The position numbers and the translations under genes were made by a program. 64,000 nucleotides of DNA from Microthyrium microscopicum. Taxonomy: Eukaryota > Ascomycota > Dothideomycetes > Microthyriales > Microthyriaceae. The DNA lies in the NCBI GenBank assembly GCA_010405405.1, contig MU004230.1, positions 951,744-1,015,743 of the forward strand, read 5' to 3'. Each line of letters starts with the position of its first letter. Within the stretch, counting starts at the first letter, position 1. The notes beneath the pieces are model-generated. The model was not told the origin of the DNA, did no database searches, and saw only the letters and a program-made list of their open reading frames with translations. This document shows, piece by piece, positions 1-64,000 of this stretch.

Positions 1-2907
1 TCCAACCTCGCGCAATAGTCGGGGCATTGCTTGACGGTAGGACATATGACCGGGCACAAATTCGGTGACATTGTAGTTCTCGACACCGGGAGTCTCGACG
101 GGTGCAAGCCCGGCAACACGGCTGATACCGCCACTGGTTGCACGGAAAAGATAGCCTTGCAGATGTTAGAATGTAACGTCAAAACAGCAAGATAGAACAC
201 ACCTAAAATCCAGTCATTTGTAGCATAGCCATTGACGAATCGACCGGATACAACCGACCGTAGTTTGACAAACTCATCCGCCTTCACTACGACAGGAGAG
301 CCAAACATGTAGACGTTTTGGATGATGCCGAATTGACCTCTCTTGGCAAGTTCTCGTAAACACGCATAGATTACACGAGATCCAAGCGAGAAGCCCACGA
401 GAGTTATTGGACGACTTCCGAGATTTCGGTCAATTAAGGAATCAGCAAGAATCAATCCAGCCAAGTCGCCTCTTGCCAAAGACACTGTCCAAGGGTTGTC
501 GATGAGATAGGCTAGCTTTGTCAGCACGATTGGCAATTGTAATGCTGCCATAAGAGCCACCAGAATTGTGCTACCCAGTACTTGTTGTAGGGCCTGGGTG
601 AGAGCCTCTGTCGCAAGAATGTTGATAGTGTCACCCATACTTTGGAGCATTTCTGGTTCCCAAAACACCGAGTATATATCACCCATGATCGGATCAACAG
701 TACTGAAAGGTAGCCGAACGTCATCTACCTTGCCTGTGAGCCATCCTGCAACAGTGACAATAAGGTTTACACGCTTATTGTTATGTAATGGCCTATACTC
801 AAAGGTTTGGACAGCGCCAGTTCGTCGTTCTGATGCCTTGAAGCCAATATTTGATCCAGTTACAATTCCCGTTGTTGTGATTATAGCCGCACCGCCTGCG
901 CCGGCGAGGAAGCTGCCAGTACCGGCTACACCAAAGGTGGTAAACCCAGCTGCAAGACCAGCGCCGATAACAGGGGCAAGTAGTCCAGCGGAAAGACCAA
1001 TGACGAGGCCACCTCCCACTGTGGCCAACCCCATCATGACGAGACGTTTGTTCCGGTTACGCTTTTTCCGATCCTCCATGTGTTCCTCTTCATTCCAGTT
1101 CTCTTTATTTGCTGCTTCTTGCATTTCAAGGGCATCTGTAACTCTCTTTTCGAATCGACAAATATCTTCGACCGAGACATCTAGATAGGATCCTATTAGT
1201 TCCAATAACCTTCTTGAGCGTGAGTCGTATATGGAATCGGCGATCAAAACAAGAAACAGGTCACAAAGAACAGTCCAGCGTATATCAACGTCAAGACTAC
1301 GAGCTTCAGAGAACTCGGACGGATCTTGTACTCTTGAGACTTCTTCATCTGCCGGCTCTTGCTGTTCTTCTTCTAATGCCATATTATTCTGATTGGGTTT
1401 GCTGTCGAGATCCTCATCATCGTCTCCGTATGAGTTCTCAAAGGTATTGGTCCGGGGACTTGAGCTACGACTTTTTTCAGATGTCGGGTATACAGAAAGC
1501 CCCTTGTCGGACAAGCCCTTTTCGGAACTTTTCCGGTCCTCTGACACGGCATCCACCGATAGACTGGACTCGGCAGCAGTCTCGGTCCTCATAGGATTTT
1601 TGACTCGAGCATTTTGCATCAATGAAGGTGTCATATCGGATGGCTGAACTCCGTGAGCAGCAAGTTGCTCGATCATGATCTGTTCTAAAATCATGTTAAT
1701 TGAGAGCATAACTTGACTCCGACGATTACTTACCAGCGGATTCAATCTCCATATGGCTGTACAATCTAACCATGATCTTTTGACTCCACATTGCCATGGC
1801 TTCTCTGGCAAGACTGAGGAACTTCTTCGTTTTGCGGCTTTTCTCAAACCTATCAAACTCCTTCATCATCTCAATCATCGCAAGACGCACGATACCAACA
1901 TAAGCGATACGCTGTGTTTCGGTCATGATAGTTTTCGTAGTTTGCATTTGCGCAACCTGTATAATATTAGCTCATCAGTCTTGCACTAGGCCAGCCTGTA
2001 TCTAAGTTGACCAAAACAGTTGCATCAAACAAGAGCAACATACCATGTCGCGTCCTTCCTCATCTTCATCCATCAGATTTGTACTTGGTTCCTTGAATAA
2101 ATAAGCTGTATTTTCGTCCATACTGGTGGCAGATTGAGCATCCTCGTCCAATTGTACTCGGGTATAACCCTTTCCAGCGCCACCTAGTTGTCCGTATTGA
2201 TTGGCCTCATCATCAGACTCTTCATGTTCTTTCGCCACAAGCTTTCCATCATCATTATATATGTTAAATGGCGCGAATGCCGGCATTGTTTGCCAATCTT
2301 CTTCCTTTTCCACTTCATCATCAACTTCTTTCATTGGTGCGAGCTGCTGATGAGACCATTCGGATGCGGTTTGTACGGTATGTTTTCCAGGTTGTATGGT
2401 AATTCCGTTTTCGACGTGAGGTGAAGCATCCTCAGGAATAACACCAGGGCCATCCTTCTCTTCAACGGGGGCCACCTTGTCTGCGACAGCATTTTGAGTT
2501 GGTGGTGTTTGAGACTTGGAGTCTGCCGTCTTGTCTGAGAGTTCTGATTTGGGTAATGCGCCCGTCGATGCCGGTGTCGCTGGGTTGATAATATTTGGTG
2601 ATTTGGTCGTCGAAAGTGTATTCAATGCTTCGGCGGATGATGTTGATGTGTTTCTAGTAATTGGAGCATCAACTTTCCCTTTTGATTCTACAGGCGTCTC
2701 TGGCGCATCTTCAAAATTCCCCTCAGACGAACCATCATCATCTTCTTCCACTACCTTTTTAGGTATAGCTTTCTTGATCGGCAATCCCCATTCGTCTATT
2801 TCCTGAAGGTTACTGGTGCTTTTGGGAGTGTCTTCAGCAATAACACCAGCCTTGGTGCCATTATCGTCAGATTTGTTGCTGTTAGCGGGTGGATCATCTG
2901 CGGGCAT
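1..2907 (-). CDS. MIL1: DUF726 / TMCO4-Mil1 family membrane lipase-like protein (3' end beyond window)
   Basis: Four exons read in frame on the minus strand: 2907-2044, 1956-1734, 1684-203 and 155-1, all with GT-AG borders and matching phase; the protein runs off the left edge after about 908 residues. The first ~290 residues are acidic and low complexity. A Gly/Ala-rich hydrophobic stretch follows (around 1080-870), then an alpha/beta-hydrolase-like region with the nucleophile-elbow motif GFSLGSRVIY near residue 790 and the motifs VYMFGSPVV and RFVNGYATNDWILGYLFR, typical of DUF726. Yeast Mil1 and human TMCO4 belong to this family; Mil1 binds the clathrin adaptor AP-1, but the enzymatic activity is poorly defined. 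It is divergent from USO1, sharing a 648-bp promoter. The family call is firm; the lipase activity is inferred from the motif. Confidence 0.9.
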
Positions 2908-3555
2908 GACGAAAAGAGTCGGACCGGGTAGCGCAGGAAAACATATGAGAGGATGTGGGGATGCGGAGGAGGGTCGGAATGGAGATGATGGTTTTGTGAT
3001 TAGAGAACAATGGTTGTAGAAGGAGTAGAGGAGTTGCTCAGGAGTAGCTCATGGTCTAGTGATCAATAGATTCTTGGCCGAGAGGGGTTTGCGAGTAAGA
3101 TTGGAGTCTGTAGTGTCTTTGAAGATCATGGTAATAATAATCACTAGACACTAGGCTAGCGCATTCAACCATCTGCAGTATTTAATACCAAAAACGTCTG
3201 TGCAAGGTAGGGCCGGTTCCTGAATCTCCGTATCGGCTAGACTTTCAACCGACATCTCGGAACTTCGGCTGTTAATGCTCAAGCATTTTGACAAGGGTAT
3301 CCCTGCTGATCTCAACATCGTGCCTGCTGGCCACTTTTTGACACAGCTTCAACACTGGCTGAAAGCTGCCATTCACTTGCACTGAAACTTCATATTTACT
3401 AGCCTTGTACAGAGATGTTTGTTTCTCTCTTACTCCTGTCTGTTTCTAGTTCTCTCAACATATGAAAGCGACCCTTTGCCTTCATATAACCTATGTCCTG
3501 CGGTATCACTCCTTCATCCTATCCGAACACATACACGTCCATGAACGTATAAATC
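2908..3555. other. Intergenic, divergent promoter region MIL1-like / USO1
   Basis: This stretch separates two divergently transcribed genes and should hold both promoters and 5' UTRs. I see no convincing ORF, RNA gene or repeat in it. Confidence 0.6.
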
Positions 3556-6500
3556 ATGTTGCGCATGTTGGAGGCGCAAGCGCCGAAACAGCAGACAGCA
3601 ACCGACACCATATCCACTCTAAGTAGTCGCCTCAATAATGCCACCCTCCTTGAGGATCGTCGCGCCGCCATACTTGGTCTTCGCAGTTTCGCAAAGGAGT
3701 ATCCTGCCTCCGTTGCCTCTGGATCCCTTCGAGGATTGATTGCATGCCTCACCAAAGACCTTGAAGATGTGGATACAATTAAAGTGGTTCTAGAGACTCT
3801 ATTGATGCTCTTCAACCCAAATGCCGACAGTCCAGAAGCGAGCGAAGAGATTGCGCTTTGGCTGGCAGACGAGTTCACTCAAGTTCGTAGTAGTCTTGCT
3901 ATCTCTGAGAGCTTTTGCTAACTCGCGCGCAGCGGCAAGATAATGTCAAAACCCTCCTAGATCTCCTCGAAACCTCCGATTTCTTTTCTCGATTATATGC
4001 CCTGAAACTCCTGGCAGCGTGCTTCGGAGCTCGACCAGAGAGAACCCAAGAATGCGTTCTGAATTCTGCTTTGGGAACGTCACGGCTCGTCGCGACATTA
4101 GAGGACTCGAGGGAGGCGGTACGAAATGGTGGGCATCATGGACCTGTACCCAACAGCGAGTGTCTAATAACATTCACAGAGGCACTCGAATTGCTAGGCA
4201 ATCTAACCCAATCATCCACCGAGCTACAGAAGCTTGTTGCTTTCGCAGGGACTTATGATCATTTGTTTCAACTTTTAGAGCAAGAGGGAGGACTTCAAGA
4301 TGGTGGCATAATCGTGCAAGATTGCTTGATCTTACTTGCCAACCTCGTTCGACAGGTCAGTTTAATGAGAAAGTGTAGCGATCAGAATAGCAACAGCTCT
4401 TACGCTCTGTTGTTGCTGTTGTCTTGCTTGGAATGGGATTAAAAGCTAATGAAGTGAGCTAGAATTCTTCTAATCAATCACTGTTCCGAGAAAGTGGTTG
4501 CGTCTCAAAACTATCCAATGTTATAAAATCCGCCTACACGAAACCAGCAAATGGCGAAAATGCGACCGAAGAGTTCCCGAATCCTCAACGAGATAGGAAT
4601 GTTTGGGGCTTGCTGGCGGTAATCAGGCTCTTCCTGGTGAGTGGAAGCGTGGGGACCAATATCAATCAGCGGTCCTTTCAACAAAGTGGTATTTTACAAC
4701 AGGTTTTGGATCTTGCATTTAGAGATGCAACTGATGCTCCAATAAGATCCGAAGCTCTATACACCTGTGCCGACATGATACGCGGGAATCCAGATCTACA
4801 GGCTGGCTTTGCTCAGTTTGTGGTCCCGGTAATAGGAGATTCAGAGCATGTTCCTCAGCAAAATGGAGCAACAAACGGTGTACTCAAAGCACATGTTATT
4901 GATGCACTCCTGAATCTGGTAATTGCCGCTAACGACACGCCTTTTAATATTCGCCTCGCAGCATGCGAATGTATCAAGGGTTATATAACAAACCATACAG
5001 AGATCCGACTACATTTTCTGAGCCATGCCATCAATGGTCACGTTTCCGGGGAAGACGAGACAGCAAACATTCTATCCGAACTTTTGGGGGAAAAGTCGGG
5101 TGCTTCAGGGGACCCATCTCGAACCTGGTTTGCTGCCGTCATTGCGCTTCATCTGATATGGGATGATGCACAGGCCAAGAAAGCACTCATGGATGTATCC
5201 GAGGGAGATGCAAGTCGCGGAGAGGAAGTTGTGACTTGTATCCAAACACTCTCAGGGCACCTCATTGCTGGAATCCAACGAGATGATGATGAGCGGACGC
5301 TTATAGCGTATCTGATGCTCCTATGTGGACTGCTTTACGAAACACCGGCAGCTGTAGATGATTTCCTTGGAGAAGGCAGTTCGTTACAAGCGCTGATACA
5401 AGCTGTCTCACAACCATCATCTTCTGCCGTCCTTGTCAAAGGTCTTTGCGCTCTTTTGATAGGCATATTGTATGAATACTCGACAAAAGACTCGCCGGTG
5501 CCTCGACGAAAGCTACAGTCTCTCTTAGTTTCCAGTATGGGCCGAGAGCGGTACTTACAGGCGTTGAACAGTTTTCGATCTCACCCTTTTGTCCGCGATT
5601 ACGAGGTCTTTATACAAGGAAGTGCAGCTCCAGGTACGTTTTGCTTCGAGGCATTGTCATTATGCCGTTCGTCCGTATAATTTTCGGAAAAAACAACCGC
5701 TAAGACTGATCAGGCCCGTCATCGGAACTACCTCCATACGCATATTTCGACTCAATGTTTGTTGAATTCTTGAAGGACAATTTTAGTCGATTCAGTAGGG
5801 CGATTGATCGCGATCCCGGTATTGAAATCCAGGTTGGATCCAAAGAAAACGGAGTCGATCGGGAACTCGTCGATTCACTGCGATCCCAGATCGAGGAGGG
5901 CAATCAGTCTTTAGAGAAAGTCGAGTCTCAAATCTTAGACTTGGAGCAAAAGCTGGACCAGGCACAAGCAACACACCGTAGAGACGTGGAAACCTCACAA
6001 TCAGAGATACAGCGATTGACACAGATAAACAGTAGCATTCAACGAGAAAGCGAAGAGGCCTTGACTCAGAAAGACGCAGATCATTCTGCAGCTCTGAACG
6101 AGTTGCAATTGACTTCCTCGCGTCAAATCCAAGATCTTCAATCTCAGCTGAACGCAGCTCGCAAGGCCGCTGCAGAGGAGTCGGAACGTACAAAACAATA
6201 CTACGATCGACAGCTATCGCAGGCTCGAAGTGGGAAGACTAATATCGAAGCCAGACTTACCAATGTCCAAAAATCTCTGGATGACATGACTAAAACGCAT
6301 GGCGAATCACAAAAGACCATCGCTGATCTGCAGAGCGAGAACAAGTCATGGAAACGAGCCATTGATTCATTAAAGGCAGCCTCAGAAAAGAAGGATAAGC
6401 AACTTCAAGACCTGCGAGATGATATGAAGAAGCAAGTCAGTGAATTGCAGGCTGCTGTCAAGGCGCACAAGGAAACTGCGGAGGATGAAAGAACTAAAGT

Positions 6501-6807
6501 GTCCATGCTAGAGAAGGAAGTGTCCGAGCTTGAAGCAGCGTCAAAAAAGAGTAAGGAAGATCTCGCCAAGTCTAAGAAGGATTATAGTTCGAAGGAGGAG
6601 GAACGCAAAGCTGCACAAACAGAACTGGACGATCTCTTCCTCATGTTACAAGATATTGAGGAGAAGAGATCAAAAGACAAAGTAGGTGGCTGTGCCGTGA
6701 GCTTTTATACCATGTACTAACCGACACAGAAACGACTAAAAGCGCTTGGCCAGGAAGTCTCAGATGATGAGGATGACGAGGACGAAGAGGATGAAGATGA
6801 AGAATAA
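3556..6807 (+). CDS. USO1: General vesicular transport factor Uso1/p115
   Basis: Five exons join in phase: 3556-3882, 3933-4355, 4463-5633, 5714-6681 and 6730-6807, giving 988 aa. Residues ~1-640 form an all-helical armadillo-like head with the conserved fungal opening TATDTISTLSSRLNNATL and LEDRRAAILGLRSFAKE. Residues ~695-960 are a continuous heptad-rich coiled coil. The last ~15 residues are almost only Asp and Glu (SDDEDDEDEEDEDEE), like the acidic tail of p115. Uso1 is a dimeric tether that captures ER-derived COPII vesicles at the cis-Golgi with Rab1/Ypt1 and SNAREs. The protein is much shorter than yeast Uso1 (about 1,790 aa) and close to animal p115, as usual in filamentous fungi. The start could instead be the Met at 3565; the homologous region begins immediately after it. 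Confidence 0.95.
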
Positions 6808-7322
6808 GGGTTGGAATCGACGGAGGTTCTCTTTCCAGTGGATCTAGACTGTCAAGTCAATCTTCGAACTCTTCGTTTCCGGCTGTGAGACCGGTCATCC
6901 ATGGCATAGCTAGCGCTGGACGGACACATCGATGTATATGTTCTTTATTTGCTGCCTGTGGTTTCAGATACCGAAGCTTCATTCCGGTACTGCAATAATT
7001 CCGAAGCACTTTGCAGACCCTTTCTGGAGTTGTACCTAGGAAGGGCCGATGATATATCTATACAAAAAGCAGCGTTAGTAAGCTCTCCTCCTACAGTGGT
7101 GAAATGCAGTCAACAAGTGAAAAATTGCTTTCAGAGAGAAGATTATAGTCGCCAAATCTAACCAGCTTCAAGAGCGGCTATTGTCTGTCTAAGGATGACT
7201 AGTTTTCTTTCATCATGAAGGTCAAGTATAACAATAAGGAATGGCTGCGCAACGTACCTTGACCAAATGTTCTAAGCATCTGTAGAAGCTGATAGAGCAG
7301 TTTTCAGGATGGTAATATGAGC
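6808..7322. other. Intergenic, convergent 3' regions
   Basis: The stretch lies between the stop codons of USO1 and the DUF3807 gene, which converge. It probably consists of the two 3' UTRs. No coding sequence or repeat is supported. Confidence 0.5.
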
Positions 7323-7907
7323 CTAGTAATCCAATTCGAGAGTCTCGGTTTTGATTTCATCCGCTTCCCGGCATATTCTTCGAAAAGTTCTTTCTTCTCC
7401 ATCACCCTTGAAATTCTTTGCCTTGCGCTTGGGAGGTTTGTAAAATTGCTTCTGGCCGGATTTCTCTGGCAAGTCCGCTTCCGACGTTACTGCAATCTTA
7501 GACTTTCCAGACCGCGCAGGGGCAGATCGAAGTAGGGTCTTTATGGGAGCTGATTTGAGCGCATTCACAGGCTTTTGAACCTTTTCTGAACCAGATTCTA
7601 GTGTAGATGGTGTTCCTTCTTCGCTCAGCTCGTCGTTTTCCATTGCGCGGCGGTGTTTCCGAAGTAATTCTTGAAGCTCGCTATGCCGGAATATAGCGAC
7701 CTGTTCGTCCGTCAAGGTGCGCTTCGTTCCATCTGGATAGTGACCCAGCCCGTCATCTTCATATGATTCGATTGCAGGCTCCGGTACGACAGCTGTAGGG
7801 AAGTGGTTTAGATGAAAGGATTGCAGATCAGCCTATGTTCTGTTAGCCAAGTTCGGTAAAACGTTGAATGAGGATGAACTGACAAGTGTAACCGTTGGCG
7901 CGGTCAT
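7323..7907 (-). CDS. DUF3807 family protein
   Basis: Two exons: a 24-nt first exon (7907-7884, MTAPTVTL) and 7832-7323, giving 177 aa. The start was chosen because MTAPTVTL joins in phase to ADLQSFHLNHFP, the usual N-terminal motif of this fungal family, and the intron has GTCAGT and CATAG borders. The C-terminus ERTFRRICREADEIKTETLE is the second family signature, preceded by a Lys/Arg-rich, disordered-looking segment that could be a nuclear signal (inference). The function of DUF3807 proteins is unknown. The gene is divergent from the FAS1 gene; a MITE lies 180 bp upstream of its start codon. Confidence 0.88.
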
Positions 7908-8745
7908 TGCGCCAACTCTCAAGTGAGTATGAATAACTGGGCTTGCATGTCAAGCTGTGTTCATGCACGGATACCAGCTCCTGTGATAAATGGAGTTCAA
8001 AATTTCCGGCCAGCCAGTGATTTTTTGAATTGGAGGTAGCTGATCGATGGATCAAGATGCAGTTGAAACTTGAGGATTTGAAAATACAGTGCTGCCAGGG
8101 TTCTGTTGTCCCCCCCCTAAAAATATGAAATGGCGCTTCAGGGCCTGATTGGAGGGCGAGAAGATCTAAAGAGTGCGTTAGTATGTAAATTTGTTAGCGT
8201 AGCCCCTTAGATTAATCTTGCCAACTCCATCTACTTCCTATGTTACAATGTTATCTGTTCTGAAGCTAAACCTTTATTAGATACTGTTAATTCTACTGTT
8301 TTAATGCATCTTAAAGCTAGTAGCGAGTAGTAATTCAGGCTTAGAATTCACTTTCTACGTTGCTGGCACGGCTTCAATAGCGAGCCAAAATGTAGTATTT
8401 AGGAAGGATGGTTTGAAGGGGCTGCTAATGGGCCGCGACCGGGAGGCGCCCTACAAATTTGCACTGTAACGCCCATCCTGTCCCGCACATCTACCCAATT
8501 ACGTCGTGTTCCCCAAACTTCTTAAATCGATGGGGGGACAACAGAACCCTGGCAGCACTGTAGCTCGCAGCAGGCAGCAAGGATCGAGCTCTAGATCGCG
8601 CGGTAAATACGCTAGCACTATATAGGTTAGACTGACGTCAGGCTGTATCCCGTTCCCCTCTGCGCATGCGGCTTTAGTGCACAATGCGAGTTCTAAGCAG
8701 TCGTGGCAGTGAGTAGCTTTACTTCCGCAACCTTGAAACACGATC
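7908..8745. other. Divergent promoter region carrying a MITE
   Basis: This region separates the divergent DUF3807 and FAS1 genes. Its centre (8087-8560) is the MITE described separately; only about 180 bp remain on each side for the native promoters. No ORF is supported. Confidence 0.6.
8087..8560. mobile_element. 474-bp MITE of the Tc1/mariner type (TA target site)
   Basis: The element begins CAGTGCTGCCAGGG and ends with the exact reverse complement. The terminal inverted repeats are perfect over 29 bp (8087-8115 against 8532-8560), ending inward in a run of C (left) or G (right). Both ends are flanked by TA (8085-8086 and 8561-8562), the target-site duplication of Tc1/mariner/pogo elements. 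There is no ORF, and no similarity between the two halves beyond the repeats, so this is a non-autonomous deletion-type element. The perfect ends suggest recent movement. No transposase source with these ends lies in this window. Confidence 0.88.
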
Positions 8746-9359
8746 ATGCATAGTATCGTCTATCTAGCTCTATTCATTTCGGTACTCCCTGTCTCCAAAG
8801 CTCAGCTCATTGTGCCTGCCATCTTCCCAGCACAATTTCCAATGGATTCCCCAGACAGCACCCTCGCCGACCGCATACCCCGCGAGAATCGCATACAGAT
8901 ATTTTCTTCCCTTCTTCGCGATGTAGATTCGGCATGGGGCCAATTGTCTGATCCGGCGAAATACTGCGTTGTACTTGCGCCAACCAATCCAGCTCTACAT
9001 GCGTTACCAAGCAAACCGTGGAAAGAGGGGCCAGACGTTGAAGCGTACGGAGAACAGGCATATGAAGGAGAGGCTGGAATCACACGGGCAAATAATAATC
9101 TCAAGAGCTTCGTAGAGAGACATGTTGTTCTAGCCAAGGACTGGCGGGAAGGACAGAAGGCTAAGACTATTTCTGGTCTAGAGGTTTGGTGGGAACAGAA
9201 AGATTCAAGCAAAGTGGTGAGTTGAAACTTTGCTGTTCATCGTATGACTATGTTAACTGGTCTATGAAGATCCAACCTGGTGATATAAAAGTTGTAGCTA
9301 CTGCCGACGAGGCTAGTAACGGCGAGGTGTGGATTCTCGACAGCGTGGTAGGGAAGTAA
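8746..9359 (+). CDS. Secreted FAS1 (fasciclin) domain protein
   Basis: Two exons (8746-9216 and 9270-9359) encode 186 aa. Residues 1-19 are a signal peptide ending in VSKAQ. The rest is one FAS1-like domain: an early segment with FSSLLRDVDSAW and VVLAPTNPALHAL, the central FVERHVVL box (the H1/H2-like motif of FAS1) and the closing VWILDSVVG. Single-FAS1 fungal proteins of this size occur in secretory or vacuolar compartments; their role is not well known and adhesion is the family's general theme. There is no GPI signal. The MITE ends 185 bp upstream of the start codon and could contribute promoter sequence (inference). Confidence 0.85.
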
Positions 9360-9533
9360 AAGTCCTGAAGCATGTACAGCAGGGAATAATGTTATGAATA
9401 TACGAAGGTTTATCATTTTAGGGTGGTGATGAATCTAGGCATCTGATACCTTGGGCTATTTAAGGCGGTCTTCCATGCAGTAGAGGATCCTTCCTCGTCC
9501 AACCACATGCTCTTATGAAGCTTGCGATAGATA

Positions 9534-10204
9534 TCAATTGCGCAGGTCTTCAACATAATCGTACACCAAGCGAGCTCGGACGACCTTATCTCCCTTTTTG
9601 ACCACAACTCGACGGACGTTTTTGCGAACACCGTCAACAAGCGCGAATCCCCACACTTGACGAGCAGTCCAGCCGTTGCCCTGGCTCTCAACCGTACCGT
9701 CGATGAATGTCTCAGTGGCATCAATCCAGCCATCCTTGACAAACGTATTGTCTTCATCGTCCCCGAGGTCAGAAAGCTTGCGCCATTGCGTATAGCCTGG
9801 TTTCATGATTAGTAACAACCACCAATGATGTGTTCTCAACATACCCTTGACATGGCCGAATACGTGGTCTTCGTGATCTGTCCAGAGCTTTTCGTCGCCT
9901 TGAGGGATTGAGCGCTTCTCTTCTGTGCCTTTGATTCCAGCGGCGCCTGGCTGTACGATATCGATGTGTTCGATGCCCTCCTCATCTGTGTATTGTTTGA
10001 CGATCAGAGTGACAGTCATCATGCCAATGGCTTTGCGAATAATCCAGCCAATGCCTTGCTATGCCTTGTATGAGTTTCGAAGAGTAAGGGGCGCAGCTAT
10101 GCACTTACAAGCTGCAGAATAGGATCGACGGGGTCGCTTTGGGTCTTGTTCATGGTCCATTTGCCGTTGAGGTCTTTGATGGTGCGCTTCTCTGGAGCAG
10201 CCAT
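9534..10204 (-). CDS. Small calycin/lipocalin-like conserved fungal protein
   Basis: Three exons (10204-10109, 10058-9845 and 9796-9534) give 190 aa beginning MAAPEKRTIKDLNGKWTMNK. The sequence has the lipocalin-style opening DLNGKW, then alternating beta-strand segments (MMTVTLIVKQYT, HIDIVQPGAAG, VRRVVVKKGDKVVRARLVY). There is no signal peptide. I recognise this as a fungal family usually described as calycin-like; the ligand and role are unknown. The second intron (48 nt) is a multiple of three and has no stop, so its retention would insert 16 residues without shifting the frame. The start codon is supported by conservation of the first exon. Lipocalin membership is a fold-level inference. 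Confidence 0.82.
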
Positions 10205-10639
10205 GATGTCAGTCTGGTTTGTATGTTTACTGAAGGATGACTGTTCTGTATGGATATGAGATTGAGAAGTTCGTAAATGTTGGAGGTTGTGGTGAATTGA
10301 TTGCTAGGCAACTGAGCAAGGCGACTGAAGATGATTTGACTGCCACTGTGAGCAGGTACCAACGGCAATGACGTGGAATAGTATTGGGAAAGAACAGACA
10401 GTAGGAGCGGGCACGTCACATTTAAATTAAAGACCGACTTGACATTGAATAGCGACTACTGGACTCTGGAGCATGTGCCTGCGTGTCCCATATGAAAGCT
10501 GGGGCAAGATGACTGCGGGGGGTAGGGTAACGACCGAGGTGTCAAAAGTAAGAGCTTGCGGCCTTGTGAGCTTGTGAGCTGTAAGAGTAGCTCTCGTGCT
10601 TGCTTCGTCACTACCTAGTCACCACAGGCTTGAGGCTTC

Positions 10640-10667
10640 AGATACTACAGTAGTATCTGTAGTATCT
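10640..10667. repeat. Perfect 11-bp inverted repeat, hairpin-forming
   Basis: AGATACTACAG (10640-10650) and CTGTAGTATCT (10657-10667) are exact reverse complements separated by 6 bp; the centre also contains the palindrome ACTACAGTAGT. It lies mid-promoter. Function unknown. Confidence 0.7.
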
Positions 10668-11245
10668 CGATCTGGTCGGTACGGCCGAACTGTTACTGCT
10701 GGTGGGGACTTACTTCCTTGATCATCTAGCCATATCAAGGTATGGTGAGAATTTGAAAAGTCTCAACGATTGCATTCTGCTAGGCAGTAAAGGCAGTTCA
10801 TTCGAATATTTAAACCAAGCACTTTTTGAAGCTGTTCTATTCAGGCCTGGCTTGAGGGAGCATCGAACACCAACCCTGATCCACAATTCAGATCTGATGT
10901 ATTGGAACCCATGAGCGATAGTGGTGGGCTCAACGAGTCAACGTTGAACGAGTTTCGGCTTTGTGTGAATCACTGAAGTTAGAGACCTGTGTAGGCGGGT
11001 CGTTCGTGGATCTTATGCTTCCATCAGTAAAAGGCTGCTCCAGATATCGTTCCCGCATGACAGTCTAATAGGACTACAAAGGGCACTCTGCATAGAGCCA
11101 CAGTCGAGATCAGTAGTGAGAAACATTGAAGGAGGAATGGCGATTGAAAAGGAGTAACCAGCAGCCAGTTACATTACGATGTTGCAGATAAGATAAGATG
11201 AATTCTTGAGGAGGGGCAATAGAGCAATTAAGTCGCGTCTCCTGT

Positions 11246-11251
11246 ACGCGT
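11246..11251. promoter_or_regulatory. ACGCGT (MCB-type) box upstream of RFC2
   Basis: ACGCGT is the core bound by the MBF G1/S transcription complex, which drives DNA-replication genes in yeasts. This copy lies about 115 bp upstream of the RFC2 start codon, as expected for a functional site. The match is exact; binding in this organism is inferred. Confidence 0.5.
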
Positions 11252-11367
11252 AAGTTCGCGTCCAACTGCAGTGCTGCACTGTCCGATCTCAAAGTTCAAG
11301 AAATCACCAACTGCACGAAAAGTTCAGAGCGCGCGTCGACTCTATATACGGGCTATCCAGGTCCGAG

Positions 11368-12590
11368 ATGTCAAATTTCTTCAACCTCAAGGCGCGTCAG
11401 GCCGCCGCTGTGGCGGCAGGCTCCTCAAAAGACGCATCCCCTAAGGAAAATGCAATGCAACCATGGGTAGAAAAATAGTACGTACTGCAAATGTTCGGGA
11501 ATCTGCGTATTCTGATACATCTAGTCGACCCAAAACTCTATCCGATGTAGCCGCTCAAGATCACACCACCACAGTCCTTCAACGAATGCTTCAATCCTCT
11601 AACCTTCCTCACTGCCTTATGTATGGTCCTCCAGGTACAGGCAAGACATCGACGCTGCTCGCCCTAGCGCGGCAACTATACGGCCCCGAGCTTATGCGAT
11701 CTCGTGTTCTTGAACTCAATGCATCCGATGAGCGAGGTATCAACATTGTCAGAGAAAAGATCAAAGACTTTGCACGTCAACAACTTTCAAATCCCCCAGC
11801 TGGTCCAGCAGGCATCGAATATCGCAAGAAGTACCCCGTTCCACCTTTCAAAATGATCATTCTCGACGAGGCCGACAGCATGACACAAGATGCCCAAAGT
11901 GCGTTGCGGCGAACAATGGAAACATATTCGAAAATCACTAGATTTTGCCTAGTATGCAACTATGTTACCCGGATCATCGATCCACTGGCAAGCAGATGTA
12001 GCAAATTTCGATTCAAGAGCTTGGACAAAAACAATGCTGCAAACAGATTGGAAGACATTGCAAAGCTTGAGAGTGTACCTCTGGAGGCAGGAGCGATCGA
12101 TGCCTTGGTTCGCTGCAGCGAAGGTGACTTGCGAAAAGCAATAACATACCTGCAGAGCGCTGCTCGACTCGTGGGCGCTTTGGGATCGAAGAAAGACAAA
12201 GATGGAGACGAAGAGATGGAAATTGATGATGACCAGTCTGGTAGTGTGACGGTCAAGATCGTGGAGGAGATTGCAGGTGTTGTACCCACTCAAGTCATTG
12301 ACGAACTTCATGGCGCTATGCAAGCAGGAAAGGGCAAGAAAGCAGGGTCGTCATATGACAGTATTGCTAAAGCTGTGGAGAATCTGGTTGCTGATGGCTG
12401 GAGCGGAACTCAAGTGATGACGCAGCTCTACGAACGACTTTTGTATGATGAAACTGTGCTTGACCCGCAAAAAGCTAAGATGGTCATGGTGTTTTCGGAA
12501 GTTGACAAGCGTCTTGTTGACGGAGTCGATGAGCAGCTTGCAATTCTTGACTTGTCGCTACGCGTTTCGACAATTATGGCTGCAGCATGA
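11368..12590 (+). CDS. RFC2: Replication factor C small subunit (yeast Rfc2 type)
   Basis: Two exons (11368-11477 and 11525-12590) give 391 aa. The start is fixed by the first exon, whose end PWVEKY joins to [13 protein letters not shown], the invariant RFC-box entry. AAA+ motifs follow in order: Walker [10 protein letters not shown], the LNASDERG box, Walker [10 protein letters not shown], sensor 1 region [17 protein letters not shown] with the arginine-finger motif SRCSKF, and sensor 2 GDLRKAI. The C-terminal domain contains an inserted acidic loop ([13 protein letters not shown]). It matches Rfc2 of yeast (RFC4 in human naming) better than the other small subunits. RFC loads the PCNA clamp at primer-template junctions in the nucleus. 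An ACGCGT box upstream suggests G1/S control. Confidence 0.97.
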
Positions 12591-12991
12591 GTTTATGTCT
12601 CTAATCATGTATGAACATGTCAGGCATAGCATTGTAAATGTCAATGGATCGGCTAGTGTTCTATTGACTTAAGAGACAAACATGCCTCCTCTGAGGACAA
12701 CACTGTGCTATTTAGTCTAGGACGTCACAAAGTGCTAATTGTTATTTTCAGCTCCTGTATAATATCCGCTACAGAATACTAGCATTTAATGGGAGAGGTT
12801 GATGTTGTCAACAAGGCTGGAGTTAGGCTGAACGTGCAGGGATGAGCTGACTTGCAGCTTTGACGCCATCAACATTTCCTTCCAACTTCCTGCACTCCCG
12901 ACCAGCACAGCAAGCGATCTTCAGCCTAAAACCCAATCTTCTAAAACTTTACAGTCGCATTTAAATTTCCATTTCGACGCATCGCCCTATA
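12591..12991. other. Intergenic between RFC2 and the CBS gene
   Basis: The 3' region of RFC2 and promoter of the CBS gene in tandem orientation. Nothing else recognised. Confidence 0.5.
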
Positions 12992-13526
12992 ATGACAACT
13001 TTAGACGGCCAGCCATCTGCAGCCTCTGCATGGGCAGACAAATACCGCGGGGTATGCATTTTTAACCACCGGCGTACGCGGTTTTTTCTGACGCTATTGA
13101 ATATAGGCTACAGTTGAAGATCTAGATCCACCACAAGCATTAAGCACAAATCCACACGAACCCATCGCGCATGCTCTCATGGTCGCTTTTGAGCGCGATT
13201 ACACCCATCTGACTGTCGTCTCCAGCGAAAACCGTGCGCTGTTAGGATACCTCTCGATACCCCGGCTAAAACAGATGCTCAAAGAGGGCAAGGTGACGGA
13301 ATCGGACAATGTCAAGAATGCCATGTTGAAGTTCAGGAGGGGCAAGGTCTACAAAGTCATTACCATGGATACACCGCTGGAAGAGCTGGAGGCCTTCTTC
13401 GAGGGTGGGGAAGACGGTTTGGGGAAGCAGGACTTTGCGGTTGTTACAGATTATACGAGACGATTCGTGCTGGGCGTCGCGACAAGGGCGGATTTGGAAG
13501 AGTTTGTTAAACGACGGCCTGCGTAG
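12992..13526 (+). CDS. Small CBS-domain protein
   Basis: Two exons (12992-13051 and 13107-13526) encode 159 aa. After a 20-residue leader the protein is one Bateman pair: CBS 1 at about residues 22-82 (TVEDLDPPQALSTNPHEPI, LTVVSSENRALLGYLSI) and CBS 2 at about 88-157 (KVYKVITMDTPLEELEAFF, FAVVTDYTRRFVLGVATRAD). CBS pairs bind adenosyl ligands such as AMP, ATP or SAM and usually regulate a partner. No catalytic domain is attached, so this is a stand-alone sensor module of unknown partner. The start ATG is the only one that joins in phase to the conserved second exon. Confidence 0.9.
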
Positions 13527-14149
13527 GGGCGGGAGCTTTGGCGTAGCTCAACACAACTACCCACCGAGGCGACGTAGGTGCCATGGCTGCAGTGGCAGTA
13601 TCAGCATGATACTTAAATTCCGCCTTGCTCCGCATTGTTTGTATACTCATATCGCCATGAATTTTTCGGTCGATCCTTTCAACATGACACCAGCAGAGAG
13701 TTTTGCATTCACCAACGGTCACTGAGGCATAATCATCAAGGCCTGTGGACTCGGCTGCAAGTTTTGCCCACGAACAAGCTTTTCAACTTGCATGTTCCTC
13801 TTCAAAACTCACATCGCTTCGTTCAGCTTTCGCTATCATGCAGAGTGACTTGATAGTCGAGTCAACGTACTTCGAATTGTTTGATCACGCCAAGTTGATG
13901 GATTGCCCGAAATTGGTTGTCGTTCTCCCTTCAAGTTACATGCTATCTCGGTTATGCTTCAATAAGGCGTTGGAGACTATTGGATAATATATCTGCCAAC
14001 CAAAGTAAGAGCACTAAGACTATACAGCGTTAGATACATCAAACTTGCAAAACCAACCATCAGAATCTATTCTGGCATTCTGTCGAACAAGAAGTGGCAG
14101 TGGTTATTTCTTGGATCCCAGTGTCTGTCTCATCAACAGTCCTTCCAGA
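13527..14149. other. Intergenic, convergent 3' regions
   Basis: Stretch between the CBS gene and the F-box-like gene, which converge. Short open frames on both strands show no family signature. Nothing else seen. Confidence 0.5.
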
Positions 14150-15234
14150 TCACACAGACAGGATATTGCGGTGTACATTTTTGGTGTTGCTGCCTTCCAT
14201 ATCAGACCAAAGATCATAGACGCGATTGAATGTGCCATGAGGTAGGCCGCAGAGCGATGGCATCGCTTTCCAAAGTCGAACTGCATACTTTCTTTCGATT
14301 CGAATCTGTTCGACATCTCGCGCGTTCCATAATTCAATTAGTCGTTCTCGGACGTGATGGTCGGAAATGCGATCGCGTCCCCATTGCAGCCAAAGCAACT
14401 TCGGACCTTCGTGGAGTAGACACCAATTTACCCAAGATTCTCCGTCCCGGAAGTCGTGCCACATGTACCATGGCAGTCTATCTCTTTCAGTCTGGTGAAT
14501 CTTGTTGGTATTTGACCAGTCAAAAACATCATCACCTTCGAGATGGACACTGCGAGACGTGTTCCTCATAAAGCGATGAATGTGAGGCAGATCATATTTG
14601 GTCTTGAAAAGGGATCTGACAATCTCTTCGGTCAGGCAATAAAAGTTGCCACGTTCTTGGTTCGACATGAGGTATCTCCTGCGTCGTTTGAAGATTAACT
14701 CTTCTCTTCTTTCGATCATGTCTGCTGCTCGACTGCTTATGGACTTCTTTGGGAACTGAGGATCTATGTGTTGCAAAAGACGCTGGAGCCGTTTTTTCAA
14801 GGGCATGCGAGGAATATTGTTGTCCGGAAGTCTATAAGCGTCTTTCGAAATTTCAGATAGCATTTTCGCGACGTGTAATCCAATGTCAATCCTGGCTCTT
14901 GCGGCATCGCCCATCGCATTGTCTGCAGAAAACCCAAGGTCAACGCAGTATCTACGAAATGACTCCAGGCGGAATCGATCGACGAGCACAGCGGTCAGAT
15001 GGCTGTAAACGAGACCACCAAGCCAACCAATTCCTGAGGAGATAGGATCGGACTTGGCTTGCTGTAGCATATGCGGGACATAATGGAATGCCTCCTCGGC
15101 CAGGTCCACGCAACTGCTCTGAATCAGAAGTGCCCAGCAACGACTGACCAGGCATAGGTTGAAGATGTCCATAACAGATAAACCTAAACGTATCATTATC
15201 AAGATCTCGTTTGGCAGGGTATCGAAGTTGGAAG
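14150..15234 (-). CDS. F-box-like domain protein (5' exon not resolved)
   Basis: The open frame ends at 14150 and encodes about 360 residues. It opens with an F-box-like segment, FDTLPNEILIMI followed by FNLCLVSRCWALLI, then a long helical region rich in Arg and Trp (KRRRRYLMSNQERGNFYCL, WYMWHDFRDGESWVNW). F-box proteins link substrates to SCF ubiquitin ligases through Skp1; the substrate here is unknown. No ATG precedes the F-box in this frame: upstream an in-frame stop is met first, so a short 5' exon must be spliced in. A candidate acceptor is AATAATAG just before 15234. The large F-box-like expansions of filamentous fungi contain many such proteins. Confidence 0.75.
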
Positions 15235-16329
15235 CTATTATTGGAAAGCCTGGCGTCAAAGGTGTCAGAATGGATACTTAGGTAGCTGATCCCGCCATGC
15301 TCATCCAGTTTGACTGTATAGCACCACGGTAACAGTAGTATGCGGTTTGCATGGTGGATAGTAAAAAGAAGAGATTGAAGGAATTGACCCTACCTTGGCG
15401 TGAGGTATTCCCAGGATGTGTTGTGCTTTGGGACAGCTACAGCGAGCTACTGGTTCAGTCCAGGTGACATGACATCAAAACAATGTCTGCCTCGCCGCCC
15501 CGTTGGTTCAACTTCGGTCTATTGAAACGTCGCTACATGCTATATGCTTTCTTGGTAGTGAGGTTTGCAGATGAATGGAAATGGGAACAGTGGAAGTGTA
15601 ATGACTGAAAAGCGAATGGATATCACCATAATTGGCCTTGCGTCTATAAAATTATAAAATAGCACCGTCCTCCTTACATACCGCTTCTGTTCTGTATCTG
15701 ATACAGATAGTAAAGTGGGAATTGTGTAAAAGACTACCATAAACCGACACATGCCAGGGACCAGCAAAGCTGTTTGGGCAAGTAAGCATATACTAGACTG
15801 CTCAGTTTGTTCTTAGCATTCCCGGCCCACTGTATTGTCCGCAGTGGTCTGTATATACTCTGAGCAATCAGCAAGATCATGATTAACCCTGACAATGATT
15901 GGGCCTTGTAAGTATGTCCTTGGCGTTATGTGTATCTTTGAAGTGCCCTAATATGAACACTTCTTTTATTAGCAGTCAACTGATAGACAAATTAACAATG
16001 AGCAAGTTTGAGCATTCTCAGCGCATCCTTAGCTGGCGCTTAGGCAAAACATTGATGGTTTTAGTCACTGTTGAGTAGAGAATCTCATGTCTTTTTAGTT
16101 CTTTCTCTCATAGGATTTTCTCAAAGATAGTGTTCTGAGCACATAATCCATCCTGTTACGTACTCATATATCAAATGCTCCCTGCTATGGTAATCAAATT
16201 CTCTTAAGTATATCATCGGCTAAGATGTGATGTTGAGGCACTCTTTATACATATCTCGTATACCGGGCTTCTGTACGACAAGATTCTTACTATGAAAGAA
16301 ATAACGCTTGAGACCTCATCACAGATATC
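15235..16329. other. Intergenic, divergent promoter region F-box-like / ferric reductase
   Basis: About 1.1 kb that should include the missing first exon of the F-box-like gene and both promoters. A 75-codon frame at 15540-15767 on the minus strand looks accidental. No repeats found. Confidence 0.45.
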
Positions 16330-18459
16330 ATGACCACGACTACAGCTCTGGTAGCCTTTCTGGCTTTAATGGTCACCGTCAAGCCAGCAGAGGCTATGAT
16401 ATCCAAGGGCCGCTTCGGACACGGTCTCATTGGTTATGGTATTCCTATGTATCAGCCATTTTGTGCCTCTGCATGCCGTGACAGCATCAAATCCGCAACT
16501 TTGAATTGCACTCCAGCAGTTTCTGGGACTCATGGTGAGCATTCAATGGCGATCACCGAGCCAAAGTGCTACGCTACTGATGAAAGTTTCCTTACCACAT
16601 TGGCCTACTGCGTGTCGCAACATTGCAGCAGCACTTCCCTCTGGAAAGTTGAGAGATGGTGGAAAGCGAATGTTGCTGGCAACGCAGATATACAGCCCGA
16701 GCCGAAATGGTCGTACCAGCAGACACTTCTCAGAATCACTACACCTCCAACTGCCAACTACAACAAGAAGGCTCCACTGAATACGACAACCTTGATTCCG
16801 AATTCTACATGGTTCACCAACTTCAACGCTGATAGCGAGTTCGAAACTCTCGAGATCACAAGTGAAAACTTTGGGTAAGTTCCCATAGTCAAGATGAATT
16901 TGCCCAGCTAATACTGCAATAGGCTTATCATCGTCCTCTCAGGAGTACTCGTACCTATAGTGTTCTCGTTAGCACGATTCTTGCCATTTCCATCACTTTG
17001 GCGCTCCAAAGTAAGCGCATTGATAGTAGATCCGCCCCTTTTTGGATCGAAACACAGCCAACCGGTTTTCTGGAATCTTTTGATACTACCAACCCGTGGC
17101 CAGGCCTTTTTCATTGCATACCTCACTATTCTTAACCTCGTTCTCTCATCTGTGGATATCTGGACTAAGCAGCCCAATTCTTGGTACGAGAGCACAAACG
17201 AAGCCATTACAACGTACATTGCAAATCGCACCGGTGTGCTGAGCTTTATAAATTTGGTTCTCGCTTTTCTTTACGCAGGCCGAAACAACTTTCTTCTCTG
17301 GATAACAAACTGGTCTCACTTGACATTCATTATTGCACATCGATATATTGCTCTTATTTCGACACTCCAAGCTATCATTCACTCAGTACTATACCTTGTG
17401 TTAAAGGTGCAAGCAGGTACACATACCTCAGAGTCGAAGCTATCCTACTGGATTTGGGGAGCTGCTGCTACCGTGGCAATGACCATTCTCCTACATACAT
17501 CTATTCACCCGATTCGTCAAAGGTGTTACGAGCTGTTCCTAGCGAATCACATTGTGCTCTCGATTATTGTCGTCATCGGAAGCTATTACCATATTCTCCT
17601 CCGATTTCAACATCAATGGGGATATGAAGTATGGATGTGGGCGGTGATGGCAGTGTGGGGCTTCGACCACATTGTTCGCTGGATTCGTCTCGCTAGACAT
17701 GGTATTCGTACGGCCCAGGTCACGATACTAGATGAAGATTATGTACGCGTCAATGTGCCCGGCGTAGCAGGCTCTGGTCACGCGTATCTTTACTTCCCGA
17801 CTCTGACATGGCGATTCTGGGAGAATCACCCATTTTCAGTAGCATCGACTCTCTTGCCAACTCCCGACCAAACTACACCAATGATCGACTCATCCGAATA
17901 CACCGATATGGAGAAGAAGGGCGGCAGATTACAAGCGCAGTTAGTGTCGGGATCTGATTCAGAATCTCACCGTAGTCAATCTTACAAAGGCCATGATGCA
18001 AGTCTGACGTTTTTGATTCGAACTCAAACTGGACTGACTCGACATCTTCATCAGCGAACCAACCTTCCCATTCTGATTGAAGGAAATTATGGCTCTGACA
18101 CCGACGTGACTCAATATTCAACTCTTATTGCCATTGCCGGGGGAGTTGGTATCACAGCCTTGCTACCTCTAATTCGAGCCCATAGTGGGCGAACAAAGTT
18201 GTACTGGGGTGCACGCTCCTCGGCGTTGATTAGAGACTTTGAGGTGTCGTTGGAAGGAATTGATAAGGATATAATTCTGGGACAAAGGATGGACATAGCT
18301 TTGGTTCTCGAGAATGAGCTAAGGGATGAGAAAGGCGAGGTCTGTGTGGTTTGTAGTGGGCCAAATTCCATGACTGACGAGGTGCGGACTGTCGTCACTA
18401 GACTTGTGTGGAAGAAAAACTTGAAGATCAAGCTGATTGTAGAGGCCTTTAGCTGGTAG
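16330..18459 (+). CDS. Ferric/cupric reductase transmembrane component (FRE family)
   Basis: Two exons (16330-16874 and 16923-18459) encode 693 aa. A signal peptide (to ~residue 22) is followed by a ~160-residue extracellular domain with several Cys, then about seven membrane segments. The ferric reductase core has paired His residues in neighbouring helices (IIAHRYIALISTLQAIIHS and HTSIHPIRQRCYELFLANHI), expected to bind two hemes. The cytoplasmic part has the FAD motif HPFSVAS near residue 483 and the NADPH-site motif GGVGITALLP near 587. Such proteins move electrons from NADPH through FAD and heme to reduce extracellular Fe(III) or Cu(II) before uptake. No partner ferroxidase or permease gene is adjacent, so it stands alone. 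It converges with the NmrA-like gene, 102 bp apart. Confidence 0.93.
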
Positions 18460-18561
18460 CGTACATATTAATCATTGCATTATACTATGAATGAGCTTCC
18501 ATAAATCTCAAGACTTGACACATACAAATAACTGCTCTCCTAGACGTGACCGAGCAAGCGC

Positions 18562-19434
18562 TCATTTTGACCCATCAAAGACTCCTACAGTCATGCCCAT
18601 CCACTGACTTGCGTGGCTTTCGAGATCTTTAGCAATAAATTCTGCATTTTGTTCAAGAGTGGTTGTATAACGGCCGGCATTCATAGCCGACAAGATCGGC
18701 CTCCCCATCAGAGGGATGTGCTTTACCCAAGAATCTTGCCACGCCGGAAGAGTCTCAGCACCTGCGACAAGTTCTCCATGCAGATTTCTGGTAGGCACAT
18801 CAAAGTTCGAAGATTCAGGAACCATGGTGGCTGGACATAGCATCGACCAGTCAACAGTGTCTGGTGGCAGCGACTTGAGAAGCTGGAGATTTTGACGATG
18901 CTCGAGATATATAGGGATGCTGTAAAATGTTAGTATTGTAATTCACCTGATTTCTTACGGCCCCCATTCTGAATGATAGATAGAAACAGTTTGCACGGAA
19001 TGAGAACAGAACAGAGTTTTGACTTACTACTTTGAGAGCATTGTTTTTGATCTGGGATAGTATAACACTCCCATACCTCCCATAAACCAACTTCTTAAAG
19101 GCTTCTTTCTCTCCGTGCTCGCATCTCGTATGGCATTGACCACAGAGCGAAATATCAAAGGCAGATCACTCTTTCCCCATGGAGGTAGTGCTGCCAACCC
19201 GGCGGTGTTGACAACAGCATCACAGTTGTTGTCCAGAATTGCTCCCTTGATTTTGGTCGAGTCCGTAGCGTCGCCTTGGAAAACGATGATCCGCCGGTAT
19301 ACAGCAGCCGGAAGAAGAGATTCGAGCTTGTCAGAGGACCGAACGTACGCAACTACGCTGTGGCCATGGGTGAGCAGCGCTGGTACGAGACGAACTCCCA
19401 TGTTTCCGGTGGCACCAATAAGAAGAACTTTCAT
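18562..19434 (-). CDS. NmrA-like / atypical SDR NAD(P)-binding protein
   Basis: Two exons (19434-19028 and 18919-18562) encode 254 aa. The start MKVLLIGATGNMG places the nucleotide-binding GxxGxxG (GATGNMG) at residues 7-13, as in NmrA/SDR-a5 proteins; an ATG-less codon pair precedes it. Other Rossmann landmarks are VVAYVRSSDKLESL, VFQGDATDSTKI and DAVVNTAGLAAL. The C-terminal half has VDWSMLCPATMVPE, the usual end of the fold. Such proteins are NAD(P)H-dependent reductases or redox sensors; no YxxxK pair typical of classical SDRs is evident, so a regulatory or unusual reductase role is possible. The substrate is unknown. Confidence 0.87.
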
Positions 19435-21074
19435 AGTCACTAAAGAATTCTATGTCTTGTGTGTGAGAAACGTGGGATGTTTTGGATTGTATGGCAATGG
19501 CTTTGATAGGATATGCTGGCAAATATAAAGGCAGTCTGTATGGCCCATGACTACGGAATACACCTCATTTATGAGCGCGAATGTAGACTTGAGCTGAATC
19601 GGGTTTGCATTGAGCCGTAGGTTGCAGCGCTGAACAACTCGCTCCTACCTGTTACAAATCTCATGGTTCGTTAGCAGTGGTTACGCAACTACCTAAGTGA
19701 TTATATGTCAGCGGCCGGGACGGAGTCAATGTTGTTGTTGTAGAGAAATCCAAAGAACGTTTCTTGCTGCCTACTACGGTATCGTTGGAGCCTGATGCTG
19801 TTCGGGCTGTCTCGGACTCGCGATTGACCGAGAACATGCCGAACTGGACTGATGTTATTTGCATTGTGAACCAATTCCCAGATTGGCTGAGATCCGACAG
19901 AAAATAGGACTTGTACGTATCTCGTATGACATTCCACCAGTGTTGGTGTGGAGTTTGAATGAATCAATGCCACGAGTCACCTGACACCAACTCGCCTCTC
20001 GTGGCGACAAAGCCTGGAGACAAAGCTGACAACGAGCATCTAAGCCAAATATAGATTTGATATCGAATCTTCCCACAAAGTCAAGCATTGATGCTGGAAT
20101 ATGATCGCTTTACAAGCGCCAGCACTCACACTACTACGGTACTCTGTTTTGAAAAGAGTTGGAGTTGAGTAGTTGAATTTCCATGGATCCTCAAACCTTA
20201 AGGAGGAGGCTTCCAAGGTTGACCGTTGAGGCTCAGCTGCACAGCTGAAATATGAGCGCCACTATGCACAGATCCCTTTCTGGTTAGACCGATCGATTGT
20301 GAACATGGGATTCTGAAATCCCCGTGCCGATGATCGTGATTTACACATCTCCATACCTGGTCATGTTTAGCGCGAACATTATTATTAGCTTAGGATTGAG
20401 CAAGCATGGCTTGAAAGCTTTAAATCCTTAAACGCAACTACTACACCACCGTTTTCTGATGGATAATGACCTGCTGACTCCAGTCCTAAGTCCTGACACA
20501 GCAGAGGTTGTCAAAGTTACCTCAAGATCACCGACGACAGGCCAATGTCTCGTAACTCTATCTTTGCGACTGAGGCTCGCTTCTATCGAGGTAAAGTTCA
20601 GCGAAGTAACCGTACACGAGCCAGCAACGGCACGAGGCTTACCGCAGGAGCTAAAAAATTCCAGTTCCAAAACATGGCACCATCGCATCTCCACTTTGTG
20701 GCCCCTTTTAGCGGCTCGGGATGCTGCTTTCTACTCACTTTGGCCAATCCAAAGTCAACGGAGCTTCATTTCTCCCCAAGATCGGCATCTCAGTCAGCCG
20801 TTGACCTTGCAATTCGAAAATGCGTCTGCTACTAATGTAAGATGCAAAATCCAATCAGTTAGATACACAAGGTACTGCGTACGAAAAGAGGAGCTGCATT
20901 GGGCGGAAGCATCCCGTAGGTCGTCTGAGTCCGAAGTCGTTAGAAACGACAGTGTGTCTCCGTAGGTGGCCTAGAAAATTTAGGCCCGAGACAATGTTTT
21001 TGACCGTATGCCCACAATGAACTGAACTTCTAGCCCCTGCAAAATCTTCAACTCCTTTCTTCTGGTCAACTACG
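19435..21074. other. Intergenic, divergent promoter region NmrA-like / CalB-like lipase
   Basis: 1.64 kb without a supported gene. A 168-codon frame on the plus strand (20459-20965) begins with ATG but has no recognisable domain, no introns and an open frame opposite part of it; I treat it as unproven. No repeats or RNA genes seen. Confidence 0.4.
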
Positions 21075-22589
21075 ATGTTCTTCTTATTACATTCACTGCA
21101 TTTCATATGTCTTATTGGTCAAGCTTTGGCAGCGCCAGCAGATTTGGTTCACGATGCATCTTTAGAGAAACGGGCTCTGGTTCCTAACGTCTTGAGCGGG
21201 GCAATTGGAACCGTCGATGGAGCGCTGTCTAGTGTTGTTGGAGGTGTAGCTGCCGATTCCAGCGAAGCCAGTGGCATATTCTCTGCTATTCTCGGCGCAA
21301 TTGAAGATACGATCAAGGACCAAGTCACAGCGACGCCAACAAACATAGCACAGGCAACCTCGGTTGTAGCCAGCATCTTCTCTGCAACACCAACGACCAT
21401 TTACGACGATATCATCAAGCTGGCTGCTAACGGCATAGCTCCTGATGCGACTGATCTCGCCAACCTACTAGTTGGCGCAGTCTCGGGACCAAACAGTGAA
21501 ACAAATATCAACCTGAAAAACCCGGCTTCGCCAATATATCCCAAGAAGAGCTCAACAGATCCGGCATATACATTGACCGAGACACAATTGCGTCAAGTCA
21601 TCTACATTCCTTCTACGTTCACTTATGGACAGAAGCCACCAGTTATTGTGAGTCTCGAACGCTTTTAAGAAGCAACATATAATAATCTCTGTCTAGTTGG
21701 TTCCCGGAACGGGTGCCACTGGATATCAATCATTTGATGGTAACTTCATTCCACTCTTGACTGGAGTCTCCTACGCCGATCCAGTCTGGCTTAACATTCC
21801 CATTCAACTCCTTGGAGATGCTCAGGTTAACGCAGAGGTAAGTCATGCAGGTTGAGACCATTTTGTATCGAGACTAACAAAGCAAAGTACGTCGCATACG
21901 CCATAAACTACATTAGCGGAATCTCGAAACGAAATTCTTCGATTATCTCATGGTCGCAAGGTGGTATCGATACTCAATGGGCTCTGAAGTACTTCTCTTC
22001 GACCCGTAAAGTCGTGTCAAACTTTATAGCAATCAGTCCGGACTACCACGGCACGCAACTAGCTTATCTCCTTTGCCCTTCGTTTCCGACTTTACCTTGC
22101 GCGCCCGCAGTGATTCAGCAAGAATACAACAGCAACTTCATTGCTACCCTCAGAAGCAATGGTGGAGATTCCGCCTACGTTCCCACAACCACAGTATACA
22201 GCTCAACTGATGAGATTGTACAACCACAGAGCGGTACGGGCGCCTCGGCATATCTACTCGATGCTAGGAATGTGGGAGTTACTAACAATCAAGTACAAGC
22301 CGTATGTGGAGGTCATCCTGCTGGGTTGTTCTACACACATGAAGGTGTGCTGTACAATCCATTAGCCTTTGCTTTGGCCAAGGATGCTCTCACAAATGGG
22401 GGACCTGGCAGAACGAGCAGACTTTCCAGTTTGAACACAGTTTGCGATGAAGTGGTTGCGCCAGGATTAAACTTGGCTAATGTACTCACTACGGAGGAGG
22501 CAATTAGTACCGCTGGCATTTCAGTGCTTATATACCCTTTCAAGGTTTTTGTCGAGCCGCCCATTATGTCTTATGCTGCTGGAAAGTAA
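21075..22589 (+). CDS. Secreted CalB-type lipase
   Basis: Three exons (21075-21647, 21697-21837 and 21888-22589) encode 471 aa. A signal peptide ends near residue 20 (ALAAPA), and a Lys-Arg pair at LEKRAL suggests propeptide processing. A ~130-residue N-terminal extension precedes the alpha/beta-hydrolase fold: oxyanion region LVPGTGATGYQSF, nucleophile motif SWSQGG (Ser ~261), acid in SSTDEIVQPQ (Asp ~346) and His in CGGHPAG (~381). These match the Ser-Asp-His triad motifs of Candida antarctica lipase B, which has TWSQGG and SATDEIVQP. It should hydrolyse esters or triacylglycerols outside the cell. The N-terminal extension is characteristic of filamentous-fungal CalB homologues. Confidence 0.93.
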
Positions 22590-23654
22590 TCTATAATGTT
22601 TTATGGAAGAGCAGGGTATCACTTAGGAGATTACTCTTCTATAGCTGATAGGATACACGAGAACATAATGTCAAATACAATAGTAATACTTTCGTACCAA
22701 ATCGACAACTTCAATTATCAGGAGAATATGAATCTTAGGTGTTAATGCCACACTGGTAATCCCTTTCCCAGCCTTGATTTCCCACCTCCTAACATGGATT
22801 TTTCGACCGATGCAACCAAGAGATATCGAACCTACAAGGAAACACCAGCGGCGAATCCCTGATCCGCTTTTGATCTTGCATATAACGATACATCCCAGGC
22901 CAATATCAAAATGTGGAACCACTCTACGGCCGCAGGTTGTCTCCCATTATTGACGATCGGGGATTTCACCCCTACTAGTTGTATCCACATCAACCGCGTT
23001 CCCGGAACCCAATTCACACGTCCTTGTTCCCGAAATCCCATCAGGAGAACAACCTTGACCAAACCACAAAACTACGCAATCTCTCGTTCATCCGCATTGA
23101 GGCTCTTTAGTGTCCACCACTCACATAACACCAAGTTCCCTGCTCCAGAAACGCCACACCATCGGGATCGTGAAGTCCCAACGGGATGCCTGCTAGAAAG
23201 AGTCTAGTTTAACCGTTAAGTTTTTAAATTCTGCATTGCCTTGGCGATCATAATATGCTAAAGTTCCAAAGTCCTATTATTTTCAGGATCAGCTTCACCG
23301 TTGACTATACTAGGCATGACATTCGTCCAACCACAGAGCGGTATGCTTGGTCATGAGAAGGAGACTGGCTTGTGGGCTGGTACGCCGGGCTAAAGGCATG
23401 AGTTGAGCGCGATTTTGATGAGATCATATCACCGAATTACTGGAACAGTGCGTTTCGGAATGGATCCGCTGTTGCTGAACCTACTAAGAGGTAAGTAGTA
23501 TTCAATGATATATAAGAAGAATCCCTACCCTTTATGAAGGCGAACACCACGCCATCCCAGTCCCGTTATCAGACGTCCATTTCATACATTCCATATTTTC
23601 ATAATACCAGTTTCATTAATTCAACCCCTTACTTTCGTTTAACCATTTCCAAAA
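22590..23654. other. Intergenic, lipase 3' region and promoter of small secreted protein
   Basis: About 1.07 kb. Apart from a TATA-like box at 23509 I see no element; several short frames (22671-23207) lack any signature. Confidence 0.45.
23509..23516 (+). promoter_or_regulatory. TATA-like box (TATATAAG)
   Basis: TATATAAG lies about 145 bp upstream of the start codon of the small Gly/Asn-rich secreted protein, a plausible TATA position allowing for a 5' UTR of about 100 nt. Inferred from sequence only. Confidence 0.4.
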
Positions 23655-24118
23655 ATGCGTTTCTCCACGATCCTCATCGCCTCCCTCACAGCCTTGGTCT
23701 CCGCCGCGCCTCTCCCAAGCTCAACAAATCCACTCGGCGGCGCTCTCGCACCCATCGGGTCCGCTCTAGGAACCTTTGGCTCTGCCCTAGGAAACGGATC
23801 TGGTAATGATGGTAATGGCAGTGTACGTCCAACCCACGTCGTCCCAGCATCGCTTTACTAATCATGATACAGGGTAATACCGCCGGCAACGGCAGCGGTT
23901 CTGGTGACGGCAATGGCTCAGGATCCGGAAACGAAGCTGGTGATGGCAACTCTGCTGGCGATGGCAGTGGTTCCGGCAATCAAGCGAACGGCAACACGAT
24001 CTCTGGAATTAATCTCGGGACAGTAAGTTTACCAGACATTGACGTAGACCCAACGATAAATGTAAGGTTGGGTTATTGGAGTTGTGGATGGTGACTGACT
24101 GATTTATAGATCCTATAA
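23655..24118 (+). CDS. Small secreted Gly/Ser/Asn-rich protein
   Basis: Proposed exons 23655-23822, 23873-24022 and a 9-nt terminal exon 24110-24118 give 108 aa. Residues 1-18 (MRFSTILIASLTALVSAA) form a clear signal peptide. The mature part begins with LGGALAPIGSALGTFGSALG and continues as imperfect GNGSGSGDGNGSG repeats with acidic residues; there is no Cys. The last intron has GTAAGT and TTATAG borders; without splicing the frame would run 24 codons further to a stop at 24094. Such low-complexity secreted proteins are common in fungi and may be wall- or matrix-associated or effector candidates; no function can be assigned. The TATA-like box upstream supports an expressed gene. Confidence 0.72.
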
Positions 24119-24805
24119 TGAGATAAGCTGAAAGAGATATTCGAGTTCTGCTGTTTGGGCAAAGATGATAACCGCCTGGCAATCTCGTAGCAGCTGGAGA
24201 GATAGGAGACAGCTTGGGCGCTGGTAATCACACAAGTCCCATTGTATACTGCTGCTGTACATACCATACCATAATTTTAATCAAAAACATTTGAAGATAT
24301 CTTCAGTATCAAGGTGTCTTTGACATAAGCAGTCATTGTAATAGTCAAAATACTAACAGGACGGATGCAGTCACTGCCACGAGTTTTCCCAACGCAACAA
24401 GGCTAGCAAGCTCAACATATTTCATGTTTGAGAGCCAAATTGGTTGTCAGCAACGAATTGTTGTGATATATTAATGAGTGCAGAATGATGTGGTCACAAT
24501 CATCCAAGCATTCAGAGACAGATGGACTCAGATTGATGTTATTTCTTCTATTTTGTCTCATTACGACCTAGTCTAGAGGTGTTTTGTCAGCTTCGGACCA
24601 TCCAACCTGATTCTCCCATGCGTGTTGCGTCTCATTTCTGGTTCCCACGTTCGCTGTTTTGAAATCAATAATGAACGCCTTCGCTATGCTATGATTACAG
24701 TATCCCATTTCCCGGGCCACTAATTCGCTGCGCTATCAAACAGATCTTATGGTCATCAAGTCATTTACGTATTCCAGAGTTTGTGTGCTACCAGGCCTTT
24801 CTGCT
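24119..24805. other. Intergenic, convergent 3' regions
   Basis: Non-coding stretch between the small secreted protein gene and the membrane protein gene. No feature recognised. Confidence 0.5.
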
Positions 24806-25606
24806 TTATGCGGGCCGTGGCTGTTGTGACATTGTTACAGATGAGAGCGCAGGTTGCGTAGATCCACTTTGAGCGGAATTTGTTTGACCTGACTCGCTTT
24901 GACTCGGTTGGCCACTCTCTTCCCTCATTGTTGGTGGCGTCTCAGATAATGGAGGTGTCGTTGTCTCCTGATAGCCCGGTAGTCTATCAGCAACATTACG
25001 AGACAAAGTACGGAGCGGCACCGCGGGCTCGTTCAGTGTGCTTGTCATCGTCGTATTTGTTGGTGGTCGTGATTCTAGAGCAGCTTCTTGTGCTTTGTAT
25101 GGTGGAGGGGCCTCGCCATACTCGTTGAGTCCTTCGTCTTCCTCGGAGGTGCGGCCTAATCGAGTGCCAAAGCGATTGTTATATCGTTGGACCCATCGGC
25201 GTGCAGTGCTAGGCGGGGCGGCTGAGCGACCCGTTTGCTGACCTGGTTGCCAACTTTCGAGGTCGCGGGCCAACGCATGGCGGCCTAGACTCGCCTGTAA
25301 CGACTTTCGACGTTGGTTTCGACGTCTTAGGACAAAGAGGAGTACGAGTATGGCGATGACGAGAAGAATAAGTATGAGGAAGAAGTATTGGTAGATGATG
25401 CCCTGCTGCTGATCTGATTTGTTCTCAGTTCCGTCGCCGCCATCATCTCCATCGTTAAGGTCGGGCAAGCTAGTAATCACGGGACTAAGGAGGAGAGATG
25501 GCGTGGCAGATGTCAGATTCGCGATCGACATGGTAGAGGATGGTGCGAGTGTCGATGTTTGGGTGCCCGAGAGCATGGTGGAGAGGAGGGATGAAGGCAT
25601 GGCCAT
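24806..25606 (-). CDS. Single-pass membrane protein with PPPY motif
   Basis: One exon, 266 aa, starting at the ATG at 25606 (the frame upstream has only TTG). The first ~65 residues are Ser/Thr-rich and end in an acidic DLNDGDDGGDG segment; this looks like a short extracellular stalk. One strongly hydrophobic helix follows (QYFFLILILLVIAILVLLFV, about residues 73-92), then RRRNQRRK as a positive-inside stop. The ~165-residue tail is disordered, Ser/Thr/Pro-rich and contains PPPY in EAPPPYKAQ and LPGYQE. PPxY motifs bind WW domains of Rsp5/Nedd4 ubiquitin ligases, so a role as a ligase adaptor or an endocytosed cargo is a reasonable inference. It is divergent from TFB5. No homologous family recognised. 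Confidence 0.8.
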   Translation of the reverse strand: MAMPSSLLSTMLSGTQTSTLAPSSTMSIANLTSATPSLLLSPVITSLPDLNDGDDGGDGTENKSDQQQGIIYQYFFLILILLVIAILVLLFVLRRRNQRRKSLQASLGRHALARDLESWQPGQQTGRSAAPPSTARRWVQRYNNRFGTRLGRTSEEDEGLNEYGEAPPPYKAQEAALESRPPTNTTMTSTLNEPAVPLRTLSRNVADRLPGYQETTTPPLSETPPTMREESGQPSQSESGQTNSAQSGSTQPALSSVTMSQQPRPA

Positions 25607-26445
25607 GTTCAAGTTGTGAAATCGCGTTGGTGCTTGCTGCTAGATGACCATTGAACACAACAATCAGGTGGGTGATTGTTGTTTAAGTGATATGATTGAC
25701 AGAGCCATGAGAAATGTCGCTTGCAAAGACGTCGAGGGTCAACAGAAGTGGTTGGTATCAGAGCGTAAGATATGTCGTGTGATATACAGCAGGGGTAACG
25801 AAGAAGACGGAAGGTGGCGGATAAGATGGCAGGGAAAGGGAATCAGTAAGCAAAGGGCTGAGATATGGGATAGACGCGAAGTAGGGGCAGAAAATAGTTG
25901 ATTGTCAAAGAATTGTAAAAGTCAGACGAGAGAATTGAATTTGGAAATGTAGAAGACGTACGAGATGTGAGAGATGAGAGACACAGAGACTCACTGTTGG
26001 AGTCAAGGTGGAGCAAAGAACCTTAGCCCTGGGGCCTGGATTTGGATTTGGATTTGGAAGGAACGGTTGACTGAGACTTGTTGGTTGCCCTTTCCTGTTT
26101 AGTCTAGACTGACCTCCACCACCTGTGAGGCTGTCCGCTGTCGTGCATGAACTCCCTTCCCATTTTATCACCACCTACTCTTCCACTCCTAAGTCTCCTA
26201 TACATCACACATAACCTCTTCAGTCCAGATATAATTGACACAACCTCGCGCAAGCTAAAACAATGTTGACCTGAACATCAACTCAGCCCGTTTGAGATCT
26301 ACCTTGGTCTCCCAGGTCTCCCCACCCGTTTGCTTTCTTGTTTGTTCCCGACGCCCGTCCTGGTTGGTACTTGGTCTTCTGCAAAGGAAGAGGAATTGTT
26401 TCTCGCGCCAGTTTTGCGCCCTCAGCTCTTTGTATTGGCGACACT
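25607..26445. other. Intergenic, divergent promoter region PPPY membrane protein / TFB5
   Basis: About 840 bp between divergent genes. It contains a short GGATTT triplet repeat near 26038-26057. No gene supported. Confidence 0.5.
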
Positions 26446-26792
26446 ATGGTCAAGGCTGTCAAGGGTATGCACTACGCTGTCACAGCTCCCACCTTGAAAC
26501 ATTTCTGACCAATACCCAGGTATACTAGTCCAGTGTGACGAATCCATCAAAGCTATCATCGAGAAAATCGATAAGGAAAATGGAAACACTTTTATTCTAG
26601 AGGCGCTAGATGATGAGAATCTACTGATAAGCTCCGGCAAGATCAATGAACTCAAAGCACGACTCAAGTCGGTATGACGCTAATACTATTGTCCAATGCT
26701 TAGCAGTGGCTGACAACAAATAGGTTTTGACAGACACTGTAAAAGAACACGAAGAGCCAGAATCAAATTCAGACAACAACGAAATGCGTTAG
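26446..26792 (+). CDS. TFB5: TFIIH subunit Tfb5 (TTDA/GTF2H5)
   Basis: A 79-aa protein from three exons: 26446-26464 (19 nt), 26520-26671 and 26724-26792, all GT-AG and in phase. It begins MVKAVKGILVQCDESIKAII, matching the Tfb5 opening (KGxLVQCDPSIKAL), then a short beta-alpha-beta module with FILEALDDENLLI and the helix INELKARL, ending in an acidic tail. Length is close to yeast Tfb5 (72 aa) and human TTDA (71 aa). Tfb5 stabilises TFIIH by binding Tfb2/p52 and is required for nucleotide excision repair and for transcription initiation under stress. The gene is easily missed because of its tiny first exon. Its stop lies only 38 bp from that of the convergent GFA gene. Confidence 0.95.
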
Positions 26793-26830
26793 ACATCAGC
26801 ATTGATTCTTGGGATACTATCTCGGGATAT

Positions 26831-27344
26831 CTACATCATGCCCTCGATTTGAGTGGCACCCTTTTGCTCTGGAACCCATGGAACTCGTCTTGGAACATAG
26901 AGCTCGTTGTCCCACTTCTGCTTGACCAGTTTATCTCCTTCAAGCACACCAACCTTGACGAACTTAACTCCTGGGGCCTTGGTCTTTGTGGTAATATATT
27001 AGTATCGTGCGGTAGCTTATGGGATTATCTACTTACCGATGATCTCCACATTGTCGACCCACAGTTGCTGCAAAGGAAGCTTGTCATCGTGTTGCCACTG
27101 TCCGCAGTCTTGGCCCATTCATGAGGCTTGCCAGATTCAAGCTTGAATTTATCATCGGGGATAACGTAGTTGGACGAGAATGCGCTTCCAGTGATTTTGC
27201 GACAATCGGTGCAATGGCAGAGAGCCTGTAAAGTTGTTAGCATATCGAAGAGCTTATCATCATCCGTCAACTTACCGATCCGGCTGGTTCACCCTCATAG
27301 GAGATCTTGATATCTCCACAGGCACAGCTTCCTTCAGTAGACAT
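26831..27344 (-). CDS. GFA (glutathione-dependent formaldehyde-activating-like) family zinc protein
   Basis: Three exons (27344-27276, 27225-27037 and 26983-26831) encode 136 aa. The zinc ligands of the GFA/Mss4-like fold are all present: CACGD near residue 7, CHCTDCRKITGSAFSSN near 26 and CSNCGSTMW in the second half. Fungal single-domain GFA proteins are numerous; most are annotated as S-(hydroxymethyl)glutathione synthases, but that enzymatic role is disputed and the true substrates are mostly unknown. There is no signal peptide, so it is likely cytosolic. The start is the only ATG before the first CxC pair. It converges with TFB5. Confidence 0.92.
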
Positions 27345-30196
27345 GATTTGTAGTTAGAGGAATGTTTTGGATTTCGTTATGGTAGGTAAATTATTCAAGC
27401 GATGGAGATTTTCAGCGTATGAAGGATGGGCCATTGGATCTTTTTATATGTTCATTGGATTGTGGGCGGTTCCTAAAGGAGCTACCAAACAACCCATGAC
27501 GGTATTTCTTCCATCGAGAATTTGAGCCTGCGTGCAGATCTCGGCGAGCTTGATGTACAATCAGCCTGCAAGATCTGGTACAGTGCTATCATTGGTTAAC
27601 CTGATTCGAAAGATACACTTCTCAACCATCAATTCCAAATTCATTCCACCCCAAATCAAAATGCGTCAAGCTTGCGGCTCCGCACTAACTCTTTCAACTT
27701 GTCTTACTTCACCCCAGTCCTAATCTCACAGGATCGTGCACAACTGAGTAGAAATATTAGGAATCTTTCATCTCTACTGTGCTGTGCTCTGCGGCAAGTG
27801 CGGCATCTCTGACTAATCGCAGCCATTGAAGTTTCACGACTGTCTCCCAATTACTGAAATCAGAATGCGATATTCCAATTGAGGGGTATCATCACAGTTT
27901 TCAATCAATAATGGCTTGTGACACTTGGGTTTTCCAAATCAGCTATTACATCATGGATCGCGTTGTGGAGGTCCTGACTGGAGTTGGGAGCTCATCTTTT
28001 GCCTTGTCTAGCCTAGTCCATACCCCAGATCTCGGCGGGTAGCTTGATTCGTCTGCATATTTAGTAGATGTCACTAAAATGGGTGCAGAGGCTAGAGCGT
28101 AGCAAGTCTGAAATCCAGCGGATCGGAAGCCAGTTATACGCCGTAGCGGTGTGAATACGGTACCGGAATTTGAAGAAAGGTGGGCTTGAAACGATTGCTA
28201 CATACGATTATTCTCGGCGGATCTTTGTTGATCAAAAATTGGACTAGACAGTAGAGGACAGCTCCTTTTGCTGTACGGAGACTAAACGGTAAGTGATTTG
28301 CAGGGTAACGTTAAATGAAATTGTTACTACTCAGAAGTCCCACAACAGTAGGTAGATAAGGGGGTCGATATAAATTTACGCCACCGGTGAATCTCCGCAC
28401 CGACATTCATACACGCAAGCAGCAACGGAGTGCTATATAAGGTAGCTATTCTCCTAACCGAACGCGGGTACACCGTGCTCCATGTGGTATTTGGCAAGCG
28501 CACTTGCTCGAATTATGGCAGATCACCGACACTGATACATTTTGGGGCAGTTGAATGAAAACATATCTGGTACTGATAGCTAAACAGATGTTTTTATGTT
28601 TTTATGTTCTTTGTTATGTATGTAATACTAAAATTAAGAATGACTGGTCGCGGTTGTCGCGATCATGCGCCAGATCGTAAAGGCCAAAGCAAAATAATAA
28701 ACTGGGGGAAAATTGGAATGCCAAAAATGTCTTCCTAGAACATAGCTTACAGGGCTCTATGTATTTCAACTGGCCAAAGCCCCTGGAAATACTGCATGGG
28801 CTGTTTGCGGCTCTTATTTCTTAGCTAGTACCGTGCTGATCTACAGCAGGCGATACAACTTATACCCAGTGTGCCAGTCACTGACTGATCACTGCTTCGG
28901 CGCTTTACGGAGAAAACCAATCTCAAACAGCCGGCTCTTTCAGATTCATCTCGTTTAAATCCCGATTTTACGGAGCCTCGGGATTTCGGGATTGGAGCTC
29001 AATCTCGATGTTGACCGGCTAAATAATTATCAATGTAGAAGTTGCTATTCATCACCAGAGACCTGCATATGCTACGATATCAACAAACTATTCCTGCTGC
29101 ACTATGTAAACACCTTCGCTAACAGGTTTGTAGTTTATGGCTTCACTTGATTCGGGTTGCCAGGCTTTCGGTGCTTGTCGAGGACAAGAAGATTTCATAA
29201 ATCAGGGCAATCCAGGTGGACACGTTCCTTCATGTCGTCCTATAAACTCTAGCGTATGACAGGGGCTATGAGACAATCTGCAGTCGAATTTATATTGCTC
29301 GATCCTCAGCGTTGATACTTTATAGGCATTGAACTCTAGTGCTAGAGAAATACCTGGTTCTTGGCGAGGCTCAGAAGTAAACGACAAAGCTAATCCATCC
29401 GAGGTTGATAAACCGACAGTAGGTAGTGCAGGACTGCATGCCAACACAATACAGACTACGTGCTTAACCCTCAGGAAAACACATCAAGCCCATCACGGCG
29501 ACATGATATGATGACTATATTGAGTTTATTCATGAAATCAGTCGTGTGGTAGAATTCGGCCTTTGTTGCGTTTCTGGCCAGGTTCTGTTCCAATACATAC
29601 ATCAAGGGCGTATATTGTGCCTCGCATCTACCCGGTATTCGTATCACTCTTTAGCTGCCGTGTTCCGTCAATCTACTAGATGATGAACGGCCCATCAGAG
29701 AACTGTGCTGTTTCTCGTTCGGACCCAATAAAATCTTTGACACAATATAACATGGACTGGGACCTTCCAGAAAAGAATCCTGGCTTCGATTGTTTACAGT
29801 TTAGGAGCGGATTCCAGAATTCCATCTCTGGCCTCTCTTTCCTTGTGTTCAAGAGATGCAAGCTTAGGCCAATCAGTTAGTACAGATATATCGAATCAAT
29901 ATATGATGTGACTAGGCATGGTGTCTGTCAGTCTCAACATGGCCACCTGGGAGGCAACGAAATGTCTCCAACCTCTTGTCAAATTTCCGGATGAGTGCTT
30001 TACACCCGTTCGTGTCTCGTAAATTTAGAGACGGGCCTACTTCCCGTCTGATCTCGCGTGGCAATGGCATGGGACAAGCTAGCTATGAAATATCAATCTA
30101 TTCAACCCTTCTCGTTTTACACTTCGTGCTCGAAAACATGCGCATTTCGAATATTACTTCGCTCCTTGTACTCGTACATCTTCGACAATATATCCA
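27345..30196. other. Gene-poor region, 2.85 kb
   Basis: No supported gene. I searched both strands for domain signatures and found only short frames without coding character. A small inverted repeat is present: AAATCCCGA (28957-28965) and TCGGGATTT (28978-28986), with a third CGGGATT just after it. The right end should contain the promoter of the SURNod19-like gene. Confidence 0.45.
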
Positions 30197-32523
30197 ATGA
30201 GGAATTTGCAGTTGGTCGCAGGGCTACTGTTAGCAAATGAAGCTCTCGCGGAGCCACAATGGCTTACAATATTCGGGGTCGGGATAGGTCCTACCACAAA
30301 GCGTCCCAGCAACCCCAATAGATCCTCCAGAAGGGGAGGAGAAACACACCGGGGCGTTAAGACTCGAACGATCACAAATACTGTATACGTAACAGAGACA
30401 AAGCACCATCGGGGAACAGGTACTCGACTCCCCACCCAGTTCACGATACTCTCATGGATGACACCGTCACAATTTCCATGGCCTACAATGCCTTCACCGT
30501 CTTCTGGGCCCCAGCAAACGCCTCCTCCATGGGCTTCAGAGACAGTTGCATGGCCTTCAGAGACAATCCCATGGACTCCGTTGACCCAGCCGTCACAGCC
30601 TCCATGGTCCCGACAGGAACCTCTTCCAACGAGCCAAGCGACACAACCCCCTTGGACTCGACAAGAGCCACCTCCATCGAATGAATCGACACCACCTCGG
30701 TGGACTCAACAGGAATCCCCATCAGCGAGCCCTCAGAACACTGCGCCAATCGGGTCGAATCCAAGGCCGACTCCAGATGCCTTTACACCAATTCCAGACC
30801 ACGACGACGGGCCTCTCCCACCTACCGCTACGGCAACCGCCACAGTGATAGTCACTCATACTCTGCAGGATCCAAATGCGACTCCTGACCCAGATGTGAT
30901 AATTCCTAATCTAAACCCAAATTCCATATTTAATAACACTCCCGTCGTGTCCACTCCAAGTCCAACGCCTACGGGGATTGTTGAGTCTGGAGCACCTTCA
31001 AAGCCTCCAGCAGCTCCTTCAAAAGCACCCTCGCTCGTTGATTTACTGAGTAGGCTATTCTTAACCTGCTCAGGGCATACATTGTATAAATACTAACGTT
31101 GCCTCAGAAAGTATACCCGGCCTTGAAAAGCTCTCATCAATGAGTCCCATAGTTCTGAACGGCTTGATCAATACTGTTTTAGGCGCATACACGAAAAAAG
31201 CCACGAGTGTCGAGATGGTGCAGCCCAAGATAAGACAAGACGCGAAGAGAGCAAGAATCAAGTATGGCCCGTTCACCATCAAAGGAGCAAAATCAACTGT
31301 AAATTTCACCGTTGATACTTGAAAGTGTTCATAATGCTAATTATGTGCTAGTCTTCTGCATCCCCTAATCCACTCTTAAGCGGACTCTTAGGTGGATTGC
31401 TGGGCAAAACTTCCTTTGGAACAGGCAATTTCAAGTCTATGGACCCGGGCGGCACCTCTTTCATCCAGGTTCTGGACAAGGACTTTCCTACAGAAATCAC
31501 TATGATCTATTCCAAATTAGATATTATCGCTAGTGATGGACAACCAATAGATATTGGCAAGGGATTATACGCGCATCATGCTGTTTTTGCGAGCCTTTCA
31601 AAGATTGCTCAAAACCCAGTACTTTCATGCAATGGAAAGCCGCTGAATCTGACAACCCTTCCCACATTCATTGGGGCAGCAGGAGAAGCTCCTGAAAATT
31701 ACTTTACTGATGTGACTGGTAAAGTCAACTCGGGAGTTCATATTCCGAAGGACGATAAACTCATCATGCAGATCGATATCGTCAACTACGCCGACCAAGA
31801 TCAAGAGATATATTTGGTTCCCGAAATCGAATATATGGAGGGCTTCCCACCAGGATTCGCGGAATCAGACAGATATACACTTAGTCCAGGGACATGCGAT
31901 CCAACTCGAGGGCCAAATTCGGGACAAAACATCCAGCCTCCTGAGGGACAAAAGAAGTTCGAAATTGCAGGACCAGAGATGACGTTTGAGGAAAACGGTC
32001 ATATCATGTATTCCAGTATGAAATCCCCAGAACATTTGTACGAGATCTATCACTAACGCCCTTTTTAGGAGCACATCTACACGGTAATTTCGTCTAAGTC
32101 TTTTTGCCAGCATTGATCTAATTAGTTGCAGATGGAGGCGACCGAATGGACATCGAAGTAAATGGAAAGATATTCTGCTCATCCAAAGCAGAGTATGGTG
32201 GAGAAGGACGTGGTGGAGAAGGACGTGGTGGAGAAGGACGTGGTGGAGAAGAAAAATCCAAGGGAACACTGAGTGGTCAGAGTTCCTGTCCTCCTGTTCT
32301 GGAGATTCACAAAGGCGATAAGATGAAGTTGACAGCATACTATGACCTCGAGCAACATCCTCCGTAAGTAGCCACCTCATATTATCCATCATCTTTGGTG
32401 ACTGACGTTGATAGTCGAATGCTTGGTGGACATAGCCATGGCGAGAAAGGCATGGGTGGTATGATGGATTCGGCGGAAGAGATGGCATTATTTTTGATAC
32501 AGTTTGCCCCAGCAAAGAGCTGA
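30197..32523 (+). CDS. Secreted SURNod19-like protein with Pro-rich N-terminal region
   Basis: Six exons join in phase: 30197-31049, 31108-31298, 31352-32015, 32069-32083 (15 nt), 32132-32363 and 32415-32523, giving 687 aa. A signal peptide (~18 residues) precedes ~260 residues rich in Pro/Trp/Thr with repeated PPWTRQEPP-like units, probably a glycosylated linker. From about residue 290 a globular domain begins (IKYGPFTIKGAKS, LVPEIEYMEGFPPG), ending in the hallmark AHLHDGGDRMDIEVNGKIFC and then GHSHGEKGMGGMMDS. AHLHDGG...VNGK resembles the GHxHxG...INGK region of plant SURNod19 (stress-up-regulated nodulin 19) proteins; the His residues suggest metal binding (inference). A 15-bp tandem repeat in exon 5 adds EGRGG units. 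Function unknown. Confidence 0.83.
32197..32251 (+). repeat. In-frame 15-bp tandem repeat encoding GGEGR units
   Basis: Three exact copies of GGTGGAGAAGGACGT (32197-32241) followed by ten bases of a fourth. The unit is a multiple of three, so copy-number changes would lengthen or shorten a Gly/Glu/Arg loop without a frameshift. Confidence 0.92.
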
Positions 32524-33775
32524 TAGGATGTAGCCAACCTTTTTGAGCGCTTCCAGCGACACGAAGAAAGACGGCTTTAAATTTGCTTGGTCTCGGTCAG
32601 GCGGCGTACAGTCTTGTAATCCGGCCGCGATTTGAGTCTTAGAGTCACTGAGGATTTTTACAACATTTTAATACCTGGACTTTGTTTGGTACAGTACCGA
32701 GGGAGTCATTCAACTTCTTGGCCAAGTAATGAACTAATTCCGTAATGATGAACTTCGATTTGAATGTCGTAGCAAACAATCAAAATCGGCAAACTCAGTT
32801 AGTCATACGGCGCAGGCTATACTCTACTATCTGCTAACACTTTGCTATTTTCAGGTTGCTCATTATTTCTTGAGAAGAGGTCTGAACATGCCACTTTCAA
32901 AGTATCTCTGCACTCGAGAACATCTCGTGTAAGAGCATGGGTTCTAGAACCTCCTGGACTATCAAGATGGTGAAGTTACATCGTGGATGTGACCCAAGTC
33001 CTCATAAGAGACAGAATTACACTTCTTCAGCTTTGGAGAAGTCAATCACCAACATGATATTGAGATGGCTTCATGCCTGGGCTTAGCGAGAATGTACCAC
33101 CAGTACCTCTCACCGTCCGTTCGTGCCTTAGTGATGTCGGTGGTTATTAACTGCAGATGACAACCAAATAGAGACCACCTAATCGTACCTGCATTATCCG
33201 TGGTTTGGTGTAACTCAATGCCAGATTAATGAGGAATTCTTGATGTTCTGCCGTTGTAGCTCTTGCTTGGCAACATCGTACAAGAAACCAGCAGCGTTCA
33301 TTATCGTCGTTGTACCAGTACACCAAACAGTACACTAAGAAAATCCAGACATACCAGATGCTCGCAAGAATTCTATTGCAACCTCACCGCCAGGCAAATA
33401 CTCCTTGGCAATCAGAATCTGCCTCATTTCTAATGATGGAAGCAGCTGAAAATTGATCACCGGCAGTATGTCAGTATGGCGTGTACTTCCCCTTCAATTC
33501 GAAATACGAGGTCCTTGAACGACCTCAATCATTTGTATCACAAAAAGAGGTTTTGAGGCTGGAAGACGATTTGAAATAATTCAAGCAATGCCAATCGTTT
33601 GCCTGAACGGTTGCTCAAGGCTGTTTCCGCAGAACTCCAGACTAAGTTAAAGTAGTTGGACAAGATCTAGAGCTTGAGATGTGTCTGTCGGGTTTTGATC
33701 GAGTATAAATGAATGCTTTCGCTTGTCTATAGAGTGATATCAGTATACTCAAGTCGAATCTTCAACAACATCAAG
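32524..33775. other. Intergenic, 1.25 kb, with a possible decayed gene on the minus strand
   Basis: Between two secreted-protein genes. On the minus strand near 33340-33450 a short protein-like stretch (MRQILIAKEYLPGGEVAIEF) is followed by a good intron donor (GGTATGT), but the surrounding frame soon meets stops; it may be the remnant of a host gene, unidentified. A TATA-like box lies at 33704. Confidence 0.35.
33704..33710 (+). promoter_or_regulatory. TATA-like box (TATAAAT)
   Basis: TATAAAT lies 72 bp upstream of the start codon of the 490-aa secreted protein, a good core-promoter position. Inferred from sequence. Confidence 0.45.
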
Positions 33776-35353
33776 ATGTCAGCAAAATCCTTGGTCTTTA
33801 TTCTACCTCTTCTGCTTCAGAATGCCTGGGCTGCGCCATATGTTGCTTATGCCTCAAGTAATGCTTTGATTCCTGGTATTCACATTGGCCTTGATAGAAG
33901 CGACCACATAAATCTCATCCCTCAGGACAAGATTACCATATTTTATGAGGGTCGCGCCACTGGTATTCTTCCTTGAAGGACTTTTGGGCACAGACTGAAC
34001 AGTAGCAGATCAACCTACCGCGGCATCAATCACATTCTCAAATGCCGTTCACAAGACCATCGTGCTTGAACATATTGCTCATGTTTCGAGCATTTCATGC
34101 TCTGGCAGCACAATAAAGGTCGCTTTTGGCGATACTGACGCTTTCCGCACAGCCCAAAAAAGTTGGACTGAAGAAGCGAAGCATGGTCTCATACTAGTCA
34201 GCTATCAACAAGGCTGTGGCGCTGCATTTCCTGCCCAGAGATCTTGGTTATCGGTCAAATCGGTTCAGAGCTTTGGCGACTCCAACGCAATCACTGCTTC
34301 CTTTAGCGAAATGATCCCAGAAGAGTCTGCTGGTGACATGGACATAGAATTTGGACATATCGCGAAAACTCCGTTACAGTCGCGTGCTGAGGTTGCCAAC
34401 AACTCTGTATCTTCTCCAGACTTCGACGTGTCAAAATCGTTCAACTTCATTTACACCCCGGCAGCGACAGATGATACTGTCTTTGGTAAGGCGTATCCTC
34501 TGGCCCAAGTTGGGACCGGAGCCAACACCTTGGGACTATACTGCGTGAGCTGTGGAGCGAATGGCCAGTTCACTGTAAGTGGCCATGTTTCTGCTAAGCT
34601 TTTGCCACCAAAGATTACAAAGATTGAACTTGATCTGGATGGAAGCTTGAAGGCAAGCTTGGTTCTGGCTATGGCAGGAGCTGCCACCAAGTCTTTCCCC
34701 TTCTCTAAGAGGGTCTTTTCACAGTCGCTGTCATCCTTTTCAATTCCGAAAATCATCTCTGTGGGCCCTTCCGTAACAATGGATCTGGGCGCCACGCTGG
34801 CTCTTCATGCCAAAGGAGGCATTGAGTATGGCTGGACATTTGGATGGCCAGTCGTGAAAGCTCAATTGGATCTGCTCAATTTCAAGGCCGGCAGCTCTGG
34901 CTTCACACCTACAGGTGCTCCGGTCTTCAATTACCAAGGTGATGCGGCAGCGGAGCTGAACGGCTATGCGCTTATTGGCCTTCGATTTGGTATCGATGTT
35001 TTGAAAGGCAAGTGGACCGCAGATGTTGGTCTTATTGATAAACCTTCTGTGGACATTGGCGCTACTGTTCAGATACATTCTCCAGCACAAATTAGCGCTC
35101 TACCAGAAGGTTCGGTGCTCAATGACGGACTCTGCTATTCAGCAGGTGTTGCAAATGACTTGTATGCAGAGGGAACTGTTGGCAAGGCCTCAAGATCTAT
35201 CGACATAGCGAAATGGAACGGTCCGAAGACGTCGAAATGTTTGAAGTAAGTTTGCTAAACTTTGCGCGACATGATCTTCAGTTCTTCACTAATCTCTTTA
35301 TTAGGACTCAAACAGTACACCATGCTCCCGCTAAGCCAACGAAAGCGGGCTAG
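33776..35353 (+). CDS. Large secreted fungal protein of unknown function
   Basis: Three exons (33776-33962, 34009-35245 and 35305-35353) encode 490 aa. The chosen ATG gives a signal peptide (MSAKSLVFILPLLLQNAWAA, ~20 residues). An upstream in-frame ATG at 33713 would bury it and lies only a few bases after the TATA-like box. The mature protein is rich in beta-strand-like segments with few Cys (VSCGANGQF, TSKCLK, GLCYSAG); the central part has FGKAYPLAQVGTGANTLGLY and the C-terminal half GPSVTMDLGATLALHAKGG. It resembles large secreted ascomycete proteins annotated with DUF7029/DUF7223-type domains; I recall this only loosely. No catalytic motif seen. It could be a wall or surface protein (inference). 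Confidence 0.82.
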
Positions 35354-35774
35354 ATTTTCTGCTATTATGGCGTATTGAAGGGTGTTTCTTGGTTACTCCC
35401 CTTGCATGTTCTCTTCGAGGCCAAAGTCGTGTACGAGTTTCAAAGGGGGTCTGCGGGCACACAGTCGAGGAGCTCCATATTGTCAGACCAGTAGTTGAAT
35501 TCCTTCAATCATACATAGATTGACACACTGAAGTTCAAAACAGAGAACAATAAGCCCAGCTTAAGAGGACTGAGGGAGAAATCTATTCGCCAGTGAAAGG
35601 ATTGGAGTTAGCATAGAAGTTTGAGGATGGGGGCAATCATCCTGTGGCGGTGCAGAGCCACCAGCCACCCCGCCACATTAAGATAACTTCAGATTTCCAT
35701 TGCAACTTCATCGACGTCACTCTCTCTCACAAACAGAATACTTGGGAGATAGAAGTACTGGTAGGACTCTGGTT
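35354..35774. other. Intergenic, 421 bp
   Basis: The 3' region of the secreted protein and promoter of the MDP-1-like gene, in tandem. Nothing else recognised. Confidence 0.5.
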
Positions 35775-36580
35775 ATGGAGAAAATATTTCGAAATAAACC
35801 TTCAAAGACGAATCTCTCGCAAACTAGCGATTCCAGCAATGATACCAAACTACGCAGCGGTCGTGCCTACAACTTTCCATTTATCAGTTCCGATCTCTCG
35901 GGCTCATTGCCCACCACATTCACCGATGGCCTCCCGCTGCCCAAAATGTTTGTCTTCGACCTGGACAGAACTCTGTGGCCCTTCTGGGTAGAGTTTGTGG
36001 AAGGACAACTGCGGACCAGCGACAGTGGAAAGACTGCTGTCGATAAATACGGTGAAAGCTTCTGGTTTTGTGAAGATGTGGGAAATATCTTATCAGGGGT
36101 GAGTGAAAATTTCCTTGGGGTGAAAATCGGGTCTTGCCCATGCTCAATTGGATCTATGTACAGAAAGGAAAAGGCTTCTAACGCAAATACCAGCTCCGCG
36201 CTCTACACATTAAGATTGCTCTAGCCTCGCGAACGCCTACGCCAGCAAAGGCGCGCGATCTCCTTCGTATCCTCCGCCTACCCACCAAGCCTTTAGACCA
36301 CAATGGACCAGTCAGCGGCATCCCGACAGCCAAGTCCGTGGACTTTTTCGACAGCATTCAAATCTACCCAAATGTGAAGACGACGCACTTTCTACAGATC
36401 CATGCGGAGACGGGCATTGAATATGAAGAGATGCTGTTTTTTGACGATGAGCGTCGCAACAATGTGGTTGAGCAACTTGGTGTCGTTATGTGGGAAGTGC
36501 CAACTGATGGCATGACATTCGACGAGATTGACAAAGGCGTATTGAAGTGGAGGAAACGGAGAAGAAGAGAGGTAGGATAA
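35775..36580 (+). CDS. Magnesium-dependent phosphatase-1 family (HAD superfamily)
   Basis: Two exons (35775-36098 and 36194-36580) encode 236 aa. HAD motif I is FVFDLDRTLWPFWV with the nucleophile Asp in DLD; motif II/III region is IALASRTPTPAKARDLL; the MDP-1 hallmark IYPNVKTTHFLQIHAETG leads into motif IV, EEMLFFDDERRNNVVEQLGV. The intron is placed so that ILSG joins LRALHIKI; it has a CTAAC branch site and CCAG acceptor. MDP-1 dephosphorylates protein tyrosines or fructosamine-6-phosphates, the latter being a glycation-repair activity. An N-terminal extension of ~55 residues before motif I is not conserved, so the true start could be the Met directly before FVFDLD. Confidence 0.92.
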
Positions 36581-37448
36581 GTCATAGAGTATCTGATGCT
36601 ATGATGACGGTACAAGCTTCGTGATTGCAAACGAGAGACTCAAAAATGTTGAACGTGGAAACGAATGAATGTTTAGATGAGGATGCTGGTATGCATTGAT
36701 CGCTGCCAGTGAAGATGAATATGGTCATTGCCTGAGATGTTGACTAGAATAGCGCCAGCGCTGGCAAGGATGAACTTCCCAATTGTCCTGAAAAGACGAG
36801 CTTTGGGAGGCCTAGGGAATGGTACATGGACCTGCTCCGCCGGGGAGAACATGCTGTTTGGTGCTGAAAGAAATAGAATGAACGTGATTTTGTGCAAAGA
36901 GGAAAAGAACGGGTGGGGGATGGTTGGGGAGATGCGGCTTGTAAGTTATTCACTGAATTGCGACTTTCAAGTCCACAAGTATATTACAGATTGAACATGG
37001 TCCCGTTGGAAACAAAGCCATTCTTAGGATTCGAGTTGTACTCAATCTACCCGGTGTTGCTTTGATGTCTGAGAGTTTACTTGTTGTGAGACAGAGTGTT
37101 GGATGTCCTAGCCAGGCATGGATATCAGAGCTCTACGCCAATGTCTAGCTTCCTGTTTCAGTATAAACTCTGAGACTAGCCATTGTGGGAACACTATTCT
37201 TTATGCGCAAGTTATGCCTAGCCGCAGTAGGTTGTCTTGGGCACAACTACTCTGCAAAGCACATAATACTAAATGGTTCCTTGAGTACTAAAGACATGTA
37301 CGACCCACAGGATCCAAAAAGATATCTCAGATTCCAACTTTCTTTTGCATATTGCCACCCATCTTGGGCGTCAAGTTTCTACCTCCATTTTGTTGTCATG
37401 GTTATCGAGCTGACAGACCCCTACTGTATCTCAACCAGACGAAACTCA
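36581..37448. other. Intergenic, 868 bp
   Basis: Between MDP-1 and the BTB gene, in tandem. It includes a short minus-strand frame (36852-36673) listed separately at low confidence. The frame of the BTB gene stays open to 37185 but without coding character before 37449. Confidence 0.4.
36673..36852 (-). CDS. Possible small protein, 59 aa
   Basis: ATG at 36852 opens a 59-codon frame (MFSPAEQVHVPFPRPPKARL...) with a Pro/Arg leader and one hydrophobic helix (IGKFILASAGAILVN). The composition resembles small organellar membrane proteins, but I do not recognise it and no intron or conserved motif supports it. It may be accidental. Confidence 0.22.
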   Translation of the reverse strand: MFSPAEQVHVPFPRPPKARLFRTIGKFILASAGAILVNISGNDHIHLHWQRSMHTSILI

Positions 37449-38639
37449 ATGTTCAATGACCACCCAGATCGCTTCATGCCATTGAGCACCCCAAAACCTC
37501 GAAACCTTGTCCAAAAGTCCTCAGTTGACCGGATACTCCGCAAATTCCAGTTCCCTGTTGGAAGAGGGAGCTCAACGATTAGGAGCTCAGACACTACTAG
37601 TACAAGTGCTTATTCCCCGAAGACCTCACGATCCTTGAAACAAATATTTAGAATGCCAAAACCGGGCGAGAGGCCACATGGTTCAATTCGGCGCTGGATA
37701 TCACGAGTTCTCTCCAGTCATAAATGGCCTGACACCATTTCCACTACTCCCTGGGACATTGACATTCCTAATCAGCAATCAAGCAGTCCCGCCTGTGCGC
37801 CTGTCATTCTAAACCTTCATGTCCCTTCTGGCAGTCTTGAGAGCCTGCATCGACTTGCTAAAGTTGACCCAATGAAAGAGAGGCCTGCGCAGGGCCCTGC
37901 GATCTATGAACTGCCGGGCAGTACTTCTTTCGGCGCTGACGAACCATCAATCTCTAACGACGATGAAATCGCTGATACTACTAGCGACATTGAGACAGAT
38001 ACCGGTTCTCATGATGTTCACAGGGGTCAGACCTTCCTCGACCATCGTACCCGACCATCCACGCCACCGCCAGGATATATGGATATCCGCATAGGTAGAC
38101 CAGGGAACTTGACCTTCAGGGTAGCGCGTGACGTGATTGAGCGCAGCCCATACTTCGATGATTTCTTCAACCGTGACGGCGGATGGGATGACAGTTCAGA
38201 GATATCTGATTTCTCGACATCATACTACTTCCCAGGCAATGAGTCCGTCTTTCCATACATCTTGGAATATCTCAAATCAGGGGAGATGCCTTGCTGCTGG
38301 GATGACGAGAATACCTTCGACTTTTTACGAGCAAACATGATATGGCAGGAGGCTGAAAGACACAGGCTACCTGGACTGATATCATATTTCGGAGACGGAC
38401 ATTGTCATGCGAAGCCGGTACGCTTGAAATTGTTTCAGACCAATTACCATGATAGTTATGTGTTGACTCCTGATTGCGAGATTGAGCAATTGAAGGAAGG
38501 GATGGGGAGCGTATGGAGACTCAGGAAGGCAGGGACCGAGCAGGAGAAGAAGGGGTTGAGAAGGCTACTCAGTCGCAAAAGACTCTGGGTTTATGAACTT
38601 GAGGAAGTGGTCTTCGCAGAATCGCTCGGGCTAACTTAG
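37449..38639 (+). CDS. BTB/POZ-like domain protein
   Basis: A single-exon frame of 396 aa from the ATG at 37449 (MFNDHPDRFMPLSTPK). The frame is open further upstream, with ATGs at 37203 and 37296, but the upstream stretch lacks protein-like composition. The N-terminal half is basic and Ser/Thr-rich. A BTB-like fold starts near residue 215 with MDIRIGRPGNLTFRVARDVI, ERSPYFDDFFN and the typical closing helix FPYILEYLKSGEMP. The C-terminal ~100 residues contain YFGDGHCHAKPVRLKL. BTB domains dimerise or bind Cul3; many fungal BTB proteins have no known partner. Start codon uncertain. Confidence 0.78.
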   Translation: MFNDHPDRFMPLSTPKPRNLVQKSSVDRILRKFQFPVGRGSSTIRSSDTTSTSAYSPKTSRSLKQIFRMPKPGERPHGSIRRWISRVLSSHKWPDTISTTPWDIDIPNQQSSSPACAPVILNLHVPSGSLESLHRLAKVDPMKERPAQGPAIYELPGSTSFGADEPSISNDDEIADTTSDIETDTGSHDVHRGQTFLDHRTRPSTPPPGYMDIRIGRPGNLTFRVARDVIERSPYFDDFFNRDGGWDDSSEISDFSTSYYFPGNESVFPYILEYLKSGEMPCCWDDENTFDFLRANMIWQEAERHRLPGLISYFGDGHCHAKPVRLKLFQTNYHDSYVLTPDCEIEQLKEGMGSVWRLRKAGTEQEKKGLRRLLSRKRLWVYELEEVVFAESLGLT

Positions 38640-38962
38640 TAGAGGTTCAAGCTTCTGAATCTGTTGCTAATAAGTTACGTTTCCTCCCGATCTTTTAGCG
38701 CGAAGTTGTGCTGGTCAAGCTATGGCAAAAACCAGTTTTCGAAATGTATTGCAAGGGATGAGATGAAAATTATGAGATCTTCATGCCCGGTTGATCAACA
38801 AAGGATTTTTTGCAACGACTTATACCTTACGATGCTGTAGTGATTCATTCTAGAATGCTAATGCTAGTGTTATCCAAACTACCTACCGTCATCATCATCA
38901 TCACAAGTCTAACAAGAGTGACATAAGAACCTCTATAACTGACCAATGTCTGAAGAGTCTTG
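38640..38962. other. Intergenic, convergent 3' regions
   Basis: Short stretch between the BTB gene and RAM1. It contains a (CAT) run near 38890-38903. Nothing else seen. Confidence 0.5.
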
Positions 38963-40904
38963 CTAGAACCCACTCTTGGTTTCAAAGTAGTCATGGCATT
39001 CCTTAACCCGATTCACAGGTACCACAAACACAGGATGCACCGGCATTACTTTTACTTCTTCACTCCAAGGACCTTCCGACTCGCGTTCTATGCGCCACTG
39101 AAATGGAGCTGTTAAAGCAACAATGCCAGCCAACTCATCATCAAGCGTCTCGCTACTATTCTCGCCCTCGGGCACCACATACTCGGCCACATACTGGGCC
39201 GCGCTAAGACCCGCAAGGCAGTAGTTGGTGTGATAAGCATCAGGATGCTTAGAAGGCTTATCACGCAACCCACCGCGATCCCCCTGGCAGCAGCACAGGA
39301 TATAGCGCGCCAGACCCTCGCGGGACCACAGATCCGTAGTGACCAGGCCGAGCGCAGCAGACAGCAGGGACCAGCAGCCGCCGACCCAGTGGCTATAGCA
39401 GCCGTCCACAAGCTTGTTTGTGCGCCCGGCAAAGCCAGTTTCGGGGGCATGCTGCAGTGATGAGAGGCAGTGGATCAGCGACGGCACGTCAAGATACCTG
39501 GGTTCGAGAAAGCGTTAGTTTCTTGGCAGGGCGAGCGGGAATATGTAGTGTGACGAAAGAGAGGCCAACTTACTTGGGGATCATTTTTGCTGGCGGACCA
39601 ATTATGCTTAGGCAGGCGAGCGCGCAAAAGGCATAGGCGCCATGAGCTTCACTATCAGGCAGTCCGGCGATCCCTCCTTCGTATGTTTGACATCGTTGAA
39701 TCCATTCAGGAAGGCCGGTGAGAAAAGTTTCGTTTCCATTTACTCGGGCGGGGGAGTCGGGCGGAAGCTCGAGTGGAAGATTTAGCAAGGCTATCAAGGT
39801 CATTGAGCAGTAAGCTCCGCTGTGACCTTGTCAGATATTTTGGTCCAATTATCTTTTCAAGAAAAATGATTCGTGCTTACCGAATATCTTCCTCCCCTCC
39901 GGCACACACTGTGAACCCACCGTCTTTCTGCTTCATCCGCCCCAACCAGTGCCACCTACAAGTAGACAAATTAGTGGATGGTAGCAGCCGACAAGGCCAG
40001 AACATACATATTCTTACGGTCCACGGCATCAAGCGCCTCCTTGCCTCCCACTGTTACCAGGGCCAGGATAATTGCATAAGATGTTGCAGAGTGCGCCAAT
40101 TGTCCAGCTCCACCGCCAAAGCCACCATCTGGATTTTGCACTTGTTGAGCCGTTGCAATGACGCTGGGAGATAATTAGTAAAAGAGACGTACACAAAGCA
40201 AAAAGCAGAATAACGAAGAGCTACGGGCCGGTCAACTGTCACGGGAGGCCCGGACCGCCGCCCCGAGCGTTTATGCAGTCAATGTCACACAAAACAAATG
40301 TGACAAGTGGCTCGGCCGAGGCTGATCATATTGGCTGTACAAGGCTGAGCTGGCACGACGCAGCGGGTGAGGTGGGGACTGTGGGAGCATCATACCGGTC
40401 TCTCCACTGGGACGGGTCTTCACCGAGCATATGCAGTCCAACCAAGCTCCAGTACACTGTCCAGGGCCGACTAGAGTCCATAGGTGTGAATCCTTTAGGG
40501 TATGTCATTTCTATGCTGGTCTTTAAAAATTTGATATGTTTTGCTCGTTGAAGTCTGGGAAGGCCTTCCTCTGTCAAGTTTTCGGGCTCAAAATTTTGGA
40601 GAGTAAGGAACGGAAGACATTCTTTCACGGTTTCGTCCTGCGCTTCAGAAGATGTTGTTTCCAAGTGAGAGTCCTTAATCAACGGTAGATCTAAAAAGAT
40701 AGATGAAACGGCTGGAACAGTCATGGTGGTGTCGGTTGGATCCTCGTCTTCTCCAGATATGCGGTTGGATGTGATAGAGGTACCTGAACGGAAGGGGAGA
40801 GATGTTGTGGACGCGGGATAGGATGACGAGGGTGTTGAGGACTGCATTTTTGAAGTGCGATAGAATTTTGCTTTTCGTTTTAGCCGTGGGATCCGAAATG
40901 ACAT
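38963..40904 (-). CDS. RAM1: Protein farnesyltransferase beta subunit
   Basis: Five exons: 40904-40396, 40163-40008, 39955-39881, 39819-39574 and 39497-38963; phases agree throughout and give 506 aa. The alpha/alpha-barrel repeats carry the prenyltransferase motifs: VQNPDGGFGGGAGQLAHSA, MKQKDGGFTVCAGGEEDIRG, YEGGIAGLPDSEAHGAYAFC, ETGFAGRTNKLVDGCYSHW and DRGGLRDKPSKHPDAYHTNY. The zinc ligands are the Asp and Cys of LVDGCYSHW (~358-362) and the His of DAYHTNYC (~416). Lengths and the RTNKLVDGCYSHWVGG motif point to FTase rather than GGTase-I. With the Ram2 alpha subunit it attaches farnesyl to CaaX proteins such as Ras, Rho3 and mating pheromone. A Met at 40844 is an alternative start; the first ~60 residues are low complexity. 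Confidence 0.95.
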
Positions 40905-41921
40905 GTGAGGCCCTGGGAATGTGTTGAGAACAATTCTTTGCTCCCTAGAGATAGGTATTGTTGTCCAGGAATGCAGGCTAACTCATTGCCCTGGGTCATG
41001 GATTCCTGAAGTTGGGTATACAAGCCTTTAGTGATAGATTTGTCAGAAGACTCTTTTGGAGCTTTGAGGGATTGATGATGAAAACAAATAAGGCTGTAGG
41101 TGTTGACTGGATGATTTTGTGTCTGAAAACTGTAAGGCGCAAGAGATTTATTCGATGGCAGGATTGCAGGATTGGAAACTGACGATGTGCAGTGCAGTTG
41201 AGAAGTCAAGGAAAGGACCCCCACGTGATATGTCTTGCCATTGATCAATGATTCAAGCCATTGATTGATCAATCGATCAACATCAAACCAGCTGTTCAGT
41301 AGCTTTAGGTTTTTATAGGCAAAGAGAAGTAAATATTTAGAATCGAGCAAGCAACCATGTGTTACCTTTTGTTTGTCTGATATCATATATTTAAAACATG
41401 TGTGGACGTATCATAAGAATCGGTTTCAAGATTACAAGCAGACTCAAACGTCAAGAAAATCAATCAGACACTCAAAACACGTAGATTGTTCATATCGTAC
41501 TTTGAGATGGAAAACAGGATCCAACGTATAAGAAGTCGCTTCTCAAACAATCTATTTTCAAGAAAGAAATTGTTCCACCCAGTTGCTTCGAATTTTCAGC
41601 ACAAGCAATTGATACAATAATTCAACGCGCACTATGCAATTCCACCTGCCATACTTCCGCTCAAAATGAAGCTGACCACTGGCTATGTTTTGGTTTTTCC
41701 GCGAGGAAATGGTTTGTGGGTAATAAAGTCGTTATGTGGGAAACATGAAGGCAATCATGATCATCAATCATTGGTCAGGTAGGGCGCGAGCCGGACTTTC
41801 ATATCTTCGTAGGTTCTGTGGGTCGTTACGGTCGTCAAATGGTTATCTTCGTAAAATGCGTTGCTGAAATCGTCGTCGAATCGTTTAGAGGTCATGAACA
41901 TGTGGCAGGCCTTGAGGGTAT
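40905..41921. other. Intergenic, 1.0 kb
   Basis: Between RAM1 (its promoter) and the dsRBD gene (its 3' end), both minus strand. A 168-codon minus-strand frame at 40880-41386 shows no family signature and overlaps the RAM1 start. An AT-rich ATTGATCAAT-containing stretch lies near 41265. Confidence 0.45.
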
Positions 41922-42624
41922 CTACGAGTACCAGCCAGCTTCGCGCAGGCAATAGCCACAGCGAGAGTGTTGAACGATATAGCCTCGAGCACACATGCAG
42001 ACATGAGGCTGTCCAGAGCCATGAGAGCTAATGCTAGACTTTCGGCTTCCAGGGGCTTCGTTGTCACTGCCGTCTACTGTGCGTGGGCTCCGGCTGCTGT
42101 TACGGCTGAGAGTACCTCCGTAGGCATTAACACCATTGTACTCAGGGCCAGTGTATCGGCTTTGTCGCCGGCCAGTACCAATGGCGACTGGCAATCCTTG
42201 TGTTACGCCAGCTTGGCCTTGTCGCTGTCCTGGATACATGCCATCATTGACCGAGAAATTGTAGCATAGAAGATAGGCAGACTCTGCAGCCTTTTCGCGA
42301 GCCAATTTCTCTGAAGCATAGGCTTCGTCGGATGTGTATTCCCGATTATTTACTCGAACGCGGCAAGTGAAGCCTTGTCGAGAACGACGGGTCTCAAAGA
42401 CGGGTTCTGCCCAGCTCCGACGCTCGCAAAGACCTGCGGATACCACCATTAGCCTCAATTGGAGCGCAAAATGTAATTGTTTTCGAATAAAATAACAGAA
42501 CCAATGGGATGTAGTTAACCCACTAGCTACCCCTGTTGTTTGGTCGAGTCCACACCTGTGGCGAATGGGGAATACAGACACAAAATTTCTTTCACTTACT
42601 GATAAGATATTGAATGTAAAACAT
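41922..42624 (-). CDS. Small double-stranded RNA-binding domain protein
   Basis: Two exons: a 25-nt first exon (42624-42600, MFYIQYLI) and 42433-41922, giving 178 aa. Residues ~1-65 form one dsRBD-like fold: the alpha1-like YIQYLISLCERRSWAEPVFE, beta strands FTCRVRVNNREYTSDEAY and the terminal helix SEKLAREKAAESAYLLCYNF, where KLAREKAA corresponds to the KKxAKxxAA motif. The remaining ~110 residues are Gly/Ser/Arg-rich and end with a Cys cluster (CMCARGYIVQHSRCGYCLRE), which could bind metal. I recognise it as a conserved filamentous-fungal protein without known function; no RNase III or deaminase domain is attached. The first exon was chosen because only it restores the alpha1 helix. The 166-bp intron is long for this window. 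Confidence 0.87.
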
Positions 42625-45600
42625 TTTGACGTTGAATCAAATTGAAGTCGAACAAGAAACTCTGATTTTAAGAACAATTCGAGAATTAACAGTGGCGAGC
42701 TAATTCTGGTCGTGTGATTGACTTGGAGCGGTGTGAAATAGAATAGTCTATATGAAGACAAGTAGTGGTGAGATGATGTCAGGGAGCCCCCAGGTACTTC
42801 TTAGCTATCATGAATCAATCAATTGGAAGAAAGGCTGAAAGTAAGAACATCAAAGGCAATTGCTTGCGAAGAAGGGAATACCCCTTTATACAATCTTACC
42901 AAGGAACGGTAGTCAACACATGTTTATACTGGAAGTGAACTGTAGCGGCAAGCACGGAAATATTTTGATATGCAGCCGAGCCCACCGACGACCACAAGGC
43001 GATGACACCACGCGTGGATTGGCGGTGGGGAAAAGGCTGGCCAACCGGGGCCCAGAACTACAATACTGAGGCTCAATCGGAGTGGTAAGGGTCCCGTAAT
43101 GTAATGATGTGTTGGCGTTGATTTTGGCCAGTGGAATATAATCAGACAATTGAGGGGGCCAAGGCAGGCCTAGGAGGGTCGAGAAACATCCCAGCTAGGA
43201 ACAACTAGGCTGGTCCCAATCGAGGTACATTTGATATTCACTTCCTGTTGCTCAATGCTCTTGAGCATAGACCATGATGCGACAGGAAGGTGCCGATAAT
43301 AGCTACTGCAATACTACCATGGTCTTGGATAGCAGCATGAGAAACAATGTCATACCCCGCGAACGTTGATACGTAACCAAGCATCAATGAATACACGGCG
43401 GCTGGCTCGGGCTTCGAGGATAAAGATTGATAAATCGAGAAAGCACCGACCAAAACATTCTAGGATGGCACTAATGCGGTGGCGACGTCTTGCCGGAGAC
43501 GCAATGCCATATGACAAGACGCAAATCTTCGGCTATGGTTAAGAAGGGAATGGCGGCGAGAGCTTGAGATAGCTTTGATGCCGGTAGGTGAGAGGGGTGG
43601 CTTCCGTTCCCGGAGAAGTGGGATGATGGGAACAGAGGCCGGAGAGGTGTAATTCAGAGCAAACCAAATTTGAATTCGTGAACGCAGCTAAGTGTCGCGC
43701 ATTGAAATTCAAGCTCAGGGCGAACAAGTAGCTCAAGCCAGGGTGACTGGTGGGGAGATGAACACATTGCAAGACACCACAAGAGATGTTTCGGCTATGG
43801 CGTGCGGCCGGAGCTGGATAGGCACAACACCAAACCGTTGCAGAATTGCAGTTGATCCAAACTAGCTGCGATGGACGGATTTGCCGCTGTAGGTGGCACA
43901 GGAATAAGACGCTGTTGGCCTGCTTGCAGTTTGATACATGCTGCAAATGCGAGGCCTTGATGTCTGCCGCCGGTCAAGAGATTGTCGTGTCACTGTATGA
44001 ATTGCTGGAGACAAGATGTGTAGCTTGGAAGCGTCGAATCCTGAACCACGGCTCCGCATTTGAGTGGCTGGCCTTGTTCGAGACTGACGGCCGCTAAAGA
44101 TGCATATCCAGCAAGTTCGTTGGCCACCGGCCATTTGGATTTGATCTCTAGGCGATTGTAGGCAACTCTTGCCCACGCGAACGGCCCTTTTTGGGCTTGA
44201 TGAACAGGTGCATGCCCAGATCGTGCAAAGATGGAGAAGACTCGCGGGTCTGCATGCCACTGGCAAACGTGCAGCCTTGTTGAGCACTGCCAGTTCATCA
44301 TGCATAAAGCTTTGCGAACATTAAGCATGGGTGTGTCCGTCCACTCGTCTGCAACCACAGCTGTTTTTCGAGACGATTCTGCACAACCCAAGCTGCTTGG
44401 GGGAGCATCAACTGCGGGGACATGCTTTCTCTGCTTGCTGCTGAGTTTTGAGTTGGTGGTCAATAATGGTGGCGAGCGAAGACAGTTTGCCATCTGCCAC
44501 GGCGCATGTACAAAAGCTTTTTTTGCATATTGTGCGTGGAGACGATGCTGTGACAGGTGGTTGTCCTGAGCCACGAGCTGATTGGCGACAACTGCCGACA
44601 GTGACCTGCCAGTAAGCCAGCTTCCCCAGGTACGGTTCCTGTGGAGCACGGCGATTATTTGAGGACAGCTGAGATGAGCCAGAATCTCGTCACTCGTGGA
44701 TCTGGCTCAACGGCCGCTGGAGGCCCACTGAAGGACGATGAATGGGCCGAACAACAGGTGTCGATGAGCTTGCCGGTCCATTGTTGGCTGGTGAAGAGAG
44801 GCGAGGACGGGAAGCAAGCAAGCAGTATCCTTGATGACGAGGAATCGACATGGACAGCTGTGAGTAATGCATGCCAAGTGGATGTAGTGCAAGGAAAAAG
44901 AGGGGAGAAGACCATGGAAGTTGTTGCGGTGAAGAAGCACAGCAGCGTGTGAGCGTCAGTTGAGTTTGCTGAGATGCGTCTGGTCTCTAGACCTATTTTG
45001 GACTAAGGAGTCACGGAGCAGTATCCAGATTCCAGCAAAAGCCCACAATCAAATTGCCGATCATGAAGCAAGAACATTTTGTACAGGTTAGCCGCGGACG
45101 GTTTCTCGAGTCTTGACAACCAGTATCTGTCATGGGAATAAAAGCATACCAATGCTCCATTTACATTCTCCTAAACTACTCATGCAAACAGTCATAGAAA
45201 CAGGTACACGGGCATGAAATCCTCGAGTCAAAAGCGCGTGCATTTGTGAACACTGAACTTCTAAAGCCACAGTGATCGGCGCCAGCGCCTTTTTCTCTTA
45301 GTAACTTCCAGCGGTTAAAAAGCTCCGCGGTTGCCGCCAAGTTCACCAACCACGATCATTGTAAATATCATTCAGTTGTCACACTCACTACACTGTATCA
45401 CTACATTGGACAATCAATTGGAACTATTGGTGCTTATGGTAGGTATTGATATGTCAACCCAGAGTGTTATCGAAGCGAACATCGCATGAAAGCTCCAACT
45501 TGGTACAATTGAGTGGTGGAAAGTTTTTGGATCCGCGTTCGCCATCTTTCCCATTCCAATGCCCCCTGGAAAAACGTGCAGCAAGGGCAGATTTGGCTGT

Positions 45601-46378
45601 AGCCTTCACCTCGCTGGCTGTCAAAGTTCGGTCAGCAGCCAAGTAGAAAGCTGAGACGGACTACTATTAGATCCGTATGTCGCAAGCTCCCCAAACCAAA
45701 CAGGGTTCAGAAGATTCCCGAACTGCTTCTCCAGTCCTCATCAACGCCTTGCAGCTCGTGTAAATACCCGTGAATCCTATCCACTTAGAGTTGAAGCGCT
45801 TATTCTTGGGCACGTTTACGGCTTCGGCCCGTTGATGAGCCCACCAGTCTGGTTATCGCCGATAATCCCAGTTCGGCATTTCGGACTTTCGGAGGCTGGG
45901 AGGTCGGCCACAAATAACCAAAGTCGATATTGAAGCAGAAAAAGCAAAGAGTTGTCTAGTAAATGTGGTCTCAACAAGTCAGAGACTGACGGGTCAAACC
46001 AAGCCAACTCATCTCTCAATACGGAGTAAAACGCTGAGCTTCTCCGCATATCAAATTGATAACCATCAGTCTCGATATCATTACGGTTGGCAGAATATGA
46101 TTTGCCGCACTTCTTGCTGAACCACGAGAATCACAATCGTGTAATGATATTCAACCAATAATTTCGTCTGCCACTACTCGGTTGTACGGATTGCGGAATG
46201 TTGTGGAATCATGATAGATTATTTAGCATCGATGCTCGCGTTTCGCTTTGGTGGAGCAGTCTCAAATGAAGTAAGCAAGCTCAACACCGACACCGCAAGC
46301 CCCCTCCAACAGCATAATATCATCTAGCACATCAGGATCACCACACTAGATACCTAATTTACTACAAAAAGGTGACAC
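42625..46378. other. Largest gene-poor region, 3.75 kb
   Basis: Upstream of both the dsRBD gene (minus) and the Dabb gene (plus). Between about 43540 and 44950 the sequence is visibly richer in G/C and many frames are open on both strands (for example 43990-44649 minus, 44641-44952 plus), but none has a domain, signal peptide or plausible splicing. It may be a long 5' leader or non-coding transcript of the dsRBD gene. No tRNA or repeat found. Confidence 0.4.
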
Positions 46379-46834
46379 ATGTCACTTACTTCGAAAGTAC
46401 TGAGCTCCAAATTCTCTACCATTTTACCTAGCACCACGCCTTCAAACATGGTTCAAATCGTCCGACAAACCTTTTTCCGCCTGCCAGCAGAGCACCATAA
46501 GGCGGCTGAAGCTGCGTACGAAAAAATGAGAGGCGCCAACAAGAAGGTAGGCACTAGTTGTTGGCTATTGACTACTGCATCGGAACTGGTTTTATGATCT
46601 AACCAAGCATAATAGGATGGACGAGACTACATTGTAGACCTGCAAGTTTACAAACTACACAACGACCCCCGATCTGGAGGATTCACTTTCATGGCCAGAA
46701 GTGTGTTCTCCAGTCTAGATGATATGAGATATTACGACGACCAAGACGAGGCTCATACAGAACTCAAGAAGACTCTTAAGCCCAATGTTCTTGGTGGGCA
46801 GGATGGTGTTATGACCGTGTACATGGATGCGTAG
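46379..46834 (+). CDS. Dabb (stress-responsive A/B barrel) domain protein
   Basis: Two exons (46379-46546 and 46616-46834) encode 128 aa. The ferredoxin-like Dabb fold begins MVQIVRQTFFRLPAEHHKAA, continues through DGRDYIVDLQVYKLHNDPRS and FTFMARSVFSSLDDMRYYDD, and ends with HTELKKTLKPNVLGGQDGVM. Dabb proteins dimerise into a barrel; some are cyclases or stress-induced proteins, most are uncharacterised. The first 23 residues (MSLTSKVLSSKFSTILPSTT) are basic and Ser/Thr-rich and could be a mitochondrial targeting leader; otherwise translation would start at the Met at 46448, directly at the domain. Confidence 0.87.
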
Positions 46835-47897
46835 ATGTCATGATTTATGTATCTATGCTCTGCAAAGGAGGATAAATCAATATATTTGCGGTGGTCATAT
46901 CTTCCTTAGCAAGCTTCTATGGAATTGGACACAAGGTTCCTCGAGTTGTAACGGCTTCTCTCTTTTAAACACATGCCATCAACGTCTTAAGAAGACCAGG
47001 ATATACTATTGGATGGTTTGTATAAGCATCCTTGTTGCAATCCATAGCTATGCTACAGGAACATAAAGTTTGTTCCAAACATGATGCAGTTTCACAGACC
47101 TAAAGCTGAGGTCTCTCAACGACAAGCCCTCACACTTCATATATCTGCGACCTCTACCACGCTTCAACCCAGGAGATATTCACTTGTTCGCTCGCATCTG
47201 TTCGCAGGTCTTCAGTGAACAGTTGCGATATCAAAAAGGTTGACAACACACTTCTATAAGCACCAAAGCTGACGTTTGCTAGTAGCTTGTTTCAACCTGT
47301 AGCCCGGAGTAAGACACTGGATAATCTGGGATCTGTAGTTCAATTAATATGCCCCAACTGGACTTTATAGCCCTCAAAAGACCCAATAACTCTGCAGGGC
47401 GAGATTAGGGGCAGAGTACTCGTCAGTTGCAATCTATTCTTTGCCACTCATTATCCAGTAAAGCACTGGTATTCTCCCCATGGTAGTTCAGGGCGGTGGA
47501 TGTAAACCTGGCTCATTTTTAACTTCACTGTTACATTCCACAAACCATCTACGCACAACACCCTTTGGCTTCTCTTCTGGCTCCCAATGCTCAATGCCAT
47601 GCTCTGTCGAAGCAAGATAGGAGAAGGTTGATAACATCAATCTTTCTGTCCGCCTTCGACAACAACACAAATCTCCCGGTGCCTATATCATCCGGGGACA
47701 TCCTTCGGCCTGAATATCTTCACAGAAGAACGAACCGTTATACGTAGATACCTGTCCAACTCTGCTTCAACCGCTCACGGTGTAACTCGGCAGTCGCTAT
47801 ACTCAAGGGAAGCGACCCTCCCACTGACGAAAAGACGTACACCCTCCCATTCGCTTCGAAAAACACAGCCTAGGCCTCCTCCGCATATCCTCCCAAT
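46835..47897. other. Intergenic, 1.06 kb
   Basis: Between two plus-strand genes. Short frames only; no element recognised. Confidence 0.45.
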
Positions 47898-48221
47898 ATG
47901 TCCGAGCAGGGCGATTTCCTAGCTCCAAACTCCCCCTTCGACGGGTCACAACCATTCGCTCCAACACAGGCCAATAGTCCGCCAGTCCAACCAACCGCCC
48001 TGCAACTTCCCAAAGGCCACCATTACCCAATCGTAAACATCACTACACCGCCACCGCCCATAAGTAACGCGGAAAAATGGAGAGTGCCCACTATTCTGGT
48101 GTTGACAATCAGTGTGGTGCTAGGAATAGGTATGGTTATGTTCCTCATGTGGGTGGCATATCGAAAAGTCAAACAATTACGACAATTACGAAGGCAGGAA
48201 GAGATGTCCCAGCGAGCATAG
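47898..48221 (+). CDS. Short single-pass membrane protein
   Basis: A single-exon frame of 107 aa starting MSEQGDFLAPNSPFDGSQPF. The first ~60 residues are Pro-rich and polar; one hydrophobic helix follows (VPTILVLTISVVLGIGMVMF, about residues 63-87 with its continuation), then a strongly basic tail (YRKVKQLRQLRRQEEMSQRA). Topology is probably N-out, C-in. I recognise no family. A clear TM helix followed by a positive-inside tail, and an ATG at the start, favour a genuine gene over a chance frame; an overlapping antisense frame has no such logic. Confidence 0.6.
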   Translation: MSEQGDFLAPNSPFDGSQPFAPTQANSPPVQPTALQLPKGHHYPIVNITTPPPPISNAEKWRVPTILVLTISVVLGIGMVMFLMWVAYRKVKQLRQLRRQEEMSQRA

Positions 48222-48786
48222 CGATGATTTAATGATTTGGGAAAGGGTTTATTCAACGAGGCGTCAGATTTGCATACGTGCATTGGTTTGGCAGCATAAG
48301 GAGTTGGGGATGGATTCGGATTTTGGAGCATATGAATATCATAACATCTGTTCAACATTCAAAAGCAGATGAGATGATATTTAGGGCGATAAGAGAGAAG
48401 CAATGCATTTATTTCCAGTCTCCTAATGCCCCCGTCAAGTCTTAGTGACGGTCCGAAATTAAGGTTTTAAGCAGAATGCTCAGCCTACGAAAGTGAAATT
48501 GTTAGAACCAGGTCAAATTTTATGAACAAAGACGACTCCGTTGAGTTACGAGTTTCGCATATGCTATTGTCGAGGTAAGTTCGAACTAATGCCAGCGAAA
48601 ACAGCGAAATCATCCCATGTTGGTCATTTGGTAAACGCATCAACCCAGCAGTAAAAGGAGACAGAAGAACAAGCGAATGAGGATTGAACTATCAGGCCAA
48701 AACCGGCTAAACAACCAGATCTTGTCAGACCCCAGAACTAAACGACAGCAACAGCACATCTCCAGCTTATCAGCGCGCCTGAACTT
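48222..48786. other. Intergenic, convergent 3' regions
   Basis: Stretch between the short membrane protein gene and the large coiled-coil protein gene. Nothing recognised. Confidence 0.5.
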
Positions 48787-51700
48787 TTATGTTTTAACGC
48801 GATCCAAAAGATGTCCCCCAACCGGTTCCTTACTCGCTTTAGGAGGGTGTTCCCGATTACTTTCTTTTACATGGGCAAAGTTTTCTGGGGAATACAGCCC
48901 ACACATGCTATTGTCCCAGTTACATTTTGGATAGTCTGGATGTTGCTGCATGACTTTCTGTTTCACGTCTTGAGGCCAGTCGTATGGATGCTGCATCTTC
49001 TTTGGCAGCGGCGTTTGGCGAATCTTGGGCGGTGTATCTGCGTTACCTGTGGGGGGTTTGGGCGGTATAGGTTGCTCTGGTAGGGCAGCTATAGGTTTCG
49101 GTGGTGGTGTTTGGCGAATGATGAGTGGATTTTCTGCTGAACTCTTCGGTGGATCAGGTTGGGCTTGTATGGTAGCTATTGGTATGGGAACATTTACTTT
49201 CTCTGGAATACCCGCTTCTTGTGGTATAAAGGCTCCTAGCTTGGTTGAATATACCTTCACAGGCTGCGTCCAAGCGATATCCGGCGTGGTTCCTGCCAAA
49301 GATGAAGGGTTCGGAATAGTTGCAGTAGTAGGGGACCCTGGAGGCGCCTCAACATGGCTCGGACGAGGAGATGTAGTAGCGCTTGTAGCAGCATCCACAG
49401 GTTGGCTCTCGACAATACTGGTAGGACGTGACATCTGTAAAGCCCCCGTTGTGGTCACGGTTGTGGAGGGTCGTGTTATCGGTGAAGCGTCTGTAGTGTT
49501 TACACCTGGAGTGGTCACAATTGAGGAGGGACGTGTCATCGGTGAAGCCTCTGTAGTGTTTACACTTGGAGTGGTCTTTGAAGGCACTAGGGGTTTACCC
49601 CAGGCATCGATAGGAACTTTAGCGATTGGACGACCATCCAATGTAATTATCAGCCAGGCTGCTTGTGTGCCCGGAGGAGGTAGTTTTGTGCCATTGGCAA
49701 GAGGGTAGACTTCCGTCACCTTACCCCAAGGAAATTTGGGAAGTGCCTTGGGAGGTACTACAGTGTCATTTGCGATCAGAGGGGTTTCCGTAAGATTCCC
49801 GGTAGTCGGTGCTGGTACTGGGTTGCTGTCTGAGTTTTCTGGTTTTTGAGAGGTAGGAAGGTCGCGCTTTGAATACCGAAATGTTGTTTCTACTTCAGGA
49901 TACTGACATGGCTGTTCACAGCCTGGACGGGGGCGCTCATTATATGCGTACCGGGATGTATCGAAGCAGCATGGTTCCTCAGGGTTCTGGACATATGGAA
50001 CGATGTATTCATTGCGATCATCGGGCTGGTAGTTATTCTCCGCCTGGTAAGGTTGCCATTCGTCCTTGACCTCATACCTGGTGCGTTCATGACCATCTTC
50101 AGTCACATACCCTGCGTAGTGTTCACGTTCATTTTTTTCGACATCCCAGTATCCTCGCCATGAGGGATCAGGATACCAGTGCCACTCGTCATCAGTTGGA
50201 TAACCGTTTGGACCAACGTTCTCAAACTCTGGGTTCTGGGCATTAATGTTAGCGTCCTGAACAGCATCGGTATTGTAGTACTGTTTCCCAAGTAGGGAAT
50301 TGTCGATCTCCACCACGGGATGAGTTTTTTGTCGTTCATCATCCCACCATGACTCGTCGTCAGACCATTGTTGTTGTCGAGACTTGTCTTTTTCGCGATT
50401 GAGGGCTTCACGCTCGGCCTCGACTTGATGGCGTAAACGTTCACGTTCACGCTCCTCTACCGCCAACTTCCACTGAAGGCGACGTTGTTCTCGGACGCGG
50501 TCTCGTTCATGCTCAAGGTTTTCGTGGTCCTTTTTGCGGCGATAGTCCTCTTCTGCTCGCTGGAATTCCTCGAGGCGGGCCCGGTCTTGATTATCAGCTG
50601 CCTCTTGGCTTTGGCGCATAAGCTGTTCGCGGATGCGTTGGCGTCGTGCTTCTTGTCGGCTCTTCTCTAGTTCTGTACGCTCTTTGCGTAGAGTCTCAAT
50701 TCGCTCACGGGTCTCCTCGATATGTGCAAGATGTCTGTCGCGGCGAGCCTCTTCTTGCTCCATTTCCCAGACCTTGTTGTGGCGATCACAGCTGACACCG
50801 GCGGCACAGTTGGAACCAACAACTCGGGCACTCATGACAAAAGGGTTTACATGAGACTTGCCTTCGTTGAACTTTAAGTAACAAGATCCATCCAGCTCGT
50901 TGGGAACAAACACTATGGCCTTGCACTGTCGAACTGAAGTACAAGTATTGATGCAGGCATCAAGCGAAGTCTCCGTCTCCATCTTCATATCTCGGCCACC
51001 AAAGTCAGCGTAGCATGCGATTTCGAAACGGGCACCTTGTTTGGACTCGAAAATGCGGCCATTGTGCTCTGGGCACTTGAGCTTGCCGCCATCATCGGGT
51101 TCATACTTGGGCAATAGATTGTGTTTGAGTGGGCAGTTTCCTTTGCATGGTACTGGGTAGGGTGCTTGAAGGGGCGCAGGAACCCATGGCTCGCGAGGGT
51201 GCTTTCCCTTGCCCTCTTCAGGCCCACCCTCAGTCTCGATGTAGTCTTCTTCCTCTTCGTTGCCGCAGTCATCACCCTCGCAGAGGAGCATGGGTTGGTT
51301 GCGGTCGAGATCGATCTCATCGGGTAGGTCATTCGTGTACTCAAAGTCCATGTCCTCTGGGATGATGTAGCCATCGACAATAGTGGCGTCATATTCTTCT
51401 GCGTCCACTCCCGCGTCGTCGTAATCGAATTGATCATCATGATCGTAATAGTCGGCGTCCATTGTATCGCGAGCCGCATAGTTGATCCATTGAGACTCGG
51501 CATCGACCTCATGGTCGGATTCATCAATCAGAGCGCCGGTAAAGTCATGATCGTGGGACAGAGGAGGAACAAAGTCTCGGTCCAGCAACGATCCATGATG
51601 TTCACCACCTTCCAAGTCAGATCCAGAAGCCTGCAACACAAAATCGGTTAGTTTCGCTCATACACCAATCAGGCCACAATGCACCCAAATCACTTACTTC

Positions 51701-51820
51701 ATTCTCAACGCTTAGTAGGTTTCCATATTCATTGGAGTTTTGACTGATTATAGGAACTGCAAATACGGAGGACAGCGTACTGAGCGCCAAAAGCGCCCTG
51801 AGAGCCATCAAACTCCTCAT
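48787..51820 (-). CDS. Large secreted protein with PAN/apple-like module, coiled coil and Pro/Thr-rich tail
   Basis: Two exons (51820-51698, 51630-48787) encode 988 aa. The first exon gives a signal peptide (to about residue 21, SSVFAVP). Residues ~60-180 are very acidic with DYYDHDDQFDYDD-type runs. A Cys-rich segment at ~220-296 reads FEIACYADFGGRDMKM, SLDACINTCTSVRQCKAIVF and GSCYLKF, the pattern of a PAN/apple domain. Residues ~328-458 are a charged Arg/Glu coiled coil. A Trp/Tyr-rich region (DDEWHWYPDPSWRGYWDVE) follows, then a ~300-residue Pro/Thr/Ser-rich tail with near-repeats such as VNTTEASPMTRPSS. Secreted coiled coils of this kind are unusual; PAN modules bind protein or carbohydrate. 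No enzyme domain. Probably a wall- or surface-associated protein (inference). Confidence 0.85.
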
Positions 51821-53730
51821 CGCAGAAAGTTAAAATGGCCAAATAGCGGGCACCTCAAAAGATTCAAAGAAGGGTCACACACTCAGTGTGCGGACAGGCC
51901 ACCACTGGTGATATCCAGCTAGTAGCGCTGCTTGACCTGGCAGGCAAAAACTTCCATTAGTCTAGCACCCAGGCAGTGGCCTTGGCCGGAAGGTTCGTCC
52001 TCCTGCTAACCAGACAATAGACACCGGAGGAATAATTGTGCCCCACTCGACGAAGCCTTCACCAATGGAGAGGCTTACGGAAGAGGAGACTTGGAAGGAA
52101 GAATGGATTATGGAGCCTTTGCGGGGACTGTATGAGGCTTATTGACAGCCTCAAGCTGAGCGATTGACCTAGTGTGCCTTGTAAGACCAGAATGGCAGTG
52201 AAATTGAAGAGCTTTGCTGGAATTCTGTGGCCGTTCGGCAGCTGATTATGGTATTCCCCTCAGCTGTTCAATAGTATGCTACATAAACACGAGCGGCGCA
52301 AGGAAACATGAAAGTAGTCATGTCAAGCTGTAGCAAGCGAAGCAAGATTGCTGTCTAAATGAGTCTTTACTTGTTTGTTGCTTCAGACCACGGTTGGCTG
52401 AAATGATAGGAGTAGACTCCTTGCAGAAATGATACATCGGTAGGTGTCATGATCAACACGAAGCACGATGACCAAGTATCAAATCTTCATGTATGAAGGG
52501 AGCTTTATTGGGATCCTTTCTGGCTTTTGATGGTGCAATATCATATGCAGCTGCAGCAAGTCGCCACAACGGCAGTAACGTGGGTGGTACGACACAGACA
52601 CCCAGCGACACTTGGGTCTGGGGCCACCCGCTTGTGCAATATTATGACCTTTCTTAGCTCCCAGTACAGTCATAGCATGAGCATCAAGCTTCAATTTTCC
52701 AATTGACATCCATTCCATTAAGCACATGCAATGAAAGTGCCCAGTGACTGTGGTGATGTTGATGAGAGCAAAATGCATATATATCCACTCAAACATAAGG
52801 ACAACAATTCTCCGCCGTACAAAGGAACACATATGATTCCTTAGATTGGAATAAATCCTGGTAAGCATTTGTATTGTTGGTTCAGGCAGTAATGTGGCAA
52901 TTTATTCGTCCCGAGCTGTTGGAGTCGTAACTAGCTGGAAACACTGCGTATTATTCGCCCACTTTTCTATGGATACTTACGGGAAGCATATTTGGAAGAC
53001 GGCAAAAACCTCCAAGCAGCCTGTGAAAGTATTGGAACGGCTGGAGGAGCAACGCAAATGAATATATTGAGAACACTTTCTGTGATGAGGCCAGGAAGTC
53101 AGGCACCAAGTCATGCAACCAATAGTTGAGGGCTAGAATATGCAGTTTTTGGTAGCTTAATATATTTTGAGACTGGCTCTGGAATAATACTGAGTTAACG
53201 AACCACAGTTTGTACAATAGGTTGTGTTCTGAGAACTTTCAATACTGTATACTGTTTGCAATCAAGGAGCAGTTTTCAATCAAGTTCTCATACTGATCGC
53301 TCATTCGCTGATCTCCAATCCTTTTTTAGTTCTGCGAATCTTTGAAATGCCAATATAATGGTTTACTTTACATTTCACCATACTTTGACTTCTGGACCTG
53401 GAAAGCTGTTCCAGCTTCAACTGTGGTAGCGCACGTTTCCCAAAACCATAGACAGCCTTGTCAAGACCATAGACAAGGCTGTCCATTCTATTTTTAGAAC
53501 ACACTCCCAACGACAATCCAGACCTGACTGTCCACCGCCTTCCATCAAGACCAATCTAATGCACAGCTCGACCAGTTATGGAGATGAATACGAGTAAAAT
53601 TTATCGTAGCGAGCCAGAATAATTATCCAAGAACAAATACGCTGCTCGTCCACCAGTTTACTCACCCGCCATTCATATCACCGTTGCCGTCTTCGTTAAA
53701 TGCCAAAACCACCAACTGTATACCGCTCAT
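51821..53730. other. Intergenic, 1.9 kb
   Basis: Promoter side of the large secreted protein and 3' side of the LAM-family gene, both minus strand. No supported gene. A perfect 12-bp inverted repeat sits at 53451-53483 (listed separately). Confidence 0.45.
53451..53483. repeat. Perfect 12-bp inverted repeat, hairpin-forming
   Basis: GACAGCCTTGTC (53451-53462) and GACAAGGCTGTC (53472-53483) are exact reverse complements separated by 9 bp. CCATAGACA occurs at the left edge of each arm as a direct repeat. It lies ~250 bp beyond the stop of the LAM-family gene and could mark its transcript end or be an old insertion scar. Confidence 0.7.
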
Positions 53731-56700
53731 TCAAAGTTCCGCTTTCCCTTCCGCGAGACTACTTGACTCTCTGCCCTTTTTCTCTCGTAGCGCGTCTTCC
53801 AAGACACCCAACTTCTCTTTTGTGATCCGTATTGCTTCGCCTACTTGCTGCTCGCCCATCTTGTCTAGCTGGTCAAACATCCTTAACGGCTCGACTTTCT
53901 TGACACTTCCACTGCTTGGCGCGTGGCCCATCCAGGCACGCTCGCCGACGCGCTCTTCTAGCCATTGCCAGAGTTCAGCTTCTTCTGCGCGCCACATTTC
54001 TTCGTAGGCGGCGATGCGGTGGGCGGGTAGGACACCGTAGTCACCACGAGGAGTGCGGCCGCGCCAGAGTACGATTAGGAGCAGGATGCCAAGGAGACCA
54101 GCGAGTAGACCTTGTGGAAGCGATGTAAGGATTTCGAAGGCACCCCCGGAGCTGCTAGAGGTGGCGGCGGAAGCTGGGGTGGGGCTGCTGGACGAGTCGA
54201 GAGCGCCATCTGCGGTGCCCTTGCGGCGACGGACACCACCCTTGGCTCGACTTTTGCCTGATCTGTTGGTGGCGGATTTGGTAACAGCGGCACGGAGGGC
54301 GGCGGCCAGATCTTTGGCGTATTGGGTTTGGCCATCGCGAGCACCGTTCTCGATGGGTCCTGTGGAGAATTAGCATCGAGTGGCGAGAGGAGACATCCCA
54401 ATAGTACGAACCTTTGATCCAGCTCTTGCCAGACCATTCGATAACATAAGTCATGACAAGTCTGGTTGAGTTGCTTGGTCCCCACATCAGGCAGTAGCGA
54501 GTCTTGACTACAAATACGTTACCACTCGGAACGTCGGGATTTTGCGTGGAACACATGACAGTGACGGCCTTTTCCAGGTCGAACTGTTCCATGGTGGCAT
54601 TAATTATGCACCGTGTCTGCTTGGGGCCAATAGAACCACCAAGTGGTTTTACATATTGGTAGGCCAGTTCCTTGTGCGCCCCATCCATTCCTCGCCGGTC
54701 GTCTTCCAGCTGCAGATCATAGCATTTTTGTTCTTCAGTAAGCCATTTGCGCATGAAATTCCCGCTCATAGGACCAAACATCAAGCTGTATACTTTGCCG
54801 AGGGGCGCAGGGATGGTTGCGTCCAAAAGTGGTTTCTCGCAATGGCTAGCCTGGTCGCCACAATCTGTGGGATCGTGGGCGGCCGGTCCGGGATAATCTG
54901 CAAGTGTTGATCCACCTGAGACGGCCGCCTCTGCTGCTTCGCTTTGTTTACTGCTACTTGCAGCAAGTGCAGACCCAACTTGTGCAGAAACCTTGCGACC
55001 CAGCACAGCTCTACTGGTTGCATCGGCAGGTTCCACTGGCACAGCACCAGACTGTGCGTAACCATCATCATGAGCTTCAACAAAAGAATCGCTTCGGTCA
55101 TCATCGTCGTCGTGATCATCATCATCGTCATCTTCCAAGTCTTCATCATAAATTTCTTCTGACGCACTTTCGTCATCAGCTACAGAGCCAGCTTTCTCTG
55201 TTTTATCTCCCGTGCCTGGCCCATCGATAAGATTCCCATTTATTGATGAGCGGAGATTTGGCTGAGATGTCCGCCAGATAGAGACGATTAGTTCGTAAGT
55301 CGAGTCGCGATTTAATAGAGATGCAAAGGAGTTTCGGGCGTGCAGGGTTTGAACGACAATACCATTCTGGAAAATCATGGCGGTACTTTTCTTTTCGACT
55401 GATATAACTTCATCAAAGCTCATGACAAGTGTGTTGACAAATCCAATAATGTTACTGTAGAAACAAATATGTCCTTCAGAAACATAGATACGGCCTTGAA
55501 GCAAAATGTCTTTTTGCAGCGCTGCTGAATAATCTTCAATAAGAAGATCATCTTCTGGGACACTCTTGAAAAGATTGTGAAAGTCCTTGTTCCGTTTGAT
55601 TGGAGCAGGTGCCCAGTTTGTAGGTCGCGCAACGAGGCCAGGCGGAGCGAGGCCAGATTGTGTATTTGCGGAGCTTCCACGCGTTCGACGCCTTCGGCCA
55701 GCGCTGATCTTGCTTCTAACACTTCCAGCTCGTTTTATACTCGCGCTTTCCGGCTCTATTGACTGACGTATAGGACTATTTTCATCGCCAGCACCATTTC
55801 GGATCAGCTCGGGGCTGGGCTGCTTTTCACCGTTGGTCTTATCAACAGTGTATGCTTTCGACACTGCTCGTGACGCAGCGGTATCGTCTCGTTTTGCAGA
55901 TGCCTCATCCGCCTCGGCATTGGCACCATTGGGAGTGACCTCGACTAGATTGACTCTTGAAGACATTGGGCTGATGTTGTCTTTATCCAATATTCCTAAA
56001 TGGCTCAGGCTGAGATTACCAGATCCAAGAGTATCAACAGCAGGTTTGCGCTCTGGGGCAGTTTCAAAGTTGACGTCTTTTGAGAATGGGGTTATAACCT
56101 CCTCTCCACCAGCGCCTGAAGCGTCGAGGTGCTCAGAAGAATCAGCGATAGACTTGGACTTTTGCGAGGGCCCAACAGAGATTGAGTTAGAAAGTGAGTT
56201 TGCGGCGTTTTGGGCTGCAGAAAGAACGCTCGAGAAGAATCCCTGGCCAGGTACGTTATCAGAAGCCGGAAATTCTTCAGCTGGCGTAATAGGCCGACTT
56301 ATCGATTGTGAAAGCTTGCTGGGCGCAAGTGCCGATCTTGTTCGTCGATGTCCGGCTGCTTCGACTATAGAGACCGCGGGTTGACTTTTGGGGGGCGCAG
56401 GTGATTGTGCACGCTTTGCTTGAGCTATTTCCGATCCCGACTCTGCGTCAGACTCGACGGGTGTAGGGGGAGTTACAAAAGTCGTCGGACCATTAGCTGT
56501 GCGTGGAGGTGTTGCAGGCGTTGTCAGAATAGGTTTGGGCGCGAATTTCTTTGGTGAGGGTGTTTTCTCTCCTGGTTCTTGTACAAGCGGCAAATCGTCT
56601 AGTAGGCGAACCGGGGTATCAAATGTTGTAGGTCCTTTCGAATCACTTTCTTTCCGAGATCTACCAGCAAATATTTTCCCAATGCCGCGCTGCTCCGCGC

Positions 56701-56993
56701 CTACTCCACCAGGCTTCGTCCCCTCGGCGTCACCGCCAATCGCTGAAGTATTTGTGCCACGCTTAGAAGGAACAAATGCTTCTCTGAGTCTACCAACCGG
56801 CGAAGGACTTCGTCGGGCGGAAGGGGGAGGAGTACTGAGGGTATCGGCTTTGGTCGGTATGTTTGCGGCTTTTATGGAAGATGGCTCAACCAAGGATGGC
56901 GAGGTGTCAATTGTGGCAGCACGTATTCTCGGGGAAGAAAGAGTCAAGAAACCGGTGTGAGATTGATGGGGAGAAAGTGAAGGTCTTGTGAGG
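53731..56993 (-). CDS. LAM/GRAMD1-family sterol transfer protein (GRAM + VASt + TM; 5' exon unresolved)
   Basis: Two exons are clear: 56993-54412 and 54359-53731, about 1,070 aa. The first ~460 residues are Ser/Pro-rich and disordered. A GRAM domain lies at ~470-560 (FHNLFKSVPEDDLLIEDYSA, GHICFYSNIIGFVNTLVMSF), an acidic linker with an Asp run follows, then one VASt/StART-like domain at ~725-865 (PLGKVYSLMFGPMSGNFMRK, GGSIGPKQTRCIINAT). A C-terminal TM helix (GLLAGLLGILLLIVLW, ~945-965) anchors it in the ER. This matches yeast Lam5/Lam6 with a single VASt, which move ergosterol at membrane contact sites. No ATG occurs in frame before the N-terminal region; the acceptor TTTCAG just before 56993 implies an upstream exon within ~57.0-57.6 kb that I could not fix. 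Confidence 0.92.
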
Positions 56994-57850
56994 CTGAAAT
57001 TCACCAATTAGAAAAAGCAGCAAGGGAGATTGAGCTGACGAAACAGGGAGTATGGGGAATGAATGGAGAATTGAAAGGGTAAGATTGTCAAAAAAAGCAG
57101 CTGAAAATAGCAATTGAAGTATGTGAAAAGACGAGAGGCTTTGGGGAGAAGTAGAGAAGGATTTTGGGATGAGTTGAATGTTGCAGGTGGGAGAGCGAAT
57201 CCGTCTCTTTGTTTCCCTGGAGGTTTGGAGGTCTGGAGTTGAGAGATGGTGATCTTCGGCAAGGACCTGCTTACAGGGAGCTGAGCACGCTGGGCTCACA
57301 GGCTTGTGGGCCCACACGCCGGTCAACTTCGTGTGTGGTCCATGGAATCTGGGGGCTGGGGCTATACAGTGGACCATGTGGCTAGCCGACGTATCTTCGG
57401 ATGCTTGATTGGATGAAAAGCCAAGACTAAACTGTCTGGCCCCTTTTCTTTTGCTTGGCTCGCGCCCTGGTGAGCACTGAGCATGCATCAAGACTCAAGC
57501 AGAGAGCTCAGAGCGGTTCCTTCAGCTGTGAATTGCCCTGCCTACTGCCCACTGCCCACTGCCCAGAGGTTGGAAACACCAACAACAATAACAACAAAGA
57601 GCTGAAAGCCAGAGACATAATCATTGCTGAATGATCATATCCAAGCTCATCTCTTGCTATCATCAATCATAGCGGGGTTATGCCATCTGATGTCTTGTGC
57701 CCAGAATAAAAGTCAAATTGTTGTTTGCAACTTTTAAAAAGTTTCAACAGCATCAAAATCTCGGTCCGACATGCGCTGTGGTCCATGTGTTGTTCGTACG
57801 TGCAGGGCAATCCTCGTTGGTTTCTTGCGACCGACTTTGGGGGAAACAGT
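56994..57850. other. 5' region of the LAM gene and 3' region of the small acidic protein gene
   Basis: Should contain the missing first exon and leader of the LAM-family gene. Open frames on the minus strand (57008-57262 and 56907-57491) include candidate starts, but none joins to the acceptor at 56993 in the correct phase with a good donor. A 7-bp tandem triplet lies at 57544-57564. Confidence 0.4.
57544..57564. repeat. 7-bp tandem repeat, three copies
   Basis: ACTGCCC is repeated three times exactly, in a non-coding stretch that also has AAC-rich sequence just downstream. A minor microsatellite-like feature. Confidence 0.85.
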
Positions 57851-58180
57851 TCACGAAACGTACCTTTCATCGTCTTCTTCCTCTTCTAGCCCATCATCGC
57901 CCACTGTAATGACATTTTCCGGTTCGACAAGGTCGTCGTCGAGATTCAACTTAATATCACTTTGGTTATGGTCTGGCTGAGCAGCCCGGATAGGAGGCGG
58001 AGGCGATTCATTCTTGGAACGTCGTAGTGAGTCTCGTATTGAGTCAGGAATTAATCTTGACAACCGATCGCGACCACGGTGGAGTTTGCTTGAAGTGCTC
58101 GCAGCGCTGTCAATGGATGAGCGGCGACTTCTCACGGATAACTGGGATGTCGAAACGCTTTGCAGGGACTTTGGATCCAT
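57851..58180 (-). CDS. Small Ser-rich, acidic-tailed hypothetical protein
   Basis: ATG at 58180 opens a 109-aa frame. The N-terminal half is Ser/Arg-rich (SQLSVRSRRSSIDSAAST, RDRLSRLIPDSIRDSLRRS), which looks like a phosphorylated basic region; the C-terminal half is acidic (NLDDDLVEPENV, GLEEEEDDE). No domain recognised. The last residues before the stop span a good splice donor (AAG|GTACGT), so the real protein may continue into a downstream exon; joining to the acceptor near 57736 would add a ~20-residue tail (SCKQQFDFYSGHKTSDG...). I keep the unspliced end because the acceptor is not unique. It is divergent from the Atg38-like gene. Confidence 0.6.
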   Translation of the reverse strand: MDPKSLQSVSTSQLSVRSRRSSIDSAASTSSKLHRGRDRLSRLIPDSIRDSLRRSKNESPPPPIRAAQPDHNQSDIKLNLDDDLVEPENVITVGDDGLEEEEDDERYVS

Positions 58181-58764
58181 GGTTCCGGAGTCGGTTACCA
58201 GTAGGGTTGTACTTGTAGGAAGTTAGGTGAGAGACCCAAACATGTTGGAAAAGAGGATGCGCTCGGAGACTGAGCGAAGAACAAAGCGGCTGAAGATGGC
58301 GCTGATTGATACTCTCATAGCAGATAGATACCGATGATATGGTGATACGGCAGATGATATGGTGATACGGCAGCCGTTAACCAAGCAGGTTAAACGATGC
58401 GGTCCCAAACTATTTCAGCCGCAGCGTCATAGGGATAACCTTGCCTGTTTTGTACATTTTGTTAGAGTAGTCTACAACATTGAAGTACATAGATTTAGCC
58501 AGACTAGGCAAGCAGCCTGCACACCTCAAAGCTGGGGAAAAGCTAAAGTACAGACCCGCGCCCGCCAGAACAGAACGTTTGTACTTGACCCCCCTCCATA
58601 AGCGCGCGCTTGAGCGCCCCACCCCTGTTCTAGCGTCACAAGCGCCACCTTCGTGATGCATTCGTGATGAGTAACTCCATGTTCTTTACCCAACAGTCCG
58701 TAACCTACACCTATTCATCCTATGACCATCTTCCTATATATACAGTTGTATCCTCATACTCCCC
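58181..58764. other. Intergenic, divergent promoter region
   Basis: Between the small acidic protein and the Atg38-like gene. It contains a 20-bp tandem duplication (58333-58372). TATATATA sequence at 58734-58742, about 25 bp upstream of the Atg38-like start codon, is too close for a usual TATA box. Confidence 0.5.
58333..58372. repeat. 20-bp exact tandem duplication
   Basis: GATGATATGGTGATACGGCA occurs twice head to tail with no mismatch, so the duplication is recent. It lies 150-190 bp upstream of the small acidic protein gene. Confidence 0.92.
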
Positions 58765-60232
58765 ATGGAGGATACTGCCTTGGGCCAGGTTTGTCTCCCA
58801 AATACTCTCCTGGCTTTGCTGACCAGCCCAGGCATATGATCATGCCAAAAACGCCATCGTCTACCGCGACAAAGGAAGTCTAAATGCCGCCCGCGACTCT
58901 CACGAACAAGCCGCTGGGAGCTTTGCGAATGCTGCGGATGGCACCGAAGATTTTGAGGCAGTAAGACTATTGACTCTACTTCAAGAGCACCACAAGCAGC
59001 TTGCGAAAGCCATCTCCAGCACCAAACCCGGCAAATCGTCCTCCGTCCAAGCTAGCACAAAACCTGAAAAGGATTTGTCAAAGCCCACAGAAGATGCCCC
59101 GATACTACAAGAGACAGAAAAGACACCAGCGCATATAAGCAAGACAAACCCCGCATTAGCCAAGTTAGCTATCCGTGGGCCGCGACGAGATCTTACATCG
59201 TCCATCGCAAGCAATCTCGCAACCGCCAGAGGAAGGCCCCCAAGCCAACGTCGATCCACCCCTCTCCCTCCCGATGTCACAGCCCAACATGCAGGAGGAA
59301 AGTTGTCCTCCCGTGCAGAACGGCCCACGGGCATGCGAAGAACCTCGTCCAGTCAATCCTCTTCATCAGCAGCAGGCATCAGTGGTAGCAAGTTCTCTAC
59401 ATTTTATAATTCTATACAAGGGTGGATACCCATGCAGCTAGCCTTTGCCGGTCTCCCTTTGACTATTGAGGAAGAAACGGAAGCCGCACAGCCAGTTCAA
59501 GCACCGAAAGACAAGGCCCATAAACGCGGATCCAGCCGTGCGACCGCCGAACATGACTATTCGGCTCTGTTCTCTTCTTCCACCATCCGTGCTCTGCGCG
59601 AAGATGCTGGTGCCGCTTTCGCTGGCCACGAGTCTTTTTACGTCGTCCCCACCTCCGGCGGTACACGCTCCTACGCCGGAATCGTATCCGGTCGAGAAGA
59701 AGAGATGCTTGCGGAAGAAGAAGGCGAAGAGTTTGTCGATGCCCGTGAGTCCGTTGGCCCACCGTCTCCGAAAACTTCCCGCGGCAGCCAACATTTACGC
59801 CGCTCAAAAGTCCCACAGGCAATTCAACAGCTCAGCACTACGGGCAAGACCATGGAAGAGCTTGAACTCGAAAATGTCGCACTGCGTCAATTGCTAGACC
59901 AGCAAAGCCGACGGCTGCAGATGTGGGAGGCCTCATCGCAAAGCCAGTCCATGGCATTGGCGCAAAGCATGCGACTCGGGCGCAAGCCTGGTACGGTGGA
60001 GCCAGTGCATATGACCAGCGAGTCGGAGCGTGTTCGTGATCTCGAAGATGACCTGGTGGCAGAGCGTACACAGCGTGAAGCATTGGAGCATCAGGGCTCC
60101 AAGAAGGACCGTGAAATCGAGAAACTGCTGATTGTGGTTGGCAAGTATCGCGCTAAGTGGGATATGCTCAAGGAGAGCGCCCGCCAGCGCGAACGGAATA
60201 AGGCGGCTAGGGCGGCAGAGGAAGGAGCTTAG
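58765..60232 (+). CDS. Atg38/NRBF2-like protein: MIT-like N-terminus and C-terminal coiled coil
   Basis: Two exons: 58765-58788 (24 nt, MEDTALGQ) and 58832-60232, giving 474 aa. Residues ~8-70 form a three-helix MIT-like module (AYDHAKNAIVYRDKGSLNAA, HEQAAGSFANAA, AVRLLTLLQEHHKQLAKAI). The middle is Ser/Pro-rich and disordered with one conserved-looking patch, FSTFYNSIQGWIPMQLAF. The C-terminal ~130 residues form coiled coils (MEELELENVALRQLLDQQ, REIEKLLIVVGKYRAKWDML). This order, MIT then linker then coiled coil, is that of Atg38 and NRBF2, which dimerise and stabilise the autophagy-specific Vps34 PI3-kinase complex I. Assignment rests on architecture and not on a diagnostic motif; another MIT protein is possible. 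The tiny first exon is needed to complete the first MIT helix. Confidence 0.78.
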
Positions 60233-60433
60233 TCGATATGTCATATTGGTGTGTATTGTGGAATATGAGCTTCTTTAATATATTGCTGCTGACTACTGGA
60301 ACGAGTTCCTATCACGTAGACTACGAATAGAAGGGTTTTGTAAAATGTTGCTAGGCACGTGGCCAGTATCTTTCTCGAACTACTGGCCCCTAGTGTCTCA
60401 TCAGTTGAAATGGTAACAACTCTGACGCATCCA

Positions 60434-63110
60434 TCAACCACTAGGCCCTGCACAAGGCTGGATAGGAGCAAACATGCCATGATATTCCACGATGAAATCA
60501 AGTGCCTCTCCATACTGTCGTTTAAATTCATCCGGCGTCTTGATCCACGATAGATGAGTTACAGTACTAGGACAAAGGTTTGAGCTAGAGGGTCTGTGCA
60601 CCCCCCAGGTATCCCAAATTACCATTTTGGTTATTAGCAATTTACTAAGTAACCATAATGGTTATCTAGACGGTTTTGGGATCAAATTGAAGCTAAAAAT
60701 TAGGCCGTTTTAGCCTATATTGAGATTTGGTGAAGTTGTAGTTCTAGTACTTAGTATGCTACCCGTTGGCGTTAATTACTACCTAGCACTTAGCTTACAT
60801 ACTCTTAATATAATTTAAAATCCTATCTTCCTTTAGGCAATCCTATATGTCTAAAATATATTCCTTAAAGTAGGTAATATCTATGGCTAAAGATCCTTAG
60901 TGTCTATTAAGTTCTAAATATCATAAATATAGCTATTCTTTGAGTTAAGTCTAGACGTGTTTAATTAGGTTTAAATTAGGTAAGATAGGTAGCTATTAAA
61001 GAGTTATAACTCTATAATCTCTAAACTAATTTTGAATAAGGTAAGCTATATAAATAGAGGTATTATCCTATTAGTAAATTATATTATCCTAATAGTAAGG
61101 AAGGTAGTTCTTATTAAGAACTTTAAAATAAGAATGAGTAGAATATCTATTTCTTGCTAAATCTAGGTCCCTATCTATAACTACTATTTCTATTCTTTTA
61201 AGGTATAAATTAATAGCGGCTTATATTATAATTAAAATGTTCTTTTCTTTAGAATACGTCTAAATATAATTTAGAAGCTATTTTTAGTATAGTTGTTAAA
61301 AAACTTAAGTTCGTTATTTACTCTTTCTTCGTTTAATAGAATACTTATTACTAAACTAAACTTATAACTACTCTAAGAGCGACTATAATATATAATTCTT
61401 AGTAAATTGTAAGTATTTAGCAGTATACTCTTCTATTAACTTAGGACGTTCTTTTGCGCGCTATTTTTTAATATTTTAGACTGCTAAATTCTATTAGATT
61501 ATCTTATAACTATAATTTAGATCTAAGTCCTTTATAAGCTACCTATAGGTTAATTTTAGGTAAGCCTTTATCTTTTTTATTATATAGCGTAAATCTCTAT
61601 CTAATAAGGACTTATTATGGCCCTTTTTTAGCTTTATTAAACTATCTTCTAGTTATTAGCCGCAACGTAGTTTTGTTATTAAGATTATTAATTCTAGGAT
61701 GTTTAAGACGCGGGATATTTTAGAGAAACGGTAACTAAAATCCAGAACGCTATAAATCTTATTTTAAGTAGCATCTAAAAGCTGCTTTCGGCCTCTATTA
61801 GGAACACTAATTTCTAAGAGAATTCCCCTTGTTTAGCAAGGCATAGTTATGGATGAAGATAATAGATTAAAAACTAGGGACGCGTTTTGAAAGGGTGTGT
61901 GCACGGATCAGCTCAAACCTTTGTCCTGGAACTGTAACCCATTCGGCGGGTCGTCGTTATCAATTCTTTGGTCGATGGGGCAATTCATTCCCAGTTCCGA
62001 AATGCCCATTAACTCCATGTCGAACAGCCTTGGTCTTCCTACGAAGTGGTTGAATTCAGCAAGCCCTTTCTGTGCTTTCCAAGGAAAAAGCTCATCGGCA
62101 CCTGTGAAAACAAGGTACACTGGTATCTTCTTCCTGCAAATAGCCCGAACTGGATCCTTATGCAAAAACTGTTCCGTTTCGATGGTCCTAAGTGCAGAGC
62201 GATTGAGTGACATCTTTCGTGGCTGGATGCTGACTCCACCGAATTCCATAGAAAAGGGGATGCTGCCTCCACAAAGTTCTTTGAGCTTCGCCTCTATTAC
62301 ACAGTTTGAAGAACCATCCACTTCACGCAAACTTTCGGAGTCGAAGTCCTGCTCGTAATCGAAGACTAGTCGAGCACTGGGGTCCAAGATGTTTTTATCA
62401 TCAATTCTGGACTAGCTTTTGTTAGAACATGTTGCTCCATGACCATGGGAAAAAGTGCTCATGGACATATAGTTCCAACTTATCAACCCAGTCCTTCTGC
62501 CATCGATATCCATTTCTTGCAAGTACTCGGACTTGTTTGAAGTTGATCGATGTGCCCCATCGACCATCTGTGTGAAATAGCCAGCCGCCCCAGCTGATCA
62601 CACCCACTACCGGACACTTTGTCCAGTCATCCGCCCATTCAGCCTGCGTTATATCAGTATAAGAAATGCTCATGTGCTCTCACGTTATCAAGATGGTATT
62701 GTGATGGCCGTTGAGTGTACGAAAGCCATCGAGACTTATTGGTTCATGTGATATTGTCTTTGGTTAGATAAGTTCTTTCTTACAAAGCTTACCTCTGGAT
62801 CAAGTAAGGCATTGAAACCAGGTAGAACCGAATATCCGACCAGCACGAGAATAACGTTGGCTTCTGCCAGTTTCATACTCTCTAGCTGATGCCCAAGTAC
62901 TTGTCTGTCCGCTTCCTGAGGTACACTCATGGCGCCTTGTTCTAGACTTGGCAGAGTCAAGAACTTTATTCTCTTGGGCTTATAATTCACATAGAAGCCA
63001 AAGCCACCAGGATAGTTGAGGAAGTTCTCGGCTGCAAAATGGGGCGGACCGACTACAAGGAGCTGATAGTCGGTTTCAAGAAAATCGTACTTCATCCCGG
63101 AAAAGTTCCT
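60434..63110 (-). pseudogene. Paralog B of an unrecognised family, interrupted by a DNA transposon
   Basis: Exons on the minus strand: 63110-62793 (likely start ATG 63095, MKYDFLETDYQLLVVGPPHF), 62643-62467, then 62411-60434 interrupted by the element at 60562-61934. The first exon reads like an alternating beta/alpha nucleotide- or ligand-binding fold (YQLLVVGPPHF, EANVILVLVGYSVLPGFNAL), the second contains CPVVGVISWGGWLFHTDGRW, and the third VYLVFTGADELFPWKAQKGL. It shares TGADELFPW and NGLTHLxW with paralog A at 63451. Without the element and one TA the third exon is a continuous frame through NGLTHLSWIKTPDEF to the stop at 60434. I do not recognise the family. The intron before 62411 has a weak GTCCAT donor but a good CTAAC branch site. 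Confidence 0.75.
60562..61934. mobile_element. 1,373-bp Tc1/mariner-type DNA transposon, RIP-decayed, inserted in paralog B
   Basis: Terminal inverted repeats: left CAGTACTAGGACAAAGG..., right (reverse complement) CAGTTCCAGGACAAAGG...; 23 of the first 25 bases agree and GTGCAC matches further in. Both ends are flanked by TA (60560-60561 and 61935-61936). The body is almost entirely A/T with very frequent TpA, the pattern left by RIP, and no long frame survives. On the minus strand near 61560-61630 a stretch reading SLLDRDLRYIIKKIKAYLKL, then TYRQLIKDLDL if one stop is read as Gln, recalls the second helix-turn-helix of Tc1 transposases, and the length suits a full Tc1/mariner element. Its ends differ from those of the MITE at 8087 beyond the first four bases, so it is not that MITE's obvious source. 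Confidence 0.88.
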
Positions 63111-63450
63111 CTGAAGATAAGGCGATCGTTAGCTTCACGGTACAGGGAACAATAACAACTGCAATGAGCGTTCTTTCGAGCATGGTTGACGGATGAGTCG
63201 TTATTAATAGCTTATCATTTGGTGAGTTTGGCAATCCAGAATCTCAGTTTCAGGGGCTCATATGACTATACAACAACAAGCAAAATACTAATTATCCTCA
63301 GTGCGACATAACAAACAGCAAATGATGCTGATATACCTCATACCAACAGTCAGCTTCCGCTCATCCAAGTAGGCTGGATTCAGCAGGGTACAAACCTCTC
63401 ATGACCTAATAGCAATCAAACGTCAGAAGAAAGTCTTGGTCCTTAGATAT
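63111..63450. other. Intergenic between the two tandem paralogs
   Basis: Upstream region of paralog B and 3' region of paralog A. A short frame with MLERTLIAVVIVP near 63150 could be an upstream exon of B, but it does not join in phase with a good donor. Confidence 0.4.
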
Positions 63451-64000
63451 TCACTTATTGTATCCAGGCACAATATGATCCAGAGCATCATACAGTTCGT
63501 TGTCAAACTGTTCGGATGATTTGAGCCAAGCAAGATGAGTCAAGCCATTGATGGGTGCTATGTCATCATTTCCATCAAAGACTTGATAGTTCGTGTTTAG
63601 TGTTGAATCGACTTTGCTCTTTTTGCCTATCAATCCATGCTTCAACGCAAGCTCTCGTTGCGCCTCCCAAGGGAAGAGCTCGTCCGCTCCAGTGAGAACT
63701 ATTCGGGTGGGAAATTTCCTGGCGAGTTCTCCAAGCGTGGCTTTCTTCAGAAATTTTGCGTCTTCGACGTGAGCGCTTGCTCGCACAAGTTTCCAGTCCT
63801 GCTGGCCTGCCATGTGCCAAGCGGCTGCTGAGCTACCAAATAGTCCTTGGATCTTCGCGTCTTCCTTCTGTATGTCTTCAGAGAGGGTAGCTGTCGATTG
63901 GTTCAGCACTCTGAGCCTACCCATGGCCTCGACTGAAGACTACTTAAACGTTAGAACAGTCTCTACTTCTGCTTAGGAAAACGGGAAACTTACATATCGA
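63451..64000 (-). CDS. Paralog A of the same unrecognised family (5' part beyond window)
   Basis: The last exon runs 63932-63451 and an upstream exon ends at 63994, continuing off the right edge; the intron between has GTAAGT and TTCAG borders. About 162 residues are visible. Landmarks shared with paralog B are TRIVLTGADELFPWEAQREL and APINGLTHLAWLKSSEQF, with a C-terminal helix LYDALDHIVPGY. There is no transposon in this copy, so it serves as the reference for the intact C-terminus. No catalytic motif recognised; TGADELFPW is the most distinctive string for a database search. Tandem arrangement on one strand suggests local duplication. Confidence 0.78.

What the first reader, a model, noticed from the sequence alone, without database searches (positions are those of the whole stretch)
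60434..61936. Transposon insertion exactly splits a coding codon run; removing it plus one TA gives the paralog's frame
The element 60562-61934 is flanked by TA on both sides. The host sequence on the minus strand reads ...AAT GGG T, then TA, element, TA, then ACTCATCTATCG. Joined over a single TA this is AAT GGG TTA ACT CAT CTA TCG TGG = NGLTHLSW, and paralog A has NGLTHLAW at the same place. This defines the target site to the base and shows the gene was intact when hit. The element is RIP-degraded while the flanking exons are not visibly so, which bears on how far RIP spreads.
Basis: partly seen in the sequence, partly recalled or inferred. Interest (0 to 1): 0.72.

Follow-up and report, generated by a model that had tools for sequence, protein, structure and literature searches.

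The report
Tc1 transposon interrupting a fungal gene
A common kind of jumping gene, crippled by mutations typical of a fungal defence, has landed in and split one of two side-by-side duplicate genes; this is ordinary, though its two surviving copies differ oddly in one part of the enzyme they encode.

Summary
Window 60562-61934 is a 1373-bp Tc1-type DNA transposon: inverted ends of 41-45 bp, TA on both sides, and a minus-strand transposase relic full of stops. It lies in the last exon of a minus-strand gene (B, 60434-63095). The two host pieces meet at adjacent residues, 281 and 282, of tandem paralog A, in one frame, with a single TA counted. RIP-like decay is strong inside the element and absent from both flanks.

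Two inferences go too far. (i) 'Intact when hit' is not shown: B's second intron has donor GTCCAT where A has GTAAGT, and no empty-site allele could be examined. (ii) The bearing on RIP spread is limited, because the order of RIP and insertion is unknown.

One other full-length copy was found in the assembly (C2, 81%). Between the two copies the catalytic region differs almost only by transitions, but the N-terminal part of the transposase is strongly diverged, and both end repeats share two or three parallel differences; a mosaic origin is possible. A/B gave no convincing match in Pfam or solved-structure sequences; their function is unknown.

The parts
60434..60559 (-). Gene B, 3' part of the last exon: 41 codons plus stop, downstream of the insertion
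   Evidence: begins at paralog A residue 282; 0 of 5000 shuffles reach the score
60560..60561 (.). Target-site duplication TA (left)
60562..61934 (-). Tc1-type transposon, 1373 bp, RIP-degraded; transposase sense is the minus strand
60562..60606 (+). Left terminal inverted repeat, about 45 bp
61894..61934 (-). Right terminal inverted repeat, about 41 bp
61575..61844 (-). Transposase relic, codons 31-120 of the element frame: N-terminal region, the part that differs by many transversions from the C2 copy; 4 stop codons
60819..61574 (-). Transposase relic, codons 121-372: HTH_Tnp_Tc3_2 remnant (codons 116-181, below curated cut-off in this copy) and catalytic region, 28 stop codons
61935..61936 (.). 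Target-site duplication TA (right)
61937..62411 (-). Gene B exon 3, upstream of the insertion; as it stands it reads on into the element for eight codons to a stop at 61908-61910
62412..62466 (-). Gene B inferred intron 2, 55 nt, donor GTCCAT, acceptor TAG
   Evidence: same phase and place as paralog A's intron (donor GTAAGT)
62467..62643 (-). Gene B exon 2 (inferred)
62644..62792 (-). Gene B inferred intron 1, 149 nt, GTAAGC...CAG; no counterpart in A
62793..63095 (-). Gene B exon 1 from the ATG (inferred)
63451..63939 (-). Paralog A exon 2 with stop; its exon 1 lies almost wholly beyond the window (L008 5994-6437)

Best explanation
A DNA transposon of the Tc1 kind (one transposase with a DDE_3 catalytic domain, inverted ends, TA target) inserted by cut-and-paste into a TA in the last exon of gene B, one of two tandem, diverged paralogs in what appears to be a filamentous fungus. 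Insertion duplicated the TA and split the reading frame inside a stretch shared with paralog A (NGL/THLxW). The predicted product now ends eight residues into the element, losing its last 41 residues. Repeat-induced point mutation, or a process with the same C-to-T-at-CpA signature, destroyed the transposase and is not visible beyond the element's edges. Shown: ends, TA duplication, frame continuity with A, transposase family of the second copy, RIP-type composition and its confinement. Inferred: RIP as the process, the fungal host (RIP-like signature, introns, genome size), loss of B's function, insertion before RIP, gene B functional beforehand.
For: Ends and TA duplication; second full-length copy on C2, 81% identical over 1373 bp, also bounded by TA. 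In the C2 copy, read with stops as X, HTH_Tnp_Tc3_2 scores E=1e-16 and DDE_3 E=9.4e-11, both above curated cut-offs; the window copy gives only HTH_Tnp_Tc3_2 at 5.5e-4, below cut-off. 32 stops in codons 31-372 of the window copy, 13 in C2; of the 19 window stops absent from C2, 15 stand at CAA, CAG or TGG codons of C2. 91 of 149 CpA/TpG sites of C2 read TpA in the window copy, against 7 of 63 in the other direction. Frame continuity with A. Flank composition at background.
Against: No empty-site allele seen, so the pre-insertion state rests on one paralog that is about 42% identical over the first part and 33% over exon 2/3. B's intron-2 donor is poor, so B may have been failing before the insertion. 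RIP needs repeats; only one other full copy was found, at 81% identity, near the 80%/400-bp limit quoted for Neurospora in PMC3017866 (passages), so partner copies that drove such heavy RIP may be lost, or the element was mutated elsewhere first. RIP genes and a sexual cycle were not looked for.
Confidence: 0.9

Rival explanations
1. The copy was already RIP-mutated elsewhere and was moved into gene B in trans by another element's transposase. Then the sharp RIP edge says nothing about how far RIP spreads from this locus.
For: The end repeats are better preserved than the interior. A 607-bp locus with no recognisable transposase but with matching ends and TA flanks exists on C9, so ends alone appear to have been mobilised in this family. 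All 13 stops of the C2 copy in codons 121-372 are also stops in the window copy, against 14 of 20 still unmutated candidate codons, Fisher p=0.035.
Against: The window copy is near saturation for RIP in its middle, and both copies may share hot sites; p=0.035 is weak and the test was not planned beforehand. RIP after insertion also fits.
Confidence: 0.25
2. Gene B was already a decaying pseudogene when the element landed, so the insertion disrupted nothing functional.
For: Donor GTCCAT at the intron shared with A; none of 7 GT dinucleotides in the 149 nt up to the acceptor fits GTRNGT.
Against: All 359 codons examined are open. With 45.0 expected stops per substitution per site, neutral drift of more than about 0.067 substitutions per site is unlikely (3/45, a Poisson bound with ts:tv 1:1 assumed and RIP ignored). 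Non-consensus donors can work, and the donor may have decayed after the insertion.
Confidence: 0.25
3. The composition of the element is an original AT bias of the family, not RIP.
For: The C2 copy is also AT-rich (GC 0.393), and so are the loci around the three partial matches (GC 0.378-0.389 with flanks).
Against: Differences between the two full copies are directional: 159 transitions with A/T in the window copy against 34 in the other direction, 92 of the 159 at CpA/TpG.
Confidence: 0.04

Closest known systems
Fungal Tc1-like elements of the impala type (recalled; impala papers seen only as reference entries)
   Same: About 1.3 kb (size of impala recalled), inverted ends, TA target duplication, one transposase frame that aligns with the C2 copy with a single compensating pair of 1-base gaps in the coding part, DDE_3 catalytic domain in the C2 copy, and 34 residues between the second catalytic Asp and the Glu as counted by eye.
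   Different: No impala sequence was compared; family-level assignment was not tested. Both full copies are broken by stop codons.
RIP-degraded Tc1/mariner elements such as Molly and Pixie of Stagonospora nodorum (PMC3017866, passages)
   Same: CpA-to-TpA decay of a Tc1/mariner element.
   Different: Molly and Pixie were not compared by sequence. That paper counts 18 full-length Molly copies; here two full copies were found.
RIP leakage from repeats into single-copy neighbours, Leptosphaeria maculans (PMC2973834) and Cladosporium fulvum (PMC9453070) (passages)
   Same: A RIP-degraded repeat directly adjoining single-copy coding sequence.
   Different: No leakage is visible here: the 150 bp on each side are below the background mean. 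The L. maculans paper reports RIP in single-copy regions lying less than 342 bp from upstream repeats and cites at least 930 bp in Neurospora.

Membership tests
Tc1 group of Tc1/mariner transposons | TA target-site duplication | tested here: met
   window copy; C2 copy; C9 locus
Tc1 group of Tc1/mariner transposons | Terminal inverted repeats | tested here: met
Tc1 group of Tc1/mariner transposons | Transposase with Tc3/Tc1-type HTH and DDE_3 domain | tested here: met
   Met in the C2 copy above curated cut-offs; the window copy alone reaches only HTH_Tnp_Tc3_2 below cut-off, no DDE_3
Tc1 group of Tc1/mariner transposons | DD34E spacing | tested here: inconclusive
   34 residues between second Asp and Glu counted by eye on the C2 frame; first Asp not identified
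Tc1 group of Tc1/mariner transposons | Active transposition | not testable with these tools
   Both full copies carry stops
RIP-mutated repeat | High TpA/ApT, low (CpA+TpG)/(ApC+GpT) against host background | tested here: met
RIP-mutated repeat | Directional C-to-T at CpA between copies | tested here: met
RIP-mutated repeat | Repeat partner of at least 80% identity over at least 400 bp | tested here: met
   C2 copy, 81% over 1373 bp, 84% over 780 bp of the middle; just above the limit quoted in PMC3017866
RIP-mutated repeat | RIP machinery and sexual cycle in the host | not tested
   -
Known Pfam family or solved structure for genes A/B | Significant match | tested here: not met
   Pfam: one hit (Mobilization_B, E=0.089, below cut-off), none at E<=10; PDB sequences: best E 0.5 and 1.1; AlphaFold model of A exon 2 too poor to use, mean pLDDT 41

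The most novel reading that the evidence does not exclude
The window copy and the C2 copy are a natural mosaic: the N-terminal part of a Tc1 transposase (recalled to carry the first end-binding helix-turn-helix) was exchanged together with matching bases in both terminal repeats, while the catalytic part stayed the same, that is, a transposase re-addressed to slightly different ends in nature. A 607-bp non-autonomous locus on C9 carries the window-type bases at both ends. The window copy may have moved into gene B after it was mutated.
Probability: 0.2. Interest if true: 0.5.

Novelty: new member of a known kind. Interest (0 to 1): 0.22.

Why it matters
As a gene disruption by a Tc1 element it is routine, and useful mainly as a base-exact, strain-typable insertion marker. 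The sharp edge of RIP inside coding sequence is a clean data point against RIP leakage at this locus, provided RIP followed insertion. A coupled change of the transposase N-terminus and the end repeats between otherwise near-identical elements would, if confirmed in more copies, show how Tc1 elements change their ends without losing mobility.

Tried and rejected
Empty site in related genomes: not possible; the genome search says this assembly has no relatives in its collection, and one scan of genome contigs with paralog A gave 24 pattern matches and no relative (that collection is prokaryotic). More paralogs of A/B in the assembly: none found beyond the pair with exon 2 of A and exon 3 of B as queries. 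Identity of A/B: Pfam, PDB sequences and one structure model of A exon 2 gave nothing usable. I considered an alpha/beta-hydrolase reading from the motifs TGADELFP and NGLTHL (recalled resemblance only); no call supports it and I do not claim it.

The first alignment of the two element copies used the wrong strand of L002 and is discarded; one search replaces it.

End-repeat comparison: an ungapped count over positions 11-28 (15-16 of 18 within a copy, 10-12 of 18 between copies) made the ends look strongly split by copy. With gaps allowed over the first 27 bp this is much weaker: window left against C2 left matches at 24, the same as window left against window right; C2 right against C2 left matches at 22. 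What remains is a parallel difference at positions 16 (G or A) and 19 (T or C) and one C present or absent, the same at both ends.

RIP taper towards the element ends: 9 of 41 C2 CpA/TpG sites read TpA in the outer ~200 bp of either end against 82 of 108 inside, but the end on the transposase-start side lies in the diverged patch, so only the other end (5 of 23) is a fair comparison.

Papers: PMC9453070, PMC3689807, PMC2973834 and PMC3017866 were seen as passages, PMC4188875 as abstract and outline, PMC2836289 as passages; other papers only as search listings. In two of these listings I recognised no report of a transposase N-terminus and end-repeat mosaic; this is not evidence that it is unpublished.

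Full report
What is there. The window is C1:951744-1015743 of an unnamed assembly of 36,878,185 bases in 20 contigs. At 60562-61934 lies a 1373-bp element with inverted ends (45 and 41 bp aligned) and TA on each side. The one full-length relative found in the assembly is on C2 (C2:2282064-2283436, 81% identity over all 1373 bp), also bounded by TA. Three partial matches of 66-68% identity lie on C8 (two) and C17. A pattern search with the end sequence, written to fit the ends of both copies, found 11 places with up to 3 mismatches, against 4 for the reversed control pattern; six of them are the two ends of the window copy, of the C2 copy and of a 607-bp locus on C9 with TA flanks and no recognisable transposase. 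The tool warns that its counts are lower bounds.

Kind of element. The transposase frame runs on the minus strand. Read with stops as X, the C2 copy matches HTH_Tnp_Tc3_2 (1e-16, codons 116-181) and DDE_3 (9.4e-11, codons 262-335), above curated cut-offs; the window copy matches only HTH_Tnp_Tc3_2 (5.5e-4, below cut-off). Codons 31-372 hold 32 stops in the window copy and 13 in C2.

RIP. The element has GC 0.295, TpA/ApT 1.54 and (CpA+TpG)/(ApC+GpT) 0.52 (window: 0.472, 0.72, 1.30). Between the copies, 159 transitions have A/T in the window copy and 34 the reverse; 92 of the 159 are at CpA/TpG. 91 of 149 C2 CpA/TpG sites read TpA in the window copy; 7 of 63 the other way. The 150 bp on either side have composite index -1.16 and -1.13 against a mean of -0.62 for 150-bp windows of 1-60000; at 300 bp the left flank is -0.42 (31% of background windows are as high or higher) and the right -0.97; at 600 bp -0.59 and -0.82. 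The signal is thus confined to the element and weakens inside it near its ends: the outer 150 bp at the left and right have index 0.42 and -0.04.

The interrupted gene. Gene B (60434-63095, minus) has inferred exons 62793-63095, 62467-62643 and a last exon split by the element (61937-62411 and 60434-60559). Paralog A lies upstream of it on the same strand (window 63451 to L008 6437) and was spliced at a 54-nt GTAAGT...TAG intron to 310 residues. The two halves of B's last exon, aligned to A separately, end at residue 281 and begin at residue 282. Coding phase is continuous with one TA counted. The tail's local score with A is 66; 0 of 5000 shuffles reached it. No further paralog was found in the assembly with exon 2 of A or exon 3 of B as query. 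Pfam and PDB sequence searches found no convincing relative.

The target site and frame are right. That the gene was intact is not shown: at the intron shared with A, B has donor GTCCAT instead of GTAAGT, and none of the seven GT dinucleotides in the 149 nt up to the acceptor fits GTRNGT (donor consensus recalled). On the other side, 359 codons of B are open, which limits unconstrained drift to about 0.067 substitutions per site under simple assumptions. The inference on RIP spread depends on RIP having followed insertion. The end repeats are well preserved, a locus with matching ends but no transposase exists (C9), and all 13 C2 stops in codons 121-372 are stops in the window copy against 14 of 20 remaining candidate codons (Fisher p=0.035). 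These leave room for a RIPed copy moved in trans. Leakage elsewhere is documented: in single-copy regions less than 342 bp from repeats in Leptosphaeria maculans, and at least 930 bp in Neurospora as cited there (PMC2973834, passages), and in Cladosporium fulvum (PMC9453070, passages).

Possible mosaic. On the transposase strand, positions 91-370 (N-terminal region) have 53 transversions in 280 sites and 63% identity; 371-1150 have 5 in 780 and 84%; 1151-1330 have 2 in 180 and 93% (patch against 371-1150, Fisher p about 6e-27, not corrected for choosing the patch by eye). The HTH_Tnp_Tc3_2 domain (codons 116-181) lies almost wholly in the conserved part, so only the part of the transposase before it is diverged; that this part holds the first end-binding helix-turn-helix is recalled. 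In the end repeats, both ends of the window copy and both ends of the C9 locus have G at position 16 and T at position 19, and both ends of C2 have A and C; the C of GAGCT is absent from both C2 ends (sequences, alignments). Overall, with gaps allowed over 27 bp, the ends are not clearly split by copy: window left against C2 left matches at 24, as does window left against window right. Recombination between two related families followed by matching of the ends is one reading; it rests on two full copies only.

Verdict. An ordinary Tc1 insertion with RIP-like decay, correctly spotted and located to the base. The claims about gene intactness and RIP spread need other strains. The diverged transposase N-terminus and the parallel end differences deserve a look in more genomes.

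Noticed in passing
window 60562-61934 against L009 4065-5437: Two full-length Tc1 copies that differ almost only by transitions in the catalytic region but are strongly diverged in the N-terminal part of the transposase, with parallel differences at positions 16 and 19 of both end repeats.
   Followed up: partly
L028 1033-1639 (C9:308932-309538): 607-bp locus with Tc1 ends (left 27 bp identical to the window copy's left end) and TA flanks but no recognisable transposase; a likely non-autonomous derivative.
   Followed up: partly
L009 4155-4424 (C2 copy, codons 31-120): The C2 copy has no stop in codons 31-120 while codons 121-372 carry all 13; RIP may have been limited to the part still similar to a partner copy.
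   Followed up: no
window 62644-62792: Gene B has an inferred 149-nt intron that paralog A lacks.
   Followed up: no
L008 7161-9440, minus: A 759-codon open frame upstream of paralog A contains a tandem repeat of about 22 residues (TYRVPSGSPISSDDFLAP-type), about six copies by eye.
   Followed up: no
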